A DNA stretch of 64,000 nt from Spirosoma foliorum. GTDB lineage: Bacteria > Bacteroidota > Bacteroidia > Cytophagales > Spirosomataceae. Position 1 is the first letter of the stretch. Every line of letters begins with the position of its first letter. Made by a program: the position numbers and the translations under genes. Positions 1 to 64,000 of this stretch are shown in pieces. The notes under the pieces are model-generated. The model was not told the origin of the DNA and ran no database searches. It saw only the letters and a program-made list of their open reading frames with translations. The DNA is taken from contig NZ_CP059732.1 in assembly GCF_014117325.1 (NCBI RefSeq), positions 3,795,001-3,859,000 on the forward strand. The letters are read 5' to 3'.

Positions 1-634
1 TCTGATTCATCGCTTCGCGACTCGTCCAGGTTTCGGAATGAGTACCACCCCAGGAGGTATTAATCAGGCCAATGGGTACGTTTAATTCCTTCTGAAGTTG
101 TTTGGCAAAGAAATACCCGACCGCTGTAAAGTTTGGAGCCGTTTCGGGAGTACATACTGCCCAGTCGCCTTCGATATCATCTTTGGGCGTTAAGCTAATG
201 TCTTTTTTGACTAGCAGTTGCCGTATTTTCGGGTAATTGGCCGTCGGAATTTCGGTTTTAGCATTCGCAGCTGAGCGCAATTGGTACTCCATGTTCGATT
301 GCCCAGAGCATACCCAAACTTCACCCGTCAATACATCGTCGAACGTAACGGTATTTTTCTTTCCTTTTACCGATAGCTGATAAGGTCCACCCGCTTCCAT
401 TGGGTCCAGCGAAACACGCCATTTCCCATCTTTGTCTGCTTTTATGGTTTTGACCTGCGCATTCAGCGTTACAGTTACTTTCTCGCCGGGATCTGCCCAA
501 CCCCACACAGGTACTGGTTTACGACGTTGTAGAACCATATGCGAGCCAAAAACCTTCGGCAGTCGCACATCGGCAAAGGAAGTTTGCGTTAGTATAAAAC
601 TTAGGGAGAAGAAAAAGCAGGTCAATCGATTCAT
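1..634 (-). CDS. sialate O-acetylesterase family protein (3' end outside window)
   Basis: The N-terminal 211 residues of a secreted carbohydrate esterase of the SASA/sialate 9-O-acetylesterase family; such enzymes remove acetyl groups from sialic acid or hemicellulose sugars. A signal peptide-like start (MNRLTCFFFSLSF) is followed by the family's opening segment (LPKVFGSHMVLQRRKPVPVW), a beta-sandwich stretch, and the nucleophile motif GQSNM at residues 111-115, with Ser113 the likely catalytic serine. A second family block, GLINTSWGGT, lies near the window edge. The ATG at 632-634 is the first in frame and gives a sensible signal peptide. The C-terminal His/Asp part lies beyond position 1. 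Family assignment is firm; substrate is not known. Confidence 0.9.
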   Translation of the reverse strand, partial: MNRLTCFFFSLSFILTQTSFADVRLPKVFGSHMVLQRRKPVPVWGWADPGEKVTVTLNAQVKTIKADKDGKWRVSLDPMEAGGPYQLSVKGKKNTVTFDDVLTGEVWVCSGQSNMEYQLRSAANAKTEIPTANYPKIRQLLVKKDISLTPKDDIEGDWAVCTPETAPNFTAVGYFFAKQLQKELNVPIGLINTSWGGTHSETWTSREAMNQ

Positions 635-683
635 GTGTATTCAGGGGTTGAATGAACGTTGTGTATACGCGTATTGGATACGC

Positions 684-711
684 ACAAAAAAGGCGGCCAT
701 TCAAGCCGCCT
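684..711 (-). terminator. intrinsic terminator of the 738-1610 gene
   Basis: Seven-base-pair GC-rich stem (691-697 with 705-711, AGGCGGC/GCCGCCT) followed on the minus strand by a run of T residues. It lies about 27 bases past the stop codon of the minus-strand gene and before the sialate esterase start. Confidence 0.8.
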
Positions 712-737
712 ACTCCCTTAAAGTTTATTGTAACTAA

Positions 738-1610
738 TCAGTTTTTTCCTAAACGGCTTTTACCCTGGATTTCCAGCACATTCGACTGATGGCGTCGGGC
801 AGCATAGGAATAACGAAGCGTCAGGCCGTAGCTCATACCCGTACCCGCTCCTAAAAGCTGCGCCTGCTGCGAAGCCATACGATTAGCTGTGTATGTCACA
901 TCAGTGGTAACAGCGTCGCCAAGCCCCCAGAGTTTACGAGCCGAAATACCTAAATCAAGCGCATTACTTAGTCGAACATTGTATTCAACGCCCAATTCAG
1001 CTAAAGCTGTCATTTGCGAGCTATTGCGGGATTCACTAGTCAAACGGAAATATTCCGGTGTTTCCCAGCGTCCCTGAAATCGGTAACCATTTACAGAAAC
1101 CCGGTTTTCTTCCTGTCCGCTGTTCGGAATCGCCCACATACCGCCACTGACCCAAAAGCCTGATCGTAACCAGGGTTTACTTGTCGATAACAGAAGCCGT
1201 TTACCCCGTAGAATAAAGGCGTTTCGATCGTTGGTGGCCCGTAATGACAAGGGTGGACTGGTGTTGTTAATCGCCAATTGGGTATGAATGGGCATCCGGG
1301 CGTACCCCCCTTCTACCATCCAACGCTCCCGATACGACCAGCCAAGCACAACACCCCAGCCAACTTTGCCGACGAGCGTACTTTCAACCAGACCGTTTAT
1401 AGAATTATCGAGTTGGGCGCGGTCAGTTCTGACGAAACCATCGAGCGCTACATACCAACGATCGCGAATTTGAGGCCCGCCATAACGAGTTAGCAGGCGG
1501 TTATATTGCTGACTATTATCGGATACCCGGTAGTAATCCGTAACGCCCTGACCCAAAGCAGGCAATACGGCTAAGCCAAACAGCACATACAGCAAGTAGC
1601 GTTTCATCAT
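738..1610 (-). CDS. secreted outer-membrane beta-barrel-like protein
   Basis: A 290-residue protein with a clear signal peptide (MMKRYLLYVLFGLAVLPALGQ) and no cytoplasmic domain motif. The body alternates aromatic and small residues in short strands (WYVALDGFVR, GWGVVLGWSYRERWMVEGGY, AELGVEYNVRLSNALDLGISA, MSYGLTLRYSYAARR), the pattern expected of an outer-membrane beta-barrel or porin-like fold. No enzyme motif is visible and no named family is recognised. It is a single gene with its own downstream terminator. The role is unknown; an envelope location is inferred from the signal peptide and strand pattern. Confidence 0.7.
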   Translation of the reverse strand: MMKRYLLYVLFGLAVLPALGQGVTDYYRVSDNSQQYNRLLTRYGGPQIRDRWYVALDGFVRTDRAQLDNSINGLVESTLVGKVGWGVVLGWSYRERWMVEGGYARMPIHTQLAINNTSPPLSLRATNDRNAFILRGKRLLLSTSKPWLRSGFWVSGGMWAIPNSGQEENRVSVNGYRFQGRWETPEYFRLTSESRNSSQMTALAELGVEYNVRLSNALDLGISARKLWGLGDAVTTDVTYTANRMASQQAQLLGAGTGMSYGLTLRYSYAARRHQSNVLEIQGKSRLGKN

Positions 1611-1792
1611 CGAGTATTGGCTAGGTATTTCGCAAATAACGCGATAAACGTTTGTTTGTTAACTACTTATCGCCTAATTTTTCATTAATGGTTGATTAAA
1701 TTATCAGATAATCTATTATAAGGCTATTTTCTCCAAACCGCCTACATTAAATTTTTCAGTTTCAACCCGAAATGGTAGCAAATAAGTCACTC

Positions 1793-1828
1793 TAAAACAA
1801 CAACGCCCAGCCTTTTGGCTGAGCGTTG
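1793..1828 (-). terminator. intrinsic terminator of the DUF2911 gene
   Basis: Ten-base-pair stem (around 1801-1810 with 1819-1828, one mismatch, AAAA loop on the minus strand) followed on the minus strand by the T-rich TTGTTGTTTTA. It sits about 45 bases past the stop of the DUF2911 gene. Confidence 0.65.
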
Positions 1829-1874
1829 TACCTGTTTATTCCATACGTTCCCTGCCCAAATCGGGCGGGTCAGC

Positions 1875-2402
1875 TTAACCGTGTTTGGTAACAGGCACCG
1901 AAATTGTCATGTTATCCCAGGCAATGGCAATACTGCTATTGGCGGGGGTAATGGTCAACTTTTCGATGGGGGTCTTATTCATAGAAACAGGTACTTTAAC
2001 GATAGCTACATCAGTACCTTTAATTTTTTCGTAGTCATAAGCGCCCCACTGACCCAGTGTGCTATTCAAAATTACGCTCCATTCTTTTTCTCCTGGAATC
2101 GTGAACAGCGTATACGTTCCGGCTTTCACCATTTTACCCGCAAACATAACGTCGTTTTTGAACGTCACTTCGGTAGCGTTGTTAGCACCTGTACGCCACA
2201 CCTTACCGTATTTCTCCAAGCTACTCGACCCTTCAGGCCCAAAAATAACCCGACCTTTCTTGGAAGGCTGACCATACACAACTGAAATACTCTTATCCGG
2301 ACTTGCGACCGTTATCTTCGGGCTCGCTGGCGTTTTTTCCTGTGCTTTTACTAACGGAGTCATTGTTAGCAAAAGAACGAATACTGCAATCAGGTTTTTC
2401 AT
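1875..2402 (-). CDS. DUF2911 family secreted protein
   Basis: A 175-residue exported protein of the DUF2911 family, common in Bacteroidota and of unknown function. After a signal peptide (MKNLIAVFVLLLTMTPLVKAQ) it carries the family blocks: VVYGQPSKKGRVIFG, then YGKVWRTGANNATEVTF, KAGTYTLFTIPGEKEWSVILN and WDNMTISVPV. The true ATG is at 2400-2402; a longer reading would need an upstream TTG. A larger paralogue with a C-terminal repeat domain lies at 37276-38178. The gene is monocistronic with a terminator downstream. Family membership is secure; there is no biochemical role to assign. Confidence 0.88.
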   Translation of the reverse strand: MKNLIAVFVLLLTMTPLVKAQEKTPASPKITVASPDKSISVVYGQPSKKGRVIFGPEGSSSLEKYGKVWRTGANNATEVTFKNDVMFAGKMVKAGTYTLFTIPGEKEWSVILNSTLGQWGAYDYEKIKGTDVAIVKVPVSMNKTPIEKLTITPANSSIAIAWDNMTISVPVTKHG

Positions 2403-2551
2403 GTTTGACAATTAATTTGATTGATCACCGTATACTAACGGCGTAGAGTAAATGATAGTTTGGGAATCGTTATACAAATAGTGAGCCAAAGGTGGTATTT
2501 TTAGCCCGCTAGTCATAGAATAAGTTTACCTATTTTAACCCGAATGCCCTC

Positions 2552-4357
2552 ATGGCAACGACCTATTTCAGCAAACGCAATCTGCACTTTCTGCTCCATG
2601 AAGTTTTCAAGGCGGAAGAGCTAACCAAATACGATTATTTCAGCGCCCACGACCGCGAAACGTTTAATCTTGTGATTGACTCGGCAACCTACATCGCCGA
2701 TACCCTTATGCACCCGTACTTAAAGGAAGTTGACCGAAATCAGCCTGAACTCAAAAACGGGCAGGTCACGGTTCACCCAAAGATCAGGGAGTATCTGAAA
2801 GCAATGGGCGAAGCGGGGCTAATTGGCGCAGGTTTCTCGTTTGAGCATGGTGGCCAGCAACTTCCCGAAATGATTAGCTCATGCGTAGGCTTCATTATTA
2901 TGGCCGCCAACAACGGCATGATGTACACCGGACTTACCTCTGGGGCTGCTCACCTGATTACGTCTTTTGGCTCGCCTGAACTGAACGAAGCCTACGTACC
3001 CAATCTGCTAGCTGGTACCTGGCAGGGTACGATGGCGCTTACGGAACCGCAGGCAGGTTCGTCGCTTTCCGACGTAACGACATCCGCTACACCCCTGCCC
3101 GACGGAAGCTATAAAATTCAGGGACAAAAAGTGTTTATCTCGGCGGGTGATCACGATGCGGCCGAGAATATTATTCACCTGATGCTGGCCCGTATTGACG
3201 GAGCTCCTAAAGGCACCAAGGGTATTTCGTTGTTTGTGGTTCCCAAATATCGTCCAGATGGTCAGGGGAATTTTGTCGATAATGACGTGACGTCGACGGG
3301 TGTGTACCATAAAATGGGCCAGAAAGGGGTTCCAGCCATGCATCTCACAATGGGGTCTAACGACAATACAATTGGCTACCTCGTTGGGCAACCGCATCAG
3401 GGCTTGCCTTATATGTTCCAAATGATGAACGAGGCCCGAATTGGCGTTGGGATGACAGCTGCGGCTATTTCGACAGCGGCTTACTACGCAGCACTCGAAT
3501 ATGCTAAAGAGCGTCCGCAGAGCCGGCGATTGAACCAGAAAAATCTGCTGGATTCACCCCAAACACCAATTATCAATCACCCCGACGTTCGGCGGATGTT
3601 GTTGTTTCAAAAAGCTGTAACGGAGGGTTCCCTGTCATTACTTCTCGAAGCAGCACGTCTCTACGACATCAGTGAAGTTGCCGAAGGAGAAGAAAAAGAA
3701 AACGCCTTTTTGCTTCTCGATTTGCTGATGCCCGTGGCTAAATCGTACCCATCTGAAATGGGCGTTCAGTCGGTCAGTCAGAGTGTTCAAACCTTTGGGG
3801 GATACGGCTTTACGGAAGATTTTCCGGTTGAGCAACTCTACCGCGATATTCGAATTACGCCTATTTACGAAGGCACAACGGGGATTCAGGCGCAGGATTT
3901 ACTAGGGCGTAAAATAACCATGAAAGGTGGTAAGGCTCCTCAGTTGCTATTCGCCGAAATAAGTAAAACGATTGCAGAAGCCAGCACGCACGACGACCTT
4001 AAACCCTATGCCGATCAGCTTACCACTGAACTTAAGCGCATTCAGGAGGTATTGGCCAGCCTGCTGCCCTTTGCTCAACAGGGAGAAATCGAACGATACC
4101 TCTCCGACGCGACCTTGTTCCTGGAGCTATTTGGCATCGTTGTGGTTGCGTGGCAGTGGCTCAAGCAAGCAGTAGTGGCGAAACAAACACTGCTTACCCA
4201 AAATCCACAGGGCGATGAGCAGTCTTTCTACGAAGGCAAAATTCACACAATGAAGTTTTTCTTCCACTATGAAGTGCCGAAAACGCTGGGGCTGGCGGTG
4301 CGCCTGAAAGACCCAGAAGTACTTACGATTGTGACGGAGAAAGAGCTGGCGTTGTAA
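2552..4357 (+). CDS. acyl-CoA dehydrogenase, long form
   Basis: A 601-residue flavoprotein of the acyl-CoA dehydrogenase superfamily, which oxidises acyl-CoA to enoyl-CoA using FAD. It has the order of the longer subfamily: an N-terminal extension (about 1-75), the alpha-helical N domain, the middle beta domain with the FAD-binding signature (MALTEPQAGSSLSDVTTSA, near residues 160-180), the C-terminal helical domain with the conserved GGYGFTEDFPVEQLYRDIRI block (about 415-435) followed by IYEGTTGIQAQDL, and an extra C-terminal helical region. It most likely acts in fatty-acid beta-oxidation. It stands alone; its stop codon TAA at 4355 is part of the six-base duplication flanking the repeat element that follows. 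Confidence 0.92.
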   Translation: MATTYFSKRNLHFLLHEVFKAEELTKYDYFSAHDRETFNLVIDSATYIADTLMHPYLKEVDRNQPELKNGQVTVHPKIREYLKAMGEAGLIGAGFSFEHGGQQLPEMISSCVGFIIMAANNGMMYTGLTSGAAHLITSFGSPELNEAYVPNLLAGTWQGTMALTEPQAGSSLSDVTTSATPLPDGSYKIQGQKVFISAGDHDAAENIIHLMLARIDGAPKGTKGISLFVVPKYRPDGQGNFVDNDVTSTGVYHKMGQKGVPAMHLTMGSNDNTIGYLVGQPHQGLPYMFQMMNEARIGVGMTAAAISTAAYYAALEYAKERPQSRRLNQKNLLDSPQTPIINHPDVRRMLLFQKAVTEGSLSLLLEAARLYDISEVAEGEEKENAFLLLDLLMPVAKSYPSEMGVQSVSQSVQTFGGYGFTEDFPVEQLYRDIRITPIYEGTTGIQAQDLLGRKITMKGGKAPQLLFAEISKTIAEASTHDDLKPYADQLTTELKRIQEVLASLLPFAQQGEIERYLSDATLFLELFGIVVVAWQWLKQAVVAKQTLLTQNPQGDEQSFYEGKIHTMKFFFHYEVPKTLGLAVRLKDPEVLTIVTEKELAL

Positions 4358-4360
4358 GAA

Positions 4361-4543
4361 ACGTGAATTATGGATAGATCCTGAAATTATCAGCTGATTG
4401 TCAGTTAGTTACAATATTAGTTTTTTATCATCCCGACGTCAGGAGGGATCTTCGGTAAGTAACCAGTTGCCGAAGATCCCTCCTTGCGTCGGGATGACAA
4501 AAAACTAATATAATTTTATTCGTAAATCCTCCATGATTCACGT
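4361..4543. mobile_element. MITE-like non-coding element with TIRs and apparent TSD
   Basis: A 183-bp element with 14-bp terminal inverted repeats (4361-4374 against 4530-4543, 13 of 14 matching, ACGTGAATYATGGA) and a direct duplication TAAGAA immediately outside each end (4355-4360 and 4544-4549). Its centre is a 42-bp inverted repeat (4414-4455 with 4470-4511, 39 of 42 paired) that would fold into a long hairpin. It contains no reading frame. A diverged 136-bp relative is at 31612-31747. It sits precisely between the acyl-CoA dehydrogenase stop and the end of higA, so it may also act as a bidirectional terminator. It would depend on a transposase elsewhere. Confidence 0.75.
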
Positions 4544-4552
4544 TAAGAAGGG

Positions 4553-4933
4553 TTATGCAATCGCCAATAAAATATCAGCCGGTATATCTAAACGGGCCGA
4601 TATAGCCTTAATCTGCCGTATAGATAGTGGACGTTTTTTATGGAGTAGTTCTGATAGGCGGCTTTTACCGCCTATTAGTTCTGCCATTTCAACTGTCGTT
4701 ACGCCAAGTTCTTCCATTTGGTATTTAATGGCTTCAATGGGGTCTAAAGTCTCTATAGGAAATTCCCGTTGTTCGTAATCATGGACTAAAATGCTGACCA
4801 GTTCCAGCAAATCCATTTCGGGGGTGCCGGGTTCAGCATCAATCAGTGTTTCAATCAACGCAATCGCTTCGTTATACTGTTGCTCTGTTTTAATAGATCG
4901 AGCAACGTAGTTCATTGGTGCAAAAACTTCCAT
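4553..4933 (-). CDS. higA: HigA-type antitoxin with C-terminal HTH
   Basis: A 126-residue antitoxin matching the HigA architecture. The N-terminal half is acidic (IKTEQQYNEAIALIETLIDAEPGTPEMDLLELVSILVHDYE), and the C-terminal half is an XRE-type helix-turn-helix (VTTVEMAELIGGKSRLSELLHKKRPLSIRQIKAISARL). It should bind the HigB toxin and repress the operon. The order toxin-then-antitoxin on the minus strand is the usual higBA order, but the two are separated by an unusual 285-bp gap holding a palindromic element and a solitary CRISPR repeat. The start at 4933 is 36 bases downstream of that repeat; an alternative ATG is at 4915. The pair could have lost tight coupling through the insertions. 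Confidence 0.85.
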   Translation of the reverse strand: MEVFAPMNYVARSIKTEQQYNEAIALIETLIDAEPGTPEMDLLELVSILVHDYEQREFPIETLDPIEAIKYQMEELGVTTVEMAELIGGKSRLSELLHKKRPLSIRQIKAISARLDIPADILLAIA

Positions 4934-4969
4934 GTCTCTATTGTATTACGTTCAACCGGTTATTAACTA

Positions 4970-4999
4970 ATTTCAATTCCTCACAGGTACGATTAGAAG
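4970..4999 (-). CRISPR. solitary perfect CRISPR repeat inside the higBA operon
   Basis: These 30 bases are identical to the repeat of the array at 9353-10829 (ATTTCAATTC at one end, GATTAGAAG at the other), 4.4 kb away. Read on the minus strand, the same direction as higB and higA, the repeat ends in the ATTGAAAT handle and is followed by exactly 36 bases (4934-4969), the common spacer length in the array, before the higA ATG. An imperfect hairpin (about 5001-5028) lies just upstream. It could be an orphan repeat, a Cas6 cleavage site in the higA leader, or a CreA-like guide RNA. Confidence 0.9.
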
Positions 5000-5036
5000 T
5001 TTAAGATTCCCTTCAAGGGAAATTTAAACTTTCCAC

Positions 5037-5155
5037 AAGTGGCTTTTTTTGTCATTCCGACGCCAGGAGGAATCCGCTCCGGCGGCCCGGTCAAGCTTGA
5101 CTAATACACAACGTTGAGATTCCTCCTGGCGTCGGAATGACAAAAAAAGCCACTT
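5037..5155. repeat. palindromic element with 38-bp perfect arms
   Basis: Arms 5037-5074 and 5118-5155 are perfect inverted copies of 38 bases around a 43-base loop. The inner part (GTCATTCCGACGCCAGGAGG) and the loop words GACTAATAC and AACGTTGAGATTCC are shared with elements at 38315-38403 and 41624-41709. The outer 14 bases (AAGTGGCTTTTTTT) are unique to this site yet also perfectly inverted. It lies between higB and the solitary CRISPR repeat and would form a strong hairpin in the higBA transcript. Confidence 0.85.
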
Positions 5156-5218
5156 TATCAAAATGCTCGAAGTCATATTAGGAAAAACTCAAACGACTTT
5201 ATCAACTAATATATCATT

Positions 5219-5515
5219 CTAAATCGTACTCGCATCTTTAATCTTATCATACTCTTTGTGAGTATCGATAAAACGAACATAGCATGTTTGGATTTCGTAT
5301 TGAAACTTAACAATCAGCCTATAATCGTTACGGCGAATGTTAAAAACAATCCGGTTATTACCTACGGTATCAGCACCAGGAAAGTTTTCGATAACTTCAT
5401 TTGAATTCGCCCAACGACGACTTATTATCTTTTTATACCATAACTGTAATCCCACTTTTGCATTAGGTTCCCGTTCCCAATAATCCCTCAATGTTTTGAT
5501 TTTAATCACTCGCAT
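5219..5515 (-). CDS. higB: HigB-type mRNA interferase toxin
   Basis: A 98-residue toxin of the HigB family in the RelE superfamily, which cleaves mRNA in or near the ribosome. The sequence follows the family closely: MRVIKIKTLRDYWEREPNAK, LQLWYKKIISRRWANSNEVIENFPGADTVGNNRIVFNI, then NDYRLIVKFQYEIQTCYVRFIDTHKEYDKI. The ATG at 5513-5515 is chosen because the family begins with MRVI and GAAGAAGAG sits just upstream; an ATG five codons earlier exists at 5530. It is the promoter-proximal gene of higBA, with candidate operators at 5572-5624. No residue looks obviously lost, so the toxin is probably functional. Confidence 0.87.
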   Translation of the reverse strand: MRVIKIKTLRDYWEREPNAKVGLQLWYKKIISRRWANSNEVIENFPGADTVGNNRIVFNIRRNDYRLIVKFQYEIQTCYVRFIDTHKEYDKIKDASTI

Positions 5516-5571
5516 AAAACTCTTCTTCATCTGCTATGATTCTACAATGGTGGATATACTTCCGAGAATAA

Positions 5572-5624
5572 GTTACCAAATTGGTAACCTCTAATTTATA
5601 GAATCTAGTTCCCAATCTGGTAAA
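5572..5624. promoter_or_regulatory. two candidate HigA operators upstream of higB
   Basis: A near-perfect palindrome GTTACCAAATTGGTAAC (5572-5588) and a weaker copy GTTCCCAATCTGGTAAA (5608-5624) are spaced 36 bp apart, 57 bp and more upstream of higB. This arrangement is typical of autorepression by a helix-turn-helix antitoxin. Assignment to HigA is an inference from position. Confidence 0.6.
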
Positions 5625-5630
5625 ATCATA

Positions 5631-8600
5631 TTACCGCCCACAAATCCCTTTAAAATCGCAGTATTGGCAGGTTTCGAGTTTATCGGTTTTCTTGAACGGT
5701 TCTGCCGGGTCGAGTAGCTGGCGAATCAGTTGGCGCAATAACTCTTCTGAATCTTTAATATACTGCTCAGGATCGTCGTTGGTATCGAATCGGACGGGGT
5801 TGGTTTTGAAGCCGCCATTGATATCCCGGAACGAATAGAAACCCGCTTCGACAGGTAATCCTTTTGCCGGAAAAATGTCTCGCTTGGCTTTGTCACGCGG
5901 CAATCCGCCGTACTCGCTGATATTCTTGAGCGCCAGGTATCGATACATCCAGAGCTGCCTCATTTTCTCCTCAGCTCCGTCTTTCAGTAATTTTTCGGTT
6001 AAATCGGCGGGGGTCTTCTCGGGCAATTTAACGCTGCCCGTTTTGTAATCGACGATACGGATCTGATCGCCGAATTTCTCGATTCGGTCCACTTTACCCG
6101 CAATACGCACTGAAATTTCCTCTCCCCCATTGAGCGGCACATTTAAGCGTGTTTCTAGGGTTTGTTCCGTCCCGATCACTGTCAACCCTGCCAGCTTGCT
6201 CTGTTCCCGCTGAAAATCGAGCATGAGTTTCTGCGCCAGTTCGTACAGCAGCAAATTCATTCCCGACTCAATAACCCGCCCTTTCATCGACTTCGCAAAC
6301 TCTTCTTCCAGGAGGTTCTTGATCGTTGCCTCATCGATGGGCCGTTCCAGCAAGCGATATTCTTTATCCAACCGTTCCAGCACCATGTGGAGCCAGCTCC
6401 CAAATTCGGCGGCTCCCATCTTCTCTTCAATATCTTCCTCCTCGCTAATATTGACGACCCGGCTGAAATAGAAGCGCATGGAACAGCTCACAAACTGGTT
6501 CAGATACGACGGATACAACCCGCGCGTCGTTAAGGTATTGATGAGTTCGGCACGAATTGCTTCGGTTTTCGGCACACGGAGATCCGTCAAATCGGCTACC
6601 GTATTCGTACCACTTCGCCCCAGACGAACCGTTGGATGACTAAGCCGAATCAGGCCTTTTGAACGGGGAACCAACTCATGCTCAATCTGCCGGATAAATC
6701 GGCTCGGCTCGCCTTTGCTGTTCCCATAGGCGTCGGTCGATGTGGTGTGGAGCAATACGATTTCTTTGGCACGCTGCAACAATCGGTAAAAGTGATAGGC
6801 CATGACGGCCTCCTGCTCCCGATACGTAGGCAAGTGGAGCTCAGAAGCAATGTCGAACGGAATCAACGAGTTCAGCTTTCGCGACTGTGGCAACACCCCT
6901 TCGTTAACTGACAGAATGATGACCCGATCAAAATCCAGCGCCCGCGTTTCGAGCATCCCCATGATTTGCAATTGACTCTTGCCTTCGCTCGTGAAGGGGA
7001 TACTCGTTTGCCGAATCAATTCGTACAGAAACTGTCGAAAACTCCGTACGGTAATGGCAGGGGGGGCAGAGCCGGGAGCATGGGGCACGGAACCGAAGGT
7101 CGTGAAGTCGAGCGTCAGTTGGGCGTTATACCCATTTCGTCCTGCTCCCTGCCTCTTGCTCTTCGCTCGCTGCTCCGGGCTTCGCCCCTCTTGCACACCC
7201 TCCAGCGTTGCTTCCAGTTGCTTAAGCAGGGTAAAAAACAAATAGAGGTATTCAATTTCAATGGCATCCTGACTAACTCGATACACATCGCGCAACAGTT
7301 CGATCAAGCTGTAAAAAGTCTGTATGGCTTTCAGGGGAGCCTCATTGGGCCAGCGCGAAAACAAAACCCGGACAAGCGGATCGTCTTGCCCTAACTCCCG
7401 CATTTCTTTTTCGGTCAGGTAAACGCGCTGGTCTTTTACAATAACTTTGGCAATCCATTGAAACAGCGGTTCTGGCGGTAAAACCTCTCCCGATTCCAAC
7501 GATTCGCCTGGCCACATAAGCCCCTTAATTCGCTCGTATTGCTTCACAAACGGATGGTTGAGTACCTTCACCACATGGCGGTGGTGGTATTTCGGAATCT
7601 TAAGATCCCGACCATCTTTCGTCCGAAATTCGTGTACCGTCCGCTGCATCTCAAATAATGTATCGACCAGCGTAAACAGCAACGACGATCGTAACGATAA
7701 GCCCATCGTTACATTCAGATCGGTAACGTTTTCGTCGAGCGCATACAAAACGGGGATGAGTAACGTTTCATCGGCCAGCACGATAGCGGTTTTGGGCATG
7801 GAGCGCGGTGCATCAGACGCGGAGTTTTCTCCCTGCTCCACACCCGCTTCCCCCTGCCAATCACTATAAATCTTCCCGGCAACTTTGGCTTGCATACTGG
7901 CATTGGGCACGCCTACAACACGAATGTTTTTCTCTGTACCCAGCAGATTATTGGATAGCTGAGCGAGGTCTTCCCGATTTTGTTTCGAGAAAAACCAGCC
8001 GTTGTCGCGGTATCGACGTAGAAATTCACCGGCCTCCTGCCCTTTATCCCGGATGTAATACTGATCGGCATCCCAGATCAGTTCGGCTTTCTGAGCTTCA
8101 ACCAACACGCGAATAATCTGTTCCTCCGCACGGCTAAGGGCGTTAAACCCTACAAAGTAGATGCGCTCATAGGCCAGATTATCCCGAATCAATACCTCTA
8201 CGTTCTGAGCCAGCAATCGGTAAGCCATCCCACGATACGCTAACCGCTGTTCCGTCAGGCGTTCATGCAACGCATCATAAGCAGTATGCAGATTCTCAAA
8301 GAGTTTGAAATAGCGGCTTGTGCCGGGCGTTTCAACAATGGGTTGTGCCGAAGAGGGCCTATCGACCTGCCAGCGTTCGAGGGCTTTGGCCGCTGTTAAG
8401 TAGCTAAAGAGTTCGGTTGGGCTAACCAGATATTGGTCAATACGGTCGAAGTCGGCCAGGAGCACCGACGCCCACCCAATAAACTGTTCAAACTCAACTT
8501 GTGGGTCAATTTCCTTGAAAACATCATAGAGTTCAAACAGCAAGCTAACCGAGTCAATTAATTGTACACCAGCCGCCTGCGTAATAAAATCATCGACGGC

Positions 8601-8759
8601 CAGGGCATGAGGAGCCAGAAAAGGTCGATCCGAAAGGGCAGCTAAGTCGTCCAGAAATACCGACACGGCCCGACGTGTGGGCAGAATTACCCAAACATCA
8701 CTCAGGCTAGGGCCATGCTGGTCAAAAACTCGTTTAGCTGTTTGCTGAAGAAAAGTCAT
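5631..8759 (-). CDS. AddB-like PD-(D/E)XK nuclease/helicase-like protein
   Basis: A 1042-residue protein resembling the AddB/RexB subunit of recombination nucleases, which resects double-strand breaks with an AddA partner. The N-terminal half is helicase-like but lacks an evident Walker A motif (it begins with DVWVILPTRRAVSVFLDDLA). The C-terminal quarter is a RecB-type nuclease domain with IRIVDYKTGSVKL (near residue 900). Cysteines suited to a 4Fe-4S cluster are present: one in FVSCSMRFYFSR (about 760) and C1031, C1034, C1040 at the end. A low-complexity, Gln/Arg/Ala/Gly-rich insert (about residues 520-565) interrupts the middle. The partner AddA is not in the window. It is transcribed alone, just upstream of higBA but behind its own start. 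Confidence 0.82.
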   Translation of the reverse strand: MTFLQQTAKRVFDQHGPSLSDVWVILPTRRAVSVFLDDLAALSDRPFLAPHALAVDDFITQAAGVQLIDSVSLLFELYDVFKEIDPQVEFEQFIGWASVLLADFDRIDQYLVSPTELFSYLTAAKALERWQVDRPSSAQPIVETPGTSRYFKLFENLHTAYDALHERLTEQRLAYRGMAYRLLAQNVEVLIRDNLAYERIYFVGFNALSRAEEQIIRVLVEAQKAELIWDADQYYIRDKGQEAGEFLRRYRDNGWFFSKQNREDLAQLSNNLLGTEKNIRVVGVPNASMQAKVAGKIYSDWQGEAGVEQGENSASDAPRSMPKTAIVLADETLLIPVLYALDENVTDLNVTMGLSLRSSLLFTLVDTLFEMQRTVHEFRTKDGRDLKIPKYHHRHVVKVLNHPFVKQYERIKGLMWPGESLESGEVLPPEPLFQWIAKVIVKDQRVYLTEKEMRELGQDDPLVRVLFSRWPNEAPLKAIQTFYSLIELLRDVYRVSQDAIEIEYLYLFFTLLKQLEATLEGVQEGRSPEQRAKSKRQGAGRNGYNAQLTLDFTTFGSVPHAPGSAPPAITVRSFRQFLYELIRQTSIPFTSEGKSQLQIMGMLETRALDFDRVIILSVNEGVLPQSRKLNSLIPFDIASELHLPTYREQEAVMAYHFYRLLQRAKEIVLLHTTSTDAYGNSKGEPSRFIRQIEHELVPRSKGLIRLSHPTVRLGRSGTNTVADLTDLRVPKTEAIRAELINTLTTRGLYPSYLNQFVSCSMRFYFSRVVNISEEEDIEEKMGAAEFGSWLHMVLERLDKEYRLLERPIDEATIKNLLEEEFAKSMKGRVIESGMNLLLYELAQKLMLDFQREQSKLAGLTVIGTEQTLETRLNVPLNGGEEISVRIAGKVDRIEKFGDQIRIVDYKTGSVKLPEKTPADLTEKLLKDGAEEKMRQLWMYRYLALKNISEYGGLPRDKAKRDIFPAKGLPVEAGFYSFRDINGGFKTNPVRFDTNDDPEQYIKDSEELLRQLIRQLLDPAEPFKKTDKLETCQYCDFKGICGR

Positions 8760-8925
8760 TAGCGGTATACAAATCGGACTGTAAAGATAACCCTCCCCAA
8801 AAGGACAATTACCTAACTAGGCCGACAATTCCTGAAATTGATCTTCGAGAGTAGCTGTATTGTGTCCTCTCAAGACTTATTGATAGGGAGCAATTCACAA
8901 CTGCAAAGGAAACGATTAGGATCCA

Positions 8926-9165
8926 CTACACCCGATTTCGCTTTAATCGGCGAAACTTCCGCAAGCGCTCGAGTCGGAAAGGTTTTTTAACTGGAATAAA
9001 GAAAGAAGCTAAAAACAGTACAATGAAAAGGAGTAAGGGGTAGATAAAGCCACTACCTAAACCTGGTTTTCCAAGGTAAACCGGATAGCCATATGCAAAG
9101 CCAAATATGGCTATCCCTGCTGCTAGATTAACTCGCATAAGGATTAAGGTTTCAAATTCTAGCAT
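8926..9165 (-). CDS. small two-helix membrane protein, uncharacterised
   Basis: A 79-residue reading frame with two hydrophobic segments (about residues 8-30, containing AGIAIFGFAYGYPVYLG, and 40-57, FIYPLLLFIVLFLASFFI) and a strongly basic tail (RLERLRKFRRLKRNR). The composition looks like a real membrane protein, not a chance frame. It lies between the AddB-like gene and the distal end of the CRISPR array. No family is recognised; a later ATG at codon 10 is possible. The 166 bp on its AddB side and the 187 bp before the array show no other feature. Confidence 0.45.
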   Translation of the reverse strand: MLEFETLILMRVNLAAGIAIFGFAYGYPVYLGKPGLGSGFIYPLLLFIVLFLASFFIPVKKPFRLERLRKFRRLKRNRV

Positions 9166-9352
9166 TTTAATGGGTTACTATACTCTGACCTCATTAACAA
9201 GTCTACACGCAATTGGAATGTAAAATCGATGGCCAAACCTTTTTTTGTTAGCCTATGGTTATAAGCAAATGCGATTGCTGACGAAGTTGGTCGTTTGCCA
9301 GACCTCTCCTCTGGTTGGTACGCTTAGACGATCAGTTTAGATTTAAAATAAA

Positions 9353-10829
9353 ATCCCAATTTCTCACAGGTACGATTAGAAGATGACTACCGAACGGAGT
9401 GATACACACTCCTTCGATATTTCAATTCCTCACAGGTACGATTAGAAGAAAGCGTGTAATTCCTTCAGCTTGTCTTTGTAGCCATTTCAATTCCTCACAG
9501 GTACGATTAGAAGATTATGGGGATGCCATACACCTAAAACCTTACTTTATTTCAATTCCTCACAGGTACGATTAGAAGAATTATTAATGTGTAACAACTT
9601 GATAACTTTTAACGAATTTCAATTCCTCACAGGTACGATTAGAAGGATCCAACACTGTAAGCAAGTCAGCCCCACTCACCTATTTCAATTCCTCACAGGT
9701 ACGATTAGAAGAGAGTACCTTTTACAAGAGTGCAAGGGACGCACGATATTTCAATTCCTCACAGGTACGATTAGAAGACAAACCCATGAGTCCGACCGAA
9801 GAAACACCTATCGTATTTCAATTCCTCACAGGTACGATTAGAAGACAATCCTGCGGATTTTCGTTACAACACCTTTACCGAATTTCAATTCCTCACAGGT
9901 ACGATTAGAAGTTCATTCTTGCGTTTCTCAAACTCACGGCTTAACTGATTTCAATTCCTCACAGGTACGATTAGAAGTTAAACTGCAATTCCCTGGATTC
10001 AATCGGTTTATCGATTTCAATTCCTCACAGGTACGATTAGAAGCAGCCAGGTAGGTGTTGACACTATCCACATAGGCGTATTTCAATTCCTCACAGGTAC
10101 GATTAGAAGGAGCCCGCTAAGCGAATTGATTACTTACAGGAGGTATTTCAATTCCTCACAGGTACGATTAGAAGGCTGTCCAGCCTGTAATACAGCCTGT
10201 ATTACAAATATTTCAATTCCTCACAGGTACGATTAGAAGTAACTCCTCAGATAGTAAATGGCGCGAGTGATCCCTATTTCAATTCCTCACAGGTACGATT
10301 AGAAGGCCTGGCCGAAATCGACCAGTATAAGCTACTGCCGGATTTCAATTCCTCACAGGTACGATTAGAAGCCAATCGGAATACGACGACTTTCATCCGA
10401 TAGCAATATTTCAATTCCTCACAGGTACGATTAGAAGAGAATTAGAAAAATTCGCGCATTACAATTTTGCTACATTTCAATTCCTCACAGGTACGATTAG
10501 AAGGGATGTAGTCCACACGAGTGTAGCCCCCCGAATCGCATTTCAATTCCTCACAGGTACGATTAGAAGGAACACTTTTTCACACCGCCCCTCTTTGTTA
10601 ACCGCATTTCAATTCCTCACAGGTACGATTAGAAGATTGTGCGCACGATATTGGGTACCGTATCATCCACATTTCAATTCCTCACAGGTACGATTAGAAG
10701 TTCAGCAAAGCCGCCGGAGAGCGTAGCCGCACTGGATTTCAATTCCTCACAGGTACGATTAGAAGCCGGATGTGACCGTATCGGATTTTTTAAAAGCAGA
10801 TTTCAATTCCTCACAGGTACGATTAGAAG
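9353..10829 (-). CRISPR. type I-B-like CRISPR array, 23 repeats, 22 spacers
   Basis: A 30-bp repeat (plus strand ATTTCAATTCCTCACAGG followed by TACGATTAGAAG) occurs 23 times, first at 9353-9382 and last at 10800-10829, with spacers of 34-37 bp. The minus strand is taken as the crRNA sense because the repeat then ends with ATTGAAAT, the typical type I-B 5' handle left by Cas6. The copy at 9353 has three changes at the handle end, as expected for the oldest, trailer-side repeat, so the leader is at the 10830 side next to cas2. All other repeats look identical. Spacer 13 (10175-10209) contains a 19-base palindrome. I saw no spacer that matches elsewhere in the window. Confidence 0.98.
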
Positions 10830-11056
10830 CCGTGAATTTACGACTAAAAAAAGGGCTTTGGACAGCCCTGACACAGTTTTTGCGATGCAATTTCTGACTA
10901 GAAAGTCGTCAACCGGTAAAACTACGAAAATAGCCGCCGATCGACGACTTACTGACAGTCAACAGAATAGACAGAAAAACACCGCCATGAGATAGCACTT
11001 TACCATAAGTCAATGAACAGATAAAGGCGATTGACGACAATCGGAACGCCACACCC
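10830..11056 (-). promoter_or_regulatory. CRISPR leader region between cas2 and the array
   Basis: 227 bp of gene-free DNA on the leader side of the array. On the minus strand it contains an inverted pair AAGTCGTC/GACGACTT (10913-10920, 10943-10950). About 20-30 bases before the first repeat there is a stem AGGGCT/AGCCCT (10852-10857 with 10864-10869) followed by seven Ts, which looks like an intrinsic terminator. The crRNA promoter should lie in this region but no clear TTG/TAnnTTTG pair could be fixed. Confidence 0.7.
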
Positions 11057-11320
11057 TTATAGAAAATCATCGGTCGATTGCCGTTCCTTACCTACAATCT
11101 GCTTATCCAACCACTTCTTGTCGCGGTTTTTGAACAGGATCAGACTGTCTTCATCATCTTTCATAATACGCCGGGCTTCGTAGAGCAACTCATTTAGCTG
11201 CACATCTGTCATCTCGCCTTCGAACACCGAATTCTGAATCCAGTTCATATACTTCCGACAGAGTTTCAGCATCTTCCCGACACGCTTCTGCCCCATGTCA
11301 TAGACTAGAATTACGTACAT
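11057..11320 (-). CDS. cas2: CRISPR-associated endoribonuclease Cas2
   Basis: An 87-residue Cas2, the central dimer of the Cas1-Cas2 spacer integrase. It begins MYVILVYDMGQKRVGKMLKLCRKYMNWIQNSVFEGEMTD, with the ferredoxin-fold first strand and its conserved Asp (VYD) and the NSVFEGEMT segment, both standard. The ATG at 11318-11320 is chosen because family members start at this strand; an upstream in-frame ATG at 11392 would add 24 residues made from the intergenic hairpin. It is the last cas gene before the leader and the array. Confidence 0.95.
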   Translation of the reverse strand: MYVILVYDMGQKRVGKMLKLCRKYMNWIQNSVFEGEMTDVQLNELLYEARRIMKDDEDSLILFKNRDKKWLDKQIVGKERQSTDDFL

Positions 11321-11334
11321 AGCACAATTTTGAA

Positions 11335-11400
11335 TGATAGAATGATTGAGTAATTGAATAGATGGTACAGAATTATTCATTAATTCTATCACTCAATCAC
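11335..11400. repeat. intergenic hairpin between cas1 and cas2
   Basis: An AT-rich imperfect inverted repeat built from words such as TGATTGAGT, GATAGAAT and AATTGAATAG, in the 108-bp gap between cas1 and cas2. The same words make the perfect 37-bp palindrome at 27736-27821, so the two are related in composition. Confidence 0.55.
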
Positions 11401-11428
11401 CGCGCGGGCGGCCCCGTCAACATTAAAC

Positions 11429-12442
11429 TTACCACCACGCCTTAAATGGTCGATACTCTTCAAGGCCCAGCAGATGCTTTTGTAGTTTGTAACATTCCAG
11501 CTTGACTAAATGCCGGTAGCTCACGCTTCGACCCAACGCCCGATGTTTAATGGTTTCCTTCAATTGTTCGTCGAAACCCTGTACAAATCGCTTCCGGGCG
11601 GCTTCTTTCATGACGCATCCGCCCACTTCCGACCGAAAATCGGATGGTTGCAGTTGCCGTTTGTTGACCATCCGAAAGATTAACCGGTCGACCAATATGG
11701 GCTTGAATACTTCTGCCAGATCCAGCGCCAGGGAATACCGTCGCGCGCCCGGCTCGTGCAAAAAGCTGATCGTCGGGTTGAGTTGCGTGTGGTAAATGGT
11801 GCTCAGGCAGGCCGTATAACATAGCGTGTTGCCGAACGAAATGAGCGCATTGAGTTCGTTTTGGGGTGGGCGTTTGCTGCGACCGTCCATGCAAAAGGTT
11901 TGCCCAACAATGGCATCGAAGCAGCCGTAATACGTTTGGCGGATATTGCCTTCAGTGCCCATGAGCATCGGGATGTCTGTAGTGGTCGGAACGGTACTCA
12001 ATAAACGTTCGATGGTTACGATGGCATCGGTTAACTCTTTCGCTTTGTCTCGGTTGTCGTAATACTTCAGGACCCGAAGGATATTATTGGCCGCTCCTTC
12101 CACAAATCGGCGGGCAATATCGATACGCTTTTTGGCCGACATGTAATGCTTCGTCTGGTCGACCTGCATCTTACCCGCCAGCAGATACTCGCGCGGCATG
12201 AATGAGCCCGTGTAATGCTCGTAGTAATTGAAGAAATGGACGGCAATACCTTCCTGCCCCAGAAAGTTATACAGGGCGCTATTAGCATCCAGACTCCCAA
12301 ATACATACAAATCGCCAACCTGTTCAATGGGCAGGTAACGGGGTTGCCCTTCGGTGCCGTCTTCGTCGACTGGTGTAAACTTCAGCGTGTTGTCTTTCCG
12401 GCTCATCCGACCCGCGTTGAAGAGGTATTTAGGTTGTTTCAT
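11429..12442 (-). CDS. cas1: CRISPR-associated integrase Cas1 (I-B type)
   Basis: A 337-residue Cas1, the metal-dependent integrase that inserts spacers at the leader end. The N-terminal beta domain (MKQPKYLFNAGRMSRKDNTL, LYVFGSLDANSALYNFLGQEGIAVHFF) is typical of Cas1b. The helical catalytic domain carries the metal ligands: Glu164 in LMGTEGNIRQTYY, His229 in SFLHEPGARRYS and Glu244 in LDLAEVFKP. The length is normal. It follows the kinase-like gene by 43 bp in the minus-strand cas operon and probably acts with Cas2 and Cas4. Confidence 0.97.
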   Translation of the reverse strand: MKQPKYLFNAGRMSRKDNTLKFTPVDEDGTEGQPRYLPIEQVGDLYVFGSLDANSALYNFLGQEGIAVHFFNYYEHYTGSFMPREYLLAGKMQVDQTKHYMSAKKRIDIARRFVEGAANNILRVLKYYDNRDKAKELTDAIVTIERLLSTVPTTTDIPMLMGTEGNIRQTYYGCFDAIVGQTFCMDGRSKRPPQNELNALISFGNTLCYTACLSTIYHTQLNPTISFLHEPGARRYSLALDLAEVFKPILVDRLIFRMVNKRQLQPSDFRSEVGGCVMKEAARKRFVQGFDEQLKETIKHRALGRSVSYRHLVKLECYKLQKHLLGLEEYRPFKAWW

Positions 12443-12485
12443 AAGATGGGTGGATTAAAAAAATAAGTAAGTCCGATTGCTTTGG

Positions 12486-13013
12486 TCACCGATTCAGGAA
12501 GTAGTCACGGAATTTGATTAATTCGTCTCGTTCAACGTCCAGATACTTTTCAAAAATCCGTTCACCTACCTGCGTTTTCAGGGCTGAAATTCCCACGTCG
12601 ATCAACCTCAATCCCTGCTCGGTTAGTAGGATATTGTCGAATGCAAGGCCATCTAAATCAGAGGGTCTTTTGAGATCCCGATGCACAAACCCAGCCTGAT
12701 GTAACTGAGTCAGTTCGTCGGCAAAGACATCATACCAGAGTTCCCGACGTTCAATTTCATAGGCCCGATAGTCTATGGGGCGAATACGTTCCATAATCAG
12801 CATTTCGGCCTGCAATTCATCGCTGTAATCAAGCCTGACGAATTTGACCACCAGATCATTGACTGTATTGGCAAATCTCATTTTCTCTGCCTCCGAACCG
12901 ATATCAGAGCGCGTATCGCCCGTGAAGAGTTTAGCCACTTCTGTATCCGACAGCACAATGACCGTATTGTTGGCTCCCGATGATAAACGACGTGGATAGT
13001 TCATGTAAAGCAT
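12486..13013 (-). CDS. small protein-kinase-like protein encoded between cas4 and cas1
   Basis: A 175-residue protein with a complete set of eukaryotic-like kinase motifs in compact form. These are a Gly/Ser-containing first strand (LSSGANNTVIVL), the strand-3 lysine in TEVAKLF (Lys28), a helix-C glutamate in IGSEAEKM (Glu41), a hinge-like MLIMERIRP, the catalytic loop HRDLK (111-115) with Asn127 in FDNILL, and a metal-binding Asp139 in LIDVGIS. Between HRD and Asn there is a 10-residue insert (RPSDLDGLAF) compared with the usual HRDLKPEN spacing. The C-lobe is very short (kinases normally exceed 250 residues). ATG starts exist at 13013 and 13004; an upstream TTG would bring it within 5 bp of cas4. 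It lies in line with cas4 and cas1, suggesting co-transcription. Its substrate is unknown; it could phosphorylate a Cas protein, RNA or small molecule, or be a pseudokinase. Confidence 0.8.
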   Translation of the reverse strand: MLYMNYPRRLSSGANNTVIVLSDTEVAKLFTGDTRSDIGSEAEKMRFANTVNDLVVKFVRLDYSDELQAEMLIMERIRPIDYRAYEIERRELWYDVFADELTQLHQAGFVHRDLKRPSDLDGLAFDNILLTEQGLRLIDVGISALKTQVGERIFEKYLDVERDELIKFRDYFLNR

Positions 13014-13039
13014 GGTTTTATTGATACAAGGCAAGTACG

Positions 13040-13546
13040 TTACTCTTCTTCAATCCAGCAAAAATCAAAGTAACTGCACGATCGGCATTTCGACTTTTCG
13101 ATACGACCGGGGCACTGCTCGCTTTCCACAATCCGCTCGATGTCACGTATCCAGCTTTCTACCATTGGAACATCGGCTTCCTCAAGCTGGACGCGTTCGG
13201 TCTGACGCAACTTAGGATATTCAATCAGCCCCGTAGCACCTTCTACGCCGTTTTTTCGTAACAGATACAGATAGAACTGCACCTGAGCAATGTGCGAGTG
13301 CTCAAACTTGTCCGATTTCTTAATCTCATGGATCACCTTATCATACGGATCGTAAAAGTCGATTTTCGACCCGTCGAGCGTGATTTCGCGGTAGCGTTCA
13401 GCGCGTTGCGGGTAGGCCTGTTCATGTAGTTGTTTGCCTTGGGCTACCAGCTCGGAATTATGCTCCATACGAATGTGGTTGACGTGCAGCCAAAGTTCAC
13501 GTTTGCAGATGTGATACATGCCGATGAGTGAGCCGGTGACATTCAT
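13040..13546 (-). CDS. cas4: CRISPR-associated exonuclease Cas4
   Basis: A 168-residue Cas4, a RecB-family nuclease that trims prespacers and selects their PAM end with Cas1-Cas2. Cys14 (MYHICKRELWLH) and the C-terminal trio Cys154, Cys157, Cys163 (KCRSCSYFDFC) form the 4Fe-4S site. The nuclease core is seen as GSKIDFYDPYDKVIHEIKKSDK followed by HIAQVQFYLYLL. Only 3 bp separate it from cas3 upstream, so it is in the same operon. Confidence 0.95.
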   Translation of the reverse strand: MNVTGSLIGMYHICKRELWLHVNHIRMEHNSELVAQGKQLHEQAYPQRAERYREITLDGSKIDFYDPYDKVIHEIKKSDKFEHSHIAQVQFYLYLLRKNGVEGATGLIEYPKLRQTERVQLEEADVPMVESWIRDIERIVESEQCPGRIEKSKCRSCSYFDFCWIEEE

Positions 13547-13549
13547 AGT

Positions 13550-16342
13550 CTAAAGGAATGAGTTTGCAGAGTCATCAAATGCATCTTCCATCAAACCTGC
13601 ATCTGTCTTATACACCTTATTGTGATGGGACAAATACCAATAGCCATACGTCGTATCTGCATTCAGGCAAAAGCTTTTCATTTTGTCTACGGTCTTTGAA
13701 TGGGCCATAAGTGAAAAAGTAAACTTCCCTAAAATGCTTTGTAACGTTTTGAAATTAATTCGATCATTTAAATCAAATCCTTTTCCTGCTTTTCTATTAG
13801 CAATGTCCTGCCAAATAAATCGCTCATAACATCTCCACACCGATTCTCCATTAATAAATTCATCCCCGTCTCTATAAGCACCATAATGAATTAGGAATGC
13901 AAGATCATCCTCGGAAAACATCGGTTCAAGTTTGCCTTCTTCTGCCGATTCGATCCAAACGGGAATATCAATAGGTACAAAAACGGATTCATTCTGCTGA
14001 TCAATTATTCTAAAATTTCTATCGATTTGAGTGAAATTTAACCGATTTAAGTGATCCAGGATTTCACCAGAAAAATTATCAGCGTATGCACCCTTGTTAA
14101 AGCCATCAATCTTGCTAAAAACCTCCTGATATAGTTTATCGAATCGCTTTTCCGAAAGTATTTCCTGAGCTATTTCCTTAGAAATTTTACCTTCCTGAAT
14201 CACTTTGTATCTATAATCAGACCCGTACAAAACTCTCGAATCATCTAACCGAAATAAATAAACCTCGCAAAGGCCTTTACTAGCATTGCGATTAACGCGT
14301 CCCGCCAGTTGCTCATCACTATCCAGAAGCGAGATATTCTTGAATCCTAAATCCATATCGATATCTACACCCGCTTCTACAACCTGTGTAGTAATTAGCA
14401 AAACATTTTTTCTTCGATAAATTGGATTCTTTAACTGATTGATAATCTGGCGTCGTCTAAACTCAAGAATAGTGCCTGACAAAACAAATATCTCATCAAA
14501 CGGGTGATCGGCTTTTTCAATAACCTGCTTAAACGTAGAAGCCGATTTCTTATAAATGAACTCAATAATCGTGTGAACGCTACCATGTTGTTTGTTCTGC
14601 TCCGCAAACTGCGTTGACTTATCAATAACTGTCTTGGCTAATCCATTCCAATCATCTTCGTTTTTGGCGTCAAACTGACGGTCGTATAGCTCAAAGTTAA
14701 AATGTACTCGCTCAGCAAAATTTGGATTTTGAAGGTATTTCTGTGCATTTGGTAGAAGCTCCTGAAATACGGGCAAAGGTCTAAGTTTCAAATCCAGCTT
14801 ATCCAGTTTGGGCAACGTAGCAGACATCAGGATAAATCGGATGTTGAAAGCCTCTGCATATTGGCTAATGAAGTACAACATCTTATCCCATATTTTGGGG
14901 TTATAGGATTGCAGTTCATCAATAATCACCACCGAATTAGCCAGTCGGTGCAACAGGTAATTAGTTTCTTTTGAATTGGTTTTCAGAATATCAAAGAACT
15001 TCACATGAGAAAGCAGCGTAACCGGATAAAGTGCAAACAGATTGTCGATATAATCTTTCTTGTCTCGACCATACACATCATCTTCTTTCTTTGCCTCGCT
15101 TTTACTCTGAAAACCAGCCTTTGAATGAAGTTCAACTAATTCCAGATTAGTCAATTGTAGCGTTGACTGTACGGCTTTATAGGTCTGCGTAATTAGCGTT
15201 GTGAACGGAAAAACATAGAATACCTTTTGCAGCTCTGGGTTCTTATCTAATAACTCTGTCAGGGCAATCATCGACAGATTGGTTTTCCCACCACCCGTCG
15301 GGGCTTCAATATAATAAAGTCGCTTATCCGAAAATTTGCGAATAGTTTGAAGCAACTCGATGGCCATTTCCCGGCGCAGCTTGTTCAAATTCCCTCTAGA
15401 CTTTTCCCGTAAGGATTGCTCCTGAAATACATAACCAGACTCCAGTTGTTCAAAGGTGTCTTTGTTATGCTCAAATTGGCGAAGGTTTTGGATAATTGCC
15501 TCGATGCGATCACGGTCATTCAATACACCCAAGTCATTAGTCACATCGCCACTCATATACTCGTGCGTTGCCAGATAATCCGACGCCGTAAGCAAGGAGA
15601 AGTTGAGTTTCAAAAGGGCAAAAAGCGCAAATGATGAACCAGAAACCCGTTCAAATTCAGCCCAAAAAGTCTCAAAATCGCTAAAAACAAACTCAGACAA
15701 CCCTTGTTCAAACGAGAAATTATAAAGTCGTAGATAATGCTGAACCTGAGCATAGAAACTTCCAAAATCAGCTTTCTGTACACCTGCTTTAACCTCATCT
15801 ACATAAGGACTATGGTGCTTTATAATCGTGTAGGAGAATTGCAGGATGAGAACAGTCAAATACTGCAATTCTCTTTCATCTAATTCATTGTCTTGCTCAA
15901 TTTGACTAAGAAAATAACCTACATACATATACGCACCTAACCAGGAGTGGCCATGTGCTGGTGTAAACGGACTCTGCGGGTTTGGCTTAAACATCGGGTT
16001 CCGCATTCGGGAAGCCTGAAAATCTTCGTTTACTTTCCCAAAGTCATGGAAGGCAATGGTATTGACGAAAAGGCGTTTAATCCAATCATTAACCTTACTT
16101 TCCTTTTTGAAAGAATCCTTTGTGAGGTTAAGGATGAGCCGGTTGATAACGGGCTCTAATCCATGGGCATCACAAATTTTTTCAAAATAGTCGTTTACTA
16201 AATCACAATGTTCGAACAGTTTTTCAGGCTGTTTGAGGGCTTCTTCGCCTTTAGCAGGTAGATGCGCCCAGTACTGTTCATGTACTTGGAGCAAGGCGGC
16301 AATTGTTGCTCGTTCTTGGTATAAAGTGTGGATAGAAATCAT
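13550..16342 (-). CDS. cas3: CRISPR-associated nuclease-helicase Cas3
   Basis: A 930-residue fusion of HD nuclease and SF2 helicase, the effector that unwinds and shreds DNA bound by Cascade. The HD domain has the His-Asp pair at 99-100 (IAFHDFGKVNEDF) plus HGHSWLGAYMY and IIKHHSPY. The helicase has Walker A EAPTGGGKTNLSMIAL (about residue 347), a DEAD-box variant VVIIDELQSYNP (about 475), motif III MSATLPKLDKL, and motif VI LDSDEQLAGRVNRNAS. The start at 16342 lies 3 bp after cas5. Nothing appears truncated, so interference is expected to work. Confidence 0.96.
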   Translation of the reverse strand: MISIHTLYQERATIAALLQVHEQYWAHLPAKGEEALKQPEKLFEHCDLVNDYFEKICDAHGLEPVINRLILNLTKDSFKKESKVNDWIKRLFVNTIAFHDFGKVNEDFQASRMRNPMFKPNPQSPFTPAHGHSWLGAYMYVGYFLSQIEQDNELDERELQYLTVLILQFSYTIIKHHSPYVDEVKAGVQKADFGSFYAQVQHYLRLYNFSFEQGLSEFVFSDFETFWAEFERVSGSSFALFALLKLNFSLLTASDYLATHEYMSGDVTNDLGVLNDRDRIEAIIQNLRQFEHNKDTFEQLESGYVFQEQSLREKSRGNLNKLRREMAIELLQTIRKFSDKRLYYIEAPTGGGKTNLSMIALTELLDKNPELQKVFYVFPFTTLITQTYKAVQSTLQLTNLELVELHSKAGFQSKSEAKKEDDVYGRDKKDYIDNLFALYPVTLLSHVKFFDILKTNSKETNYLLHRLANSVVIIDELQSYNPKIWDKMLYFISQYAEAFNIRFILMSATLPKLDKLDLKLRPLPVFQELLPNAQKYLQNPNFAERVHFNFELYDRQFDAKNEDDWNGLAKTVIDKSTQFAEQNKQHGSVHTIIEFIYKKSASTFKQVIEKADHPFDEIFVLSGTILEFRRRQIINQLKNPIYRRKNVLLITTQVVEAGVDIDMDLGFKNISLLDSDEQLAGRVNRNASKGLCEVYLFRLDDSRVLYGSDYRYKVIQEGKISKEIAQEILSEKRFDKLYQEVFSKIDGFNKGAYADNFSGEILDHLNRLNFTQIDRNFRIIDQQNESVFVPIDIPVWIESAEEGKLEPMFSEDDLAFLIHYGAYRDGDEFINGESVWRCYERFIWQDIANRKAGKGFDLNDRINFKTLQSILGKFTFSLMAHSKTVDKMKSFCLNADTTYGYWYLSHHNKVYKTDAGLMEDAFDDSANSFL

Positions 16343-16345
16343 ACG

Positions 16346-17146
16346 TCAGAAAAGTTGGACGACAGCTTTAGTACCCTGCTCATCTTCAATCTGAAAGAGA
16401 TTGTTAATGGTGGATTCCTGCGAGAGAGTAAAATCTGTGTAAGCAAAATCATAAAGCTGGTATTGAACCAACGTTTCATGAAAATTCACTGGCAGTCGCT
16501 CGAAGTAGGAGAAAGTAGCCTGGTTCGATATAGTTCTGTTCCTGAACGAAATCTTGACAGTTACTTGCTCGTCTTTTAATGGATTGCTTTTAATGAATAG
16601 TGTGTTTAGCAGGAAATCCTGACCAGGCAAAAAAGCCTCATGGTTATATTCTTTTAGCGATACACTTCCATCATTGTCCATCAACCACCACGCCTGAAAT
16701 TCATTTTTACCCAAATATGGAATGTATTCAGCCTGACCATTTTTCAGATATTCATACAACTTACTGTGGTCGGGGTTTTCTATATCCAGCAACAAATAGC
16801 AACGGTAGGCCGGTTGAATCAACATCATTTCCTCTACCAGCAAATTGCCATCATCATTAGCGTAGCCAACGGTGTTGGTATATTTAACGCTGGTTTTCTG
16901 GAAATTCCCCTTTTCATGATCCAGCGGCTGAATACCAATAGGCAATTCCTTTAGCCGTTGATAATATTCCGGAAACTCGCCTTTTTTACTATATCCTTTC
17001 AGGCCAATAATAGCCCCAAGGATTCCTAGCAAAGCCGGCTTATGGAGCATGTTATACGACAACAGAATACCATCGTTGTAATCGGGTTTCTTGAAAAACC
17101 CGAAGTCTGCCCGCAAGTCGAACGAAATCAGTTTCTGGTTCGCCAT
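16346..17146 (-). CDS. cas5: Cascade subunit Cas5 (type I-B)
   Basis: A 266-residue Cas5, the RAMP subunit that caps the crRNA 5' handle. The opening (LISFDLRADFGFFKKPDYNDGILLSYNMLHKPALLGILGAIIGLKGY) is the Cas5 N-terminal RAMP strand and helix. A phenylalanine and arginine-rich core and a C-terminal strand segment (YDFAYTDFTLSQES) follow. It lies 7 bp after cas7 and 3 bp before cas3. Position and sequence support type I-B of the Csh/Cst group. Confidence 0.9.
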   Translation of the reverse strand: MANQKLISFDLRADFGFFKKPDYNDGILLSYNMLHKPALLGILGAIIGLKGYSKKGEFPEYYQRLKELPIGIQPLDHEKGNFQKTSVKYTNTVGYANDDGNLLVEEMMLIQPAYRCYLLLDIENPDHSKLYEYLKNGQAEYIPYLGKNEFQAWWLMDNDGSVSLKEYNHEAFLPGQDFLLNTLFIKSNPLKDEQVTVKISFRNRTISNQATFSYFERLPVNFHETLVQYQLYDFAYTDFTLSQESTINNLFQIEDEQGTKAVVQLF

Positions 17147-17153
17147 TGCCGAG

Positions 17154-18104
17154 TTAATTTAGTTCCAGAACCTCAGCACCTGCGGGCGCATTCAATACGG
17201 TCGTTACAGCCTGATCATAGTAAAGCTCAATTTTCTCGATCTGGCTTTTGATATGTTCCCGACCAAGAATGGCACTCACTTTAGTCAAGTCGATTTCCCG
17301 GCTTTCATTCTCGCCAACAGTCACACTCACCAATTCCACAAACGATGGTAAGACTAACTTGGAATCAGCCTTGAGTTGTACCCAAAGTAATAATTCGTTT
17401 TCGGTACCGGCTTTGGCAGATGAATCGTACAATGTAACACCCGAACGTAGTGCCTGCTTCAATTTAACAATATCCTCCTCTGTGACGCCATCATTACTGA
17501 CCAACGATGCCATGTCTTCCAGATTTCGGGGATTGACTGACAGGTGATGAACGTAGTGACCTTCGCGCAACTTAAACTGAGTTCCAAGGGTCGTCTGCAT
17601 TGAATCGGCACTTTTATCGTTGGAATTCCGGAACGGCGACGAAATCTGCTCCGAGTAAATAATTCCCTCCGGGAAGCGGTTAACACCATGCGTAAACTGC
17701 ACTGTGCCATGTAATGAAAGATTGGCTCCTGAACTGGCAAACGTGCCACCAAACAGCCGTATATCAATGCATTTTAATAGATTTTCGAGAATCTGCTTAC
17801 GGACTTTTACCGCAGCATCTTTGCCTTTTTCAGCCGTTGGAAAAGCGGTAAAATGCTTAATGTACGTCTGGTCAAGATCACGAGGCTGCATTTCGTCACT
17901 CAAACTTTTGAAGTAAAAAACACGCTCTTCACCTAAGTGCTTCACGAAGTAATTACGAATAGAATATTTTAACGCTTTATCGGTGGCGTAAACTGTACCA
18001 TCGGGAAGAGTGCGGGGCTGGTGCGTAAAATCCGCGTTATAATTCGAATTAATTGATTTAATAATGGCACAGCCAAAAACGCGATTCTTAAAGGATTGAC
18101 TCAT
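17154..18104 (-). CDS. cas7: Cascade backbone subunit Cas7 (Csh2/Cst2-like)
   Basis: A 316-residue Cas7 backbone protein of the DevR/Csh2/Cst2 group, which polymerises along the crRNA. Typical features are the N-terminal RRM strand (RVFGCAIIKSINSNYNADF), the segment ATDKALKYSIRNYFVKHLGEE with the crRNA-handling helix, and LFGGTFASSGANLSLHGTVQFTHGVNRF in the middle. It follows cas8 by 34 bp. An exact subfamily name would need a profile search. Confidence 0.9.
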   Translation of the reverse strand: MSQSFKNRVFGCAIIKSINSNYNADFTHQPRTLPDGTVYATDKALKYSIRNYFVKHLGEERVFYFKSLSDEMQPRDLDQTYIKHFTAFPTAEKGKDAAVKVRKQILENLLKCIDIRLFGGTFASSGANLSLHGTVQFTHGVNRFPEGIIYSEQISSPFRNSNDKSADSMQTTLGTQFKLREGHYVHHLSVNPRNLEDMASLVSNDGVTEEDIVKLKQALRSGVTLYDSSAKAGTENELLLWVQLKADSKLVLPSFVELVSVTVGENESREIDLTKVSAILGREHIKSQIEKIELYYDQAVTTVLNAPAGAEVLELN

Positions 18105-18138
18105 GGTAGTTGTTTAATTGGGTGGTTGAAGGTTGATT

Positions 18139-19998
18139 TTATTCTTCGGTTGGAGTTGACTCAGTTTCTATTTCCTCTTTTTTCTCCTTGTCGCTGAATA
18201 GCGCATTTTGGGAGAAAATCCCCGCTAGCGTAGTTGGCATCAAGTCACGAATACTGGCTTTTGTCTCATATGCCATGACTTCAGCAAACGGCGTACGAAA
18301 ATTGGACGAGAACGTTTCGTGCTTATACGTATCGAATAAGCGGGCAATGGCCTTATTCAATTCCTTCGCATGAACCTGTTGCAGAAAGGGTTCCAGTCGT
18401 TTGTAGCTGGTATCGCTGGTTTTACTTTTAGTCAGCAGATAGTAGATGACCTGCCCAACTGTAAAAGCATATTGCTCGTCGGTCTCAATGGTGGCTTCAT
18501 TTTTAGTAAGCTGCTGAATGAATTTTCGGTGTGTCTGTAACTTATTGGCCATAGTTTCAACGGGTTTATATTTACGCTCAAAGTTCTCGGAAAGGCTGAA
18601 CCAGATATTTAGCTTTTGGCGAATCGAATATTCTTGGGTATGCCGATTATTTTTGATTTCATCCAGCCGTAGATCGTCAAGAATGCTGGTCTGTAAAATA
18701 TCATCGAACATCAGCTGCGTAACTGCCTGTCTTTTTGATTTATAGATAAAATCATAAAAGGCTTTACGATACTTCATGACCAGCAGATAGGTATTGTCTG
18801 ATTTGCAATACTTTGCATCAATATCGTCGAAGAATTTGTATTGAAATCCGCCCGCTTTTGTTTTGACAACTAGCGAGTTGTTCAGAATGGATACTAGAAT
18901 AGAGTACTGAAAGTCGAAGACATTTTTGACCGTTGGCTGGTAATTAATAGAGAAGTAATCAGCTACTTTCCACGGTTTACCCGCTTCGTCGTTCAGGTAA
19001 TAGTCAAACTTGGAAACAAAGTCAAAATCCTTGATTTCACCAGCCAGATAGAACAGGAGATAGTAGTTTCCTACATCGTCATTATGCTTTTCATTCAGCG
19101 TTTCGATAATCTCTTTGTAGCCAATTCGCTCGCCGTCTTCTGCACCTTTTTTAAACAGTGCAACAGCATCCTTCTTCAATTCATCGCGATCGACAAAAAT
19201 GGGCAACGGTCTTGGTAGAATCCCACGATCAATGATGTCGTGAAATTCGAATAAAGTACGAGCCTCGACAGACGAAATACGGCCGGCAATGTCGAATGAA
19301 GCTGTTTGGTGCAATCGGTACGCCTTCTTAGTTGAAAAGCCATTAATAAAATCGCTTGTACCGTACACCACATCATCAACTGACAGATTGAATTGATTCG
19401 TATTGAATAGTTTATCAGCTAAATACTTCGTATTAGTCTTTTGGTAAGCTTCCAGCGGATCATTCAGGTAAAAGACAATGTAGTTCGCATCTTTCAGCGA
19501 CTCATATTCTGGAATCTGACTCAAAATAGCGTCCAGCTTTTCTTCGCTGTTCAATGCATATTTGAAGACTTCGATACGTTGCTTTTCGGATTCATCGTCC
19601 AGCAAGTCAAGGGCTTTGGCAAAATACGCGTTAACACGCTCCGGCAGTTTTGTCTTGGCATCGGCATATTTAGCGCCACCTTTCAGGGACTCTCGTTTGA
19701 AAGCCAGGCAATACGGCGAACAGGAGTGAATTCCTTTAGCTGGCAAGTCGAAGCACTTATTGGTATTGACCATCCAAGCCGCCTGTGCCCAAGCAGCGCA
19801 CTCCTGAAGAAACGAGGTCAGTCCTACCATTTTCTTCGTGTAGATTTCTGAAATAAACCCATCAGGTGGCCAGTAGACCTGATTATCTTCCTGTTTAAGA
19901 GTCAGAACGATGTGTAGCCCTTCTTTGGGGACTACACCGATGTTGTTCATCTCCTGTTCTTTAAGGGATTGTGTGAATTGGACGATTTCTTTAAGCAT
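18139..19998 (-). CDS. cas8b: Cascade large subunit Cas8b (Csh1-like)
   Basis: A 619-residue large subunit, first gene of the effector operon, expected to read the PAM and start R-loop formation. It has a zinc-finger-like set of cysteines (C82, C93, C97 in KCFDLPAKGIHSCSPYC), a long helical body and an acidic tail (KEKKEEIETESTPTEE). Assignment rests on position before cas7-cas5-cas3, its size and the Csh1-like cysteine block, since Cas8 sequences diverge strongly. Its upstream region carries a guide-matched site (20016-20026) for the mini-CRISPR at 20074-20123, so it may be repressed by its own Cascade. Confidence 0.88.
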   Translation of the reverse strand: MLKEIVQFTQSLKEQEMNNIGVVPKEGLHIVLTLKQEDNQVYWPPDGFISEIYTKKMVGLTSFLQECAAWAQAAWMVNTNKCFDLPAKGIHSCSPYCLAFKRESLKGGAKYADAKTKLPERVNAYFAKALDLLDDESEKQRIEVFKYALNSEEKLDAILSQIPEYESLKDANYIVFYLNDPLEAYQKTNTKYLADKLFNTNQFNLSVDDVVYGTSDFINGFSTKKAYRLHQTASFDIAGRISSVEARTLFEFHDIIDRGILPRPLPIFVDRDELKKDAVALFKKGAEDGERIGYKEIIETLNEKHNDDVGNYYLLFYLAGEIKDFDFVSKFDYYLNDEAGKPWKVADYFSINYQPTVKNVFDFQYSILVSILNNSLVVKTKAGGFQYKFFDDIDAKYCKSDNTYLLVMKYRKAFYDFIYKSKRQAVTQLMFDDILQTSILDDLRLDEIKNNRHTQEYSIRQKLNIWFSLSENFERKYKPVETMANKLQTHRKFIQQLTKNEATIETDEQYAFTVGQVIYYLLTKSKTSDTSYKRLEPFLQQVHAKELNKAIARLFDTYKHETFSSNFRTPFAEVMAYETKASIRDLMPTTLAGIFSQNALFSDKEKKEEIETESTPTEE

Positions 19999-20012
19999 AC
20001 ATTAATATTTTG

Positions 20013-20026
20013 TCACATTATAAGCT
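20013..20026. promoter_or_regulatory. candidate Cascade target site upstream of cas8
   Basis: Plus-strand TCA (20013-20015) as a possible PAM followed by CATTATAAGCT (20016-20026). The 11 bases match the start of the spacer-like sequence at 20085 (CATTAAAAGCT) except at position 6; the next mismatch is position 12. A Cascade bound here would cover roughly 20013-20048, the AT-rich promoter and leader of cas8, whose ATG is at 19996-19998. Confidence 0.6.
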
Positions 20027-20073
20027 AAATAGAATATATAAAAGTATAGTTTTGCAAACCATACTTAGACAAG

Positions 20074-20123
20074 GGAATTGAAAACATTAAAAGCTTGCCG
20101 AAAGGCTCCTAAATCGTACCAGT
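20074..20123 (+). ncRNA. minimal CRISPR-like RNA (CreR/CreA-like) upstream of cas8
   Basis: Three parts are in the order of a one-spacer array, in crRNA sense on the plus strand. GGAATTGAAAA (20074-20084) equals the handle half of the array repeat except for the last base. A 21-base spacer-like segment follows (20085-20105). CTCCTAAATCGTACCAGT (20106-20123) matches the first half of the repeat with two changes and one inserted A. The other halves of both repeats are absent. The known CreA and CreR RNAs of type I systems have this shape, with short partly matching guides. The first 11 guide bases match 20016-20026 with one mismatch at position 6. The element could alternatively belong to an RNA toxin-antitoxin pair; no toxin was identified. 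Confidence 0.72.
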
Positions 20124-20150
20124 CCAAGTCATTTTTACCACCTATCCCAC

Positions 20151-20930
20151 ATGCTCCATAATTACCTTTTCATTGACGAATGCGGAGACCCGGAATTCTA
20201 TGGGAAACGTAAGAAGTTACTAGTCGGCGAACCTGGCTACCAGCCACTGCTGATCCTTGGCTTAGTTGAAACGACGGATCGTAAATCATTAAAACAGGCA
20301 GTTCTTGCATTTCAGCAACAGATATTAGCCGATTCGCTTTATCGAAGTATCTATTCTGTTCAAAAGTCCGGCTGGTTCTTACATGCTCGCGCAGATCATC
20401 CCGAAATCAGGGGCGAATTTTTTAAATTCCTACGGAGCTACCCAGATATTCGTTTTCACGCAGTTATAGCTAGAAAAGACTTATCTATTTTTAACCGGAA
20501 GCACAATAGCAATCCGTCAGAGTTTTACTTTGATATTGTCCATCACCTCCTGAATGGGCGATTTCAGTTTGATTACAGTTATAATATTTATTTGGCTCAA
20601 AAGCAGAAGAATAGCCAAGATCGATTTGTGAAAGCAGTCGACCAGACAATTGTAGCCGATATACAACAGGAAAAATTACAGGGAGCCCCCAATTACAGAT
20701 GTAGTATTGTGCCAAGCTCGGAAATGCCAGAACTGAGCGTTGTTGACTATTTCCTTTGGGCATTGCAGCGATACATCTACCAAAACGAAATACGTTTTTG
20801 GGAATCAGTTGAACATAAAGTGGTAAGTGTGCTGGATTTGTATGACCACCAGAATTTGGCAGGAAATATATATTCTGGAATAGAGAAGCCGTTTCGCTTA
20901 GAGAAAGCCAGCCCATTTTTAGGGCAATAA
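20151..20930 (+). CDS. DUF3800 domain protein inside the cas locus
   Basis: A 259-residue protein of the DUF3800 group, thought to adopt an RNase H-like fold and often found in defence islands and mobile elements. The N-terminal motif LFIDECGDPEFYG is the family's FIDESGD with Cys for Ser. The C-terminal block MPELSVVDYFLWALQRYIYQ carries the second conserved Asp. It lies between cas6 and cas8 but on the opposite strand, directly downstream of the mini-CRISPR element and in the same direction. It may be a guest defence gene, or a gene read from the mini-CRISPR promoter. No nuclease activity is demonstrated for this subgroup. Confidence 0.82.
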   Translation: MLHNYLFIDECGDPEFYGKRKKLLVGEPGYQPLLILGLVETTDRKSLKQAVLAFQQQILADSLYRSIYSVQKSGWFLHARADHPEIRGEFFKFLRSYPDIRFHAVIARKDLSIFNRKHNSNPSEFYFDIVHHLLNGRFQFDYSYNIYLAQKQKNSQDRFVKAVDQTIVADIQQEKLQGAPNYRCSIVPSSEMPELSVVDYFLWALQRYIYQNEIRFWESVEHKVVSVLDLYDHQNLAGNIYSGIEKPFRLEKASPFLGQ

Positions 20931-21081
20931 AAAAACTGATAAATCTCTTTGTCCCCGTGCCAATACTGGCAACCCCCAACATGAGCTGAGTTATGCAGAC
21001 AATCAAACCTATCAGTTGATTGCAAAGATAATTAGTTGTTTTCATAGTAGTACATTGATAGGTTGAAATATCACCAACTAC

Positions 21082-21903
21082 TTACATACTCACCCCCACG
21101 GCCCCAAATCCTTCCGCGTTATATCTCCCCACACCAGCTAGCACAGCTAATTCTAGCAACTCCCTCGGGCCGCTTAGTTCAAACTGGAAGTTGTAATAGC
21201 CTTTTATTCGGGTCTCTTCCCGTGAGCCTTCCTTGATCGTTACCAGTCGGGATTTGGGTTGGGCTGCGTTTCGCCCCTGGGCTGGTAATAAGCGATAGGC
21301 TACAGACGACGTATCAAATTCGTCCATAAATGCGGTTCCGGCTGGCACTGCGGTTTGAATACTGCCGTATTTGGCCAATAGATTCGTGATGAGCAACGGA
21401 CCAAATTGCTCGTCGGCAGGATGTAAATATTGATCGATGCTTCGTTCGTCTTTCTCCGCAATCACGACTGGCGATAGGGTACGTAATTGAACGGTTTCAC
21501 CAGTAATCTCTACAGGCACGGCTTCTACGCGCTCAATAATGAACTCCGCGAGATGCCGGGGAGAGGCTATCACACAACGTTGATCCTGGAACAAACCCAT
21601 AATAAAATGCTGGGCAGCTTTGTCGATGTAGAAACTAACGATCCACTCTATATGTAGGGAGTTTACCCACATGCCTCCCGCCCGTACATCGACCTTCACA
21701 TTGGGCATAATCAAATCCGAAAACGTAAACAGTTTGAATCGTCGGGTAGGCGAAAATTGATATCCTTGCGAGTGCAGGAACTCGGCATATTGCTTATCGG
21801 CATCGGCTAGCACGCCATAAATGAACGCACTGAGTCGGTACGCATAATTGAAGGGTACCAGAGTCTGGCGGGCAACCGGGCGGAGGGTTAACTTGAACTG
21901 CAT
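21082..21903 (-). CDS. cas6: CRISPR RNA-processing endoribonuclease Cas6
   Basis: A 273-residue Cas6, which cuts the pre-crRNA within repeats to leave the 8-base ATTGAAAT handle. The N-terminal RAMP strand is FKLTLRPVARQTLVPFNYAYRLSAFIYGVL, and the protein ends with the glycine-rich loop LAVLAGVGRYNAEGFGAVGV characteristic of the family. It is separated from cas8 by about 1.1 kb holding the divergent DUF3800 gene, so it needs its own promoter, in the 174 bp shared with the WYL regulator. Such separation could allow Cas6 to be expressed independently of the effector genes. Confidence 0.93.
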   Translation of the reverse strand: MQFKLTLRPVARQTLVPFNYAYRLSAFIYGVLADADKQYAEFLHSQGYQFSPTRRFKLFTFSDLIMPNVKVDVRAGGMWVNSLHIEWIVSFYIDKAAQHFIMGLFQDQRCVIASPRHLAEFIIERVEAVPVEITGETVQLRTLSPVVIAEKDERSIDQYLHPADEQFGPLLITNLLAKYGSIQTAVPAGTAFMDEFDTSSVAYRLLPAQGRNAAQPKSRLVTIKEGSREETRIKGYYNFQFELSGPRELLELAVLAGVGRYNAEGFGAVGVSM

Positions 21904-22077
21904 ATGTCTTTATAGCGGTGGGGATTGAAAGTTGAATGAGGCTTTCCCGTTTTTCTACTATTTTTTTCCTTTGACTTTAGTTAACGGTGTAAAAGTAGAT
22001 TTGCTTCCGTACAGCCTATGTATACGCAAGCAAATCGAATCCCATATTTGCGAAATTTTCTACACCATTTAGCTACC

Positions 22078-23070
22078 ATGCCCATTGTCAAGAATCGCGA
22101 AGAGCGGTTACAGGCCATCAACAGCCGCCTAAACCGTTGGGGGAATCGCCCCGCCACAACCGAAGAGCTGGCTGCTTTATGCCAGGTAGCTCAATCGACC
22201 ATTAAGCAGGATATTGCTTATCTGAAAGAGGTTCACGATGCGCCCATTGAGTACAGTCGCAAACCGAAAGGCTATTACTACACTCGCCCGTTCAATCTAG
22301 CCGCTTCAATTACACTAACCGACAAAGACCTGACGGCACTTCATGCGGCTGTTGCCACGTTGAATCAGTACCAGCACCTACATTTATTCGACGACCTGCG
22401 CGGAACGGTCGATAAGATTGACAAGGCCGTCCGGTTTCGTACCAATGCGGCCGATGATTACGGTCAATACATTCTGTTTGAATCAGTCCCGTTTGTAAAA
22501 GGCAGTGAGTGGGTCGACGTATTTCTGCGGGCCATTCATGCTCAATGTGTAGTGGAATTCGCCCACCAGCGATTCGATACGGAGAAAACGAAACCGCATC
22601 GGCTCTTTCCGTATGTCATTAAAGAACACCGGAATCGATGGTATGTGGTAGGCTGGCAACTGGATTATCAGTTAATCCGTGTATTTGGGTTAGATCGGAT
22701 TGTCGATGGTTCCGTACAGATTACCAACGAATCGTACGATGCACCCGAATTCGATGCGAACATCTATTTCCATCAGGCATTGGGTGTAGCCGCGTATGAC
22801 AATCCCCCCGAAGAGGTTATTCTTTCCTTCACACGCCAGCAGGGTTTGATTTTTCGGGCACAACCCTTTTATCCGTTTCAGGAAGAAGATGTCCTGGTCG
22901 ACAGCGAGCATGAACTTCGGGTGAAGCTATCGATTATCGTCAATAAAGAACTGGTATTCGAACTGGCCCGACTAGGTAATTCGGTAAAAGTGATTAGTCC
23001 GACCTCCTTAGTTCAGGAGCTAAGTGAATTCCTCAAAAGCGCCTGGCAGCAGTATATGGTTAATAGTTAA
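22078..23070 (+). CDS. WYL-domain transcriptional regulator, divergent from cas6
   Basis: A 330-residue regulator: N-terminal winged helix-turn-helix (EERLQAINSRLNRWGNRPATTEELAALCQVAQSTIKQDIAYLKEV) and a C-terminal WYL ligand-binding domain (HRLFPYVIKEHRNRWYVVGWQLDYQLIRVFGLDRI) with a WCX-like tail. The ATG at 22078 fits the usual start of this family (MPIVKNREERLQAIN); an upstream in-frame ATG at 22018 would add 20 residues. WYL proteins are known to regulate CRISPR loci, for example sll7009 in Synechocystis. The divergent arrangement with cas6 suggests control of cas6 and perhaps of the whole locus. The ligand is unknown. Confidence 0.9.
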   Translation: MPIVKNREERLQAINSRLNRWGNRPATTEELAALCQVAQSTIKQDIAYLKEVHDAPIEYSRKPKGYYYTRPFNLAASITLTDKDLTALHAAVATLNQYQHLHLFDDLRGTVDKIDKAVRFRTNAADDYGQYILFESVPFVKGSEWVDVFLRAIHAQCVVEFAHQRFDTEKTKPHRLFPYVIKEHRNRWYVVGWQLDYQLIRVFGLDRIVDGSVQITNESYDAPEFDANIYFHQALGVAAYDNPPEEVILSFTRQQGLIFRAQPFYPFQEEDVLVDSEHELRVKLSIIVNKELVFELARLGNSVKVISPTSLVQELSEFLKSAWQQYMVNS

Positions 23071-23137
23071 TGAATAATGGATAATGAATAATGTAGAATA
23101 CGCCACGCCTTCATTATTCATTATCCATTATTCATTA
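23068..23137. repeat. perfect 26-bp inverted repeat, AT-rich
   Basis: Arms 23068-23093 and 23112-23137 are exact inverted copies built from ATGAATAATGGATAATG-type words with an 18-base loop. It lies between the convergent WYL and miaE genes and so can serve as a shared terminator, although neither side has a T-run. Confidence 0.85.
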
Positions 23138-23139
23138 TC

Positions 23140-23736
23140 TCAGTGCATTCGATCACTTCGCACCTCCAGCTTAGCCATAATATCAGCTTCGATGGTCAGA
23201 AACTCCTTCCAGCGTTTCCGGACTCGATCGGCAGGTAAGTAGGTTTCAGCGAGATCGATAAAGGTGCGGTAGTGGCCTGCTTCCGAAATCATCAGTTCCC
23301 GATAGAACTTCTGTAGACTTTCGTCGGCGAGGTGTTCCGAGAGGAGTTTGAATCGTTCACAACTTCGGGCTTCAACGAGGGCGTTTATAAGCAAATTGTC
23401 CATCATCTGTCCCTGCCGATCACCACTCGTCTGGAGAATCCGGGTGCGGAGTTGATTTACGTATTCATCCTTCCGCTGGCGGGTAAGCGGAATATTCCGT
23501 TTCTTGAGTTCTTTAAGCACCCGTTGAAAATGACCCCATTCTTCGGTCACGATGGGTGTCAGGACTTCCACCAATTTTTCCTTGTCTGTATACATGACAA
23601 TGAGCGAGATGCACGACGAAGCGGCCTTTTGTTCGCACCAGGCATGGTCGATCAGAATTTCGCCGATATTCATTTCGGCAATATTGACCCAGCGCGGGTC
23701 GGTTGGTAGTTCGAGTCCTAAAGTTGTGAGCGACAT
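23140..23736 (-). CDS. miaE: tRNA-(ms2io6A)-hydroxylase MiaE
   Basis: A 198-residue ferritin-fold di-iron monooxygenase that hydroxylates the isopentenyl group of ms2i6A37 in tRNA. The iron ligands are in order: NIGEILIDHAWCEQKAAS, EEWGHF (ExxH), EARSCERF and SEAGHY (ExxH). The sequence is close to the family's normal length. It is monocistronic and unrelated to the CRISPR genes. Confidence 0.9.
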   Translation of the reverse strand: MSLTTLGLELPTDPRWVNIAEMNIGEILIDHAWCEQKAASSCISLIVMYTDKEKLVEVLTPIVTEEWGHFQRVLKELKKRNIPLTRQRKDEYVNQLRTRILQTSGDRQGQMMDNLLINALVEARSCERFKLLSEHLADESLQKFYRELMISEAGHYRTFIDLAETYLPADRVRKRWKEFLTIEADIMAKLEVRSDRMH

Positions 23737-23856
23737 AAGTCGAAAGTCAGTAGTCGATAGTAGTCAGTCGGTAGGCAAAGATACAAACGAGGGGGCAATG
23801 AGACGATTGACAACTAAATAGGTCGTTTTGTGTTATTGACGTATAGAATCCAATTC

Positions 23857-24528
23857 ATGAAACTGCTTATTCCCCTTACACTACTGTTTCTTTCTGCAAG
23901 CCTGCTGACAAGCTGTGACCAACAGCCCGCTCAAAAAAACAGCACTGTCATCGACATCAACCCGGCGAAACTGCCAACCGTACGTCCTGGCGAAGCAGTT
24001 GCAACCGTAGCGGGTGGTTGTTTCTGGGCCGTTCAGGAAGAAATGAAGTTATTGAAAGGAGTTCGGGTCGCCATTTCGGGTTATGCAGGTGGTGATTTGG
24101 CGTATCCAACTTATGAACAAGTCGGCACTGACCAAACCGGGCATGCCGAAACCGTACAGATCTATTTCGATCCGAAGGTACTTTCCTACGATGTACTACT
24201 CGACGCCTTCTTTGCCGGTCATGATGCCACGCAACTAAATCGACAAGGGCCCGACATTGGCAAGCATTATCGTTCCGCCGTTTTTTACCGAACTCCCGAC
24301 GAAAAAGCCCGTATTGAAGCCGCTATCCGTCGCGAAAATGCATCCGGTCATCACAAAGCCCCGGTTGTTACCCAAGTCGAACCATTTAAGGTATTTTACC
24401 CTGCCGAAGTGTATCATCAGGACTATTACCAACATAATCTGTATAACAACTTATACCTTCAGCTTGTATCAAAAGCGAAAGTGGAGAAATTTCGGGACGC
24501 GATGGAGGGGAAGTTGAAGGAGGATTAG
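23857..24528 (+). CDS. msrA: peptide methionine sulfoxide reductase A, lipoprotein
   Basis: A 223-residue MsrA that reduces Met-S-sulfoxide in proteins. A lipoprotein signal with lipobox LLTSC directs it to the envelope. The catalytic motif GGCFWAVQEEM has Cys as nucleophile; the downstream blocks GYAGG, YEQVGTDQTGHAETVQIYFDP and YHQDYYQHN are all present. The ATG at 23857 begins the signal peptide (MKLLIPLTLLFLSAS); an earlier ATG at 23830 would add nine residues. An exported MsrA suggests repair of oxidised periplasmic or outer-membrane proteins. Confidence 0.93.
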   Translation: MKLLIPLTLLFLSASLLTSCDQQPAQKNSTVIDINPAKLPTVRPGEAVATVAGGCFWAVQEEMKLLKGVRVAISGYAGGDLAYPTYEQVGTDQTGHAETVQIYFDPKVLSYDVLLDAFFAGHDATQLNRQGPDIGKHYRSAVFYRTPDEKARIEAAIRRENASGHHKAPVVTQVEPFKVFYPAEVYHQDYYQHNLYNNLYLQLVSKAKVEKFRDAMEGKLKED

Positions 24529-24540
24529 TTGTGGTGGATT

Positions 24541-24609
24541 GTGGTGTCGGGTTCTCAAACCCGACTATTCGCGTCAGCAACTGTGTCGGGTTTAAGAACC
24601 CGACACCAC
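24541..24609. repeat. nested palindromes with GTCGGGTT core
   Basis: Arms GTGGTGTCGGGTTCT (24541-24555) and its exact inverse (24595-24609) enclose two smaller palindromes (GTCGGGTT...AACCCGAC, twice). It lies 12 bp after msrA. No obvious coding content follows up to 24765; the rest of this 156-bp gap shows nothing else. Confidence 0.8.
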
Positions 24610-24765
24610 GACAAGAGCATCAACAATCAAACATTCGGCCCGCCCTGCAACACGTTGTCAAGTCCCGCAACCGTTCGGCCAAATCTGATATTGTGGGATT
24701 GAACCGAACCTCGTAACATTGTTCAGTATTTCACGCACGGGTAGCCCCGCAACTGATACACAACT

Positions 24766-25461
24766 ATGCCAGAACCAGATAAATCGATTGGACGTAAAAT
24801 CTTGAGTTTCTTCGTAAAAGAAGAAGACCCCGGTGTCGCAACCGGAACATCACCTGCGCCAGCATCGACTGCTCCTCGTCCAGCGAGTACGCCATCTGCC
24901 GCAACGCCAACGCCCGTAGCACCAGCGTCACCTGCCGGTTCGGTCGATTCAAAGTTTGCGGAGCATTTTGCAACCGTGCTGGCTCAGAATAACCCGCCCG
25001 GTCCCGATTATTTCGAGTTTCGCGAAACGCTGCGTAGTCTGATGAACCTGGGTCTTCCTGAAGATAAGCAATATCAGGCAGCCTGGGCGAGCTTCAAAGC
25101 GCTCGGTGGCAGTGCAGACATGGCAACGTTGACCAATACGGCGAATCAGTATATTGCAGCGCTGAACAAAGATCGGGACGCCTTTGGCAAAAGTGTCGAG
25201 GCCGCTTTAGCTGAGCGAGTGGGCGGGTTACAGAACGAACAGAAACGGCTGCAAACGGAGAACGAATCGCTGACAAAACAGTTGGCTGAGATTCAAAAAC
25301 AGATCGATGCCAACACAAGCCGACTATCGGCCATTGGTGGTGATATTAGTGAGCAAAGTGCCAAGATCACGCAGAATAAGCAGAACTACGAAACGACGTT
25401 CGTGCATTTTACGGATCAAATTAAAGATGACATTGCTAAAATCGGTCAATACTTAAAATGA
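24766..25461 (+). CDS. uncharacterised coiled-coil protein, first of four-gene cluster
   Basis: A 231-residue soluble protein with no recognised family. A short basic/hydrophobic N-terminus (IGRKILSFFVKEEDPG) is followed by an Ala/Pro/Thr-rich linker (about 27-66), a small globular part (about 67-140) and a long coiled coil (about 145-220, VGGLQNEQKRLQTENESLTKQLAEIQKQI). There is no signal peptide. It precedes three genes in the same direction (25570, 26691, 27830), separated by about 100-bp palindromic gaps, and likely works with the membrane coiled-coil protein next to it. Confidence 0.7.
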   Translation: MPEPDKSIGRKILSFFVKEEDPGVATGTSPAPASTAPRPASTPSAATPTPVAPASPAGSVDSKFAEHFATVLAQNNPPGPDYFEFRETLRSLMNLGLPEDKQYQAAWASFKALGGSADMATLTNTANQYIAALNKDRDAFGKSVEAALAERVGGLQNEQKRLQTENESLTKQLAEIQKQIDANTSRLSAIGGDISEQSAKITQNKQNYETTFVHFTDQIKDDIAKIGQYLK

Positions 25462-25561
25462 AGTTATAAAGTTGCACAGTCATAGAGTTCTATAGTTAGC
25501 TGACGCTAGCTGTGTTTTCTACGATCAACTTTACAACCTTATAACCTATAACTTTATAACT
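25462..25561. repeat. imperfect palindromic intergenic repeat
   Basis: The ends AGTTATAAAGTT (about 25462-25473) and AACTTTATAACT (25550-25561) are inverted copies; the centre contains repeated CTATAG/GTTATAG-like words and a TAGC inverted pair. The composition is very like the next gap at 26584-26683. Confidence 0.55.
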
Positions 25562-25569
25562 CCTCAACA

Positions 25570-26583
25570 ATGGCAACACCTGATTTTTCTCAACTTGGCG
25601 GTGGCTCAGAACCCGAAAAAAAGTCGTTCTGGAGTCGTCCCGAAGGTATTCTGGGTATGATTACGCTGGCTGGTATAGCTGGCTTCGGCCTGGTTTACTT
25701 CAATCGAATTATCGAATTTCTGATTCGGGCTACCTCGAACATCCTCGAATTGGCTCTTCTGCTGGGTGCATTAGGGGTATTGATTTTCCTATTTACCAGC
25801 AAAGACGTTCGTACCGCTGTCTTCTTCCTGTTTAAATCATTGATGCGGAGTATTACGGGAACCGTTATCCAACTGAACCCCATCGCTATCATGAAAATCT
25901 ATATTCAGGATTTGCGGGAGAAACGCGAAAAAATGCAGGGGCAGATTAACATTCTGGCCGGTCAACTGGTGAAACTGAACAAGAAAATCACCGAGAACAA
26001 CGACACGATCAAGCAAAAGTTTGCTGAAGCGAACAAGGCCAATTCGATGAGCGACAAGCCCGGTATGCGGGAAGCTGCGCAGTTGGCCACCATCGAAGGG
26101 GCAGGCTTGCAGGAAATGAACGAAAAACTGCTGCCCCTCCAGCGGAATATGAAAAACGTGCTGGCTTTCATGGAAAAAGTGAACCAGAGCGCCGATTACA
26201 TTATCAAAGAAACCGAAATCAAGGTTCGCCTAAAAGAAACTGAATACCAGATCGTTAAAGATAGCTCCAATGCGCTTAAAACGGCTGTAAGTATCTTCAA
26301 AGGCGATCCTGACAAGAAGTTCTACTTCGACCAGTCGATGGAATACATTCAGGACGACATGAGCATGAAACTCGGCGAAATGAAACGCGCGATGGACCTG
26401 TCGATGGATTTCATCAATGGGGTGGATATTCAGAACGGTATCCTGTCTGATAAAGGGGAAGCTCTGCTTGAGGCCTACAACAAAGGCGAGTTCAAGATCG
26501 TCCAACTGGATGCTCCTGCGCAACCGCTCAACCTGGGACCCGCTCCGCAAAAAGACGCTGGGTATAAGAATTTGCTCGACTAA
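25570..26583 (+). CDS. membrane-anchored coiled-coil protein, uncharacterised
   Basis: A 337-residue protein: a short cytoplasmic start, two hydrophobic segments (about residues 29-48, GILGMITLAGIAGFGLVYF, and 58-78, ILELALLLGALGVLIFLF), then a mostly helical, charged body with a long coiled coil (about 110-220) and a proline-rich end. It faintly resembles PspA/ESCRT-III-like helical membrane proteins in composition, but no signature supports that. It is the second gene of the four-gene cluster. Confidence 0.7.
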   Translation: MATPDFSQLGGGSEPEKKSFWSRPEGILGMITLAGIAGFGLVYFNRIIEFLIRATSNILELALLLGALGVLIFLFTSKDVRTAVFFLFKSLMRSITGTVIQLNPIAIMKIYIQDLREKREKMQGQINILAGQLVKLNKKITENNDTIKQKFAEANKANSMSDKPGMREAAQLATIEGAGLQEMNEKLLPLQRNMKNVLAFMEKVNQSADYIIKETEIKVRLKETEYQIVKDSSNALKTAVSIFKGDPDKKFYFDQSMEYIQDDMSMKLGEMKRAMDLSMDFINGVDIQNGILSDKGEALLEAYNKGEFKIVQLDAPAQPLNLGPAPQKDAGYKNLLD

Positions 26584-26683
26584 TTGAAGTTATAGAGTTG
26601 TAGGGTCACATAGTTATAAAGTGTTAACACTGACTAATAGCTCTACAACTTTATAACCCTATAACTATATAACCTTAAAACTC
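26584..26683. repeat. imperfect palindromic intergenic repeat
   Basis: A gap of about 107 bp made of inverted words: AGTTGTAG (near 26597) against CTACAACT (near 26643), and ATAGTTATAAAG against CTTTATAACCCTATAACTAT. It is the same vocabulary as 25462-25561. Confidence 0.5.
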
Positions 26684-26690
26684 ACAAAAG

Positions 26691-27737
26691 ATGCAACGTT
26701 TAACTGTAGCCGGTCGGCTGCTTATCACGGCCCTGATTCTGGCTGGTATTTTCTTCGCATTCCGCTACTTCGGTGGCAACGAAGCGCTGCGCAAACTTGC
26801 GCCGAAAGACAAAGAAGCAGCTGAGTCGCAAACGCTACCCAGTGCCGATGATAAAACAACCGAGCCAGCAGCCGAAGAATCAACGGCTTCGTCATCAGGC
26901 TCATCGGACGAAGCCAGCAGTAGTCAGCCAGGTCCCGCGTTTACGTACACAGCGCCCGAACCACAAAACGGCGTTCTTAAAGGTGTGGTCGAAATGGGGG
27001 CCAGTGGTTTCAACTCGTTCATTGTTCGGATTGACGATCAGAAGCGCTGGAAACTCGAAAAGGCCGAGTTTGGCAATAGTCTCGTTCAGGAAAACATGGC
27101 CAGCGACGAAGACATCCGGGCAGGTCTTAAATCCTACATCGGCAAGATGCTTGACTTTGGTGTAGGTGGTCGCAACATTCAGTTTGTGGTAAGTTCAGGC
27201 GCTGTTAAAATAGAAAGCACCCAGAAGATCATCAAAGCCCTGAAAACGCTGAACTACGTTGTCAACACGGTTACACCAGAACAGGAAGGTTCACTGGCCT
27301 TGCGCGCTGTATTACCGACCGAATATTACGACAATTCGTTTGTAGCTGATATTGGCTCGGGAAACACCAAGATTTCGTGGAAAGAAGGTAGTTTCACCAA
27401 AGCCCTGGAAACCTACGGAGCCAAATATTATGGCAATGGAACCAGCGACGAAACAGTAGCTGCTGATGTAAAAGCTAAAGCCAAACAAGTGCCCAGCGAT
27501 CACCGGAAAACCTGTTTTATTATCGGCGGGGTGCCGTTTGAACTAGCCAAAAGTGTACGGAAAGGGAAAGAGCGCTATACAGTTCTCGATGCGCCATCGG
27601 CCTACAAACTCGAAAACGCCAAATCAAAAGCGGGCCTGAACATCTATAAATCGATTGCCGACGCTACCGGTTGCAATCAGTTTGTATTCGACTGGGACGC
27701 CAACTTCACGATTGGCTATTTATTGACGCTTAAATAA
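26691..27737 (+). CDS. membrane-anchored Ppx/GppA-like (ASKHA-fold) protein
   Basis: A 348-residue protein with one N-terminal membrane segment (about 8-24), a Ser/Glu/Thr-rich linker (about 35-90) and an ASKHA-fold domain. The phosphate-1-like motif GVVEMGASGFNSFIVRID (about residue 100) and the phosphate-2 motif FVADIGSGNTKISW (about 220) match Ppx/GppA exopolyphosphatases and related actin-like ATPases. Between them QFVVSSGAVK and TPEQEGSLALRAV also follow that family. The usual Asp of phosphate-1 is Glu here. It may bind ATP or (p)ppGpp/polyphosphate, or be a membrane-tethered filament. It is the third gene of the cluster. Confidence 0.7.
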   Translation: MQRLTVAGRLLITALILAGIFFAFRYFGGNEALRKLAPKDKEAAESQTLPSADDKTTEPAAEESTASSSGSSDEASSSQPGPAFTYTAPEPQNGVLKGVVEMGASGFNSFIVRIDDQKRWKLEKAEFGNSLVQENMASDEDIRAGLKSYIGKMLDFGVGGRNIQFVVSSGAVKIESTQKIIKALKTLNYVVNTVTPEQEGSLALRAVLPTEYYDNSFVADIGSGNTKISWKEGSFTKALETYGAKYYGNGTSDETVAADVKAKAKQVPSDHRKTCFIIGGVPFELAKSVRKGKERYTVLDAPSAYKLENAKSKAGLNIYKSIADATGCNQFVFDWDANFTIGYLLTLK

Positions 27738-27821
27738 TGATTGAGTGATAGAATGAGTGAATGATTGAATAGCTTACGAACGCCCTATTCAATCATTCAC
27801 TCATTCTATCACTCAATCATT
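27736..27821. repeat. perfect 37-bp inverted repeat
   Basis: Arms 27736-27772 and 27785-27821 are exact inverted copies (words AATGATTGAG, TGATAGAATG, AGTGAATGAT) with a 12-base loop. It starts at the stop codon of the ASKHA-like gene and ends 8 bases before the next ATG, so the hairpin fills the whole gap. It may insulate or stabilise the mRNA of the flanking genes. Confidence 0.9.
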
Positions 27822-27829
27822 CCCCCCTC

Positions 27830-28333
27830 ATGACCCTCCGCGATGTATTTGCTGCTGTTTCGGGGCAGCCTGCTTTCCTGTTTCTGCTTTTAGCTTCTGT
27901 CCCAACGGCAGCTTTTTTAGTGAATCTGTGGTCGGGCGAAACGGCGGAGGAAATAATAAAGTGGAAGTATGTCTATTCCACGCTGGTTTACCTGGCTTGT
28001 ATTCCAGGCATTTTTGCCGTTACGCTCAATATTTATCTCTTTCTGTTTGAACGGCAGAGTATTTGGGATATGAACCTTGCCTTGCAGGTGCTGCCTATTC
28101 TGACAATGGTTGGAACCTTGTTCCTGATACGCCGTAAAATTCCGTTCAATTATATTCCAGGATTCGGGAAATTATCGAGTTTTCTGACGCTGTTGGCCGC
28201 CGTCATGGGCATTTTGTGGTTTATTGACCGAACCCGTATTTACGCCATTACCTACGTTCCTTTCACCTACATTGTCGTCGGGTTCATTGCTCTTTTGCTA
28301 ATTATCCGCTTCGCCTGGAGCCGGATCTTTTGA
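27830..28333 (+). CDS. multi-pass membrane protein, uncharacterised
   Basis: A 167-residue protein with about five hydrophobic helices (residues about 15-32, 47-75, 88-104, 116-132, 138-160) and no soluble domain. No family is recognised. It is the last of the four same-strand genes and is followed by a palindromic element (28381-28475). The cluster as a whole suggests an envelope-associated complex. Confidence 0.68.
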   Translation: MTLRDVFAAVSGQPAFLFLLLASVPTAAFLVNLWSGETAEEIIKWKYVYSTLVYLACIPGIFAVTLNIYLFLFERQSIWDMNLALQVLPILTMVGTLFLIRRKIPFNYIPGFGKLSSFLTLLAAVMGILWFIDRTRIYAITYVPFTYIVVGFIALLLIIRFAWSRIF

Positions 28334-28380
28334 AGAAGCTGAACCTAGTTAAACTTTCTGTAGTCGAGTCATAATTGGCG

Positions 28381-28475
28381 TTTTTTATCATCCCGACACA
28401 GGAGGGATCTTCGGGTGAGGGTCATTTCACAGGCTTACCTGAAGATCCCTCCTGACGTCGGAATGAAAAAAAATA
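28381..28475. repeat. palindromic element, GGAGGGATCTTC subfamily
   Basis: Imperfect inverted arms 28381-28416 and 28437-28475, sharing the ATCCCGAC...GGAGGGATCTTC core with the element at 4414-4511 but without the outer terminal repeats seen there. It lies in the 278-bp gap before the 28612 lipoprotein; the remainder of the gap shows no other feature. Confidence 0.7.
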
Positions 28476-28611
28476 ACTAGCTTTTCCTGATTAGATTTCA
28501 GTGCCGCAACGGCGCACCCCTGTGTTAAATTGATTATTGGGGTTGATTGTCATATAATTTGCCGAAATCACGTTAGCCTCTTATCTTCGAAAAATCATCT
28601 TTCGTTGATTT

Positions 28612-29301
28612 ATGGGCCATTTGCTACCCGCAATTAGTTGTATTTTCGTCTTCCTTGCCAGTTGCCAATCGGCATTAACCGAACCGGATACGTCACCTCA
28701 GGATTATGCCCACCTCGAAACGGGTCGTTACGTTATTTACGACGTACAGGAGAATCGGTACTCACTCACGAGTGCGCCCAATCAGGTAAACTACCAGCTC
28801 AAAGAAGTCATAGGGCAACCATACACCGACGTTACCGGACAAACGGCTTATCGTTTAATCCGCTTCCGGCGCACCACCGAAACCCAGCCCTGGCAGGCCG
28901 ATTCGGTCTGGTCGGCTCGCCTGGTCAATAATGAATTTATCCGGACTGAAAACGGTAGGGATTTTGTTCAACTCCTTTTTCCAGTCAGCAATCAACTAAG
29001 CTGGGATGGTAACCGGCTTAATTCGCTGGGGCCATCTCCCTATACGGCACGCAACGTAGATCAGTTTTACCGCGTACTGACTAAACAATTTGAACAAACG
29101 GTTACCGTTTTAGGTCAGAATGATTCAACGCTCATTGCGCAAACAAAATACGTGGCCGTATATGCCCGGCAAATTGGCTTGATTTACAGAGAGCGAATTA
29201 ATCTACAATTTTGCACAGCCTCTTCAGCCTGCATAGGGCACAACCAGATCGATTATGGTACTCAACAAATATATCGCATTCGGGACTACGGCACCCAATA
29301 A
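28612..29301 (+). CDS. putative lipoprotein, uncharacterised
   Basis: A 229-residue exported protein with lipobox LASC at about residues 16-19 (CIFVFLASCQS). The body is rich in beta-strand patterns and has no recognised domain. Its end overlaps the start of the subtilase gene by 47 bp in another frame, which implies co-expression. Bacteroidota often pair small lipoproteins with secreted enzymes, but a joint role here is only inference. Confidence 0.7.
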   Translation: MGHLLPAISCIFVFLASCQSALTEPDTSPQDYAHLETGRYVIYDVQENRYSLTSAPNQVNYQLKEVIGQPYTDVTGQTAYRLIRFRRTTETQPWQADSVWSARLVNNEFIRTENGRDFVQLLFPVSNQLSWDGNRLNSLGPSPYTARNVDQFYRVLTKQFEQTVTVLGQNDSTLIAQTKYVAVYARQIGLIYRERINLQFCTASSACIGHNQIDYGTQQIYRIRDYGTQ

Positions 29302-30934
29302 AATTGCCTGGTTAGTTCTTCTGTTAGTGCTCTGCCAATTCAACAGTTTCGGGCAAACGCGTAAATACCTGGTGCTATTACGGGATAAGGTTAATTCGCC
29401 CTACAGCGTTAGTAAGCCCGAGCAGTTTTTATCTCAACGGTCTATTCTGCGTCGGCAGAAACAGAATATATCCATTCTGGAGCGTGATCTCCCCGTCAAT
29501 CCAACCTACATCACGCAACTTCAACAGGCTGGAGCAAAAATCTGGTTTCCGTCCCGTTGGATGAATGCGGTACTGGTCGAGGCTACTGATGCAACTATTG
29601 CAGCCATCCAGCAATTACCCTTCGTAACCGGGCTGGAGTTTAATCGATCGTTGGCCAATGCCCGCGTGGGTGCTACAGAAGTCCAGCAGACGGTATCCTA
29701 TACATCGGATAGTTTCAGCAAATTTGGTACCGTCGATACACCCCTTAATTATGGCACTTCACAAAGTCAGGTGGCCCAATTAGGGGCTGATAAAATGCAC
29801 GAGCAGGGTTACCACGGCGAAGGCATGCTCATTGGCGTGCTGGATGCAGGCTTTCTGAACGCCAATAACGTTGCTTTTCTGAAGCCCGTGTTCGACGAAA
29901 AACGAGTGCTCGCTACCTATGACTTCGTTAAAAAAGAAACCAGTGTGTATGAAGACGATTCGCATGGATTATCCTGTCTATCAACCATTGCAGCTACAGT
30001 CGATAATCAGCTTTACGGAACAGCCTACAAAGCCTCTTTCATTCTACTCCGAACTGAAGACGCGAACAGTGAAAAACAGATTGAAGAGGCAAACTGGCTT
30101 TTCGGTGCCGAATACGCTGATAGTGCCGGTGTCGATGTAATCAGCTCATCACTCGGATATACTCAGTTCGACGATCCAACCACTAGCTATACCTATCAGA
30201 ATATGGATGGCAAAACGGCACTTTGCAGCCGTGCGGCCCAAATTGCGACCCAAACGGGTATGGTGGTCGTAGTCGCTGCGGGTAATGAGGGAAGCAATGC
30301 CTGGCACTATATTTCGGCTCCATCCGATGCCGTATCGGTGCTTGCCGTCGCTGCCGTTACACAAGCAGGTACGCGGGCTTCCTTTAGCTCATTCGGTCCC
30401 TCGGCCGATGGCCGGGTAAAACCTGATTTAGCGGCCCGAGGTCAGGGCACTGTAATTGGTCTCCCCAATGGGCAGATTGCCACAGGCAACGGAACATCGT
30501 ATGCGACCCCGTTGCTGGCAGGTCTGGCAACGGGCTTCTGGCAAGCTCATCCTCGATTGACAGCTGCCCAGGTAACAGAAGCCTTACGTCGGTCAGGGAG
30601 TCAGTTTGGCGCGCCGGATGACCAATTAGGATACGGAATTCCCAATTTCGAACGGGCGTCAATTCTGGCAGATTCGTTCGGACAATTGCTGGTTTATCCT
30701 AATCCGTTTAGCGATGTCCAATCGTTAGGCGTTCAATGGGGTGAAATTGAGGCCAATGTACCCCTGGATGCCACCTTGTTTAATACAGCAGGTCGGGTGA
30801 TCTGGCAAAATCGGTATACGTCGCCGGGCCTGGCAGCATTCGTATTACCCAACCTGAACCTATCCGCTGGTGTGTATATCATGACGCTCGTGGCCGGCGA
30901 CAAGAAAAAGACGCTGAAGCTGGTGAAACAGTAG
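29255..30934 (+). CDS. secreted subtilisin-like (S8) protease with T9SS sorting domain
   Basis: A 559-residue S8 serine protease. After a signal segment (NKIAWLVLLLVLCQFNSFGQ) comes a pro-domain-like part, then the catalytic triad: Asp in IGVLDAGF (near 197), His in DDSHGLSCLSTIAA (near 236) and Ser in GNGTSYATPLLAGLATGF (near 414). The oxyanion region VVVVAAGNEGSNAW is intact. The C-terminus (LLVYPNPFSD ... GVYIMTLVAGDKKKTLKLVKQ) is a type A sorting domain for the type IX secretion system. It overlaps the lipoprotein gene upstream. Confidence 0.93.
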   Translation: MVLNKYIAFGTTAPNKIAWLVLLLVLCQFNSFGQTRKYLVLLRDKVNSPYSVSKPEQFLSQRSILRRQKQNISILERDLPVNPTYITQLQQAGAKIWFPSRWMNAVLVEATDATIAAIQQLPFVTGLEFNRSLANARVGATEVQQTVSYTSDSFSKFGTVDTPLNYGTSQSQVAQLGADKMHEQGYHGEGMLIGVLDAGFLNANNVAFLKPVFDEKRVLATYDFVKKETSVYEDDSHGLSCLSTIAATVDNQLYGTAYKASFILLRTEDANSEKQIEEANWLFGAEYADSAGVDVISSSLGYTQFDDPTTSYTYQNMDGKTALCSRAAQIATQTGMVVVVAAGNEGSNAWHYISAPSDAVSVLAVAAVTQAGTRASFSSFGPSADGRVKPDLAARGQGTVIGLPNGQIATGNGTSYATPLLAGLATGFWQAHPRLTAAQVTEALRRSGSQFGAPDDQLGYGIPNFERASILADSFGQLLVYPNPFSDVQSLGVQWGEIEANVPLDATLFNTAGRVIWQNRYTSPGLAAFVLPNLNLSAGVYIMTLVAGDKKKTLKLVKQ

Positions 30935-30956
30935 GTTTCGGTTTGTGGTTTTCAGG

Positions 30957-31077
30957 CTGGCGCGGGTATTCACCCGTGCCCACTCATTTAGTCAGCATTC
31001 GCTGACAGACTAATTATTTACGTAAATGCCAGCAAATGCTGGCTGTATGAATAGACACGGGTGAATACCCGCGCCAG
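30957..31077. repeat. perfect 22-bp inverted repeat with inner hairpins
   Basis: Arms 30957-30978 and 31056-31077 are exact inverted copies (CTGGCGCGGGTATTCACCCG core), enclosing two smaller hairpins with stems GTCAGC/GCTGAC and GCCAGC/GCTGGC. It lies between the subtilase and macrodomain genes. Confidence 0.85.
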
Positions 31078-31094
31078 TACAAAAACCCAAACCT

Positions 31095-31598
31095 ATGACA
31101 ACGATCCAGGCTATTCAGGGCGATATCACCAAACAAGCAGTTGACGCCATTGTCAACGCGGCCAATACAAGTTTGCTAGGGGGCGGGGGCGTTGATGGAG
31201 CCATTCATCGCGCGGCTGGACCAGAACTGGTTTTTGAGTGCCGAATGTTGCACGGCTGTAAAACCGGCGATGCCAAGATCACAAAAGGGTATCGACTTCC
31301 TGCTAAATACATCATTCATGCCGTTGGTCCCGTTTGGCGAGGTGGTCAGCATAACGAGCCTGACTTGTTGGCCAGTTGCTATCGCCGGGCTATGGAAATC
31401 GCGACAGCGCACAATCTAACGAGCCTGGCCTTTCCGAATATCAGTACCGGAATTTATGGTTATCCCAAAGATAAGGCAGCGGAGGTAGCCATCACAACAA
31501 TTCAGCAATGCCTGGAACAGCCTACCTCAGTTCAAGAGGTACTTTTTGTATGCTTTGAAGCTGACAACTTTTTGCTGTATCAGCAATTGCTCAAGTAA
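31095..31598 (+). CDS. macrodomain protein (O-acetyl-ADP-ribose deacetylase-like)
   Basis: A 167-residue single macrodomain of the YmdB/MacroD type, which hydrolyses O-acetyl-ADP-ribose or removes ADP-ribose from proteins. The ligand-binding motifs are intact: [26 protein letters not shown] near the N-terminus and [20 protein letters not shown]. It is a single-domain protein of normal length. Nothing in the neighbours points to a linked ADP-ribosyltransferase. Confidence 0.93.
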
Positions 31599-31611
31599 TC
31601 TTCTGTAATTA

Positions 31612-31747
31612 ACATGAATTATGGAGGATTTACGAATAAAATTATACTAGTTTTTTGTCATCCCTCCTGACGTCGGGATGACAAAAAATAATATTATTAA
31701 TAACTGACAAACAGTTACTTATCTCAGGCTCCATCCATTATTCCCAT
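31612..31747. mobile_element. diverged copy of the 4361-4543 MITE-like element
   Basis: The left end (31612-31650) matches the reverse complement of 4505-4543 closely, including ACATGAATTATGGA against the terminal repeat. The centre is a shortened hairpin (31651-31664 with 31675-31688, 14 bp perfect). The right part (31689-31747) is recognisably like the reverse complement of 4361-4413 and ends in a decayed terminal repeat (TCCATTATTCCCAT). Flanking TAATTA and TAAGTA differ by one base. Confidence 0.65.
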
Positions 31748-31770
31748 TAAGTAATTGGCAAAGGCTCTTA

Positions 31771-31807
31771 TCACAAAAAAGCAGGCTCTCAAGACGGAGA
31801 CTGCTTT
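31771..31807 (-). terminator. candidate terminator for the LytTR/sensor operon
   Basis: Stem AAAGCAG (31778-31784) with CTGCTTT (31801-31807), followed on the minus strand by a run of Ts. It is 230 bp past the response-regulator stop; a second hairpin (31873-31879 with 31888-31894, GTTGCTT/AAGCAAC) lies between. Apart from these hairpins and the MITE copy, the 31599-32037 gap shows nothing. Confidence 0.5.
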
Positions 31808-32037
31808 CCTTAACAATTAACTATTACTTAAATCCAGTGACTTTTATCATTCGTCAATATCTATATGAATAGGTTGCTTCGATAAACAAGCAACTGTGCT
31901 ATCGCTTTCCCATTCTGATACGCCTTAGCTGCTATAAACTACCATTCGGGAAAGAGGAAATCCTACCCAAAATGAGTATTAAACCGATTTGGGTGAGCAA
32001 TTGACCGATTAGAGATGGTATTGGGAAGGGCAGAATT

Positions 32038-32775
32038 TTACCGAAAGATCTTCAGTAACTCATCTTTCCGGCTTCGGGACACGTGTACGGTCGAGTTGTC
32101 GCTCATGACAACATACCCCCCTTCGCCCCGAACGTATCGGATAATTTCGTTCAAATTAATCAGATGAGATTGGTGAACCCGTAAAAACGAACTCTCCTCC
32201 AGCATTTCTTCGATCTCCTTTAGGGTTCTGGAAACAAGTAGCGACTGGCGCGATTTGAGGAAAACGTGCGTATAGTTGTTATCGGCCTCACAACGGATAA
32301 TGGTGTCGATCATCACCAGTTCAAAGCCTTGTAAGCTGGGCAGCGCTATTTTCTGTAAGGCGGGTTTGTGACCCAGTTTCTGAAGCAATAGCTCAATCTG
32401 CTGAGCCATATGTGGTTCTGCTTGCGGGTTGACTTTGGCAACGGCTTTTAGCAAATCATCCTTATCAATGGGTTTCAGCAGGTAATCCAGCGCACTAAAT
32501 CGAATGGCTTTTATGGCATAGGTATCATAGCCAGTGGTGAAGATCACATCGAACGGAATACTTGTAAGTTCTTCCAGCATTTCGAAGCCATTCATCAGCG
32601 GCATTTCTACATCCAGAAAGAGTAAATCAGGGGTATGTTCGGCTATCGCTTTCAGTCCTTCGGCTGCCGAACGACACTCAGCCAGCATGATTACCTGCGG
32701 ACAATATTTAGCCAACTGCATGGATAGTGTTTCCCGGCAATGGGCTTCGTCGTCAATAATTATTGCTTTTATCAT
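32038..32775 (-). CDS. LytTR-family response regulator
   Basis: A 245-residue regulator: receiver domain (about 1-120) with the phospho-acceptor in LLFLDVEMPLMNGFEML and a conserved lysine in YLLKPIDKDDLL, then a LytTR DNA-binding domain (about 140-245, ending HLINLNEIIRYVRGEGGYVVMSDNSTVHVSRSRKDELLKIF). It follows the large sensor gene by 128 bp on the same strand, so the two form a two-component pair. The target genes are not identifiable here. Confidence 0.95.
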   Translation of the reverse strand: MIKAIIIDDEAHCRETLSMQLAKYCPQVIMLAECRSAAEGLKAIAEHTPDLLFLDVEMPLMNGFEMLEELTSIPFDVIFTTGYDTYAIKAIRFSALDYLLKPIDKDDLLKAVAKVNPQAEPHMAQQIELLLQKLGHKPALQKIALPSLQGFELVMIDTIIRCEADNNYTHVFLKSRQSLLVSRTLKEIEEMLEESSFLRVHQSHLINLNEIIRYVRGEGGYVVMSDNSTVHVSRSRKDELLKIFR

Positions 32776-32903
32776 GAATAGATAGAACGCAGATTTTTAT
32801 GATAAATCTGATTTAGAGATGATTATAAAAGCATAAAATTCACCAACAGTTGTTTCCTCAAGAATCGGAATCTGATCATAGAAATCTGCGTTCTAGTTAT
32901 CAA

Positions 32904-35900
32904 TTAGCTAATCGGGATTCGTACCGTTACACTTGTACCGGCGGGTTCACCGTCTGGATCAACCAGATCCCGAATGTGCACGGTTGGTTGTCTACCATCT
33001 AACAGCTGACTAAGTTTTAATCGGTTCGAGGTAATCTGCATCCCCAATGATTTCGTTCGGGTAGCCGATTTGCTCTTCAACTCGGCCGATTTTTTCCGGC
33101 CAATACCATTATCCTCAATCGTGCAAATCAGGACATCTTTCTCCACCTGCCAGTTAATCGTTATGCAGCCTCCCCCCTCTTTGTGCATGAGTCCATGCCA
33201 AATAGCATTTTCAACATACGGTTGAATAATCATAGGCGGCAATTCGGTGTAGGCGGGTTCAACTTCCTTGCCAACCTGAATCGAAAACGTGAACTGATTA
33301 TCGAACCGAAGCGATTCGAGCGTCAGGTAGAGTTGTAGCGATTCGAGTTCGCTTTCCAGCGTGACCACAGGCATACTCGAATGATGCAGAATCAGTCGGA
33401 TCAGTTTTGAGAATTTAGATAAATAATCCGATGCTTTCTCCGATTCATTTTTCATGATGAATCGGTTAATTGAGTTAAGGCTGTTGAAAATAAAATGAGG
33501 GTTCATCTGCGCCCTGAGTGCCTGCATTTCCATTGCTGCTAACTGCTTATTGAAAGCCGTTTTTTGCTCTTCCTGGTGCTTAACCTGGCGAATTCGATAT
33601 TGTAGCCCCCCATAAATAAGGCCTAAAACAAGTAGCAATAATAACCCTTTGAACCACCAGGTTTGCCAAAAAGGAGCCTGAATAATAATGTGAAAATGTG
33701 TTCCTTGCTCATTCCAGACTCCATCGTTATTCGAAGCCTTTACCCGAAACGTATAGGTTCCTGATTCCAGATTGGTATAACTCACAAAACGCCGGGTACC
33801 ACAATACACCCACCCTTTATCGACACCCGTTAATTGGTAAGCATACTGATTCTTCTCAGGCATGATAAAATTGAGCGCCACAAAGTCGAATGAAAGGTCA
33901 TTTTCCTGATACGGGAGTTCAAGCGTTTCGATAGGTAATTGTTCGGTCATATTCTGGATCTGAACCCGTGTAATGCGAACGGGCGGAATCAGAGGATTTT
34001 CCTGAATAGTTGACGGATCAAAAATATTGAACCCATTTGGCCCACCAAATACCAACTGGCCATTCATCCCGGTTGCGCAGGCATCAAAAAACTCATTGGA
34101 TTGTAAACCATCGCTTTCATCGTAATTGCGACATACCTTGGTTTTGGGATTAAACCGACATACTCCCTGATTGGTCGACAGCCACAGGTTGTCTGCTCTA
34201 TCTTCCACAATACCAACGATATGATTATTCGGAAGTCCATCGTTGGTCGTAAAGGCGGTGAATGAATGGGTTCGGGCATCATATCGGTTTAAACCGCCCT
34301 GATTGGTCCCCACCCACAACTGTCCCTGACGATCTTCATACAGGCTCCGAATATCCTTATCCGTTAAATAACCCGGGGCATGCTGATAATGAGGCTGGTA
34401 ATGGATAAAGCTTCCTGTTTTTGGATAAAGTCGGCTAAGTCCTCTTCGGGTAGAAGCGGCCCATATGGTTCCATCTCGAGTAGGCAATACCGCGACCAAC
34501 GATTCGTCGCCCAGGCTATTGGGATTTTTTGGATCATGGTGATAATAGGTAAACTGGTGGGTTTGGGGATCAAAGCAGGCCAGCCCCCGACCTGCCATCC
34601 ACAGTTTCCCGCTCGCATCTTCCCGAATACATCGCACCCGAACCTGACAAGGATATGCAGAAAACAAGCCCGTTTTTCGATCCAGTCGATGCAAGTAAAG
34701 ACCAGCACTTACCCATAACTGCCCCGCTCGGTCTTCGAAAATAGCCGTCACGCCATCATTAAATACATGACTGACTGAAGCTGGCCCAAGCGTATACCGC
34801 TGATAACGACCTGTTTCCCGATGAAACGAATACAAATCGCCCAGATCATTACTGAACCAGACAATGCCCGAGCGATCCTGACATATGGTACGAATGCTGT
34901 TTTCCGGCAATCGAACAATGTTGTTGTTGGGAACTAACTGAAACGTATGAAATTTTTTAGGCTGCGCTACGTACTTGTCAAGCCCATTGTCGGTACCGAT
35001 CCACAAAATTCCTTCTCTGCCTAGTCCGAGGGAAAAAATCGTATGGCTACTCAGCCCTCCGGCTTGTGTAGGACTGGCTAATACACGAGTCAGTTTTCCC
35101 GTTTTTGCGTTCACATGAATCAAGCCATCATGGCCAGGAAGCGTGCCCCATAAATTACCGGCTCTATCCATCTGAAGAGCTCCAAACGGATAGTATCGAT
35201 TAATTTCCCGCCCTTTAGGCTGATAGGTATATATTATCTGAAGTTTCCCTGCCGCGGTTAATTGATAGAATTGCCCCGACATCGTGCCAATCCATAGTGC
35301 ACCCGTGGGATCAGGGTAAATCAGCGATACGGCCCCTGTTGTATCTGTAGTTCCCTGGCTTAATTTGAAACGGCTATAAACGCCCGTTCGGCGATCAAGT
35401 TGATACAATCCGCTGTTCGTGCCAATCCATAATCGCCCTTGTCGGTCCTCCTTAACTGTGTACACATCAGGTCGTTCGGGATTAGGCGACGGAAACAACG
35501 TAAACTTTCGGGTTTCAGGATCGAATCGGTTCAACCCTTCCCGAGAAGCAATCCAGAGTATACCCTCCCTGTCCTCAATAATCGAAAACATGGCATTTCG
35601 CAGCGAAATTCGGGCAGGGTCAATTCGGTAGGTGATGGTCTTACCGGTCTGTCGGTCAAATAAATGAAGACCTCCTCCTAGGGTCGTTAACCACATACGC
35701 CCTTTTCGGTCCTGGCAAATGCCAGATATCCAGTTATGGCTTAAGGTATTAGCTGGATCAGCAGGGTCGGGTTTATAGACGGTAAAGGAATAACCATCGT
35801 ATTTATTCAGGCCATCTTTGGTACCCAGCCACAAAAACCCGTCGGAATCCTGCCAGATACACAAGATAGAATTATGCGAAAGGCCATTCTGCGCCGAGAG

Positions 35901-36029
35901 CCGATCAATATGAAAGCCACCAGAATTGAATTGCCCCCAACAGTTGACCGATACGCTAATCAAGAGCATCAATCCACAGTATGTCGAAAACCGAGAAACC
36001 ATACGGCGGAGCTTTGGACAGAAGAGCAT
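32904..36029 (-). CDS. beta-propeller two-component sensor histidine kinase (LytS-type)
   Basis: A 1041-residue sensor. A signal-like start is followed by about a dozen propeller repeats of the two-component-regulator type (GFLWLGTKDGLNKYDGYSF, GILWIGTDNGLDKY, GQLWVGTNQGGLNRYDA), a Y_Y_Y domain (about 700-780, YQLTGVDKGWVYCG), one membrane helix (WWFKGLLLLLVLGLIYGGL) and a His-kinase/ATPase module with MNPHFIFNSLNSINRFI and PPMIIQPYVENAIWHGL. In Bacteroidota such proteins usually sense polysaccharide fragments in the periplasm. An ATG at 36002 (MVSRFSTYCGL) gives a cleaner signal peptide than the one at 36029. Confidence 0.94.
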   Translation of the reverse strand: MLFCPKLRRMVSRFSTYCGLMLLISVSVNCWGQFNSGGFHIDRLSAQNGLSHNSILCIWQDSDGFLWLGTKDGLNKYDGYSFTVYKPDPADPANTLSHNWISGICQDRKGRMWLTTLGGGLHLFDRQTGKTITYRIDPARISLRNAMFSIIEDREGILWIASREGLNRFDPETRKFTLFPSPNPERPDVYTVKEDRQGRLWIGTNSGLYQLDRRTGVYSRFKLSQGTTDTTGAVSLIYPDPTGALWIGTMSGQFYQLTAAGKLQIIYTYQPKGREINRYYPFGALQMDRAGNLWGTLPGHDGLIHVNAKTGKLTRVLASPTQAGGLSSHTIFSLGLGREGILWIGTDNGLDKYVAQPKKFHTFQLVPNNNIVRLPENSIRTICQDRSGIVWFSNDLGDLYSFHRETGRYQRYTLGPASVSHVFNDGVTAIFEDRAGQLWVSAGLYLHRLDRKTGLFSAYPCQVRVRCIREDASGKLWMAGRGLACFDPQTHQFTYYHHDPKNPNSLGDESLVAVLPTRDGTIWAASTRRGLSRLYPKTGSFIHYQPHYQHAPGYLTDKDIRSLYEDRQGQLWVGTNQGGLNRYDARTHSFTAFTTNDGLPNNHIVGIVEDRADNLWLSTNQGVCRFNPKTKVCRNYDESDGLQSNEFFDACATGMNGQLVFGGPNGFNIFDPSTIQENPLIPPVRITRVQIQNMTEQLPIETLELPYQENDLSFDFVALNFIMPEKNQYAYQLTGVDKGWVYCGTRRFVSYTNLESGTYTFRVKASNNDGVWNEQGTHFHIIIQAPFWQTWWFKGLLLLLVLGLIYGGLQYRIRQVKHQEEQKTAFNKQLAAMEMQALRAQMNPHFIFNSLNSINRFIMKNESEKASDYLSKFSKLIRLILHHSSMPVVTLESELESLQLYLTLESLRFDNQFTFSIQVGKEVEPAYTELPPMIIQPYVENAIWHGLMHKEGGGCITINWQVEKDVLICTIEDNGIGRKKSAELKSKSATRTKSLGMQITSNRLKLSQLLDGRQPTVHIRDLVDPDGEPAGTSVTVRIPIS

Positions 36030-36111
36030 GGAGAGTAGCGAACGAGAACGGGGCGATTTTTTCTACTAAAATAAACATATTCCAGTCTTCTACTTTAGCC
36101 CCCCTTTAAAC

Positions 36112-36151
36112 AAAAGCAGCGAGACTACCCTTCGGACTGGTAGCTCGCTGC
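36112..36151 (-). terminator. intrinsic terminator of the 36172 gene
   Basis: Stem GCAGCGAG (36116-36123) with CTCGCTGC (36144-36151) containing an inner CTACC/GGTAG pairing, followed on the minus strand by TTTTGTTT. Confidence 0.75.
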
Positions 36152-36171
36152 ATTTATGCCCCAAGAGGCAA

Positions 36172-36579
36172 TTATTGACCAATCTCGATGGTCGTACTGT
36201 CTTTCTTACGTTGTTTCGACACGTAATATTCGTTGGCGGCCTGATTTTGTGGCTCGCTTATCCGCTGAATTTTATAATTCCGATCAGCAAGGTTATTCGA
36301 GGGTACATGTTCTGCCGTAATACCGCCTACTGGCTGTGTAGTAGGCATCTGGTGTTTGTAATTGGCTAATTGCCCCTCAGCTGGTGTCGTCGTTTTAACA
36401 GCTACCGTTGTCTTTCGTTCCCAGCGGCTTGCCGAAGCTGCCATACCCGGATGTTTGTAATTACCGGTTGAGTACATCGGGTTATTTAGAGGTTTTCGCT
36501 GTCCGTCATCCTGCGAAAAGGCTTGCCCCGACGCAGCCAGAATACTGACCCCGACGAGCAAAAAGGCTATTGATTTCAT
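36172..36579 (-). CDS. small secreted protein, uncharacterised
   Basis: A 135-residue protein with a signal peptide (MKSIAFLLVGVSILAASGQAFS) and a polar, Asn/Lys/Gln-rich remainder with a repeated short motif (STGNYKHPGMAAS, QLANYKHQMPT). No family is recognised. It has its own terminator. It probably ends up in the periplasm or outside the cell. Confidence 0.68.
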   Translation of the reverse strand: MKSIAFLLVGVSILAASGQAFSQDDGQRKPLNNPMYSTGNYKHPGMAASASRWERKTTVAVKTTTPAEGQLANYKHQMPTTQPVGGITAEHVPSNNLADRNYKIQRISEPQNQAANEYYVSKQRKKDSTTIEIGQ

Positions 36580-36661
36580 GACGTTTCTATGGTTTTGTTG
36601 TACAACAAAGTTAGTACTCTGTATGACAATAGAACAACGAAAACATCTACTATTCTTATAG

Positions 36662-37198
36662 TTAGGCCAGTTTTTTTCGAATTAATCGCAAAATAGACTC
36701 CGAATCAGTCAATTCGGAGGCATTTTCTAATGAAAACCACCGGATGTTATTAATTTCATCAGAATCCCCAAACAGTTCATTCGGGTCCGCTTCCAGCAAA
36801 AATCGAATGTCGTAGTGCAGATGCTCAAGTACCTCTTTCCGAGCTGGAATTTGATGTACATCGACATCGAAAATAGCGGGCGATAGTAATCGAACCGAAC
36901 TTAAACCGGTTTCTTCCTGCGCTTCACGGAGCGCAACAGCCGCTACGTCCGGGTCGCCATCGGCATGGCCACCGGGCTGGAGCCAACGATCGAGCTTACG
37001 GTGGTGGATCAGAAGCGTTTGCGTACGATCGGGACTAACAATCCAGGCCGATCCTGTTACGTGCCCAATGAGTAACGACCGCTCAAAGCAGTCGGGATAT
37101 TGCTCCACAAAGGCAATAGTAGCCTGAGTCATAGCTTGTTCATTCGGATCGGCAGGTGTGTGCTGATGAAGCAACTGAAGCAAGGGTTGTCGATACAT
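36662..37198 (-). CDS. Nudix hydrolase
   Basis: A 178-residue Nudix-fold hydrolase. The Nudix box is complete: GGHADGDPDVAAVALREAQEETGL (GX5EX7REUXEEXGU, with D at the first acidic place). These enzymes hydrolyse nucleoside diphosphates linked to other groups. The preceding strand (WIVSPDRTQTLLIHHRKLDRWLQPGGH) fits. The substrate cannot be predicted. It is divergent from the DUF2911 gene. Confidence 0.9.
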   Translation of the reverse strand: MYRQPLLQLLHQHTPADPNEQAMTQATIAFVEQYPDCFERSLLIGHVTGSAWIVSPDRTQTLLIHHRKLDRWLQPGGHADGDPDVAAVALREAQEETGLSSVRLLSPAIFDVDVHQIPARKEVLEHLHYDIRFLLEADPNELFGDSDEINNIRWFSLENASELTDSESILRLIRKKLA

Positions 37199-37275
37199 GA
37201 ATTGGGTTTTTGCCTAAAAAGCCGCAATTTGGTGCTGTTTTTCATAAACACCTAAAACCAATTTATTCTAAAGTC

Positions 37276-38178
37276 ATGCGTAAACTCGTACTGAGCGGTG
37301 TTACACTCTGTCTTGTAGCCCAGTTAGCTACTGCTCAAATTAAATTGCCTTCGCCTAGCCCTGGTGCCTCGGTCATGCAAACCATAGGCACAACCGATTT
37401 AACCGTAACCTACTCGCGCCCAAGCCTGAAAGGACGTCAACCCTTCACCGATTCGTTTGTTCCCCTCGGAAAAGTTTGGCGAACGGGTGCCAATGCCGCA
37501 ACCAATATTACTACCACAACCGACCTGATGGTCAACGGAAAAACCCTACCCGCCGGAACGTATGCTATTTTGACGATTCCTGCCGAAAGTAGTGCTACCT
37601 TGATTTTCAGCAAAAACAAAACGGTTTCTGAAGCGGAATACAAACAGGCGGATGATGCTCTGCGGGTAGAGATGACACCTGCCGAAATCAGCGATAAGGT
37701 GGAAACGTTCACCATTAACTTTAGCGACCTGACCGACAGCACCGCGAAGCTGAATTTCATGTGGGCGAATGTAAAAGCCAGCGCCGACCTGAAAGTTAAT
37801 GTCAGTGCGAACGCAGCTGCCAATGTAGACAAGGCCGTAGCCGACAAACCCGATGATGCTGCCGTTTTACAGGCTGCCGCCAGCTACAACCTCTCGAAAG
37901 GGCGTAACCTGGAGCAGTCCTTAGGCTGGATCGACCGATCAATTGCGAAGGGGGAAAACTACCGGAATCTATACGTAAAATCGCAGATTCTGGCGAAAAT
38001 GGGCAAGTATAGCGATGCCCTTCCCCTCGCGCAGAAAGCCCTTACCATGGGACAATCATCGAACGATGGCGCGTTCCCATTTTTCAAGGATGGCATCGAG
38101 AAAAGCATTGCAGAATATACCTCGAAAGTCCCTGCTGTACCAGCTGTGAAAGCAGGAAAAGGCAAAAAGAAAGCGTAA
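37276..38178 (+). CDS. DUF2911 protein with C-terminal TPR-like repeats
   Basis: A 300-residue exported protein. The signal peptide (MRKLVLSGVTLCLVAQLATAQ) begins at the ATG at 37276; an upstream in-frame ATG at 37210 is not preferred. The DUF2911 domain (about 22-190) has VTYSRPSLKGRQPF and GKVWRTGANAATNI. The C-terminal third is helical (ASYNLSKGRNLEQSLGWIDRSI, YVKSQILAKMGKYSDALPLAQKAL) like tetratricopeptide repeats, and ends in a lysine-rich tail. A simpler paralogue is at 1875-2402. Confidence 0.88.
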   Translation: MRKLVLSGVTLCLVAQLATAQIKLPSPSPGASVMQTIGTTDLTVTYSRPSLKGRQPFTDSFVPLGKVWRTGANAATNITTTTDLMVNGKTLPAGTYAILTIPAESSATLIFSKNKTVSEAEYKQADDALRVEMTPAEISDKVETFTINFSDLTDSTAKLNFMWANVKASADLKVNVSANAAANVDKAVADKPDDAAVLQAAASYNLSKGRNLEQSLGWIDRSIAKGENYRNLYVKSQILAKMGKYSDALPLAQKALTMGQSSNDGAFPFFKDGIEKSIAEYTSKVPAVPAVKAGKGKKKA

Positions 38179-38201
38179 TGAGTTTTGATTCTGTAGATCA
38201 A

Positions 38202-38230
38202 CAAAAGGCGGCACTCAATGTCGCCTTTTG
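38202..38230 (+). terminator. intrinsic terminator of the DUF2911-TPR gene
   Basis: Stem CAAAAGGCG (38202-38210) with CGCCTTTTG (38222-38230) and an 11-base loop; the T-run is in the descending arm, followed by TTGGTTTT. Confidence 0.75.
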
Positions 38231-38314
38231 TTGGTTTTACCCCATCACATGAATTGCAATCTTTTTTACCCAATGAGCCTGTTTAAACTTTTACAACTAC
38301 TATTGATTGGATAT

Positions 38315-38403
38315 TGAATTTGTCATTCCGACGTCAGGAGGAATCTCGAGTTTGACTAATACGCAACGTTGAGATTCCTCCTGACGTCGGAATGACAAAT
38401 TCA
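38315..38403. repeat. palindromic element with 33-bp perfect arms
   Basis: Arms 38315-38347 and 38371-38403 are exact inverted copies around a 23-base loop. The core (GTCATTCCGACGTCAGGAGG) and the loop words are shared with 5037-5155 and 41624-41709; the outer TGAATTT is unique to this place and also perfectly inverted. Confidence 0.88.
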
Positions 38404-38460
38404 CGCTGATTTTTGATCGAAAAATAAAAACTTAAACAGATTCACCTAAAAAATCAACGA

Positions 38461-39384
38461 ATGAAATCCCGACTTCTTCTCCCCATACTATCAATCCTGT
38501 TGGCGTTTACTCACCCGACTCACCTACACGCGCAACCACTGCATCGACTCCCTATAAAGACGGTGCAAGACCTTCATGCTTATTTTAAATGGTCCGACAA
38601 GAAACAGCCTATCATTAGTGGGCACCGAGGAGGCATGGTGAACGGGTTTGCCGAAAACTCTCTGGCGTCCTTTGAAAACACCCTAAAATACACGCCCGCT
38701 TTTTTTGAAACTGACCCTCGGCTCACCAAAGACAGTGTCATCGTGCTACTCCACGATGCTACCCTGGAGCGAATGACCAATGGTACCGGCAAGCTCTCCG
38801 ACTACACCTGGGAAGACCTCAAAAAGCTCCGTTTGAAAGATATTCAGGGGAATCTAACCCAACAACGGATTCCAACGTTGGAGGAAGCTATCGAATGGGC
38901 AAGGGGTAAAACGGTACTTAATCTGGACCGAAAAGATGTGCCCCCTTCCATGACAGCAGCCATCATACGCAAGCACAAGGCCACAGCTTTTGTGATGCTC
39001 ACGGTTCATTCACCAGAGCAGGCTGTGTACTATTACAGGGATAATAAAGACTTGATGTTTTCCGCTTTCATCAAAAACAAACAGGAACTGGAGGCCTACG
39101 AAAAAGCGGGCATTCCAGCAAGCAGCATGATTGCTTACATCGGCCCAACGATCAAACCAGAGAACAAAGAGCTTTACCAGCTCCTCAATGGCAAAAGGAT
39201 TATGTGTATGATTTCGGCCGCATCGAGTTACGATAAGTTGCCCGATGAGCCGGAACGGTTAAAGGCTTATCAGGCTATTATTGAGGATGGAGCGAGCATT
39301 CTGGAGTCTGATTACCCGATTGACGTGGCCAGGGCGCTAAACCTTCCTAAAGCGGCAGCAACTAGTTCTACTAAACAAAACTAG
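38461..39384 (+). CDS. glycerophosphodiester phosphodiesterase family protein
   Basis: A 307-residue exported enzyme of the GDPD family, which hydrolyses glycerophosphodiesters to glycerol-3-phosphate. After a signal peptide it has GHRGGMVNGFAENSLASFENTL (catalytic His and Glu), FFETDPRLTKDSVIVLLHDATLERMTNGTG (metal and catalytic residues) and IPTLEEAIEWARGKTVLNLDRK. The usual E-x-D metal motif reads ETD. It heads a run of three plus-strand genes (oxidoreductase, amidohydrolase) that could form a metabolic unit. Confidence 0.9.
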   Translation: MKSRLLLPILSILLAFTHPTHLHAQPLHRLPIKTVQDLHAYFKWSDKKQPIISGHRGGMVNGFAENSLASFENTLKYTPAFFETDPRLTKDSVIVLLHDATLERMTNGTGKLSDYTWEDLKKLRLKDIQGNLTQQRIPTLEEAIEWARGKTVLNLDRKDVPPSMTAAIIRKHKATAFVMLTVHSPEQAVYYYRDNKDLMFSAFIKNKQELEAYEKAGIPASSMIAYIGPTIKPENKELYQLLNGKRIMCMISAASSYDKLPDEPERLKAYQAIIEDGASILESDYPIDVARALNLPKAAATSSTKQN

Positions 39385-39494
39385 GCGGTCTATTCTTAAG
39401 ACGCTCGTTGATACCCTACTCACAAAGTACAAAGCACCAAGTATAGGAAGCCCAAAAATAACTTCTGGATGGGTCAACCCGTTAAGCCAAACTA

Positions 39495-40580
39495 ATGAAG
39501 CTTTTAACCACTACTGCTTTTTGTTTATTGCTGCTAATTTCCAGCCAAGCTCAAACTCCTCTTCGACTCGCCATTGCCGGATTAAGTCATGGCCATGTAG
39601 GCTGGGTATTTAACCGTCCCGATAAAAAAGACACTGAACTCGTTGGTATTTATGAAACCGACCAGGCTTTGGTCGATCGGTTTGTCAATCGTTACAAACT
39701 GGATAGAAAGCTATTTTTCAGTGACCTGGGCAAGATGCTTGACCAAACAAAGCCGGACGCCGTTTCTGCGTTTGGGGCTATCAGCGATCACATTGGTATT
39801 GTCCGTGCATGTGCGCCGAGAAAGATCAACGTAATGGTCGAAAAACCGCTCGCCACTACCTTTGCTGATGCCAAAGAAATCCAAAGCCTGGCGCAAAAGA
39901 ATAACATTAAAGTACTGACGAACTTCGAAACGTCCTGGTATGCCAGTAATCAATACGTTCATGAGCTTTATGAGGCAGGCAAATTGGGTGAGATCAAGAA
40001 AGTGATGATCAATGATGGGCATCAGGGGCCCAAAGAAATTGGTGTTAGTAATGAATTCTTTGCTATTCTGACCGACCCGGCAAAAAATGGCGCTGGCGCC
40101 TTAGTAGACTTTGGGTGTTACGGGGCTAATCTGATGACCTGGTTAATGAAAGGGCAAAAGCCACTGACCGTAACCGCCGTTACCCACCAAAACAAACCCG
40201 ACATTTACCCTAAAGTCGACGACGAAGCCACGATTGTGTTGCAGTATCCATCGGCCCAATGCATTATTCAGGGCTCGTGGAACTGGACATTTGCCCGGAA
40301 AGATATGGAAGTCTACGGTACAAAAGGGTACGCTGTTGCCGTAGACGCAACCACCATTCGAGAGCGGTTGCAAAACAAAGACCCCGAAGAGCGCAAGAAA
40401 ATAGACCCTCGCCCTGCCCCATTCACCGATCCCTTTTCGGTATTGGCAGACGTAGTTCAGGGACGACTGAAGTTAGATCAAAACGATTTATACGAGCTAC
40501 CGATTAATGTAACAGCCGTTGAGATTTTAGAAGCGGCCAAGCTGTCGGCCAAGTCGGGAAAGACGGTTTCGTTAAAATAG
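39495..40580 (+). CDS. Gfo/Idh/MocA-family oxidoreductase, exported
   Basis: A 361-residue NAD(P)-dependent oxidoreductase. A signal peptide (MKLLTTTAFCLLLLISSQAQ) precedes the Rossmann domain (LRLAIAGLSHGHVGWVF); the sugar-binding half has the conserved EKPLATTFADAKEI (Lys of the EKP motif) and FGCYGANLMTWL. Exported members occur in Bacteroidota carbohydrate loci. It lies 110 bp after the GDPD gene and 42 bp before the amidohydrolase. Confidence 0.9.
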   Translation: MKLLTTTAFCLLLLISSQAQTPLRLAIAGLSHGHVGWVFNRPDKKDTELVGIYETDQALVDRFVNRYKLDRKLFFSDLGKMLDQTKPDAVSAFGAISDHIGIVRACAPRKINVMVEKPLATTFADAKEIQSLAQKNNIKVLTNFETSWYASNQYVHELYEAGKLGEIKKVMINDGHQGPKEIGVSNEFFAILTDPAKNGAGALVDFGCYGANLMTWLMKGQKPLTVTAVTHQNKPDIYPKVDDEATIVLQYPSAQCIIQGSWNWTFARKDMEVYGTKGYAVAVDATTIRERLQNKDPEERKKIDPRPAPFTDPFSVLADVVQGRLKLDQNDLYELPINVTAVEILEAAKLSAKSGKTVSLK

Positions 40581-40622
40581 CCTTTCTTTTCGTTAAGCAT
40601 TTGTTCAATCAAGGTGCTGCCC

Positions 40623-41585
40623 ATGAATCGCAGACATTTTCTAGCCCTAACGGCTGGCGCTTCCGCCACCGTTGGGCTTAGTTCATTCGATTGGGGAACC
40701 GCTCCTGCAATCCCCATCATCGACACCCATATTCATTTGTTCGATCCAACTCGCCCGCAAGGCGTGCCCTGGCCGACTAAAAAAGATGGTATTCTGTATC
40801 AGCCAGCGCTTCCAGCCCGCTATCGAAAAATTGCCGTTCCGTTAGGTGTTGTGGGGGCAGTGGTTGTCGAAGCTAGCCCTTGGCTGGAAGACAATCAGTG
40901 GGTTCTCGATCAGGCGGCACAGGACAAGATCATCGTTGGCATCATCGGCAATCTTGAGCCGGGGCAACCTAACTTCCGCCAGCAACTTGAGCGTTTCCAA
41001 CCCAATCCACTGTTTCGCGGTATTCGGTACGGAAACCTTTGGGATCGGGATTTAGCGGGTCAATTGTCGAATTCCAGGTTCGTATCGGATCTTCAGCTTC
41101 TGGCTCAGGCTGGCCTCGTGCTGGATACCGCGAACCCAAACCCGGCCTTACTGGCAGCCATCGTCCGGTTGACGGATCAAGTGCCCACACTGCGGGTAAT
41201 CATCGATCACCTTCCCCAAATGGCAACTCCACAGGACACAAAAACGCAGAAGGCCTGTGAAACATATTTACACGAGTTAGGTCAGCGCCCTCAGGTATAC
41301 GTAAAGATTTCGGAAGTCCTGCGCCGAGTGGATGGAAAAATACCGCAGACAGTCAGTTTCTATCGCGCTCACCTGGATGAACTTTTTGACCGCTTTGGAG
41401 AAAATCGATTGTTGTACGGCAGTGACTGGCCCAACAGCGACCAATGGTTGCCCTTCAATGTCGGCCTACGATTGGTTCGTGACTACTTTATGAGCAAAGG
41501 CCAGCCTTTGGCGGAAAAGTACTTCTGGAAGAATTCGATTAAGGCGTACCAATGGCATAAACGCGACTCTACTCAGCCGGGGTAA
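40623..41585 (+). CDS. amidohydrolase family protein with Tat signal
   Basis: A 320-residue metal-dependent hydrolase of the amidohydrolase-2 group. The N-terminus (MNRRHFLALTAGASATVG) is a twin-arginine signal, which sets the start at the second ATG (40623) instead of 40614. Metal-binding motif DTHIHLFDP is near the start; conserved VIDHLP and the C-terminal LYGSDWPNSD complete the TIM-barrel site. Similar proteins act on lactones or dicarboxylic aromatics; the substrate is unknown. Probably co-expressed with the oxidoreductase. Confidence 0.9.
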   Translation: MNRRHFLALTAGASATVGLSSFDWGTAPAIPIIDTHIHLFDPTRPQGVPWPTKKDGILYQPALPARYRKIAVPLGVVGAVVVEASPWLEDNQWVLDQAAQDKIIVGIIGNLEPGQPNFRQQLERFQPNPLFRGIRYGNLWDRDLAGQLSNSRFVSDLQLLAQAGLVLDTANPNPALLAAIVRLTDQVPTLRVIIDHLPQMATPQDTKTQKACETYLHELGQRPQVYVKISEVLRRVDGKIPQTVSFYRAHLDELFDRFGENRLLYGSDWPNSDQWLPFNVGLRLVRDYFMSKGQPLAEKYFWKNSIKAYQWHKRDSTQPG

Positions 41586-41623
41586 TGTGTCCGGTTAAGC
41601 TTTTCTTTACTAAGAAAATATAG

Positions 41624-41709
41624 TTTTTTGTCATTCCGACATCAGGAGGAGTCTCAAGCTTGGCTAATACGAAAGTTAAGATTCCTCCTGACGTCAGAAT
41701 GACAAAAAA
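41624..41709. repeat. palindromic element, GTCATTCCGAC subfamily
   Basis: Arms 41624-41653 and 41680-41709 pair at 27 of 30 positions. The core and loop words (GGCTAATACG, AAGTTAAGATTCC) match those of 5037-5155 and 38315-38403. It lies between the convergent amidohydrolase and symporter genes and likely terminates both. Confidence 0.82.
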
Positions 41710-41755
41710 AGATTCAAATTCAATAGGAACAAGAAAAATCAAACAGCTTCCTAGC

Positions 41756-43447
41756 TTATACCGTTTGCCGATATACCGTTTTTTGCAACACCCAGGCAAT
41801 CCCCACCACCAATAGACAGCCAATAACATTCAGCCAGAGAAAAGCAGTCAGGTTCAGATACCAGCTCACAATAACGAGGAGTTCGCCGATAATCGTTGCC
41901 CAGAGTGTGGCCCGTCCGCCCACCGATTTGACGTAGAAAGCCACGACGAATACGCCCAGAATGACTCCGTAAAACAGCGATCCCAGAATATTGACGGCCT
42001 CAATCATACTACCTAACTGGTTGGCAAACTGAGCGACCACAATGCAGAAAATACCCCAGCCAATGGTTGCCCAACGAGAAGCCTGCAAATAGTGCTGATC
42101 GCTCCCCTCCTTCTTAATCAATCGCTTGTATACATCAATAACGGTGGTGGAAGCCAGCGAGTTGTAGGCCGAAGCAATTGACCCCATCGAAGCACTAAAA
42201 ATTACGGCAATCAGCAAGCCGATCAGTCCGTGTGGCAGGTAATCCAGCACAAAACGGAGGAACACGTAATTGACATCGTTGGTATCGGCTGCCGGATGAT
42301 TCTTTTTGATCAGCTTTTCAACATCGGCCTTCACTACTTTTAGGGCTTCGTCTGTTTCGCGAAGAATATTCCCTGCCGCGTCTTGCCCGGCTTCGTCGTC
42401 GGCCTTGAGGGCAACCTGCATATCAATGACAGCCCGTTGACGCTGTGTGGCCAGGTTCTGATGCTTAATTTCGGCCAGTTGATAGTCCTTTGCATACGGA
42501 CTCTTTTTAAGCAGATCGGTTTCCTGCTTGTTAAAAAACGTGGGCGATGGGTTGAACTGATAGAACACAAATACCAGTACTCCCACCAGCAAAATCAGAA
42601 ACTGCATGGGCACTTTCAGCAAGCCATTCATGAGCAATCCCAATCGGCTTTGCCCTATTGTTTCGCCCGTCAAATAACGCCCCACCTGCGACTGATCAGT
42701 ACCGAAGTAGGACAATTGCAGGAAGAACCCACCGATCAGACCAGACCAGAGGTTATAACGACTATTGGGATCAAATTTTAAATCGATCAGGTTCATCCGG
42801 CCAGCCTTACCTGCTACATGCAACGCATCGACAAAGCCAACGCCTTCGGGCAATAACTTTACGGTAAGATACCCAGCCAGTGCCATCGCAAAGGTCACGA
42901 TGGCCATTTGTTGCAGGTGTGTGTACGAGATCGCTTTTGTACCGCCCGTTACGGTATATACGAGCACGATACCGCCCATCAGCAGGTTTGTCCAGTAAAT
43001 ATTCCAACCCAAAATAGTCGACAGAATAATAGCTGGTGCATAAATCGAAAGGCCGGTCGACAGGCCGCGCTGAAGCAGGAACAAGCTAGCCGTCAACGTT
43101 CTAACCCGAATATCGAACCGATCTTCGAGGAATTCGTAGGCTGTAAAGATTTTCAGTCTGTGAAAAATCGGCACGAAGGTCACTGCTAAAACGACCATCG
43201 CCAGCGGAAGTCCGAAGTAAAACTGAACGAACCGCATTCCATCGGCAAAACCCTGCCCTGGCGCCGACAAAAAGGTGATCGCGCTAGCCTGGGTTGCCAT
43301 GACCGACAGTCCCACATGATACCAGGGCAACGAGTGACCCGCCAGCAGGTAATCGTCCATACTACGACTTCCCCGGCTCCGAACGATACCATATACGATA
43401 ATGCCCAGCAGCGTCAATCCTAAGACGCTCCAATCAAGAATACTCAT
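41756..43447 (-). CDS. sodium:solute symporter (SSS family)
   Basis: A 563-residue Na+-coupled transporter with about 13-14 membrane helices. Family blocks include the first helices (DYLLAGHSLPWYHVGLSVMATQASAITFLSAPGQGFADG) and GRYLTGETIGQSRLGLLMNGLLKVPMQFL. A large hydrophilic insert (about residues 300-395, rich in Lys, Asp and Gln) lies between two helices, longer than usual. Its start codon overlaps the stop of a 41-residue membrane ORF (ATGA), so the two are translationally coupled. The substrate is unknown, perhaps a sugar or sialic acid. Confidence 0.92.
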   Translation of the reverse strand: MSILDWSVLGLTLLGIIVYGIVRSRGSRSMDDYLLAGHSLPWYHVGLSVMATQASAITFLSAPGQGFADGMRFVQFYFGLPLAMVVLAVTFVPIFHRLKIFTAYEFLEDRFDIRVRTLTASLFLLQRGLSTGLSIYAPAIILSTILGWNIYWTNLLMGGIVLVYTVTGGTKAISYTHLQQMAIVTFAMALAGYLTVKLLPEGVGFVDALHVAGKAGRMNLIDLKFDPNSRYNLWSGLIGGFFLQLSYFGTDQSQVGRYLTGETIGQSRLGLLMNGLLKVPMQFLILLVGVLVFVFYQFNPSPTFFNKQETDLLKKSPYAKDYQLAEIKHQNLATQRQRAVIDMQVALKADDEAGQDAAGNILRETDEALKVVKADVEKLIKKNHPAADTNDVNYVFLRFVLDYLPHGLIGLLIAVIFSASMGSIASAYNSLASTTVIDVYKRLIKKEGSDQHYLQASRWATIGWGIFCIVVAQFANQLGSMIEAVNILGSLFYGVILGVFVVAFYVKSVGGRATLWATIIGELLVIVSWYLNLTAFLWLNVIGCLLVVGIAWVLQKTVYRQTV

Positions 43448-43569
43448 GATAGCCAGCGCATTAACACATAGAACAGGACAATTTCGGCAACCAGGCTACC
43501 AATAACGATAGCATATAATTGCGGCCACGAACGAACAAACGGTGGAAGATCGGTAGGGGTCTCAGGCAT
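43444..43569 (-). CDS. 41-residue single-helix membrane protein upstream of symporter
   Basis: A short frame starting MPETPTDLPPFVRSWPQLYA followed by a hydrophobic helix (IVIGSLVAEIVLFYVLM) and ending RWLS. Its TGA overlaps the symporter ATG (ATGA), the usual sign of translational coupling. The single helix and position suggest a small accessory subunit of the transporter; no family is recognised. Confidence 0.7.
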   Translation of the reverse strand: MPETPTDLPPFVRSWPQLYAIVIGSLVAEIVLFYVLMRWLS

Positions 43570-43735
43570 GTAGGAATGGGTTGTCTCACTATAACGGCGA
43601 AATTAGCTGAAATTGATGTATCGACTTCAATTATCACATGAATGATAACTCTATCGACTAATAAAACGCTTTTCCCCGTTCGTCTTACCTGATCAGAAAC
43701 CGTGCCATGCCAGTTAATCCCTTAAAATAAACAGC

Positions 43736-44644
43736 TCATTTCCCGATCCTGACGTGGTAGCTCGCATAGGGAATAAAGGTGATGGGTGTCGAGACATTTC
43801 GACCAATGACCAGAGGCACATAGGCTGCCAGGTCGAACGCATGGCGACGCCGGTCGAATCGTATACCGCCCGACAATATGCCCGCGAAATCAACTCCCCC
43901 GCTACCGAATAGCACAAAGTTTTCGCTAATAAACGAGAGTTTAGGACTGACCTTACGAACCAGTCCAAAAGACCCGACAACATTTCGGGACAATTCACCA
44001 TTCGACAAGCTCCAGCCCAGCCCGTAGCTTGTATTATTTTGCCGATCGCCAGTCGTAACGATCCCCTGTATATACCCAGCACCTTCCAGGGTTCCGGGAC
44101 CACTATTACCTAGTAATCCATTTAAACGAACCCCCAAATATTGGGCGCTTACGCCCAACCGAACCCGATCACTAACCGGTAGTGATAGCTTAGTCGAAAA
44201 ATTAAAAATAGCCGTTGGGATAAACGTAAAGAACGTAGTACCCACACTCCAATTGTCGGTAATACCATATTCAAACTGACTGAAATACACCAAATAATTC
44301 CGGTAGTAGAGTCTATTTTTCTCGGCAGAAAACGCGGTTGGTACCAACCGCATCGTTTGCGGAAATTGGTTGGGAAAGCCAGCGCCATCTGTCTGACTTC
44401 CCTCCTGTTCTATCCTGACAATCTGATCTGCTTTTAGTCGAACTTCGCCCAGTTCTTTGGTACGAATAACAGCCTCTACACTGTCCTGTTTGACAATTTG
44501 TCCACGAAGCCGGGTGCCATCTTTCAACAAAATCGAATAGGTTTGCCCGGTGGAAGTCGACTTGTTCGTCTTTTGGTAATAATCATCCTGTGCTGTTGCC
44601 AATAAGGGCAACAGCGCTAGTAAGAGCATGAATAGGTGTTTCAT
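43736..44644 (-). CDS. secreted barrel-like protein, tandem paralogue B
   Basis: A 302-residue exported protein. After the signal peptide (MKHLFMLLLALLPLLATAQ) comes an Sm/KOW-like small domain (YSILLKDGTRLRGQIVKQDSVEAVIRTKELGEVRLKADQIVRIE), then a beta-strand-rich part typical of an outer-membrane barrel (YGITDNWSVGTTFFTFIP, FGSGGVDFAGILSGGIRFDRRRHAFDLAAYVPL). It is clearly related to its upstream neighbour (44648-45799), three bases away on the same strand. Function unknown. Confidence 0.72.
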   Translation of the reverse strand: MKHLFMLLLALLPLLATAQDDYYQKTNKSTSTGQTYSILLKDGTRLRGQIVKQDSVEAVIRTKELGEVRLKADQIVRIEQEGSQTDGAGFPNQFPQTMRLVPTAFSAEKNRLYYRNYLVYFSQFEYGITDNWSVGTTFFTFIPTAIFNFSTKLSLPVSDRVRLGVSAQYLGVRLNGLLGNSGPGTLEGAGYIQGIVTTGDRQNNTSYGLGWSLSNGELSRNVVGSFGLVRKVSPKLSFISENFVLFGSGGVDFAGILSGGIRFDRRRHAFDLAAYVPLVIGRNVSTPITFIPYASYHVRIGK

Positions 44645-44647
44645 TCG

Positions 44648-45799
44648 TCAGGGTTTACCGATAATCAGATTATAAGCAAGATACGGATAGAAATAAGCCT
44701 GCGTTTTCGATCCGCCAGGATAGCTGGCGTAGTAATTATAATACGGCATAAGCGACGAAAATACACCAATATCAAACGCATGCCGCAAACGATCAAAGCG
44801 TAGCGCAATTGACAAATCGGCACTTTTACCGCCATAGAAAGGATTGGGGTAAAACGTGTTGTCGCTCAGGATGGTCAGGTTTCGCGAAATTTTGTGCATA
44901 ACCCCTGCCGTAATAAATGGAACTGTGTTGTTAGTGGTATAATCAGGATGTATAAGCAAACCATATCCTAAGGTCGCATTCCGCTGGCTGTCTCCAAAGG
45001 ATAGTAGTCCATGCAACGTTAACTGCTGGCTAATCGAGGAAAAATATCCTTTTTGTTTGGGCTGGTAGGTCGTGTTTATACCAAATCGGAACTGCTCCCC
45101 AATCGGAAAGCTTAGTTTAGACAAGAAGCGCACATTGGCTCCAAAAATCGTTTCTCGTGCAGTATTATCAGGTTGGAACTGGCCAAAAACGGGGTTGACA
45201 TTTAACCCAATACTCCAATTTTGAGTAATGCCATAATCTAGTTCATTGAGCACTAATAAGGTATTTCGGTAATAAAATCGTCCTTTTTCAGGATTAAATG
45301 CGGTTGGATTTACGAGTAAAAAGGGAGAAAATCGGTTGGCGTAAGCGGGTTTGCCCGATACAGTGAAGCCAGTATTATTTCCCGCAGTTCGTACGGTGTC
45401 AACTCGCAACAGCAACTCCGGCTCGAAGTAAGTCAGTTGTCCGTTACTCTTACGCACCGTAATCATTGTGTTATCGCGCCGAATAAAAGTACCGGGTAAT
45501 TGTGTGCCGTCTTTCAGGACAAAAACGGTAGAACCGACTGCCGAATTTTCGGATACCTGCGCAATGTGTCCTGCCGAAATACGGACGATCTGATCGGCCT
45601 CTACAAACGTCATGTCGCCGTTTCCTTTCCGGATTGAAATGACAGTAGAATCCTGACGAAGCACCTGACCCCGCACTACGGAGCCATCGCGCATGAGGAT
45701 GTACGAGTGCTTACGCTGGGTGTCTTCAGGAGAAATTTTGAATAATTGAGCCCGGACAACGAATGGGCATAGCAATAGGAAAAGCAGAACTGTTTTCAT
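44648..45799 (-). CDS. secreted barrel-like protein, tandem paralogue A
   Basis: A 383-residue exported protein, first of the tandem pair. It has two copies of the small strand domain (SYILMRDGSVVRGQVLRQDSTVISIRKGNGDMTFVEADQIVRI and VFVLKDGTQLPGTFIRRDNTMITVRKSNGQLTYFEPELLLRV) before the barrel-like region, where its sister has one. The barrel half shares YGITQNWSIG and LRFDRLRHAFDIGVFS with the sister. Duplication of the first domain is an interesting internal expansion. The phage-like island begins just upstream. Confidence 0.72.
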   Translation of the reverse strand: MKTVLLFLLLCPFVVRAQLFKISPEDTQRKHSYILMRDGSVVRGQVLRQDSTVISIRKGNGDMTFVEADQIVRISAGHIAQVSENSAVGSTVFVLKDGTQLPGTFIRRDNTMITVRKSNGQLTYFEPELLLRVDTVRTAGNNTGFTVSGKPAYANRFSPFLLVNPTAFNPEKGRFYYRNTLLVLNELDYGITQNWSIGLNVNPVFGQFQPDNTARETIFGANVRFLSKLSFPIGEQFRFGINTTYQPKQKGYFSSISQQLTLHGLLSFGDSQRNATLGYGLLIHPDYTTNNTVPFITAGVMHKISRNLTILSDNTFYPNPFYGGKSADLSIALRFDRLRHAFDIGVFSSLMPYYNYYASYPGGSKTQAYFYPYLAYNLIIGKP

Positions 45800-45902
45800 G
45801 GTTGAAAGGTATGGTTTGTCAAATAATGGATAGTACTTTTTGACAACATAACTCCATAGACCCTTTCTTAGTATAAAATGTCCGAATTTCTACAGGGAAA
45901 AT

Positions 45903-47279
45903 TTACATGTCTGTTTTACCAGTGTTTTCCCTCGTTTTTTTTCGTCGATTTTGGTATAACATGCTCACTTTGTCTACCTGCTCCTGATCAAATTGATCTT
46001 CGTAGTTGCGAGTCGTTTTAATGTCAGAGTGACCAAGAGCCTCCTGTCGAGTTTCCAAAGGAACCCCTCCCCTACGCATCATATCGGCGAATGAGTGTCT
46101 CATCACGTGGGGCGTCAGATGTTTATCAAGGCCAATTTTCAACCCTAACTGCGTGATCTGGTGACGCGCCCGTCCTTTGGCTTTTCGTAATTCAATATGT
46201 TTTTCGGCCGCCGGCAATTTATCCCAATTAGTGGGCAGATAGGGGAATAAAAACTCCTGGGGCTGTTTGGGCGAGCCATCGGCATGGACTCGGTAGGGTG
46301 CCATGATCTCGATAGCCTCCTCATCCAGGAGCACACTCATAGCACGCTTATTCTTGCCTGTGATGTATCGTAGTCGATGCTCCTCACCCTCGATGACGTA
46401 ATCTTTCATGCGCCAGATCACTGTATCGCCCAGCCGAGCCCCATGCGCCAGGTACATCATCATGGCCAGCGGTCGGGCATGTGCGGGGTTAGTTACGATA
46501 TGGCCGCCACCGCGTCTCTTTTTTGTGACCGCAGCACTAGCCAGTAGCTCAATGTCGTCGTCGCGTAAACGGGCAACTTTTTTGCGCTTAAAACCGAAAC
46601 TAATGCCCCGCATTGGGAAGGTATCAAACGAAATAAGGCCTGCATCTGCGGCTTTATTAAGCACATGTCGCAATTTGGAAAGATGAGTACTGACTGTATT
46701 CTCACCGTAGTTCTTACTGAGCCATTGCTTAAAATCAACTACATCATTCTTTGTGATATTACTCAGTAGCCAAAAGCGGGTGTCAAGCTGATCATCTGGC
46801 ACAGTATCGGCAACATGGCGGGTTTCCCTCAAATACCAGCGCAGAACCTTTAAGGTATCTAAATAACCGCCAGCCGTTTGAATTTTGCCCAGATCGTCTC
46901 CAGCTGCTTTAAACCGTTCAGCAATGTGGTGGGCGAAAAAGGATAACAAGTAGTTTGGTAAACCTCCTCGTTCAAGATAATCTCGTACCTCCGTGGCGGA
47001 ATAGGCTTGCTTGCGATTTTCGAAAAAAGCAACCGCATCCTCGGCCTGTTCATAAGCAACCTTGATACGTCTGTTATAATTACTATGACTATTGTTGGCT
47101 CTGCGAATCCAGTTTTCTAGTTGTGTGCTTCCCTTCTCATTGAAATGCTTTTCGGGCACAGCCATATTGAGCGCCCAATTTGCCACAACGCGATCTTTTG
47201 TAATCCGGATTCGAATTACGTGTTCGCCCTCCCGGTTTACTTCAGGCTTCAGTCGAACGGCCAACGTCACTCTGCCCAT
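45903..47279 (-). CDS. tyrosine-type site-specific integrase
   Basis: A 458-residue tyrosine recombinase. The N-terminal arm and SAM-like core-binding domain (about 110-230, with the NTVSTHLSKLRHVLNKAADAGL helix) lead to the catalytic domain: Arg in MYLAHGARLGDTVIWRMKD (near 280), HVMRHSFADMMRRGG (HxxR, near 393), LGHSDIKTTRNYEDQF with the likely nucleophile Tyr (near 425). All expected residues are present, so it is probably active. It is the outermost gene at the left edge, as usual for integrative elements, and lies 4 bp after the CI gene. Confidence 0.95.
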   Translation of the reverse strand: MGRVTLAVRLKPEVNREGEHVIRIRITKDRVVANWALNMAVPEKHFNEKGSTQLENWIRRANNSHSNYNRRIKVAYEQAEDAVAFFENRKQAYSATEVRDYLERGGLPNYLLSFFAHHIAERFKAAGDDLGKIQTAGGYLDTLKVLRWYLRETRHVADTVPDDQLDTRFWLLSNITKNDVVDFKQWLSKNYGENTVSTHLSKLRHVLNKAADAGLISFDTFPMRGISFGFKRKKVARLRDDDIELLASAAVTKKRRGGGHIVTNPAHARPLAMMMYLAHGARLGDTVIWRMKDYVIEGEEHRLRYITGKNKRAMSVLLDEEAIEIMAPYRVHADGSPKQPQEFLFPYLPTNWDKLPAAEKHIELRKAKGRARHQITQLGLKIGLDKHLTPHVMRHSFADMMRRGGVPLETRQEALGHSDIKTTRNYEDQFDQEQVDKVSMLYQNRRKKTRENTGKTDM

Positions 47280-47282
47280 ACA

Positions 47283-48338
47283 CTATCGAACTGGATTATT
47301 CACTGATGATTCTATATACCAGACATGCCGAATCGAATCCACTCGGATAATAAAAGGCCCCGGAGGTGGATTATCTGAGTGTAACTGTATTTCCTTATCG
47401 CGCTCCAGGGTGTTTTCTTTGACTCGCTTTATAACAAAATCATCATCATACTGTACAGCCCAGACGCCAGGCTTTAAGCGATATAGTTTTTCTAAATCAA
47501 CCTCCCAGTGGTTGCGGGCGATTCGGTTACCAACATAGTAACCCAACACTCTAGCCCGGCTTCGAAGCTGAGGCTCCATACTGTCCCCATCAACTTCAAT
47601 TATCCACCAGTCCTTGGTGGGCCGAAAAGGGTTTGGTTCATAGTCAGCCAGGACAGCGCGCATAATGCGGACTGTCTCCAGCGGCTCCTCCCAAAAAGCG
47701 GGTGTCGGAATACCAGCGCGGGCGGACCTGGGAACAAAAGGCAGATGCATAATCGGTTCTGCCGAAAAGTTACCAATATGACGAAGGGGTTGAACGAGCT
47801 CAACATTTGGATCGAGCGGCCCAAATACTTCCTCTTCGGTCAGATCAGGGTCATCCAACAATTTCCGTACTGCCCTCAGGATTGAAATACGAGTTTGAAC
47901 CTTTAGGCTTGCGGAATTGAAATAGTCGGTGATCGATCCTTTCGTTACGCCCAACTCATCACCCAGCTGCTTTTGGGTAAATATAGATTTATGCCGTTCC
48001 ATGAAGGTGCGAAAGTGCTCCCCCTCTTTTTCGGGTTCAAAGCTGAGAGGTTTCCATCCGATCGGATGGTACATAGGCTCCTCACCCGTAGCTAACCACT
48101 CAAATCGGGCACGACTGGCCGCTTCTATGGCGCGCAACTGCTTTACTGAAACCTCAGCCTTGCCATTTAATATGTTGGAAACAGCAGCAGGCTGGAGTTC
48201 AGCTTTGTGTGCTAACTCCCCTTGTCGATCGTTAAAGCGCTCCAGGATGACCTCCTTGATACGCTTACGGATACCTTCCTGATCGTCTGGGCGCGGTATT
48301 CTGGCCATAAGTCTCGTATGGTAGTCAGGCGTTTTCAT
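47283..48338 (-). CDS. CI/LexA-like phage repressor with two HTH-type segments
   Basis: A 351-residue repressor: N-terminal HTH (QGELAHKAELQPAAVSNILNGKAEVSVKQLRAIE), a second HTH-like segment (TQKQLGDELGVTKGSITDYFN) and a C-terminal S24 peptidase/LexA domain with catalytic Ser in VDGDSMEPQL (near 251) and Lys in DDFVIKRVK (near 300). A likely self-cleavage site lies in SARAGIPTPA. Such repressors keep prophages silent and are cleaved upon SOS induction. It is divergent from the early rightward genes, with operators in 48339-48464. Confidence 0.9.
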   Translation of the reverse strand: MKTPDYHTRLMARIPRPDDQEGIRKRIKEVILERFNDRQGELAHKAELQPAAVSNILNGKAEVSVKQLRAIEAASRARFEWLATGEEPMYHPIGWKPLSFEPEKEGEHFRTFMERHKSIFTQKQLGDELGVTKGSITDYFNSASLKVQTRISILRAVRKLLDDPDLTEEEVFGPLDPNVELVQPLRHIGNFSAEPIMHLPFVPRSARAGIPTPAFWEEPLETVRIMRAVLADYEPNPFRPTKDWWIIEVDGDSMEPQLRSRARVLGYYVGNRIARNHWEVDLEKLYRLKPGVWAVQYDDDFVIKRVKENTLERDKEIQLHSDNPPPGPFIIRVDSIRHVWYIESSVNNPVR

Positions 48339-48464
48339 AGAAAGGCTTATATTTTTGTGTTTTTTGTTGTAAATAAGCCTTACTATAATTAGGTTTGTTA
48401 CAAATTATTACAAACGGCTTATACGCTATTTGTAAGGTCTAATAACAACGAAAATAACAAAACT
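48339..48464. promoter_or_regulatory. divergent early control region with candidate repressor operators
   Basis: Between the repressor and the first rightward gene there are several related words: an AGGCTTAT/ATAAGCCT inverted pair, GTTTGT...ACAAAC (about 48390-48415), and the 33-bp element 48430-48462, which recurs inverted at 49147-49179 with 30 of 33 identities. These fit operators bound by the CI-like protein. Exact promoters could not be fixed. Confidence 0.6.
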
Positions 48465-48743
48465 ATGGGACGAAACAAGCAGGAGCTAACCGGCACCCAG
48501 AAAGATCCAGTAGAGTTTCCTAAAAAGGTGGCGATCATTAAGCGAATAGGTGCCCGAAAATTGGCGACCTATGGCTTTCTTTCTCACGAAAGCATACATA
48601 ACTATTGTCGTTTGGATCGAGGGGGCGAACGACTGGAAGAACTCGTCGATAAAAGTATAAAGGCGCATCAGGAACACATTCAGGTGGCCGACAAAGTGAG
48701 TCTGGAGCGAAGTCGTAAAATATTAGCCGACGCACAAGTATGA
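48465..48743 (+). CDS. Cro-position small protein
   Basis: A 92-residue basic protein with no recognised family. The central part (LATYGFLSHESIHNYCRL) could be a helix-turn-helix. Position directly opposite the CI gene is where Cro-type antirepressors are normally found. It overlaps the next gene by 4 bp (ATGA). Confidence 0.6.
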   Translation: MGRNKQELTGTQKDPVEFPKKVAIIKRIGARKLATYGFLSHESIHNYCRLDRGGERLEELVDKSIKAHQEHIQVADKVSLERSRKILADAQV

Positions 48744-49051
48744 CCAAAGTGCCTTCCTATGAGGATTTTGCCGATGCTCTTAAGCGACTTGAAGTACTGG
48801 AGCGGGAAAATGAATATTTGCGAACAGTGGTAACCGACCTGCAATGGTTAACGGTTGCCCAGGTTGCCAAGGCCTGTCGTTGCTCCCAGCGCACGGTAAC
48901 CCGCCTAATTGATTCCAATAAGCTGGTTAATCGAAAAGAGGGCAGCAAATCCCTGTGTAATATTTCTTCTGTACGGTCCTACTTATTAGGAAAAAAAGTT
49001 GATGAACAGGAAATCAACTACCGGCTTATGGGAGCCTGTTTACATCGATAA
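48740..49051 (+). CDS. excisionase-like/MerR-type HTH DNA-binding protein
   Basis: A 103-residue protein with a coiled-coil lead (EDFADALKRLEVLERENEYLRTVVTDL) and an HTH of the excisionase/HTH_17 type (LTVAQVAKACRCSQRTVTRLIDSNKLVNRKEGSKSLCNISSVRSYL). Such proteins bend DNA at attachment sites to favour excision or act as early regulators. It overlaps the preceding gene by 4 bp, so both are translated together. Confidence 0.8.
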   Translation: MTKVPSYEDFADALKRLEVLERENEYLRTVVTDLQWLTVAQVAKACRCSQRTVTRLIDSNKLVNRKEGSKSLCNISSVRSYLLGKKVDEQEINYRLMGACLHR

Positions 49052-49068
49052 TCCTTATTCAACAAGAA

Positions 49069-49100
49069 AAAACCGGACCAGCAAGTGCCAGATCCGGTTT
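49069..49100. terminator. hairpin after the early operon
   Basis: Stem AAACCGGA (49070-49077) with TCCGGTTT (49093-49100) around a 15-base loop. The longer T-run is on the minus strand, so direction is uncertain. It ends the 48465-49051 operon. Confidence 0.5.
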
Positions 49101-49146
49101 AAATGTTGTCAAACAAGGTCATAAGACAACGATAAACAAATTATTT

Positions 49147-49179
49147 TTTTGTTCTTTTCGTTGTTTTTAAACCTTACAA
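49147..49179 (-). promoter_or_regulatory. inverted copy of the early operator element
   Basis: The reverse complement of these 33 bases matches 48430-48462 at 30 of 33 positions (core TTGTAAGGT...AACAACGAAAA). It lies 43 bp before the gene at 49222. The pair in opposite orientation suggests one DNA-binding protein controlling both transcription units. Confidence 0.6.
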
Positions 49180-49221
49180 TACCTTATTTTACAACATAAT
49201 CTAAAAGATAAGAACAAAGAT

Positions 49222-49635
49222 ATGAAAATGGCGCTCACCCCTACAAATGCCCGATTGGACAATCAGGCGCGGTTTGCAATAGCGCAGACTATACTGCAAC
49301 GCCTTGAAAAGCCGCTGACGCTGGCCGACATCGATTTTGCCGACGGCACAGGACCCTTAGACGAACTCGTCGGCAGGCACGGCGGAGGCCACTGCAGCAG
49401 CTATGAATTCTACGACGACAGCATTTCCTACGGTGCCAAACGGCACATTTTCTATCGGATCGAGACGGAAGTCTATACCGGCGGGTGGGAAAACGATTGC
49501 GGTGTGGCGGTCGCTGTGACGGCAAAGCATAAAGAGATCGTATCGGTACCCGTTCATTCTGGCATGACGCTCGATATGGTAGCAAGATTACTAGCAATGG
49601 AGATTCGGGGGATTGACCAAAACCGTTTCGCCTGA
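49222..49635 (+). CDS. uncharacterised phage-type protein
   Basis: A 137-residue soluble protein of no recognised family. It has a Gly/His-rich turn (VGRHGGGHCSSYEFYDD) and several aromatic positions. First gene after the second operator; overlaps the next gene by one base. Likely an early-expressed accessory protein. Confidence 0.62.
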   Translation: MKMALTPTNARLDNQARFAIAQTILQRLEKPLTLADIDFADGTGPLDELVGRHGGGHCSSYEFYDDSISYGAKRHIFYRIETEVYTGGWENDCGVAVAVTAKHKEIVSVPVHSGMTLDMVARLLAMEIRGIDQNRFA

Positions 49636-49883
49636 TGGAAACCGTCAAACTTAGCCTGGCCATTGTGGGCTCCCTATTCCTGCTTGGCCTTCTGGCCTTT
49701 GTGATCTGTTTTGGCCCCAGCACGTACCGATTCTTACGCGACGATCCGGACTTTCGGGTCTATCTGCACGCAAAATTCCAGCGCATTCTTCGACGCCTGC
49801 CCACCTGGCAAGAAGTGCTGATTATGGCGGTGATTTACGCACTTGGCTATCTGGCCTTTCACTTTATAAACGCTTCGTACTGA
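49635..49883 (+). CDS. small membrane protein, uncharacterised
   Basis: An 82-residue protein with two hydrophobic helices (about 6-29, LAIVGSLFLLGLLAFVICFG, and 60-77, VLIMAVIYALGYLAFHF). It overlaps both neighbours by one base, consistent with co-translation. Role unknown. Confidence 0.6.
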   Translation: METVKLSLAIVGSLFLLGLLAFVICFGPSTYRFLRDDPDFRVYLHAKFQRILRRLPTWQEVLIMAVIYALGYLAFHFINASY

Positions 49884-50398
49884 TGAGCCAGCCAGCTATC
49901 CCCAAAATCATACGCACCTGTGCCCACTGGCTGACAGCGGAGCTATTCGACGAATTTTCGCTGAGTGAGCCCGCCCAGATGGAGCCCCATTTTCGCGGTT
50001 GGCTACTGGGTTTCTACCTGGTTAATAAGCAGCTTCACCAGAACGTACGGCCAACCACAATGATACGCCTGGTTAGTCAGGAAGCCGAGCGTTATTACTA
50101 CACGCATCTGCATCAGAAACATCATCTATTGGAGGATAAAGCCTGGTTTTGTTTTATGCTCTCTAAGGCGATGCTGATGGTTGCCGGACACTACCCGAAG
50201 AAGCCCGTGACTAATTCACCTCGGCCTGCCAGTGATAACCCGGTCGATTTTCTGACGGTCGAATCCCTCCACGCGGGCCATTACGTCGCCTTAACCGGCG
50301 CTATACGGGCCATGACCTGGAGCACTGGCCAGAAAGACCGCGGCTACTGTGATCAGGACGATTTCGTTTCGCTTTCCCTACCCTTAATCCTGAATTAG
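49883..50398 (+). CDS. uncharacterised phage-type protein
   Basis: A 171-residue soluble protein without recognised motifs; it is rich in Trp, His and Tyr near the N-terminus (CAHWLTAELFDEFSL, RGWLLGFYLVNKQLHQN). It starts on the last base of the previous stop codon, so it belongs to the same operon. Confidence 0.6.
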   Translation: MSQPAIPKIIRTCAHWLTAELFDEFSLSEPAQMEPHFRGWLLGFYLVNKQLHQNVRPTTMIRLVSQEAERYYYTHLHQKHHLLEDKAWFCFMLSKAMLMVAGHYPKKPVTNSPRPASDNPVDFLTVESLHAGHYVALTGAIRAMTWSTGQKDRGYCDQDDFVSLSLPLILN

Positions 50399-50400
50399 CC

Positions 50401-50526
50401 ATGTCTGGAAAGCCCACATTTTCTCAGCTGGACTGGATCCTGATGGCTATGGCGCTGGGTCTGGCGCTCTACTCCGTTGGCCGGTTTCTAGCCTACTATT
50501 CTCACTACGTTGGCCATGTCCCATAG
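50401..50526 (+). CDS. 41-residue membrane peptide
   Basis: A short frame directly downstream of the preceding stop (MSGKPTFSQLDWILMAMALG, one membrane helix). It overlaps the next tiny frame by 11 bases. Co-directional spacing supports real translation; function unknown. Confidence 0.5.
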   Translation: MSGKPTFSQLDWILMAMALGLALYSVGRFLAYYSHYVGHVP

Positions 50527-50635
50527 ACGCCCTGAGCCTATCATCTGGCCTGTTTTTGTCCTGTTTGCCCTGGGTGCGCTGGCTATTGCTATTGACCCCT
50601 ATTGCCTCCAGTTGCTGGCTTTCTTTCACAAGTAA
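50516..50635 (+). CDS. 39-residue membrane peptide
   Basis: A short frame (MSHRRPEPIIWPVFVLFALG, one hydrophobic helix and a C-terminal Lys) starting inside the previous one and ending 12 bases before the replication-type gene. Function unknown. Confidence 0.5.
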   Translation: MSHRRPEPIIWPVFVLFALGALAIAIDPYCLQLLAFFHK

Positions 50636-50647
50636 CTAAGCAAAACC

Positions 50648-51118
50648 ATGAACTTAAATTATTTCCAGTCGCTGACCGATTTCTTTGTAAAAGCGCCCGA
50701 CATACGAGGCTATAAGCCTATGTATGCAGCTACGTTTAGTGGCATTATCCATCTGCTATCAGAGTCCCGTCGTCGGACAATAACGCTTAAATATGCCCAC
50801 CTGAATGGCCTATTGAGACTCTCCGAAGATGCCTATTACGAGTCCCTGAATTGGCTCGACCACGCTGGACTGATTCTTTATTTTAGAGGGAAAGGCAAAA
50901 ATGCTCCGGCCGAAATCTCAATCAATGTACCCGAATTTCCAGAAATCAGCGTTTCTGAAGCCCAAAATCTACAACCCGGAATCGCGGGGGGTAAGGGGGG
51001 TAGTACTGGGGTCGGTACGGGGGTAAGTACACAGGGTGGTAACGGGGGTAGTAGCCAGGGTGTAGACTCAACGTCGCGTTTTTCTCCCCCCCCCATACCC
51101 CCCTATAGAAGTAAATAA
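50648..51118 (+). CDS. replication-type N-terminal HTH protein, probably frameshifted at poly-C
   Basis: A 156-residue frame. The first about 100 residues are a winged-helix-like domain (IRGYKPMYAATFSGIIHLLSES, LKYAHLNGLLRLSEDAYYESLNWLDHAGLILYF), as in phage replication initiators and DnaD-type loaders. The rest is a Gly/Ser/Thr-rich linker coded by repeated GGGGGTA-like DNA, ending abruptly after a run of nine Cs (51086-51094). The next frame continues without stop from 51066, so the gene and the one at 51186 are likely one protein read with a +1 shift, or a phase-variable gene. Confidence 0.68.
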   Translation: MNLNYFQSLTDFFVKAPDIRGYKPMYAATFSGIIHLLSESRRRTITLKYAHLNGLLRLSEDAYYESLNWLDHAGLILYFRGKGKNAPAEISINVPEFPEISVSEAQNLQPGIAGGKGGSTGVGTGVSTQGGNGGSSQGVDSTSRFSPPPIPPYRSK

Positions 51119-51185
51119 TATTATTCCTGACCAGACTAGACAGACACGCGAAGAGGTTGGTCAGGGGTTTGGTCAGACGGTCGGG

Positions 51186-51509
51186 ATGGTTTCAACCACG
51201 TTTCCTAAACCCAAAAACATTGTTCTTTCGGAAGACGAAGAGACAAACTTGCTCTTAACCTTCGGCCCCGAAAAAGTCAGGCGGATGCTACTGTTGGTAT
51301 CGGTCTACAAAACCGAACAGGGGGGCACTTTAAAAACCTCCGATTTCGCTAACTGCGTGAAATGGGCCTCGATGAAAGTAGACGCCCAGGATCAGCAGGC
51401 CCGGCGCGAAGCCGACAGCAGCGCTCCCGCCACTAACACCCGCCCGGCTTACCCCACAACGAGCACGCACGTCACGACCACCAATAAGCCATTCCGGGAA
51501 CTCACATGA
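51186..51509 (+). CDS. C-terminal part of the replication-type protein, in shifted frame
   Basis: A 107-residue frame beginning MVSTTFPKPKNIVLSEDEET; the same frame is open upstream to 51066 and encodes EVNNIIPDQTRQTREEVGQG before this ATG, which looks like natural protein. The region LLLTFGPEKVRRMLLLVSVYKTEQGGTLKTSDFANCVKWA is a helical C-terminal domain. Removing one C from the run at 51086-51094 would join it to the preceding gene into one protein of about 285 residues. It could also be translated alone. Confidence 0.62.
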   Translation: MVSTTFPKPKNIVLSEDEETNLLLTFGPEKVRRMLLLVSVYKTEQGGTLKTSDFANCVKWASMKVDAQDQQARREADSSAPATNTRPAYPTTSTHVTTTNKPFRELT

Positions 51510-51691
51510 GCCACAACCTGACTGCGCCCAAGATTGACCGGGCTACCAGGCAACGCACCTATAAGCGCCTGAAAGCTACGCCCGACCTAACCGAATTTGT
51601 ATTGACCCCCGAAGAGCTTGACGAAGAAATATTGATTTATGAGTACGAACAAGAGCTCGAACGGCTACAAGCCAAACGTGGCTACAAATAA
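51506..51691 (+). CDS. small acidic phage-type protein
   Basis: A 61-residue protein overlapping the previous stop by 4 bases (ATGA) and the helicase start by 53 bases. Charged helices (TPEELDEEILIYEYEQELERLQAKRG) suggest a partner or loader-like helix. No family is recognised. Confidence 0.55.
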   Translation: MSHNLTAPKIDRATRQRTYKRLKATPDLTEFVLTPEELDEEILIYEYEQELERLQAKRGYK

Positions 51692-53126
51692 GCCCGATTT
51701 TGATTTTTCGTTACCCACTGACGTTGCCGCTGAGCGGGCACTAATCGCCACACTGCTCGATAATCCCGACCTGATGGCTGACGCCCTGGAGCTCCTTGGC
51801 TCAGGTGAGGTGCTAACCCAGGAAGGTTACCAGATTTTGTTTTCCATCTTAACCACACTCTACGACGAAGGAAGAACCATCAAACTAGGCACTGTCGTAC
51901 AGGAGCTAAGAGCCAAGGGGCACTACGATCGGCTTATCGAATTGGGCATCAGCCTGCAGAATCTACCCGCAGAGGGAAGAAGTACTGAATTTATCGACAC
52001 GGCCGTTTACCTGCGCAGTTTGTGGGTCAAACGTACAGCTGTCGAATCAGCCAGTCAAATTCTCTCCAGTGTCCGATCAGGGGAAACCGTTAGTCAACTC
52101 GTCGACAAAATCACCTCTGCTGCGGAGGCCGTTTCGGCGGGTCTGTCGATCGGCACGGAACCAACTATGTCCGATATACTTCGTCAGTCGCTGGACAATA
52201 TTGAAGCTGCCCTTTCAAAGCCTGGCACCCTGACGGGGGTACAAACGGGCCTTGGTAAACTGAACCGGAGTCTGGGCGGCTGGCAAAATTCAGATGTGAT
52301 TATGATCGCCGGCCGGCCGGGTATGGGTAAGAGTGTGATGGGTGTTTTTCACGCAATTGCAGCTGCCAAAGAAGGCGTGCCTGTTGGGTTTTTATCGCTC
52401 GAAATGCCATCCTGGTCGTTGATGAATCGCATCATTGCCCACGAGACGGGCATTCCTTACGGACGCATCAAAATAGGTGATTTAAGCGAGGCTGAAGTGG
52501 TGCAGGTTCATAACGCCATGGGCCGCATCGAAAAGCTGCCCATTCACTTTTATGATGAACCCAATAAGGATATAAATGATCTGTCGTATAAGCTGCTGCA
52601 CTGGAAGAAAAAGCACAAGATCGGTCTGGTCATTATCGATTACGTACAAAAAATGACCGACCGGACTATCAAAACGGCCGACGAATACGCCGTCTTAACC
52701 AGCGTTTCCAACAAGCTGCAGACGCTCCAGCGACGCCTTCAAATTCCCATTATCGAACTAGCCCAGTTGAACCGGGCCGTGGAAGGCAGGCATGGCAGTA
52801 AGCGTGCGGGCATGTCTGATCTGCGCAGCACTGGCCAGTTTAAGCAGGACGCCACGGTGATCATCATGCTCTACCGGGATGATTATTACAAAGAAAAAGC
52901 GGCCCGTGACGCGGCCGAATCGTCGGACAACAATTACGTAGAACCCATCTACGATCAGCAACTCGAGCTCGGCCTTGTCAAAAGCCGGGATGGCAGTATC
53001 GGAACGGCTGTGGTCTGGGCCGACGTGGCCATTAACCGAGTTGCCGATGAGCGGCCCATGCAAACTCTGTCCAATAGCTTTCCCGTTCGCGGTCAGCGCG
53101 ACCCCAACGACGACATACCCTTCTAA
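51639..53126 (+). CDS. DnaB-like replicative helicase
   Basis: A 495-residue hexameric helicase expected to replicate the island. The N-terminal domain (AAERALIATLLDNPDLMADALE) is followed by the RecA-type core with Walker A AGRPGMGKS (near 226), Walker B VIIDYVQKM and the DnaB signature LAQLNRAVEGRHGSKRAGMSDLRSTGQFKQDATVIIMLYR. ATG 51639 lies within the preceding small gene; a GTG at 51678 is possible. Its presence argues that the element replicates autonomously once induced. Confidence 0.94.
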   Translation: MSTNKSSNGYKPNVATNKPDFDFSLPTDVAAERALIATLLDNPDLMADALELLGSGEVLTQEGYQILFSILTTLYDEGRTIKLGTVVQELRAKGHYDRLIELGISLQNLPAEGRSTEFIDTAVYLRSLWVKRTAVESASQILSSVRSGETVSQLVDKITSAAEAVSAGLSIGTEPTMSDILRQSLDNIEAALSKPGTLTGVQTGLGKLNRSLGGWQNSDVIMIAGRPGMGKSVMGVFHAIAAAKEGVPVGFLSLEMPSWSLMNRIIAHETGIPYGRIKIGDLSEAEVVQVHNAMGRIEKLPIHFYDEPNKDINDLSYKLLHWKKKHKIGLVIIDYVQKMTDRTIKTADEYAVLTSVSNKLQTLQRRLQIPIIELAQLNRAVEGRHGSKRAGMSDLRSTGQFKQDATVIIMLYRDDYYKEKAARDAAESSDNNYVEPIYDQQLELGLVKSRDGSIGTAVVWADVAINRVADERPMQTLSNSFPVRGQRDPNDDIPF

Positions 53127-53150
53127 GTATCACCTCTAAATCTTCATACC

Positions 53151-53657
53151 ATGTACGGAATCCTTTACGACGGGATCAGTCCCGCTACAGTCACGTTTTC
53201 GCCTAGTAAACTACCTTACCTGAAGAAAAAGTACGGCAAGGCATTTCGCGCGCTAAACGGCGATATCCCCATGCAGCCAGCGGCCGTCGGTACCGCCACG
53301 GTCGAACCGCTCTGGCGAACGGAAACGACTAAACCGGCCGCCAAAGCGGAAAGCCCTAAAGCCGAGAAATCCCCAAAACGTAAGCTCATCCCAATTGCGA
53401 AGGCTGAGAAAAAACAGATGGGTGGCCATAACGCTAAAGCTGTTGTCAACACTGCTACAGGCGAGTATTTCCCCAGTGCCTCAGCGGCCGCCAGCGCGAT
53501 CGGTGCGCATTTGCCGGATATGATCACCCACCTGAACGGCACGCTCAAACGGGGCAAATACAAACGGGGTAACGTCAAAGGGCAAACCTTTCGCTTTGCG
53601 ACTCCGGAAGAGATTACGGCTCATCAACCGCTAACCCCTACTTCCCATGTGGCGTAA
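53151..53657 (+). CDS. NUMOD1-like DNA-binding motif protein
   Basis: A 168-residue protein. A short N-terminal part and a Lys/Ala/Pro-rich linker (about 55-90) lead to a C-terminal segment that looks like a NUMOD1 repeat (AVVNTATGEYFPSASAAASAIGAHLPDMITHLNGTLKRGKYKRGNVKGQTFRF), a helix-turn-helix-like module usually found beside HNH or GIY-YIG nucleases. No nuclease domain is present. It overlaps the next gene by 11 bp. Confidence 0.65.
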   Translation: MYGILYDGISPATVTFSPSKLPYLKKKYGKAFRALNGDIPMQPAAVGTATVEPLWRTETTKPAAKAESPKAEKSPKRKLIPIAKAEKKQMGGHNAKAVVNTATGEYFPSASAAASAIGAHLPDMITHLNGTLKRGKYKRGNVKGQTFRFATPEEITAHQPLTPTSHVA

Positions 53658-54312
53658 ATCAAAAGTGATCTATGAGGGCATGGTGAACCGGGAGCGTAAA
53701 ACGTTTACCGAACACTATCTGCACGAATCGATTTCGCTCGGTGACGTCGAAGAACAATGCGCCAAAAACCTCAGCAAACGCATCACCACCGGCATTGAAA
53801 TGGTTGACAGTGCCGCTAAAGTCCGCTTTACGAAGGTGATCTTTTTCGGCATGCAGGAAGATGATTTTTTCTTCGAACTGAAAATTGGTGAATGGGAGGA
53901 TAACAAAAAAACGACCTATACCTATCTGCTCCCGGCCGTTGGGCCTGAACAGGCGATCGAGCGCATAAAAGCCTACATGGGGACGACCAGCGCCGACTGG
54001 CGGCTACTGGATATCAAAGAATCTGATATTCTGGCCGTCTGGAGCTCTGCCTCTGATTTGTGGATGGGTGACTGGTGGAATCGGATGGATCGCTATTACG
54101 CGGAAGGCAAACGTATGCCTGATGCCAACGACGTGACCGACCAAGAGGGGGAAAGTGGCGAAGGCGAGGAAAACGACGACGATGCGCCACGCGATATGTT
54201 CGGCAACAAGCTCAGCAAGTCAGGCAAAAAACGCACCGGTAAAGGCAACCGAAGCTACCGCAACAAGGGCAAAAACCGGGGGTCGAATGTCAGCTATAGC
54301 CGGTTGAACTGA
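53647..54312 (+). CDS. DUF4494-like phage protein
   Basis: A 221-residue protein whose first half (MWRKSKVIYEGMVNRERKTFTEHYLHESISLGDVEEQC) follows the DUF4494 pattern of Bacteroidota phages. The second half is acidic then basic and low in complexity (DQEGESGEGEENDDDAPRD; then Lys/Arg/Asn/Gly-rich). Its stop overlaps the next start. Function unknown. Confidence 0.65.
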   Translation: MWRKSKVIYEGMVNRERKTFTEHYLHESISLGDVEEQCAKNLSKRITTGIEMVDSAAKVRFTKVIFFGMQEDDFFFELKIGEWEDNKKTTYTYLLPAVGPEQAIERIKAYMGTTSADWRLLDIKESDILAVWSSASDLWMGDWWNRMDRYYAEGKRMPDANDVTDQEGESGEGEENDDDAPRDMFGNKLSKSGKKRTGKGNRSYRNKGKNRGSNVSYSRLN

Positions 54313-54530
54313 TGGGATATCCGCACCGAAGGCCTGGCCAAAGCCTGGTCGATTACCACCAGGAATTCTACAGCATCGGCCAGCTGCAGCTGTATTACGA
54401 TACCCTGCGTGATGGCAAGGCCGTACCGGGTATGGGTGAGGTCGAACGGGCTGAGCGCATCGAATGCGATAAAGACCATTTTGAGCCGAAAAGTAGTCGA
54501 CGAACCTGCTCCAGAAAAAACCAAACCTGA
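54312..54530 (+). CDS. small frame preceding the Pol-X-like gene, possible N-terminal part
   Basis: A 72-residue frame starting at the stop of the previous gene. The last part reads MGEVERAERIECDKDHFEPK, then degenerates. The adjacent frame continues KVVDEPAPEKTKPEPVATA just after an AAAA run (about 54490). It may be an independent small protein or the N-terminus of the Pol-X-like gene separated by a +1 shift. Confidence 0.5.
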   Translation: MGYPHRRPGQSLVDYHQEFYSIGQLQLYYDTLRDGKAVPGMGEVERAERIECDKDHFEPKSSRRTCSRKNQT

Positions 54531-55149
54531 ACCGGTGGCCACGGCTGCAGGAGCTACCGCCGAAGCTCCTAAAATGGATCTATCGAAGGCGCAGCGGATT
54601 GCGGAGGACTTGGTGGTTTTGCTGGAGGATCTCTGCGATAAAATTCACATTGCCGGTTCGATTCGCCGGCTAAAGCCCCAGGTGAAGGATATCGAAATCG
54701 TCTGTCAACCCAAGCTCTTTCAGGAAACTGATTTCAGCTTGTTTGGCGGCAAATCCCAACCAGCGCAGATCATCCCCGCTTTTCGTCGAATGGTCGGCAT
54801 GCTCGGTACGCCCATCAAGGGAAAGCCCGACGGCCGGCACATGCAGATCGATCTGCCGTCGGGCATCAAGCTGGATCTGTTCATGCCCGTCGGTACGGAT
54901 TACTACCGACAGTTTGCGATCCGCACCGGCTCAGCCGAGTATTCGGCCAAACACATTGCCGGCAGCTGGAAGAAAAAAGGTTGGTGTGGCACGCATGACG
55001 GCCTAAGGCTAATAAACGATTGCGAAGAAACCAAGTCGGGCTGGAAGGTAGTCCGGCCCAACCCGACCTTACCCCCAGCCTGGCAGTCAGAGAAGGAATT
55101 TTTCGACTGGCTGGGTGAGAAATGGATTGCTCCCAAAAACAGGATTTAA
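54409..55149 (+). CDS. DNA polymerase X-like nucleotidyltransferase
   Basis: A protein with a Pol-beta-type nucleotidyltransferase fold. A secure start is at 54574 (MDLSKAQRIAEDLVVLLEDL, 191 residues); the frame is open from 54409. Motifs include HIAGSIRRLKPQVKDIEIVCQP (GS and first acidic pair) and the metal/base-binding stretch GRHMQIDLPSGIKLDLFMPVG. DNA polymerase/ligase-type repair enzymes use this fold. Lack of the fingers and 8-kDa domain means that it may be a minimal nucleotidyltransferase. It lies in the island's replication region. Confidence 0.78.
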   Translation: MMARPYRVWVRSNGLSASNAIKTILSRKVVDEPAPEKTKPEPVATAAGATAEAPKMDLSKAQRIAEDLVVLLEDLCDKIHIAGSIRRLKPQVKDIEIVCQPKLFQETDFSLFGGKSQPAQIIPAFRRMVGMLGTPIKGKPDGRHMQIDLPSGIKLDLFMPVGTDYYRQFAIRTGSAEYSAKHIAGSWKKKGWCGTHDGLRLINDCEETKSGWKVVRPNPTLPPAWQSEKEFFDWLGEKWIAPKNRI

Positions 55150-55160
55150 CCCCAAACCAT

Positions 55161-55391
55161 ATGTCAGACTATGCGCCGGGCGTCAGCCCAGACGATATCA
55201 TCAAAATCACATTTGTCGTGATGCAAAACGGTAAACCCGTTTCTAAAGAAGTCAGCATGAAGCGCGGCAAGTTCATCGACTGCAATGCCAGGGGCCAAAC
55301 CAAAGGCTTTACCAAAGCGGCCCAGCTGTACGAGTTGATTGTGGCTGAGAAGGCCTACGAGAAAATCACCGATTTAGATAATGTCAATTAA
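55161..55391 (+). CDS. small phage-type protein
   Basis: A 76-residue protein (MSDYAPGVSPDDIIKITFVV...) with no recognised family. The ATG at 55161 is preferred over the earlier in-frame start at 55122. It overlaps the RyR-type gene by 11 bp. Confidence 0.55.
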   Translation: MSDYAPGVSPDDIIKITFVVMQNGKPVSKEVSMKRGKFIDCNARGQTKGFTKAAQLYELIVAEKAYEKITDLDNVN

Positions 55392-55782
55392 CGAGCAACA
55401 ATTTAATCAATTATATATGGAAGGATTACCAGGTTACGATTCACTGGCAAAGCTTGTTATTGCCAAAGCCTGCCACGAGGCCAACCGCGTTTGGTGTCAG
55501 CTCGATGGCGATTATTCACAAAAACATTGGGATGAGGCCGAACAATGGCAACGGGACTCAGCCATAAAGGGCGTCGAGTTTCGCCTAGCCAATCCCCAGG
55601 CACCTCAATCAGCCCAGCATGATGCCTGGTCGGCCGATAAGGTTGCCGACGGGTGGGTGTATGGTGAGACGAAAGATGCTGTGGCAAAAACACACCCCTG
55701 TTTAGTGCCATTTGAGGAATTGCCCCTCTTTCAACAAAAGAAGGATAAGCTATTTCAATCAATCGTCGATGCTTTGAAATAG
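55381..55782 (+). CDS. RyR-domain protein
   Basis: A 133-residue protein whose C-terminal half is a RyR domain (DKVADGWVYGETKDAVAKTHPCLVPFEELPLFQQKKDKLF). The domain was named from ryanodine receptors, and it also occurs in Bacteroidota phage proteins where its role is unknown. The N-terminal part is helical (GYDSLAKLVIAKACHEANRVWCQ). It is followed by an intrinsic terminator. Confidence 0.8.
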   Translation: MSINEQQFNQLYMEGLPGYDSLAKLVIAKACHEANRVWCQLDGDYSQKHWDEAEQWQRDSAIKGVEFRLANPQAPQSAQHDAWSADKVADGWVYGETKDAVAKTHPCLVPFEELPLFQQKKDKLFQSIVDALK

Positions 55783-55826
55783 CCATGACCGACTTACACC
55801 TGCGCGGTCCTCCAGTGCCAGGCCTG

Positions 55827-55880
55827 CCGATCGTCGAGAGATACCAGGCGTCTCGAAGTGGGATCGACGATCGGCTTTTT
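55827..55880 (+). terminator. intrinsic terminator after the RyR gene
   Basis: Stem CCGATCGTCGA (55827-55837) with TCGACGATCGG (55864-55874), perfect 11 bp, followed by CTTTTTCTC. It may be passed by readthrough to the following genes. Confidence 0.75.
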
Positions 55881-55905
55881 CTCTCAACCTTTAAACAGTA
55901 AACCA

Positions 55906-56472
55906 ATGCCTATTTTACTCAATCACCCACGAGGTGAAAATCAAGTAGTACAACAAGTCGATTTCGGTACCGGCGACATCCTGATCAATGGCTGTCGTGA
56001 CCTGGATAAAGATTACGAAAATCAACTCTGGCTTATTCAGCATTCACCAAAGCCTAAAGAGGACTGGGCTGTGGTGAAAGACCCCGCCTATGCTAAAGGC
56101 ACGAATACCGATGACACGCCGGTCAAACCAACCGTAGTGCTGGCCTTTTCCGATCGGGACAGCATCAGTTCGTTAATGCGATCACTGCAGGAGCTCTATA
56201 ATCAGATGCCCGTTCCTGAAGGTGGCATAGCCCATAAGCCTAAAGTACCTGAACTGTTAGATGAAAAAGGGTTTGTCTTTCTGGATGGCGGCAATCGGCC
56301 CTATTGGATTCGGTTGTGGGATGGTGAGCCGTGGCTGTTTTACTGGCATGCGGATAATAGCTGGGTTAGTCTGCGTAAGACGAATCAGAACGAGATCTGG
56401 CAGGCCTCCCAGGTCCGGCTACCTGACGAGAAGGCCGAATTGTATCATCAGTTACACGCTAAACGGGTTTAG
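55906..56472 (+). CDS. uncharacterised phage-type protein
   Basis: A 188-residue soluble protein starting MPILLNHPRGENQVVQQVDF. It has an aromatic-rich second half (GNRPYWIRLWDGEPWLFYWHADNSW) but no known motif. It is followed by the DUF3850-like gene with a 2-bp gap. Confidence 0.6.
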   Translation: MPILLNHPRGENQVVQQVDFGTGDILINGCRDLDKDYENQLWLIQHSPKPKEDWAVVKDPAYAKGTNTDDTPVKPTVVLAFSDRDSISSLMRSLQELYNQMPVPEGGIAHKPKVPELLDEKGFVFLDGGNRPYWIRLWDGEPWLFYWHADNSWVSLRKTNQNEIWQASQVRLPDEKAELYHQLHAKRV

Positions 56473-56474
56473 TC

Positions 56475-57098
56475 ATGTCAGAAAACAAAATCAATACCTA
56501 TACCTGCCCGGCTGGCCACGTGATGGTTACACATGATTTGGATGAAGGGGTAACGCCTTTTATGAAAGGCTGCCCAACCTGTGGTGCTATGGCCCAATCC
56601 GGCATGTATCGAGTTGATCAAACGCTAACGCCAACCCACGAATGGTATAGGCCGGCTCATCCGGAACGTTACGAAAATATGTCGATGCGCCAGCATATTG
56701 AAGCGGGTGGTTTGGCCTTCCGCACCATTGGCGATCCGGACGAAACGCTTGAGATGCCGGAACCAACACCTAAACCTCGCCATAAACTGAAGTGTCTACC
56801 TGAATTCTTCCAGGAAGTCAAGGCGGGCTATAAAGGTTTTGAGTGCCGACTGAATGACCGTAACTACCAGGTAGGCGACGAATTGCTACTGGAGGAATGG
56901 AGTGAGGAATCTGGCTATTCGGGCGATAGTGTGCTGGTAGACGTAGCCTACGTGTTACCTGGTGGTCAGTTTGGTATTGAGCCTGGCTACTGCGTAATGA
57001 GCATAGTCTGGAGCATAAACTTGGACTTCAATAAATTCCTGTACGAGGAAGGTCCCGAGCACGAAGATGGATTTCCGATAACAACGTTTTGTGGATGA
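56475..57098 (+). CDS. zinc-ribbon-like plus DUF3850/ASCH-type protein
   Basis: A 207-residue protein. Its N-terminus has a short Cys cluster (YTCPAGHVM and MKGCPTCGAM) typical of a zinc ribbon. The C-terminal part (HKLKCLPEFFQEVKAGYKGFECRLNDRNYQVGDELLLEEW ... GYCVMSIVW) follows the DUF3850 pattern of small RNA-binding, ASCH-like domains. It overlaps the next gene by 10 bp. An RNA- or nucleotide-related role is inferred. Confidence 0.6.
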   Translation: MSENKINTYTCPAGHVMVTHDLDEGVTPFMKGCPTCGAMAQSGMYRVDQTLTPTHEWYRPAHPERYENMSMRQHIEAGGLAFRTIGDPDETLEMPEPTPKPRHKLKCLPEFFQEVKAGYKGFECRLNDRNYQVGDELLLEEWSEESGYSGDSVLVDVAYVLPGGQFGIEPGYCVMSIVWSINLDFNKFLYEEGPEHEDGFPITTFCG

Positions 57099-57274
57099 AA
57101 CGATACCAATACCTCGGCGATCGCATGACTGACCCGACCCTGAAAGATCAGTCATGCACGGCCGTCCTGCAGGAAAACGGCAAATGTATTCGGGGGAAAA
57201 ACGGCAACATGCTCGTTGTCTTCGATTCGGGCCGGACGGCGAACGTTATCGGTCGACTGTTAAGAAAGCTATGA
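57089..57274 (+). CDS. small phage-type protein
   Basis: A 61-residue protein (MWMKRYQYLGDRMTDPTLKD...) with a mixed alpha/beta composition (GNMLVVFDSGRTANVIGRLL). Its stop overlaps the next start (ATGA). No family is recognised. Confidence 0.5.
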   Translation: MWMKRYQYLGDRMTDPTLKDQSCTAVLQENGKCIRGKNGNMLVVFDSGRTANVIGRLLRKL

Positions 57275-57471
57275 CAAAACTAGCTGCTGATATTACCCGG
57301 TGTACTGGCGACTCGGGCAATCCGGATGATAACTTTCGGGAATGTCCAGTTCGAAATGACTGCGCCAGGCATCGCGATTATTTCGCTGCTCATCTGCCAG
57401 CCAATCAACCAATCCCCCGAATGTTTGCGCCGAAGATATGCGATCTCTACATCAAGTATGAGGGGGATTAA
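57271..57471 (+). CDS. small cysteine-cluster protein
   Basis: A 66-residue protein starting at an ATGA overlap, with four spaced cysteines (ITRCTGDSG, FRECPVRNDC, PKICDLY) suited to bind zinc or an iron-sulfur cluster. No family is recognised. Confidence 0.55.
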   Translation: MTKLAADITRCTGDSGNPDDNFRECPVRNDCARHRDYFAAHLPANQPIPRMFAPKICDLYIKYEGD

Positions 57472-57519
57472 TTGCAGAAAACGTAAAAAGATTACGTCCT
57501 GGCTGACATTCATTTGTTT

Positions 57520-58752
57520 ATGAACTACTATCTCGACACCGAAACTACAGGCCTTGAAGTTACTGATGAAGTGATTGAAATCGCTCTCGTTGATGATGAT
57601 GGAAATACCGTTATCAATACACTTTGTCGGCCGTTACAGAACACAGAATGGCCCGGAGCCCAGCGCATTCATGGTATTGCTCCAGCTGATGTTTTACGAG
57701 ATGATCTGCCAACGCTTGCTGATTTGGCTCCTCAACTCTCCAGTATTTTAGCTGGCCATACGCTGATCATTTACAACGTTGCCTTCGATCGGTATTATCT
57801 CAGCGAAGCCGGCGTCGATCTATCCAAAACAGAAGTTCATTGCTGTCAGGATAAGTACGCTGTTCATTATGACGACTATTCCGAGTACTGGGGTAATTAT
57901 AAGTTTAAAAAACTCACAGTGGCGGCCGATGAAGCAGAGTTTCGTTTTGAAGGCTCCAACCCACACCGGGCGCTATGGGATGCGTTGGCCTGCCGGGCTG
58001 TCTGGCAATACCTGACCGTTCCGGGCCGAATGGAGGAAGTTAAGCTTCTGCGCGACAAGCGCTGGCAGGATGAAGCAGATCAGCGTCAGGTCAGATGGTT
58101 TATCGAGGAGCTGGAGCAAAAAGAAACGGCGCGCCTGAACGTTGTCAATAAAGCCTGGGAGGAACGCAATTACCCCTTTTTGGGTATTCGACGAGAGCAG
58201 TATTATGGCCATCAAGCCAAAGAGTCAGCAGCTGTGTTTTGCCGGGTGGCGACGGGCTATCCATTGGAGGAGTGGAATACCTGGTATAAATGGTGCCGGT
58301 TGCCAAAAGTTCGGTCAGGTCAATTTCCTGAGACATGGAAAACCCGAACCGACCGTACCTGGTACATGCTTCGTAGTTGGCAGCCTATTTATTTGGAGCC
58401 TGCCCAGCAGACTGATTACCCAAAGCCCGTGGCGATGTACGTCAATTCGCGCGGGAGCCTGGAGCCGCTATATGATCCTAATCAACTTACGGAAGGAGTC
58501 GACTGGGTGCCGATCGCCGACGGCTGGCCAGAGGGATTCGTATCAATCACGAAGCTGCAGAGAGAGTATAAGGTCAGAAAGAAGGATTTGCCGAATTACC
58601 GACCGGCTTTTTTGAAACGGAGCAAATACGATGATTATCTGTTGTATCCTGTACCCGCTGGTGCTCCAGCCCCAAGTGCTCCTGTTCGTCTTAAAGTTGA
58701 GCAAGCAATTAAGGAGGAAGCTAATCAAGAGGAGGATGGGTTGCCGTTTTAA
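57520..58752 (+). CDS. DnaQ-like 3'-5' exonuclease with C-terminal extension
   Basis: A 410-residue protein with an N-terminal DEDD exonuclease domain of the DnaQ type. Exo I is YYLDTETTGLE (DxE), Exo II is LIIYNVAFDRYYL (Asp), and Exo III is PHRALWDALACRAVW (HxxxxxD). The C-terminal half carries no recognised domain and ends in an acidic tail (IKEEANQEEDGLPF). The tail resembles the C-termini of single-strand-binding proteins (acidic residues ending in PF), which bind replication partners. The ATG at 57520 is preferred over an upstream TTG. Last gene of the rightward operon. Confidence 0.88.
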   Translation: MNYYLDTETTGLEVTDEVIEIALVDDDGNTVINTLCRPLQNTEWPGAQRIHGIAPADVLRDDLPTLADLAPQLSSILAGHTLIIYNVAFDRYYLSEAGVDLSKTEVHCCQDKYAVHYDDYSEYWGNYKFKKLTVAADEAEFRFEGSNPHRALWDALACRAVWQYLTVPGRMEEVKLLRDKRWQDEADQRQVRWFIEELEQKETARLNVVNKAWEERNYPFLGIRREQYYGHQAKESAAVFCRVATGYPLEEWNTWYKWCRLPKVRSGQFPETWKTRTDRTWYMLRSWQPIYLEPAQQTDYPKPVAMYVNSRGSLEPLYDPNQLTEGVDWVPIADGWPEGFVSITKLQREYKVRKKDLPNYRPAFLKRSKYDDYLLYPVPAGAPAPSAPVRLKVEQAIKEEANQEEDGLPF

Positions 58753-58951
58753 TCTATTAAAGAACGCAGGAGAATCATAAATCAGGTTGTTCTGAAGACG
58801 ATGATTTATGGTGCTGAAATAGCGATAGTTGGTCTATCTCTCGTTGATTATACTATTAGATAACTATTATAAGATTAATAAAACTATGAATCTTAAAATT
58901 GATTATGCAATATTTGCATTGTAATTGTTACTCAGTAGACACTACTTAGTA

Positions 58952-59086
58952 ATGCCTACTAGTAAAAACAAAAAGCTCGGTACCAACGGCACCGAGCGAT
59001 TGTTAGTAGTTGAGCAACTCAAGGATTCTGATCGCCAAATCTATTCCTCCTTGGGTGGCTACTTCCAAGCTGATAAGTACTCCTAG
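58952..59086 (+). CDS. possible 44-residue protein or small RNA
   Basis: A short frame (MPTSKNKKLGTNGTERLLVV...) directly before a perfect terminator. A hairpin (GCTCGGT/ACCGAGC, 58975-58981 with 58991-58997) is inside it, followed by T-residues on the minus strand, so this stretch could also be a small RNA or a leftward terminator. The remaining DNA of the 58753-59334 gap is AT-rich and shows nothing else. Confidence 0.3.
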   Translation: MPTSKNKKLGTNGTERLLVVEQLKDSDRQIYSSLGGYFQADKYS

Positions 59087-59100
59087 TACCTCAGCAACCC

Positions 59101-59138
59101 GGCGTAACCAGACTAACCACTGGTTACGCCTTCTTTTT
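59101..59138 (+). terminator. intrinsic terminator
   Basis: Perfect 10-bp stem GGCGTAACCA (59101-59110) with TGGTTACGCC (59121-59130), followed by TTCTTTTT. Confidence 0.85.
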
Positions 59139-59334
59139 GGCGTACCCATGAACCAAAGGTCAGAACTAATTTTATACAAAAAAATTTATATGTATAAAAA
59201 CAAAAAACTAACCATTTTGGCACGGTGTTTGAGCAGGCCAAAATCCTTGTCAATCTTTTTTATAACAACCCCAAACCTTAAGCCTAGAGCCACTTTTACA
59301 AAGTTTCCACTAATTACATTTATTAAATTCGTGC

Positions 59335-59562
59335 ATGTCAAAACATACAATTGCTTTTGTCGGTAAGTCCGGACATTTATATGTACTCAGAAATGAAGGG
59401 CTCGTTTATTCAGAAATTAAACCTCAGTATGCAAAACGGGAATCGATCGAGCAGTACAATAATCGAACGGGCTGGCCAGTGTATGTTTCTGCGGACGAAG
59501 CAATGGCCGACTTTGACCGGGAAGTGACGATTGATCCGGGGACGATGAAGGCCTCTGTGTGA
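59335..59562 (+). CDS. small uncharacterised protein
   Basis: A 75-residue protein (MSKHTIAFVGKSGHLYVLRN...) with alternating strands and a polar C-terminus. No family is recognised. It lies alone between the replication module and the next gene. Confidence 0.5.
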   Translation: MSKHTIAFVGKSGHLYVLRNEGLVYSEIKPQYAKRESIEQYNNRTGWPVYVSADEAMADFDREVTIDPGTMKASV

Positions 59563-59677
59563 AAGAAGTTATAAGGGTTTAAGTCCGTCAGTCATTTATT
59601 GCGCCCGTTATTACAAAAGCCACATTACTTCTAAGAGCTTGGTGTACATTTGTTTAAGCAGTAGTCGCTACTAAACA

Positions 59678-60640
59678 ATGGCAAGAAAAAGATCTAGATC
59701 ACAAAGCGCAAATCAAGCTCCAACTCCGCCAAATCCAGTCTGTTCACCAGTTGCTACACAATCAACGGCAACGAATACCCATGCGGCTTCTCCTTTGCAA
59801 TCAACTCAGACATGGAGTCAAAAATGGAAGGAAAATGCTCCTTCAAATGGGTTTCAGAAAGTAAATATGATTGCAAGTATAGTCTTAGCTTTCTTTTCTG
59901 GAGCCTTGGCCCTACTTACGTTTTTTCAACAGGCGGACATTAAGGGGATGAGCGATTTGCTAATTAAACAAGATTCATCCATAAGCTTTTTAAAAACTCT
60001 TGCGGCCCAAAGTAAGATGCTCGCTAATCAAAATCGAGAACTACTAGTTAGTCAAAATCATTCACTGAGTTTACTTACTAGGCAAACAATATCGATACAA
60101 GAACAGACTAAGGAGGAATTGGCGGCTACAAAGCCTATACTTAGAATTAACCCAGAGATCTATCTTGTAACATTGCCAGACCCTAGTGCTTCACGGATAC
60201 AGATAGGAATACAAAACTATGGCCAGCGGCAAGCAAAAAATATTCAACTAAGGATTAACTGGTTTTTGATTAATGATGGTAAAATTCAATTCAAGACTAG
60301 GGGAGGGAAAAATTATCCAGAACCTTTAGATACACAACAAATTACTACATATACTTTTGATTTTAGCAATGTTGCTGCAGCTAAAATGTACTTTTCAAAG
60401 GCTTATGTTGTAATCTCTGTTGAATATATTGATGCTCGGACCCAAAATAAAGAAAAGAATCAAATTATTGCAAAAATGAATTTGAGGAATGCTATGAACG
60501 ACGATTACCTTATCCTTGGAAGAACTGTAGTACTTGGAAAAGAACGTGTTTTGATTGAAAAAGCAATTCGAACTAAGCAATTGTTAGAAAATAATGCTAA
60601 CAATACGATCGATGTGCCTTTGGACACATCGATTTATTAA
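59678..60640 (+). CDS. single-pass membrane protein with coiled coil, possible cargo gene
   Basis: A 320-residue protein with a low-complexity Ser/Thr/Pro/Gln-rich N-terminal part (about 1-60), a membrane segment (about 66-86, NMIASIVLAFFSGALALLTFF), a coiled-coil portion (about 90-150) and a beta-rich C-terminal domain. The DNA is noticeably more AT-rich than its neighbours, which suggests separate acquisition. It is placed where satellites carry accessory cargo. No family is recognised. Confidence 0.6.
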   Translation: MARKRSRSQSANQAPTPPNPVCSPVATQSTATNTHAASPLQSTQTWSQKWKENAPSNGFQKVNMIASIVLAFFSGALALLTFFQQADIKGMSDLLIKQDSSISFLKTLAAQSKMLANQNRELLVSQNHSLSLLTRQTISIQEQTKEELAATKPILRINPEIYLVTLPDPSASRIQIGIQNYGQRQAKNIQLRINWFLINDGKIQFKTRGGKNYPEPLDTQQITTYTFDFSNVAAAKMYFSKAYVVISVEYIDARTQNKEKNQIIAKMNLRNAMNDDYLILGRTVVLGKERVLIEKAIRTKQLLENNANNTIDVPLDTSIY

Positions 60641-60672
60641 AAATGCCTCGTCTGTTGAACAAGGCATTTTTA
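60641..60672 (+). terminator. intrinsic terminator of the 59678 gene
   Basis: Stem AAATGCCT (60641-60648) with AGGCATTT (60662-60669) and following T residues, immediately after the TAA. The rest of the gap up to 60963 shows no feature. Confidence 0.75.
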
Positions 60673-60963
60673 ATAATTGAATTCGGGCTTAAACTCATAC
60701 TAATTACTGACTTAAAAACATTCAGGCTTTTACAGAAATGCCATTAATGTACTGGTTTGCCTCATCCATAGTTTGAAACTGATTTAGATACTGGCTGCCT
60801 AGGAACACCATATACCGGTAAATGGAGAACTTGTTTTCTTTTATAGAGAGCATATATAAGGAAGGTTTATTTGTATGCCGAAAATAAAAACATGACTTCA
60901 ATTTTTTAAACAGAATAGCATAAGTTGATTATTTGGCGATTTGGTAGCCTGTGCAGTAAGAAT

Positions 60964-60996
60964 AAAAAATGCCCGGTTCAATCGACCGGGCATTTT
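60964..60996 (-). terminator. terminator of the lysis operon
   Basis: Perfect 12-bp stem (60966-60977 with 60985-60996, GCCCGGT/ACCGGGC core) with T residues in the descending arm and beyond on the minus strand. It lies 36 bp after the lysin stop; it could also work in the other direction. Confidence 0.85.
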
Positions 60997-61031
60997 CGAA
61001 CCTTCCTCTTTTTTAATCAAAAACTACTCAA

Positions 61032-61595
61032 TCAAAACAGTACAGCCAGTGCAATTTTACATTTGGCTAAAAATGCCTGACGCTCAACCCAGCCATTCGG
61101 AAACTGGCGCTTCTCCGTGGGTTTGGGGATATGACCAATATTGACAATGCAGGATATCTGCCATACCTGATCCCTGTCAGCATAGATCGACAAACTTCGA
61201 TCCTTCCAGTAGTCACAGGCGGAGGTTACCCACCACTGCGGCTCTTCCAGTAGTTCCGGATTATCGACACAATCAATATTGTGTCTGCGCGAAAAGGCCA
61301 GGTAGTTTTTATAACCTGTGGTTTGAAAACCTCCCCGACCTTTGAACTTGATCCCGTAGCCTTTCACGGTATTACCCAGATCCTTTCGTCCTTCGTAAGC
61401 GGCTCCGGATGCATACTCTTCGGTCGCTTTCATTCGGTCGCTTTCGTGTAGCATCTGAGCCAGAAAGTGAGCGAGTCTGAGGAATGTATTGATCTGATAT
61501 TGCACGATTAATACATTCAGCCAATCTACGTATTTAGCGGCCGACTTTCGATCGGCACCGCAGGTAACAAGAATATCAACGGTTAGTGGTTTCAT
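61032..61595 (-). CDS. glycoside hydrolase family 19-like endolysin
   Basis: A 187-residue muralytic enzyme of the GH19 chitinase/lysozyme fold, expected to degrade peptidoglycan at the end of the phage cycle. The catalytic glutamate is in FLAQMLHESDRMKATEEYA (Glu51), with further family blocks YEGRKDLGNTVKGYGIKFKGRGGFQTTGYKNY and WWVTSACDYWKDR. No signal peptide, so a holin is required; a candidate is at 62718. It overlaps a 38-residue upstream frame by ATGA. Confidence 0.9.
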   Translation of the reverse strand: MKPLTVDILVTCGADRKSAAKYVDWLNVLIVQYQINTFLRLAHFLAQMLHESDRMKATEEYASGAAYEGRKDLGNTVKGYGIKFKGRGGFQTTGYKNYLAFSRRHNIDCVDNPELLEEPQWWVTSACDYWKDRSLSIYADRDQVWQISCIVNIGHIPKPTEKRQFPNGWVERQAFLAKCKIALAVLF

Positions 61596-61708
61596 TCGCT
61601 TTGTGGTTGTTTATCCCGTCCAAGGGCTACATCACCTTGTGCGGAAATGAGTGTCATCTTTTCCTGCCAGTTTCGGGCTTTTTCGATTTGCTGTGCAAGT
61701 GTTTCCAT
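61592..61708 (-). CDS. 38-residue small protein upstream of endolysin
   Basis: A small charged frame (METLAQQIEKARNWQEKMTL...) whose TGA overlaps the endolysin ATG. It resembles the short helical phage proteins found beside lysins. Function unknown, translation supported by coupling. Confidence 0.6.
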   Translation of the reverse strand: METLAQQIEKARNWQEKMTLISAQGDVALGRDKQPQSE

Positions 61709-61719
61709 GTTCGTATGGG

Positions 61720-62091
61720 TTAGTTGATTAATGGTGTTACAGAAATGTCCAGGTAAAATTGTGGATCGGGGGTGTAGCCTTCTTTATCCGGATGATACCC
61801 ACCCCGGTAAATGTTAATGACGTACGAATGTCTGCCACCGGGCAAAACGCTATACATATAATAAGTTGGCTCCTTGTACGCGGCCTCCCCTCGGCCTGTC
61901 AGGATATAATCAAACTGCTGGATTAGCTCCAGGTGAGGTTTCGGATTATTAACCCAGGGAATAGCGATCAGATCACAGTCCCGGTTCATACTCCCATGCA
62001 GCACCAGGTTATAGCCCATCTCCCTCGCCTTTTCCTGCATCAGGTTTAGAAAGTGAGCATACAGCATGGGTTTGGTTTGGATCGCTTTCAT
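61720..62091 (-). CDS. uncharacterised protein in the lysis operon
   Basis: A 123-residue soluble protein with HGSMNRDCDLIAIPW, an alpha/beta core and a strand-rich end (YTPDPQFYLDISVTPLIN). The same kind of protein appears in Bacteroidota phages next to lysis genes, but no function is known. It lies 1 bp after the membrane protein gene. Confidence 0.58.
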   Translation of the reverse strand: MKAIQTKPMLYAHFLNLMQEKAREMGYNLVLHGSMNRDCDLIAIPWVNNPKPHLELIQQFDYILTGRGEAAYKEPTYYMYSVLPGGRHSYVINIYRGGYHPDKEGYTPDPQFYLDISVTPLIN

Positions 62092-62092
62092 G

Positions 62093-62716
62093 TTAGTTTC
62101 GCTCTTTCTGCTGATTGGTCGTAATTCGATGAAGCCGCAAACTCTGATCCGTCAGGCGCGAATTGACCTCATCCAGATTTTTATCTAGCTTCTGCCGGTA
62201 GGCCGCCGAGGTCGCATCCTGTTTGGCATAATTTCGCTTCAGGTCAACGATTTCCGCTTTTTGCGACTCCAGCTGGCTTTTCATCTCGTCCTGATTCCGG
62301 ATCGCATAGTTTAGTTTCTGCTCGAAGCGAAGCAGGAAACTAACCCCACCCTCGTAGACTGACCCGACGCACCAAACCGTGAAGAGTAGTCCCAGAATCG
62401 GCAGGATAAACCACAGCAGCCGACGGTTCAGAGCTTCGCGTTTACTCGTTGGTAATGGTCGGATATAGCCATGCAGGGCAGTCGTAACGGCCGTTATGGC
62501 CAGCACGAACATGGTCACTACGGCCACTTCAAACGTGAATCGTCGCATGAAAAACGTGGTCAGAAATGTCACTAGGCACATAAACGATAAGAGGTAAATG
62601 GGGATAGGTAACCACCATTTGACCTCATGCATACTCATGCAGGTAATGAGAAGGGCAACGAAACCGGTTGCGGTTGAACCCTGTAATAGTCGGAACAGAA
62701 TCTCTTCCTGTATCAT
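62093..62716 (-). CDS. membrane protein with coiled coil in the lysis operon
   Basis: A 207-residue protein with about four membrane helices (about 10-28, 36-52, 62-82, 99-118) and a C-terminal coiled coil (about 130-200, DEMKSQLESQKAEIVDLKRNYAKQ). It could assist lysis or superinfection exclusion. No family is recognised. Confidence 0.6.
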   Translation of the reverse strand: MIQEEILFRLLQGSTATGFVALLITCMSMHEVKWWLPIPIYLLSFMCLVTFLTTFFMRRFTFEVAVVTMFVLAITAVTTALHGYIRPLPTSKREALNRRLLWFILPILGLLFTVWCVGSVYEGGVSFLLRFEQKLNYAIRNQDEMKSQLESQKAEIVDLKRNYAKQDATSAAYRQKLDKNLDEVNSRLTDQSLRLHRITTNQQKERN

Positions 62717-62717
62717 G

Positions 62718-63089
62718 TTATTCTTTCGGTTTAAGTCGTGCTTTAATCGTGTCGTATGCGTCTAGTAATGTTTCAATGATCACCTTGATGGGCGTTGTTT
62801 GAAACTGCTTTCCCACGGTCTCCATGCCACCTAAAAAGAAATTGGCCATAAACGCCAGGCCGCTACCCGCAAACCACCATTCGCCCATGTCCCAGTGCCT
62901 GACGTAGCATACCCCAAACGTGATGATGTAGCCGGCGATGATGGCGATCAGGGCACTGGCCAGCCCTTCCCGAATCGGTACCGCCCGGTTTCGCAAGAAA
63001 TGGACGGTTGCTCCAGCCACCACACCCAACAACAGTTTCATTTCTGGCGGCATGGCCTCCCAAAATGCGTCCCAAGATTCTTTGTTCAT
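62718..63089 (-). CDS. holin-like membrane protein
   Basis: A 123-residue protein with three hydrophobic helices (about 19-32, 42-62, 72-88), a short charged N-terminus and a basic end (KARLKPKE), as in phage holins. Its place between the spanin-like genes and the endolysin fits a holin, which forms the membrane holes that release the lysin. Family identity is not certain. Confidence 0.65.
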   Translation of the reverse strand: MNKESWDAFWEAMPPEMKLLLGVVAGATVHFLRNRAVPIREGLASALIAIIAGYIITFGVCYVRHWDMGEWWFAGSGLAFMANFFLGGMETVGKQFQTTPIKVIIETLLDAYDTIKARLKPKE

Positions 63090-63127
63090 TTTTCACGGTT
63101 GGGTTGAGTGGGTACTATGACTATTGA

Positions 63128-63463
63128 CTAGGGCTTTCCTTCGATGCGCCTGAGCACTTTTTCTACTTTGGCTCGTTGGCGCTTCAACCTCCAGAGCGGA
63201 AACCAGCCAACCGGTTCATACAGCGCATGTCGCACATCATCAACCAGCGCATCACAAAAGGCACTTTTCGTTATCAGTTTCGGATTCTCGACCAACAATC
63301 GCCCGTAATCAGTTAGCTGCCGATTGATTTCTTCTTTGCGCTCTCTGGTTGATAAACTGTCGGTTGGCTGACAAAATGCTGTCGGTTTCAGCATCGAGGT
63401 CAGCATCAGAAAGACTAGCAGCGTGAACACTGTCTTTGGCCAGTACCTGAGCTTGTTGTTCAT
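63128..63463 (-). CDS. o-spanin-like exported protein
   Basis: A 111-residue protein with an N-terminal export signal (YWPKTVFTLLVFLMLTSMLKPTAFC) and a charged helical rest. The first 155 bases overlap the end of the gene at 63309-63761 in another frame on the same strand, which is a characteristic layout of spanin pairs. A cysteine after the signal might be lipidated but the lipobox is weak. Confidence 0.6.
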   Translation of the reverse strand: MNNKLRYWPKTVFTLLVFLMLTSMLKPTAFCQPTDSLSTRERKEEINRQLTDYGRLLVENPKLITKSAFCDALVDDVRHALYEPVGWFPLWRLKRQRAKVEKVLRRIEGKP

Positions 63464-63761
63464 AGTTGATTTTGATTGTGGCCGTAGCCGTGTTAATGGT
63501 AGTCTTCAATGCGGTTGAATCCTCCCGAAGGCGGGAAACGAGGGTGCCGGCAACGTGCAGATCCTGTTTGGCCTGCCTGAGCTTAGTTTCCTTTTGCTTG
63601 TTACTGTACAGCGCCAGGATCAGACAAGCGATCAGGACCATGACCAATACAAATGGATTATTGCTGATCCAGCGAAATCCATTGACGAGCCAGCGAAGGG
63701 CTGTGTTTCCAAGAAAATACCAGGCTTTGCTGAAAAAGAGTTTGATGGCTGCGAGTGTCAT
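63309..63761 (-). CDS. i-spanin-like single-pass protein
   Basis: A 150-residue protein with one membrane segment (about 37-53, FVLVMVLIACLILALYS) near the N-terminus and a periplasmic coiled coil (KETKLRQAKQDLHVAGTLVSRL). This is the topology of inner-membrane spanins, which fuse the inner and outer membranes in the last step of lysis. It starts the leftward lysis operon. The 157 bp before the next gene show no attachment repeat. Confidence 0.6.
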   Translation of the reverse strand: MTLAAIKLFFSKAWYFLGNTALRWLVNGFRWISNNPFVLVMVLIACLILALYSNKQKETKLRQAKQDLHVAGTLVSRLREDSTALKTTINTATATIKINYEQQAQVLAKDSVHAASLSDADLDAETDSILSANRQFINQRAQRRNQSAAN

Positions 63762-63918
63762 GTTAGCCTAAAATATTTTGTAACCGTTCGTGACTTTTTA
63801 AACGTATCTGCATCTATAGAGTAGTAGAATATTCAGAAGGGTATCCAGATAATTACCTAAGTAGCCATTCGATACGCTTTAATTGATGTTTCTACATATA
63901 CCGTAACAACCCAGAAAT

Positions 63919-64000
63919 ATGAAAGCCTCATTTAACTTCATCCGCTTTGGCATCCTTGCCCTCTCCATTTCCCTGTCTGCACTTCTAATGAGCTGCGAGA
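63919..64000 (+). CDS. lipoprotein, N-terminus only (cut by window edge)
   Basis: The first 27 codons encode a lipoprotein signal ending in LLMSC at the lipobox (MKASFNFIRFGILALSISLS...). The remainder is beyond the window. It probably marks the return to chromosomal DNA to the right of the island. Confidence 0.6.
   Translation, partial: MKASFNFIRFGILALSISLSALLMSCE

Follow-up and report, generated by a model that had tools for sequence, protein, structure and literature searches.

A minimal CRISPR-like element divergent from a type I-B cas8b operon, a very probable cas-regulating CreR RNA in Bacteroidota

A stunted CRISPR unit in front of the cas8b operon of the window (the whole 64,000-nucleotide stretch of DNA analysed here) matches the control region of its own cas genes, and the same holds with different letters in 13 relatives, so that self-repression by a built-in guide RNA is very probable. 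The element (20074-20120, plus strand) is minimal and CRISPR-like, reads divergently from the type I-B cas8b operon and is, with high confidence, a CreR, a cas-regulating crRNA-like RNA that would guide Cascade to repress the cas operon. The element, the segmented complementarity, the unique site and the differing guides that fit their own targets in 14 loci are established by sequence; transcription, Cas6 processing, loading, repression and release by crRNA competition are predicted steps.

The locus, the element and its target

The source genome (8.85 Mb, one contig) has its nearest named relatives among the Bacteroidota. The type I-B locus runs leftward, with cas6 followed by cas8b, cas7, cas5b, cas3, cas4, a kinase-like gene, cas1b, cas2 and the array (Table 1), and the cas6-cas8 interval holds the element and a DUF3800-like gene, both rightward. 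Judged by order and strand, the genes from cas8 to cas2 would form one transcript. Pfam and NCBIfam scans of the cas8b product gave no match at E 0.001. The kinase-like (Bud32-like) gene between cas1 and cas4 (12486-13034, minus strand) gave weak family matches only. A WYL-domain regulator (22018-23070, plus strand) lies divergent from cas6, and ORFs resembling it flank cas6 by eye in three relatives (L031, L032, L037), so that there may be a second, protein layer of cas control.

Table 1. Features of the locus in window coordinates
Feature	Position	Strand	Basis or remark
Array of the locus with 22 spacers read, 34-37 nt long	9353..10829	-	
cas7, cas5b, cas3, cas4, kinase-like gene, cas1b, cas2	11057..18104	-	Pfam, NCBIfam, PADLOC
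cas8b, first gene of the operon, presumed regulated gene	18139..19998	-	PADLOC Cas8b E 3.5e-99
Presumed PAM, TCA	20013..20015	+	
Target, matched by guide bases 1-5 and 7-11 and mismatched at base 6	20016..20026	+	
TAGTTTTG, putative -7 element (TAnnTTTG) of the element's own promoter	20047..20054	+	
Left arm ACTTAGAC	20063..20070	+	can pair with 20122-20129, 7 pairs, 1 mismatch
Pseudo-repeat 1, last third of the repeat, GGAATTGAAAA	20074..20084	+	
Would-be 8-nt 5' handle ATTGAAAA	20077-20084	+	within pseudo-repeat 1
Guide, 21-22 nt	20085..20105	+	
Pseudo-repeat 2, 5' half of the repeat only	20106..20120	+	core AATCGTACC at 20112-20120
Right arm GTCCAAGT	20122..20129	+	
DUF3800-like gene downstream of the element	20151..20930	+	outside the conserved module
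cas6	21082..21903	-	Pfam, NCBIfam, PADLOC

Read on the crRNA (minus) strand, the array repeat has the sequence CTTCTAATCGTACCTGTGAGGAATTGAAAT; in ungapped alignments, 10 of its last 12 bases are present in pseudo-repeat 1 and 9 of its first 14 in pseudo-repeat 2. The pattern GGAATTGAAA-N14..42-TCGTACC occurs twice in the genome, in one array unit and in this element. An earlier note, made from the letters, had read GGAATTGAAAA (20074-20084), a 21-base segment (20085-20105) and CTCCTAAATCGTACCAGT (20106-20123) as reproducing the array's order of handle-half, spacer and repeat-start; its letters and coordinates are correct and the order stands, but the spacer comes to 22 rather than 21 bases when aligned at the AATCGTACC core. 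A T run (20132-20136) lies 3' of the right arm, and a search of the window for a compact terminator hairpin found none. Arm pairing is weak here (equalled by 70 of 1000 shuffles and by 2 of 28 crossed arms), the element folds no more stably than shuffles (z -0.09 and -0.04), and Rfam gave no match above gathering, its single match being at chance level (E 0.61).

The guide-target match proposed in the same note was confirmed: bases 1-5 and 7-11 match without exception beside TCA at 20013-20015, base 6 is mismatched, and the match ends at base 11. The target begins 18 bases upstream of the cas8 start codon; at that distance it may cover the transcription start or the leader, and it is not a proven -35 site. 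None of 2000 shuffled window guides reached 10/10 in the 75-base interval, and TCACATTANAAGCT (PAM plus seed) has a single occurrence in the whole genome, against 0 for a reversed-pattern control. Toward cas8, the best TAnnTTTG-like site does not exceed chance, and one sigma-70-like site (20072-20043) is a pattern match only. The target is presumed to be the cas8 promoter itself.

Two further repeat-bearing sites were observed. A perfect solitary 30-base copy of the array repeat (4970-4999, minus strand) lies some 4.4 kb away from the array; upstream of it on its own strand a palindrome (about 5000-5035) is visible by eye, and an antitoxin-like HTH gene may come after it. This copy was considered as a second regulator and rejected, as its would-be guide had no convincing target in the window (7 matches, one being the guide itself, with 3.7 expected). 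A second array elsewhere in the genome (G000:C1:2335156-2337290) carries a slightly different repeat, the CTGAGCGG variant; the genome yielded a single relative of the window's cas8.

Carriers, guide divergence and pairing footprint

Relatives were found via cas8 alone, in overlapping sets of 149, 222, 390, 395 and 395 genomes and in contigs of named genomes, the latter giving 14 loci that included Ignavibacteria and a Melioribacter. Viral contigs gave no cas8 relative. Removal of duplicates left 51 distinct cas8 loci (49, less L076, plus three added last): L033, L052 and L062 are the same loci as L017, L022 and L035, L074 and L075 are pieces of L073, the cas8 of L076 is that of L024, and L001-L016, L045-L049, L053-L055 and L057-L059 are alternative excerpts of loci that already count under different numbers. 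Loci with a truncated cas8 (L043, L073, L081) or short upstream DNA (L029, 249 bases; L079, 308) were counted as misses.

An element with a fitting target was present in 14 of the 51 loci (the window, L017, L021, L022, L023, L031, L035, L036, L037, L050, L060, L066, L069 and L070). The earlier note would have given up its reading had the guide-target match not recurred in relatives; it does recur in these 14, with guides that differ. L064 has an element for which no target was found, and in the other 36 loci our scans found neither; these include L032, whose Cas8 is 87% identical, and the three loci added last, two of which have cas6 close to cas8. The first scorings used nine and then 11 elements, L035, L066 and L070 being added from later scans (L070 by inspection). 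A repeat-blind scan of 49 loci, covering up to 2.5 kb upstream and ignoring the repeat halves (TTGAAA, [CT]CA, a 9-of-10 seed and a target 24-400 bases off), gave 15 matches among 181 TTGAAA occurrences, all 15 divergent from cas8 and lying in 14 loci (two in L036) and no others; eight decoy hexamers gave 2 matches in 653 occurrences. Upstream of its cas8, L036 has two TCA-flanked targets for one guide, 11 and 47 bases before the start codon.

Several candidate rows were set aside. The L032 row has no handle, reads TTAAAA and lies within cas6, and in the L018 row guide and target overlap as a palindrome. A loose whole-locus scan returned 13 rows for elements and seven others that were dropped (two in L020, one in L022, one in L025, two in L032 and one in L036); these sit elsewhere in the locus without a proper handle or repeat core, the exception being the L036 row, an array spacer that supplies the overlap cited below as PAM evidence.

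Guides change between loci. The window and L031 have Cas8 proteins 90% identical and share 1 of 16 guide bases; the other carriers have 4 to 9 of 16 in common with their closest carrier, and each differing guide fits its own promoter region in all 14 loci. Comparing the window with L031, BLAST aligned the start of cas8 and the region of cas6 and left the interval that separates them unaligned, and a forced alignment of the interval scored within the shuffle range. When guides of the first nine loci were crossed with foreign promoters, 3 of 72 pairs reached 9/10 beside TCA (the L037 guide in L031, and L017 and L022 in each other) and 5 of 72 reached 9 or 10 with any flank. Per locus, 0-2 of 2000 shuffled guides reached the observed score beside TCA, against 0-126 with any flank, so that, taken by itself, the match is no rare chance event in L050 (126), L021 (41) and L031 (21). 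The window, L031 and L037 belong to one genus, and their targets start 18 or 19 bases before the cas8 start; in L066 guide and target match over an unbroken 18 bases.

Because guide bases 1-5 and 7-11 served to pick the pairs, the counts at those positions are partly built in: each of positions 1-5 matched in 14 of 14 pairs, and positions 7-11 in 12, 13, 13, 14 and 13. Positions that played no part in the picking behaved differently, with matches in 2 of 14 pairs at position 6, 1 of 14 at position 12, and 11, 11, 12 and 10 at positions 13-16 (44 of 56 cells); from position 17 onward 3-6 of 14 matched, which is background. This third segment is paired in most loci, the window not being one of them. 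Unpaired sixth bases are the mark of Cascade, and the every-sixth-base rule invoked in the earlier note agrees with bases 6 and 12 being unmatched in 12 and 13 of the 14 pairs; judged by its letters, the segmented pattern is Cascade's footprint. At the unread base 6, 11 of 14 guides carry G or C, and all 14 targets carry A or T.

When the first nine loci were scored with the PAM ignored, the best match had a seed of 9-10/10 and a TCA flank in 9 of 9. The final flanks of the 14 targets are 13 TCA and one CCA, five of them PAM-biased (two TCA by a TCA bonus, two TCA and the CCA by a required flank). Three pairs of array spacers overlap by 21, 19 and 14 bases with no mismatch, giving five protospacer flanks, TCA, TCG, TCA, TCT and TCA, all TC-N and three of them TCA; a fourth pair (L036 with L088) was dropped for 4 mismatches in 18 and a CGG flank. 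Array spacers searched against phage and plasmid protospacers gave no match, so the PAM evidence rests on the targets and the overlapping spacers. These regularities bear on the idea that the element is a relic, a decayed array end whose match arose by chance or local duplication: the pseudo-repeats are indeed reduced to fragments, and the 18-base match of L066 could be a recent copy, yet a relic would not yield TCA flanks in 9 of 9 loci scored without the PAM, gaps at 6 and 12 with renewed matching at 13-16, or differing guides that each fit their own target, and we give this idea almost no credence.

Gene order, promoter, half-repeats and arms

Where cas6 ends at most 130 nt from cas8, a limit chosen after seeing the data, the element was directly before cas8 in 0 of 23 loci, against 13 of the remaining 28 (9 of the 28 with no cas6 seen nearby); in L035, one of the 23, cas6 leads the operon and the element and target stand before cas6. 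A regulator of the operon promoter would be expected to track the front of the operon in this way. Targets lie between the element and the cas operon in 14 of 14 carriers and begin 11-51 bases before cas8 in 7 of 14. Eight of the 14 have a gene between the element and cas6, namely a DUF3800-like gene in the window and L017, a DUF6934 gene in L037, a gene read toward cas8 in L066, and genes for 91-105-aa proteins in L031, L036, L060 and L069; cas6 follows the element directly in L021, L022, L050 and L070, and the L023 sequence ends too early to show. A resemblance of the 91-105-aa proteins to the BrnT toxin was considered and set aside, as they had no Pfam match and PDB gave an intein only (E 0.016). 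A CxxC-motif ORF (39-45 residues as scanned) leads the cas operon in L017, L050 and, by eye, L022; those of L017 and L050 had no Pfam match.

The intervening genes raise the question of whether the neighbour is the main client, in other words whether the element is the CreA of a CrePA-like addiction module in which Cascade holds down a toxin. Such modules exist, as the available text of PMC12737573 describes, the DUF3800-like gene lies just downstream in the same direction and some gene occupies this place in 8 of 14 carriers, but the neighbours come from several families, four carriers have cas6 directly after the element, that of L035 fronts cas6, and every target is on the cas-operon side; we consider this reading improbable. 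A KilA-N toxin promoter as target, as in CrePA, was not found: in the carriers other than L066 and L035 the neighbours were DUF3800, DUF6934 or proteins with no Pfam match, or no such gene was seen. A CreTA whose unannotated RNA toxin lies in this interval would share its seed rule with haloarchaeal creTA, which also occupies a similar place in its locus; we consider it highly improbable, the element and the cas8 start being only 75 bases apart in the window and the targets so close to cas8 in half of the carriers.

In 7 of 15 elements the 60 bases upstream of the handle contain a perfect TAnnTTTG, the Bacteroidota -7 motif, where shuffles predict 0.82; in six of the seven it stands 13-20 bases from the handle, which probably places the RNA start immediately upstream of the handle. 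Across the nine loci whose array is known, repeat positions 20-29 survive in pseudo-repeat 1 and positions 6-14 in pseudo-repeat 2, with earlier positions in the former and later ones in the latter near background; more is kept in the first half-repeat of L021 and, less so, in the second of L021, L023 and L035. Element spacers measured 15-29 nt (9 loci) against mostly 34-39 in arrays, and the element thus has neither the full direct repeats nor the array-length spacers of an ordinary array.

Bases before the handle pair with those after the ACC, with a mean stem score of 17.7 for own against 11.5 for crossed arms (0 of 100000 permutations as good). Own pairing beat all crossed pairings in 7 of 15 loci (L017, L022, L031, L036, L037, L060, L070) and at least 993 of 1000 shuffles in five of these (not L037 or L070); the arms are weak in the window, L050 and L069 and absent in L021, L023, L035, L064 and L066. 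Folding z was below -1.4 in 5 of 11 elements (L021, L023, L050, L060, L069). We regard pairing arms as a trend of the family and, for the window, as an unproven hypothesis.

Proposed mechanism and comparison with known systems

As a CreR, the element would be transcribed rightward from its own promoter, and its RNA would supply the 8-nt 5' handle (ATTGAAAA) and a short guide and be loaded into the locus's own I-B Cascade. The guide would lead Cascade to the TCA-flanked site in front of cas8, where pairing at 1-5 and 7-11 (in most relatives also at 13-16) may hold it on the promoter region; as this pairing would be too short for Cas3 attack, we propose that the cas8-cas7-cas5-cas3-cas4-cas1-cas2 operon is repressed. 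Repression would ease when array crRNAs compete for Cascade, or when Cascade is blocked.

Since own-arm pairing appears in part of the family, we also put forward, tentatively and as a possibility we would not favour, a split-repeat CreR family of Bacteroidota with a truncated first repeat, pairing arms and a swapped guide-target cassette. Here the RNA would start inside the former first repeat, of which the handle end GGAATTGAAA alone would remain, and the second half-repeat would contribute the end that binds Cas6, AATCGTACC; the arms, one before the handle and one after AATCGTACC, would pair across the guide, so offering Cas6 a circularly permuted repeat, and might help to end transcription. 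Between cas loci that are nearly identical, guide and target would be exchanged together as one whole cassette; this would point to selection for changing the guide, phage-borne mimics being one conceivable pressure.

Built-in guide RNAs that regulate their own CRISPR system very probably recur across type I-B loci of Bacteroidota. The sequence rule (a TCA flank, then pairing at bases 1-5, 7-11 and, in most loci, 13-16, bases 6 and 12 being free and no pairing following) makes such elements recognisable by a simple search, loci with 90% identical Cas8 and unrelated guides are natural pairs for orthogonality tests, and a likely switch is named for raising or lowering native CRISPR activity in these bacteria.

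CreR, a cas-regulating RNA, was reportedly described by Liu et al. in 2023 (Cell Host Microbe, doi 10.1016/j.chom.2023.08.005). The comparison with CreA and CreR drawn in the earlier note is apt. The papers cited by PMC number are drawn on for the portions of their text that are available, and the likenesses and differences given here hold for those portions. In haloarchaeal I-B CreA (PMC8501985), mutation showed guide bases 1-5 and 7-11 to be needed and 6 and 12 not; it shares with our element a PAM-flanked promoter target (presumed here), pairing at 1-5 and 7-11, two degenerate pseudo-repeats and handles made by Cas6 (predicted here), but it represses an RNA toxin rather than the cas operon presumed here, its PAM is TTC rather than TCA, and its pseudo-repeats are 30 nt long against about 10 and 9 bases kept. 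The I-F CreA of Acinetobacter (PMC10097628) resembles the elements here in its longer partial match (17 of 20 bases, the 6th, 11th and 18th unpaired) and differs in that both pseudo-repeats keep a hairpin, the client is an RNA toxin and the subtype is another. CrePA (PMC12737573) likewise uses CreA-guided Cascade as a repressor, as proposed here; its client is a protein toxin, typically with KilA-N, and none was seen beside the elements examined.

Our literature search, to whose reach the original CreR paper did not belong, returned no CreR report in Bacteroidota, and the available portions of PMC12737573, PMC12948488 and PMC13131331 make no mention of Bacteroidota, a 16-base segmented match, split-half pseudo-repeats or pairing arms in describing CreR. 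According to the same portions, CreR RNAs repress cas operons via partial promoter complementarity (PMC13131331, PMC12737573, PMC12948488) and are reported for types I-B, I-E and V-A (PMC13131331). What we observed is likewise a crRNA-like gene with handle, guide and pseudo-repeat, linked to a type I cas locus and partly complementary to the presumed cas promoter, and nothing seen contradicts membership; the kind is therefore one already described, and the split pseudo-repeats and flanking arms, with less certainty, look new.
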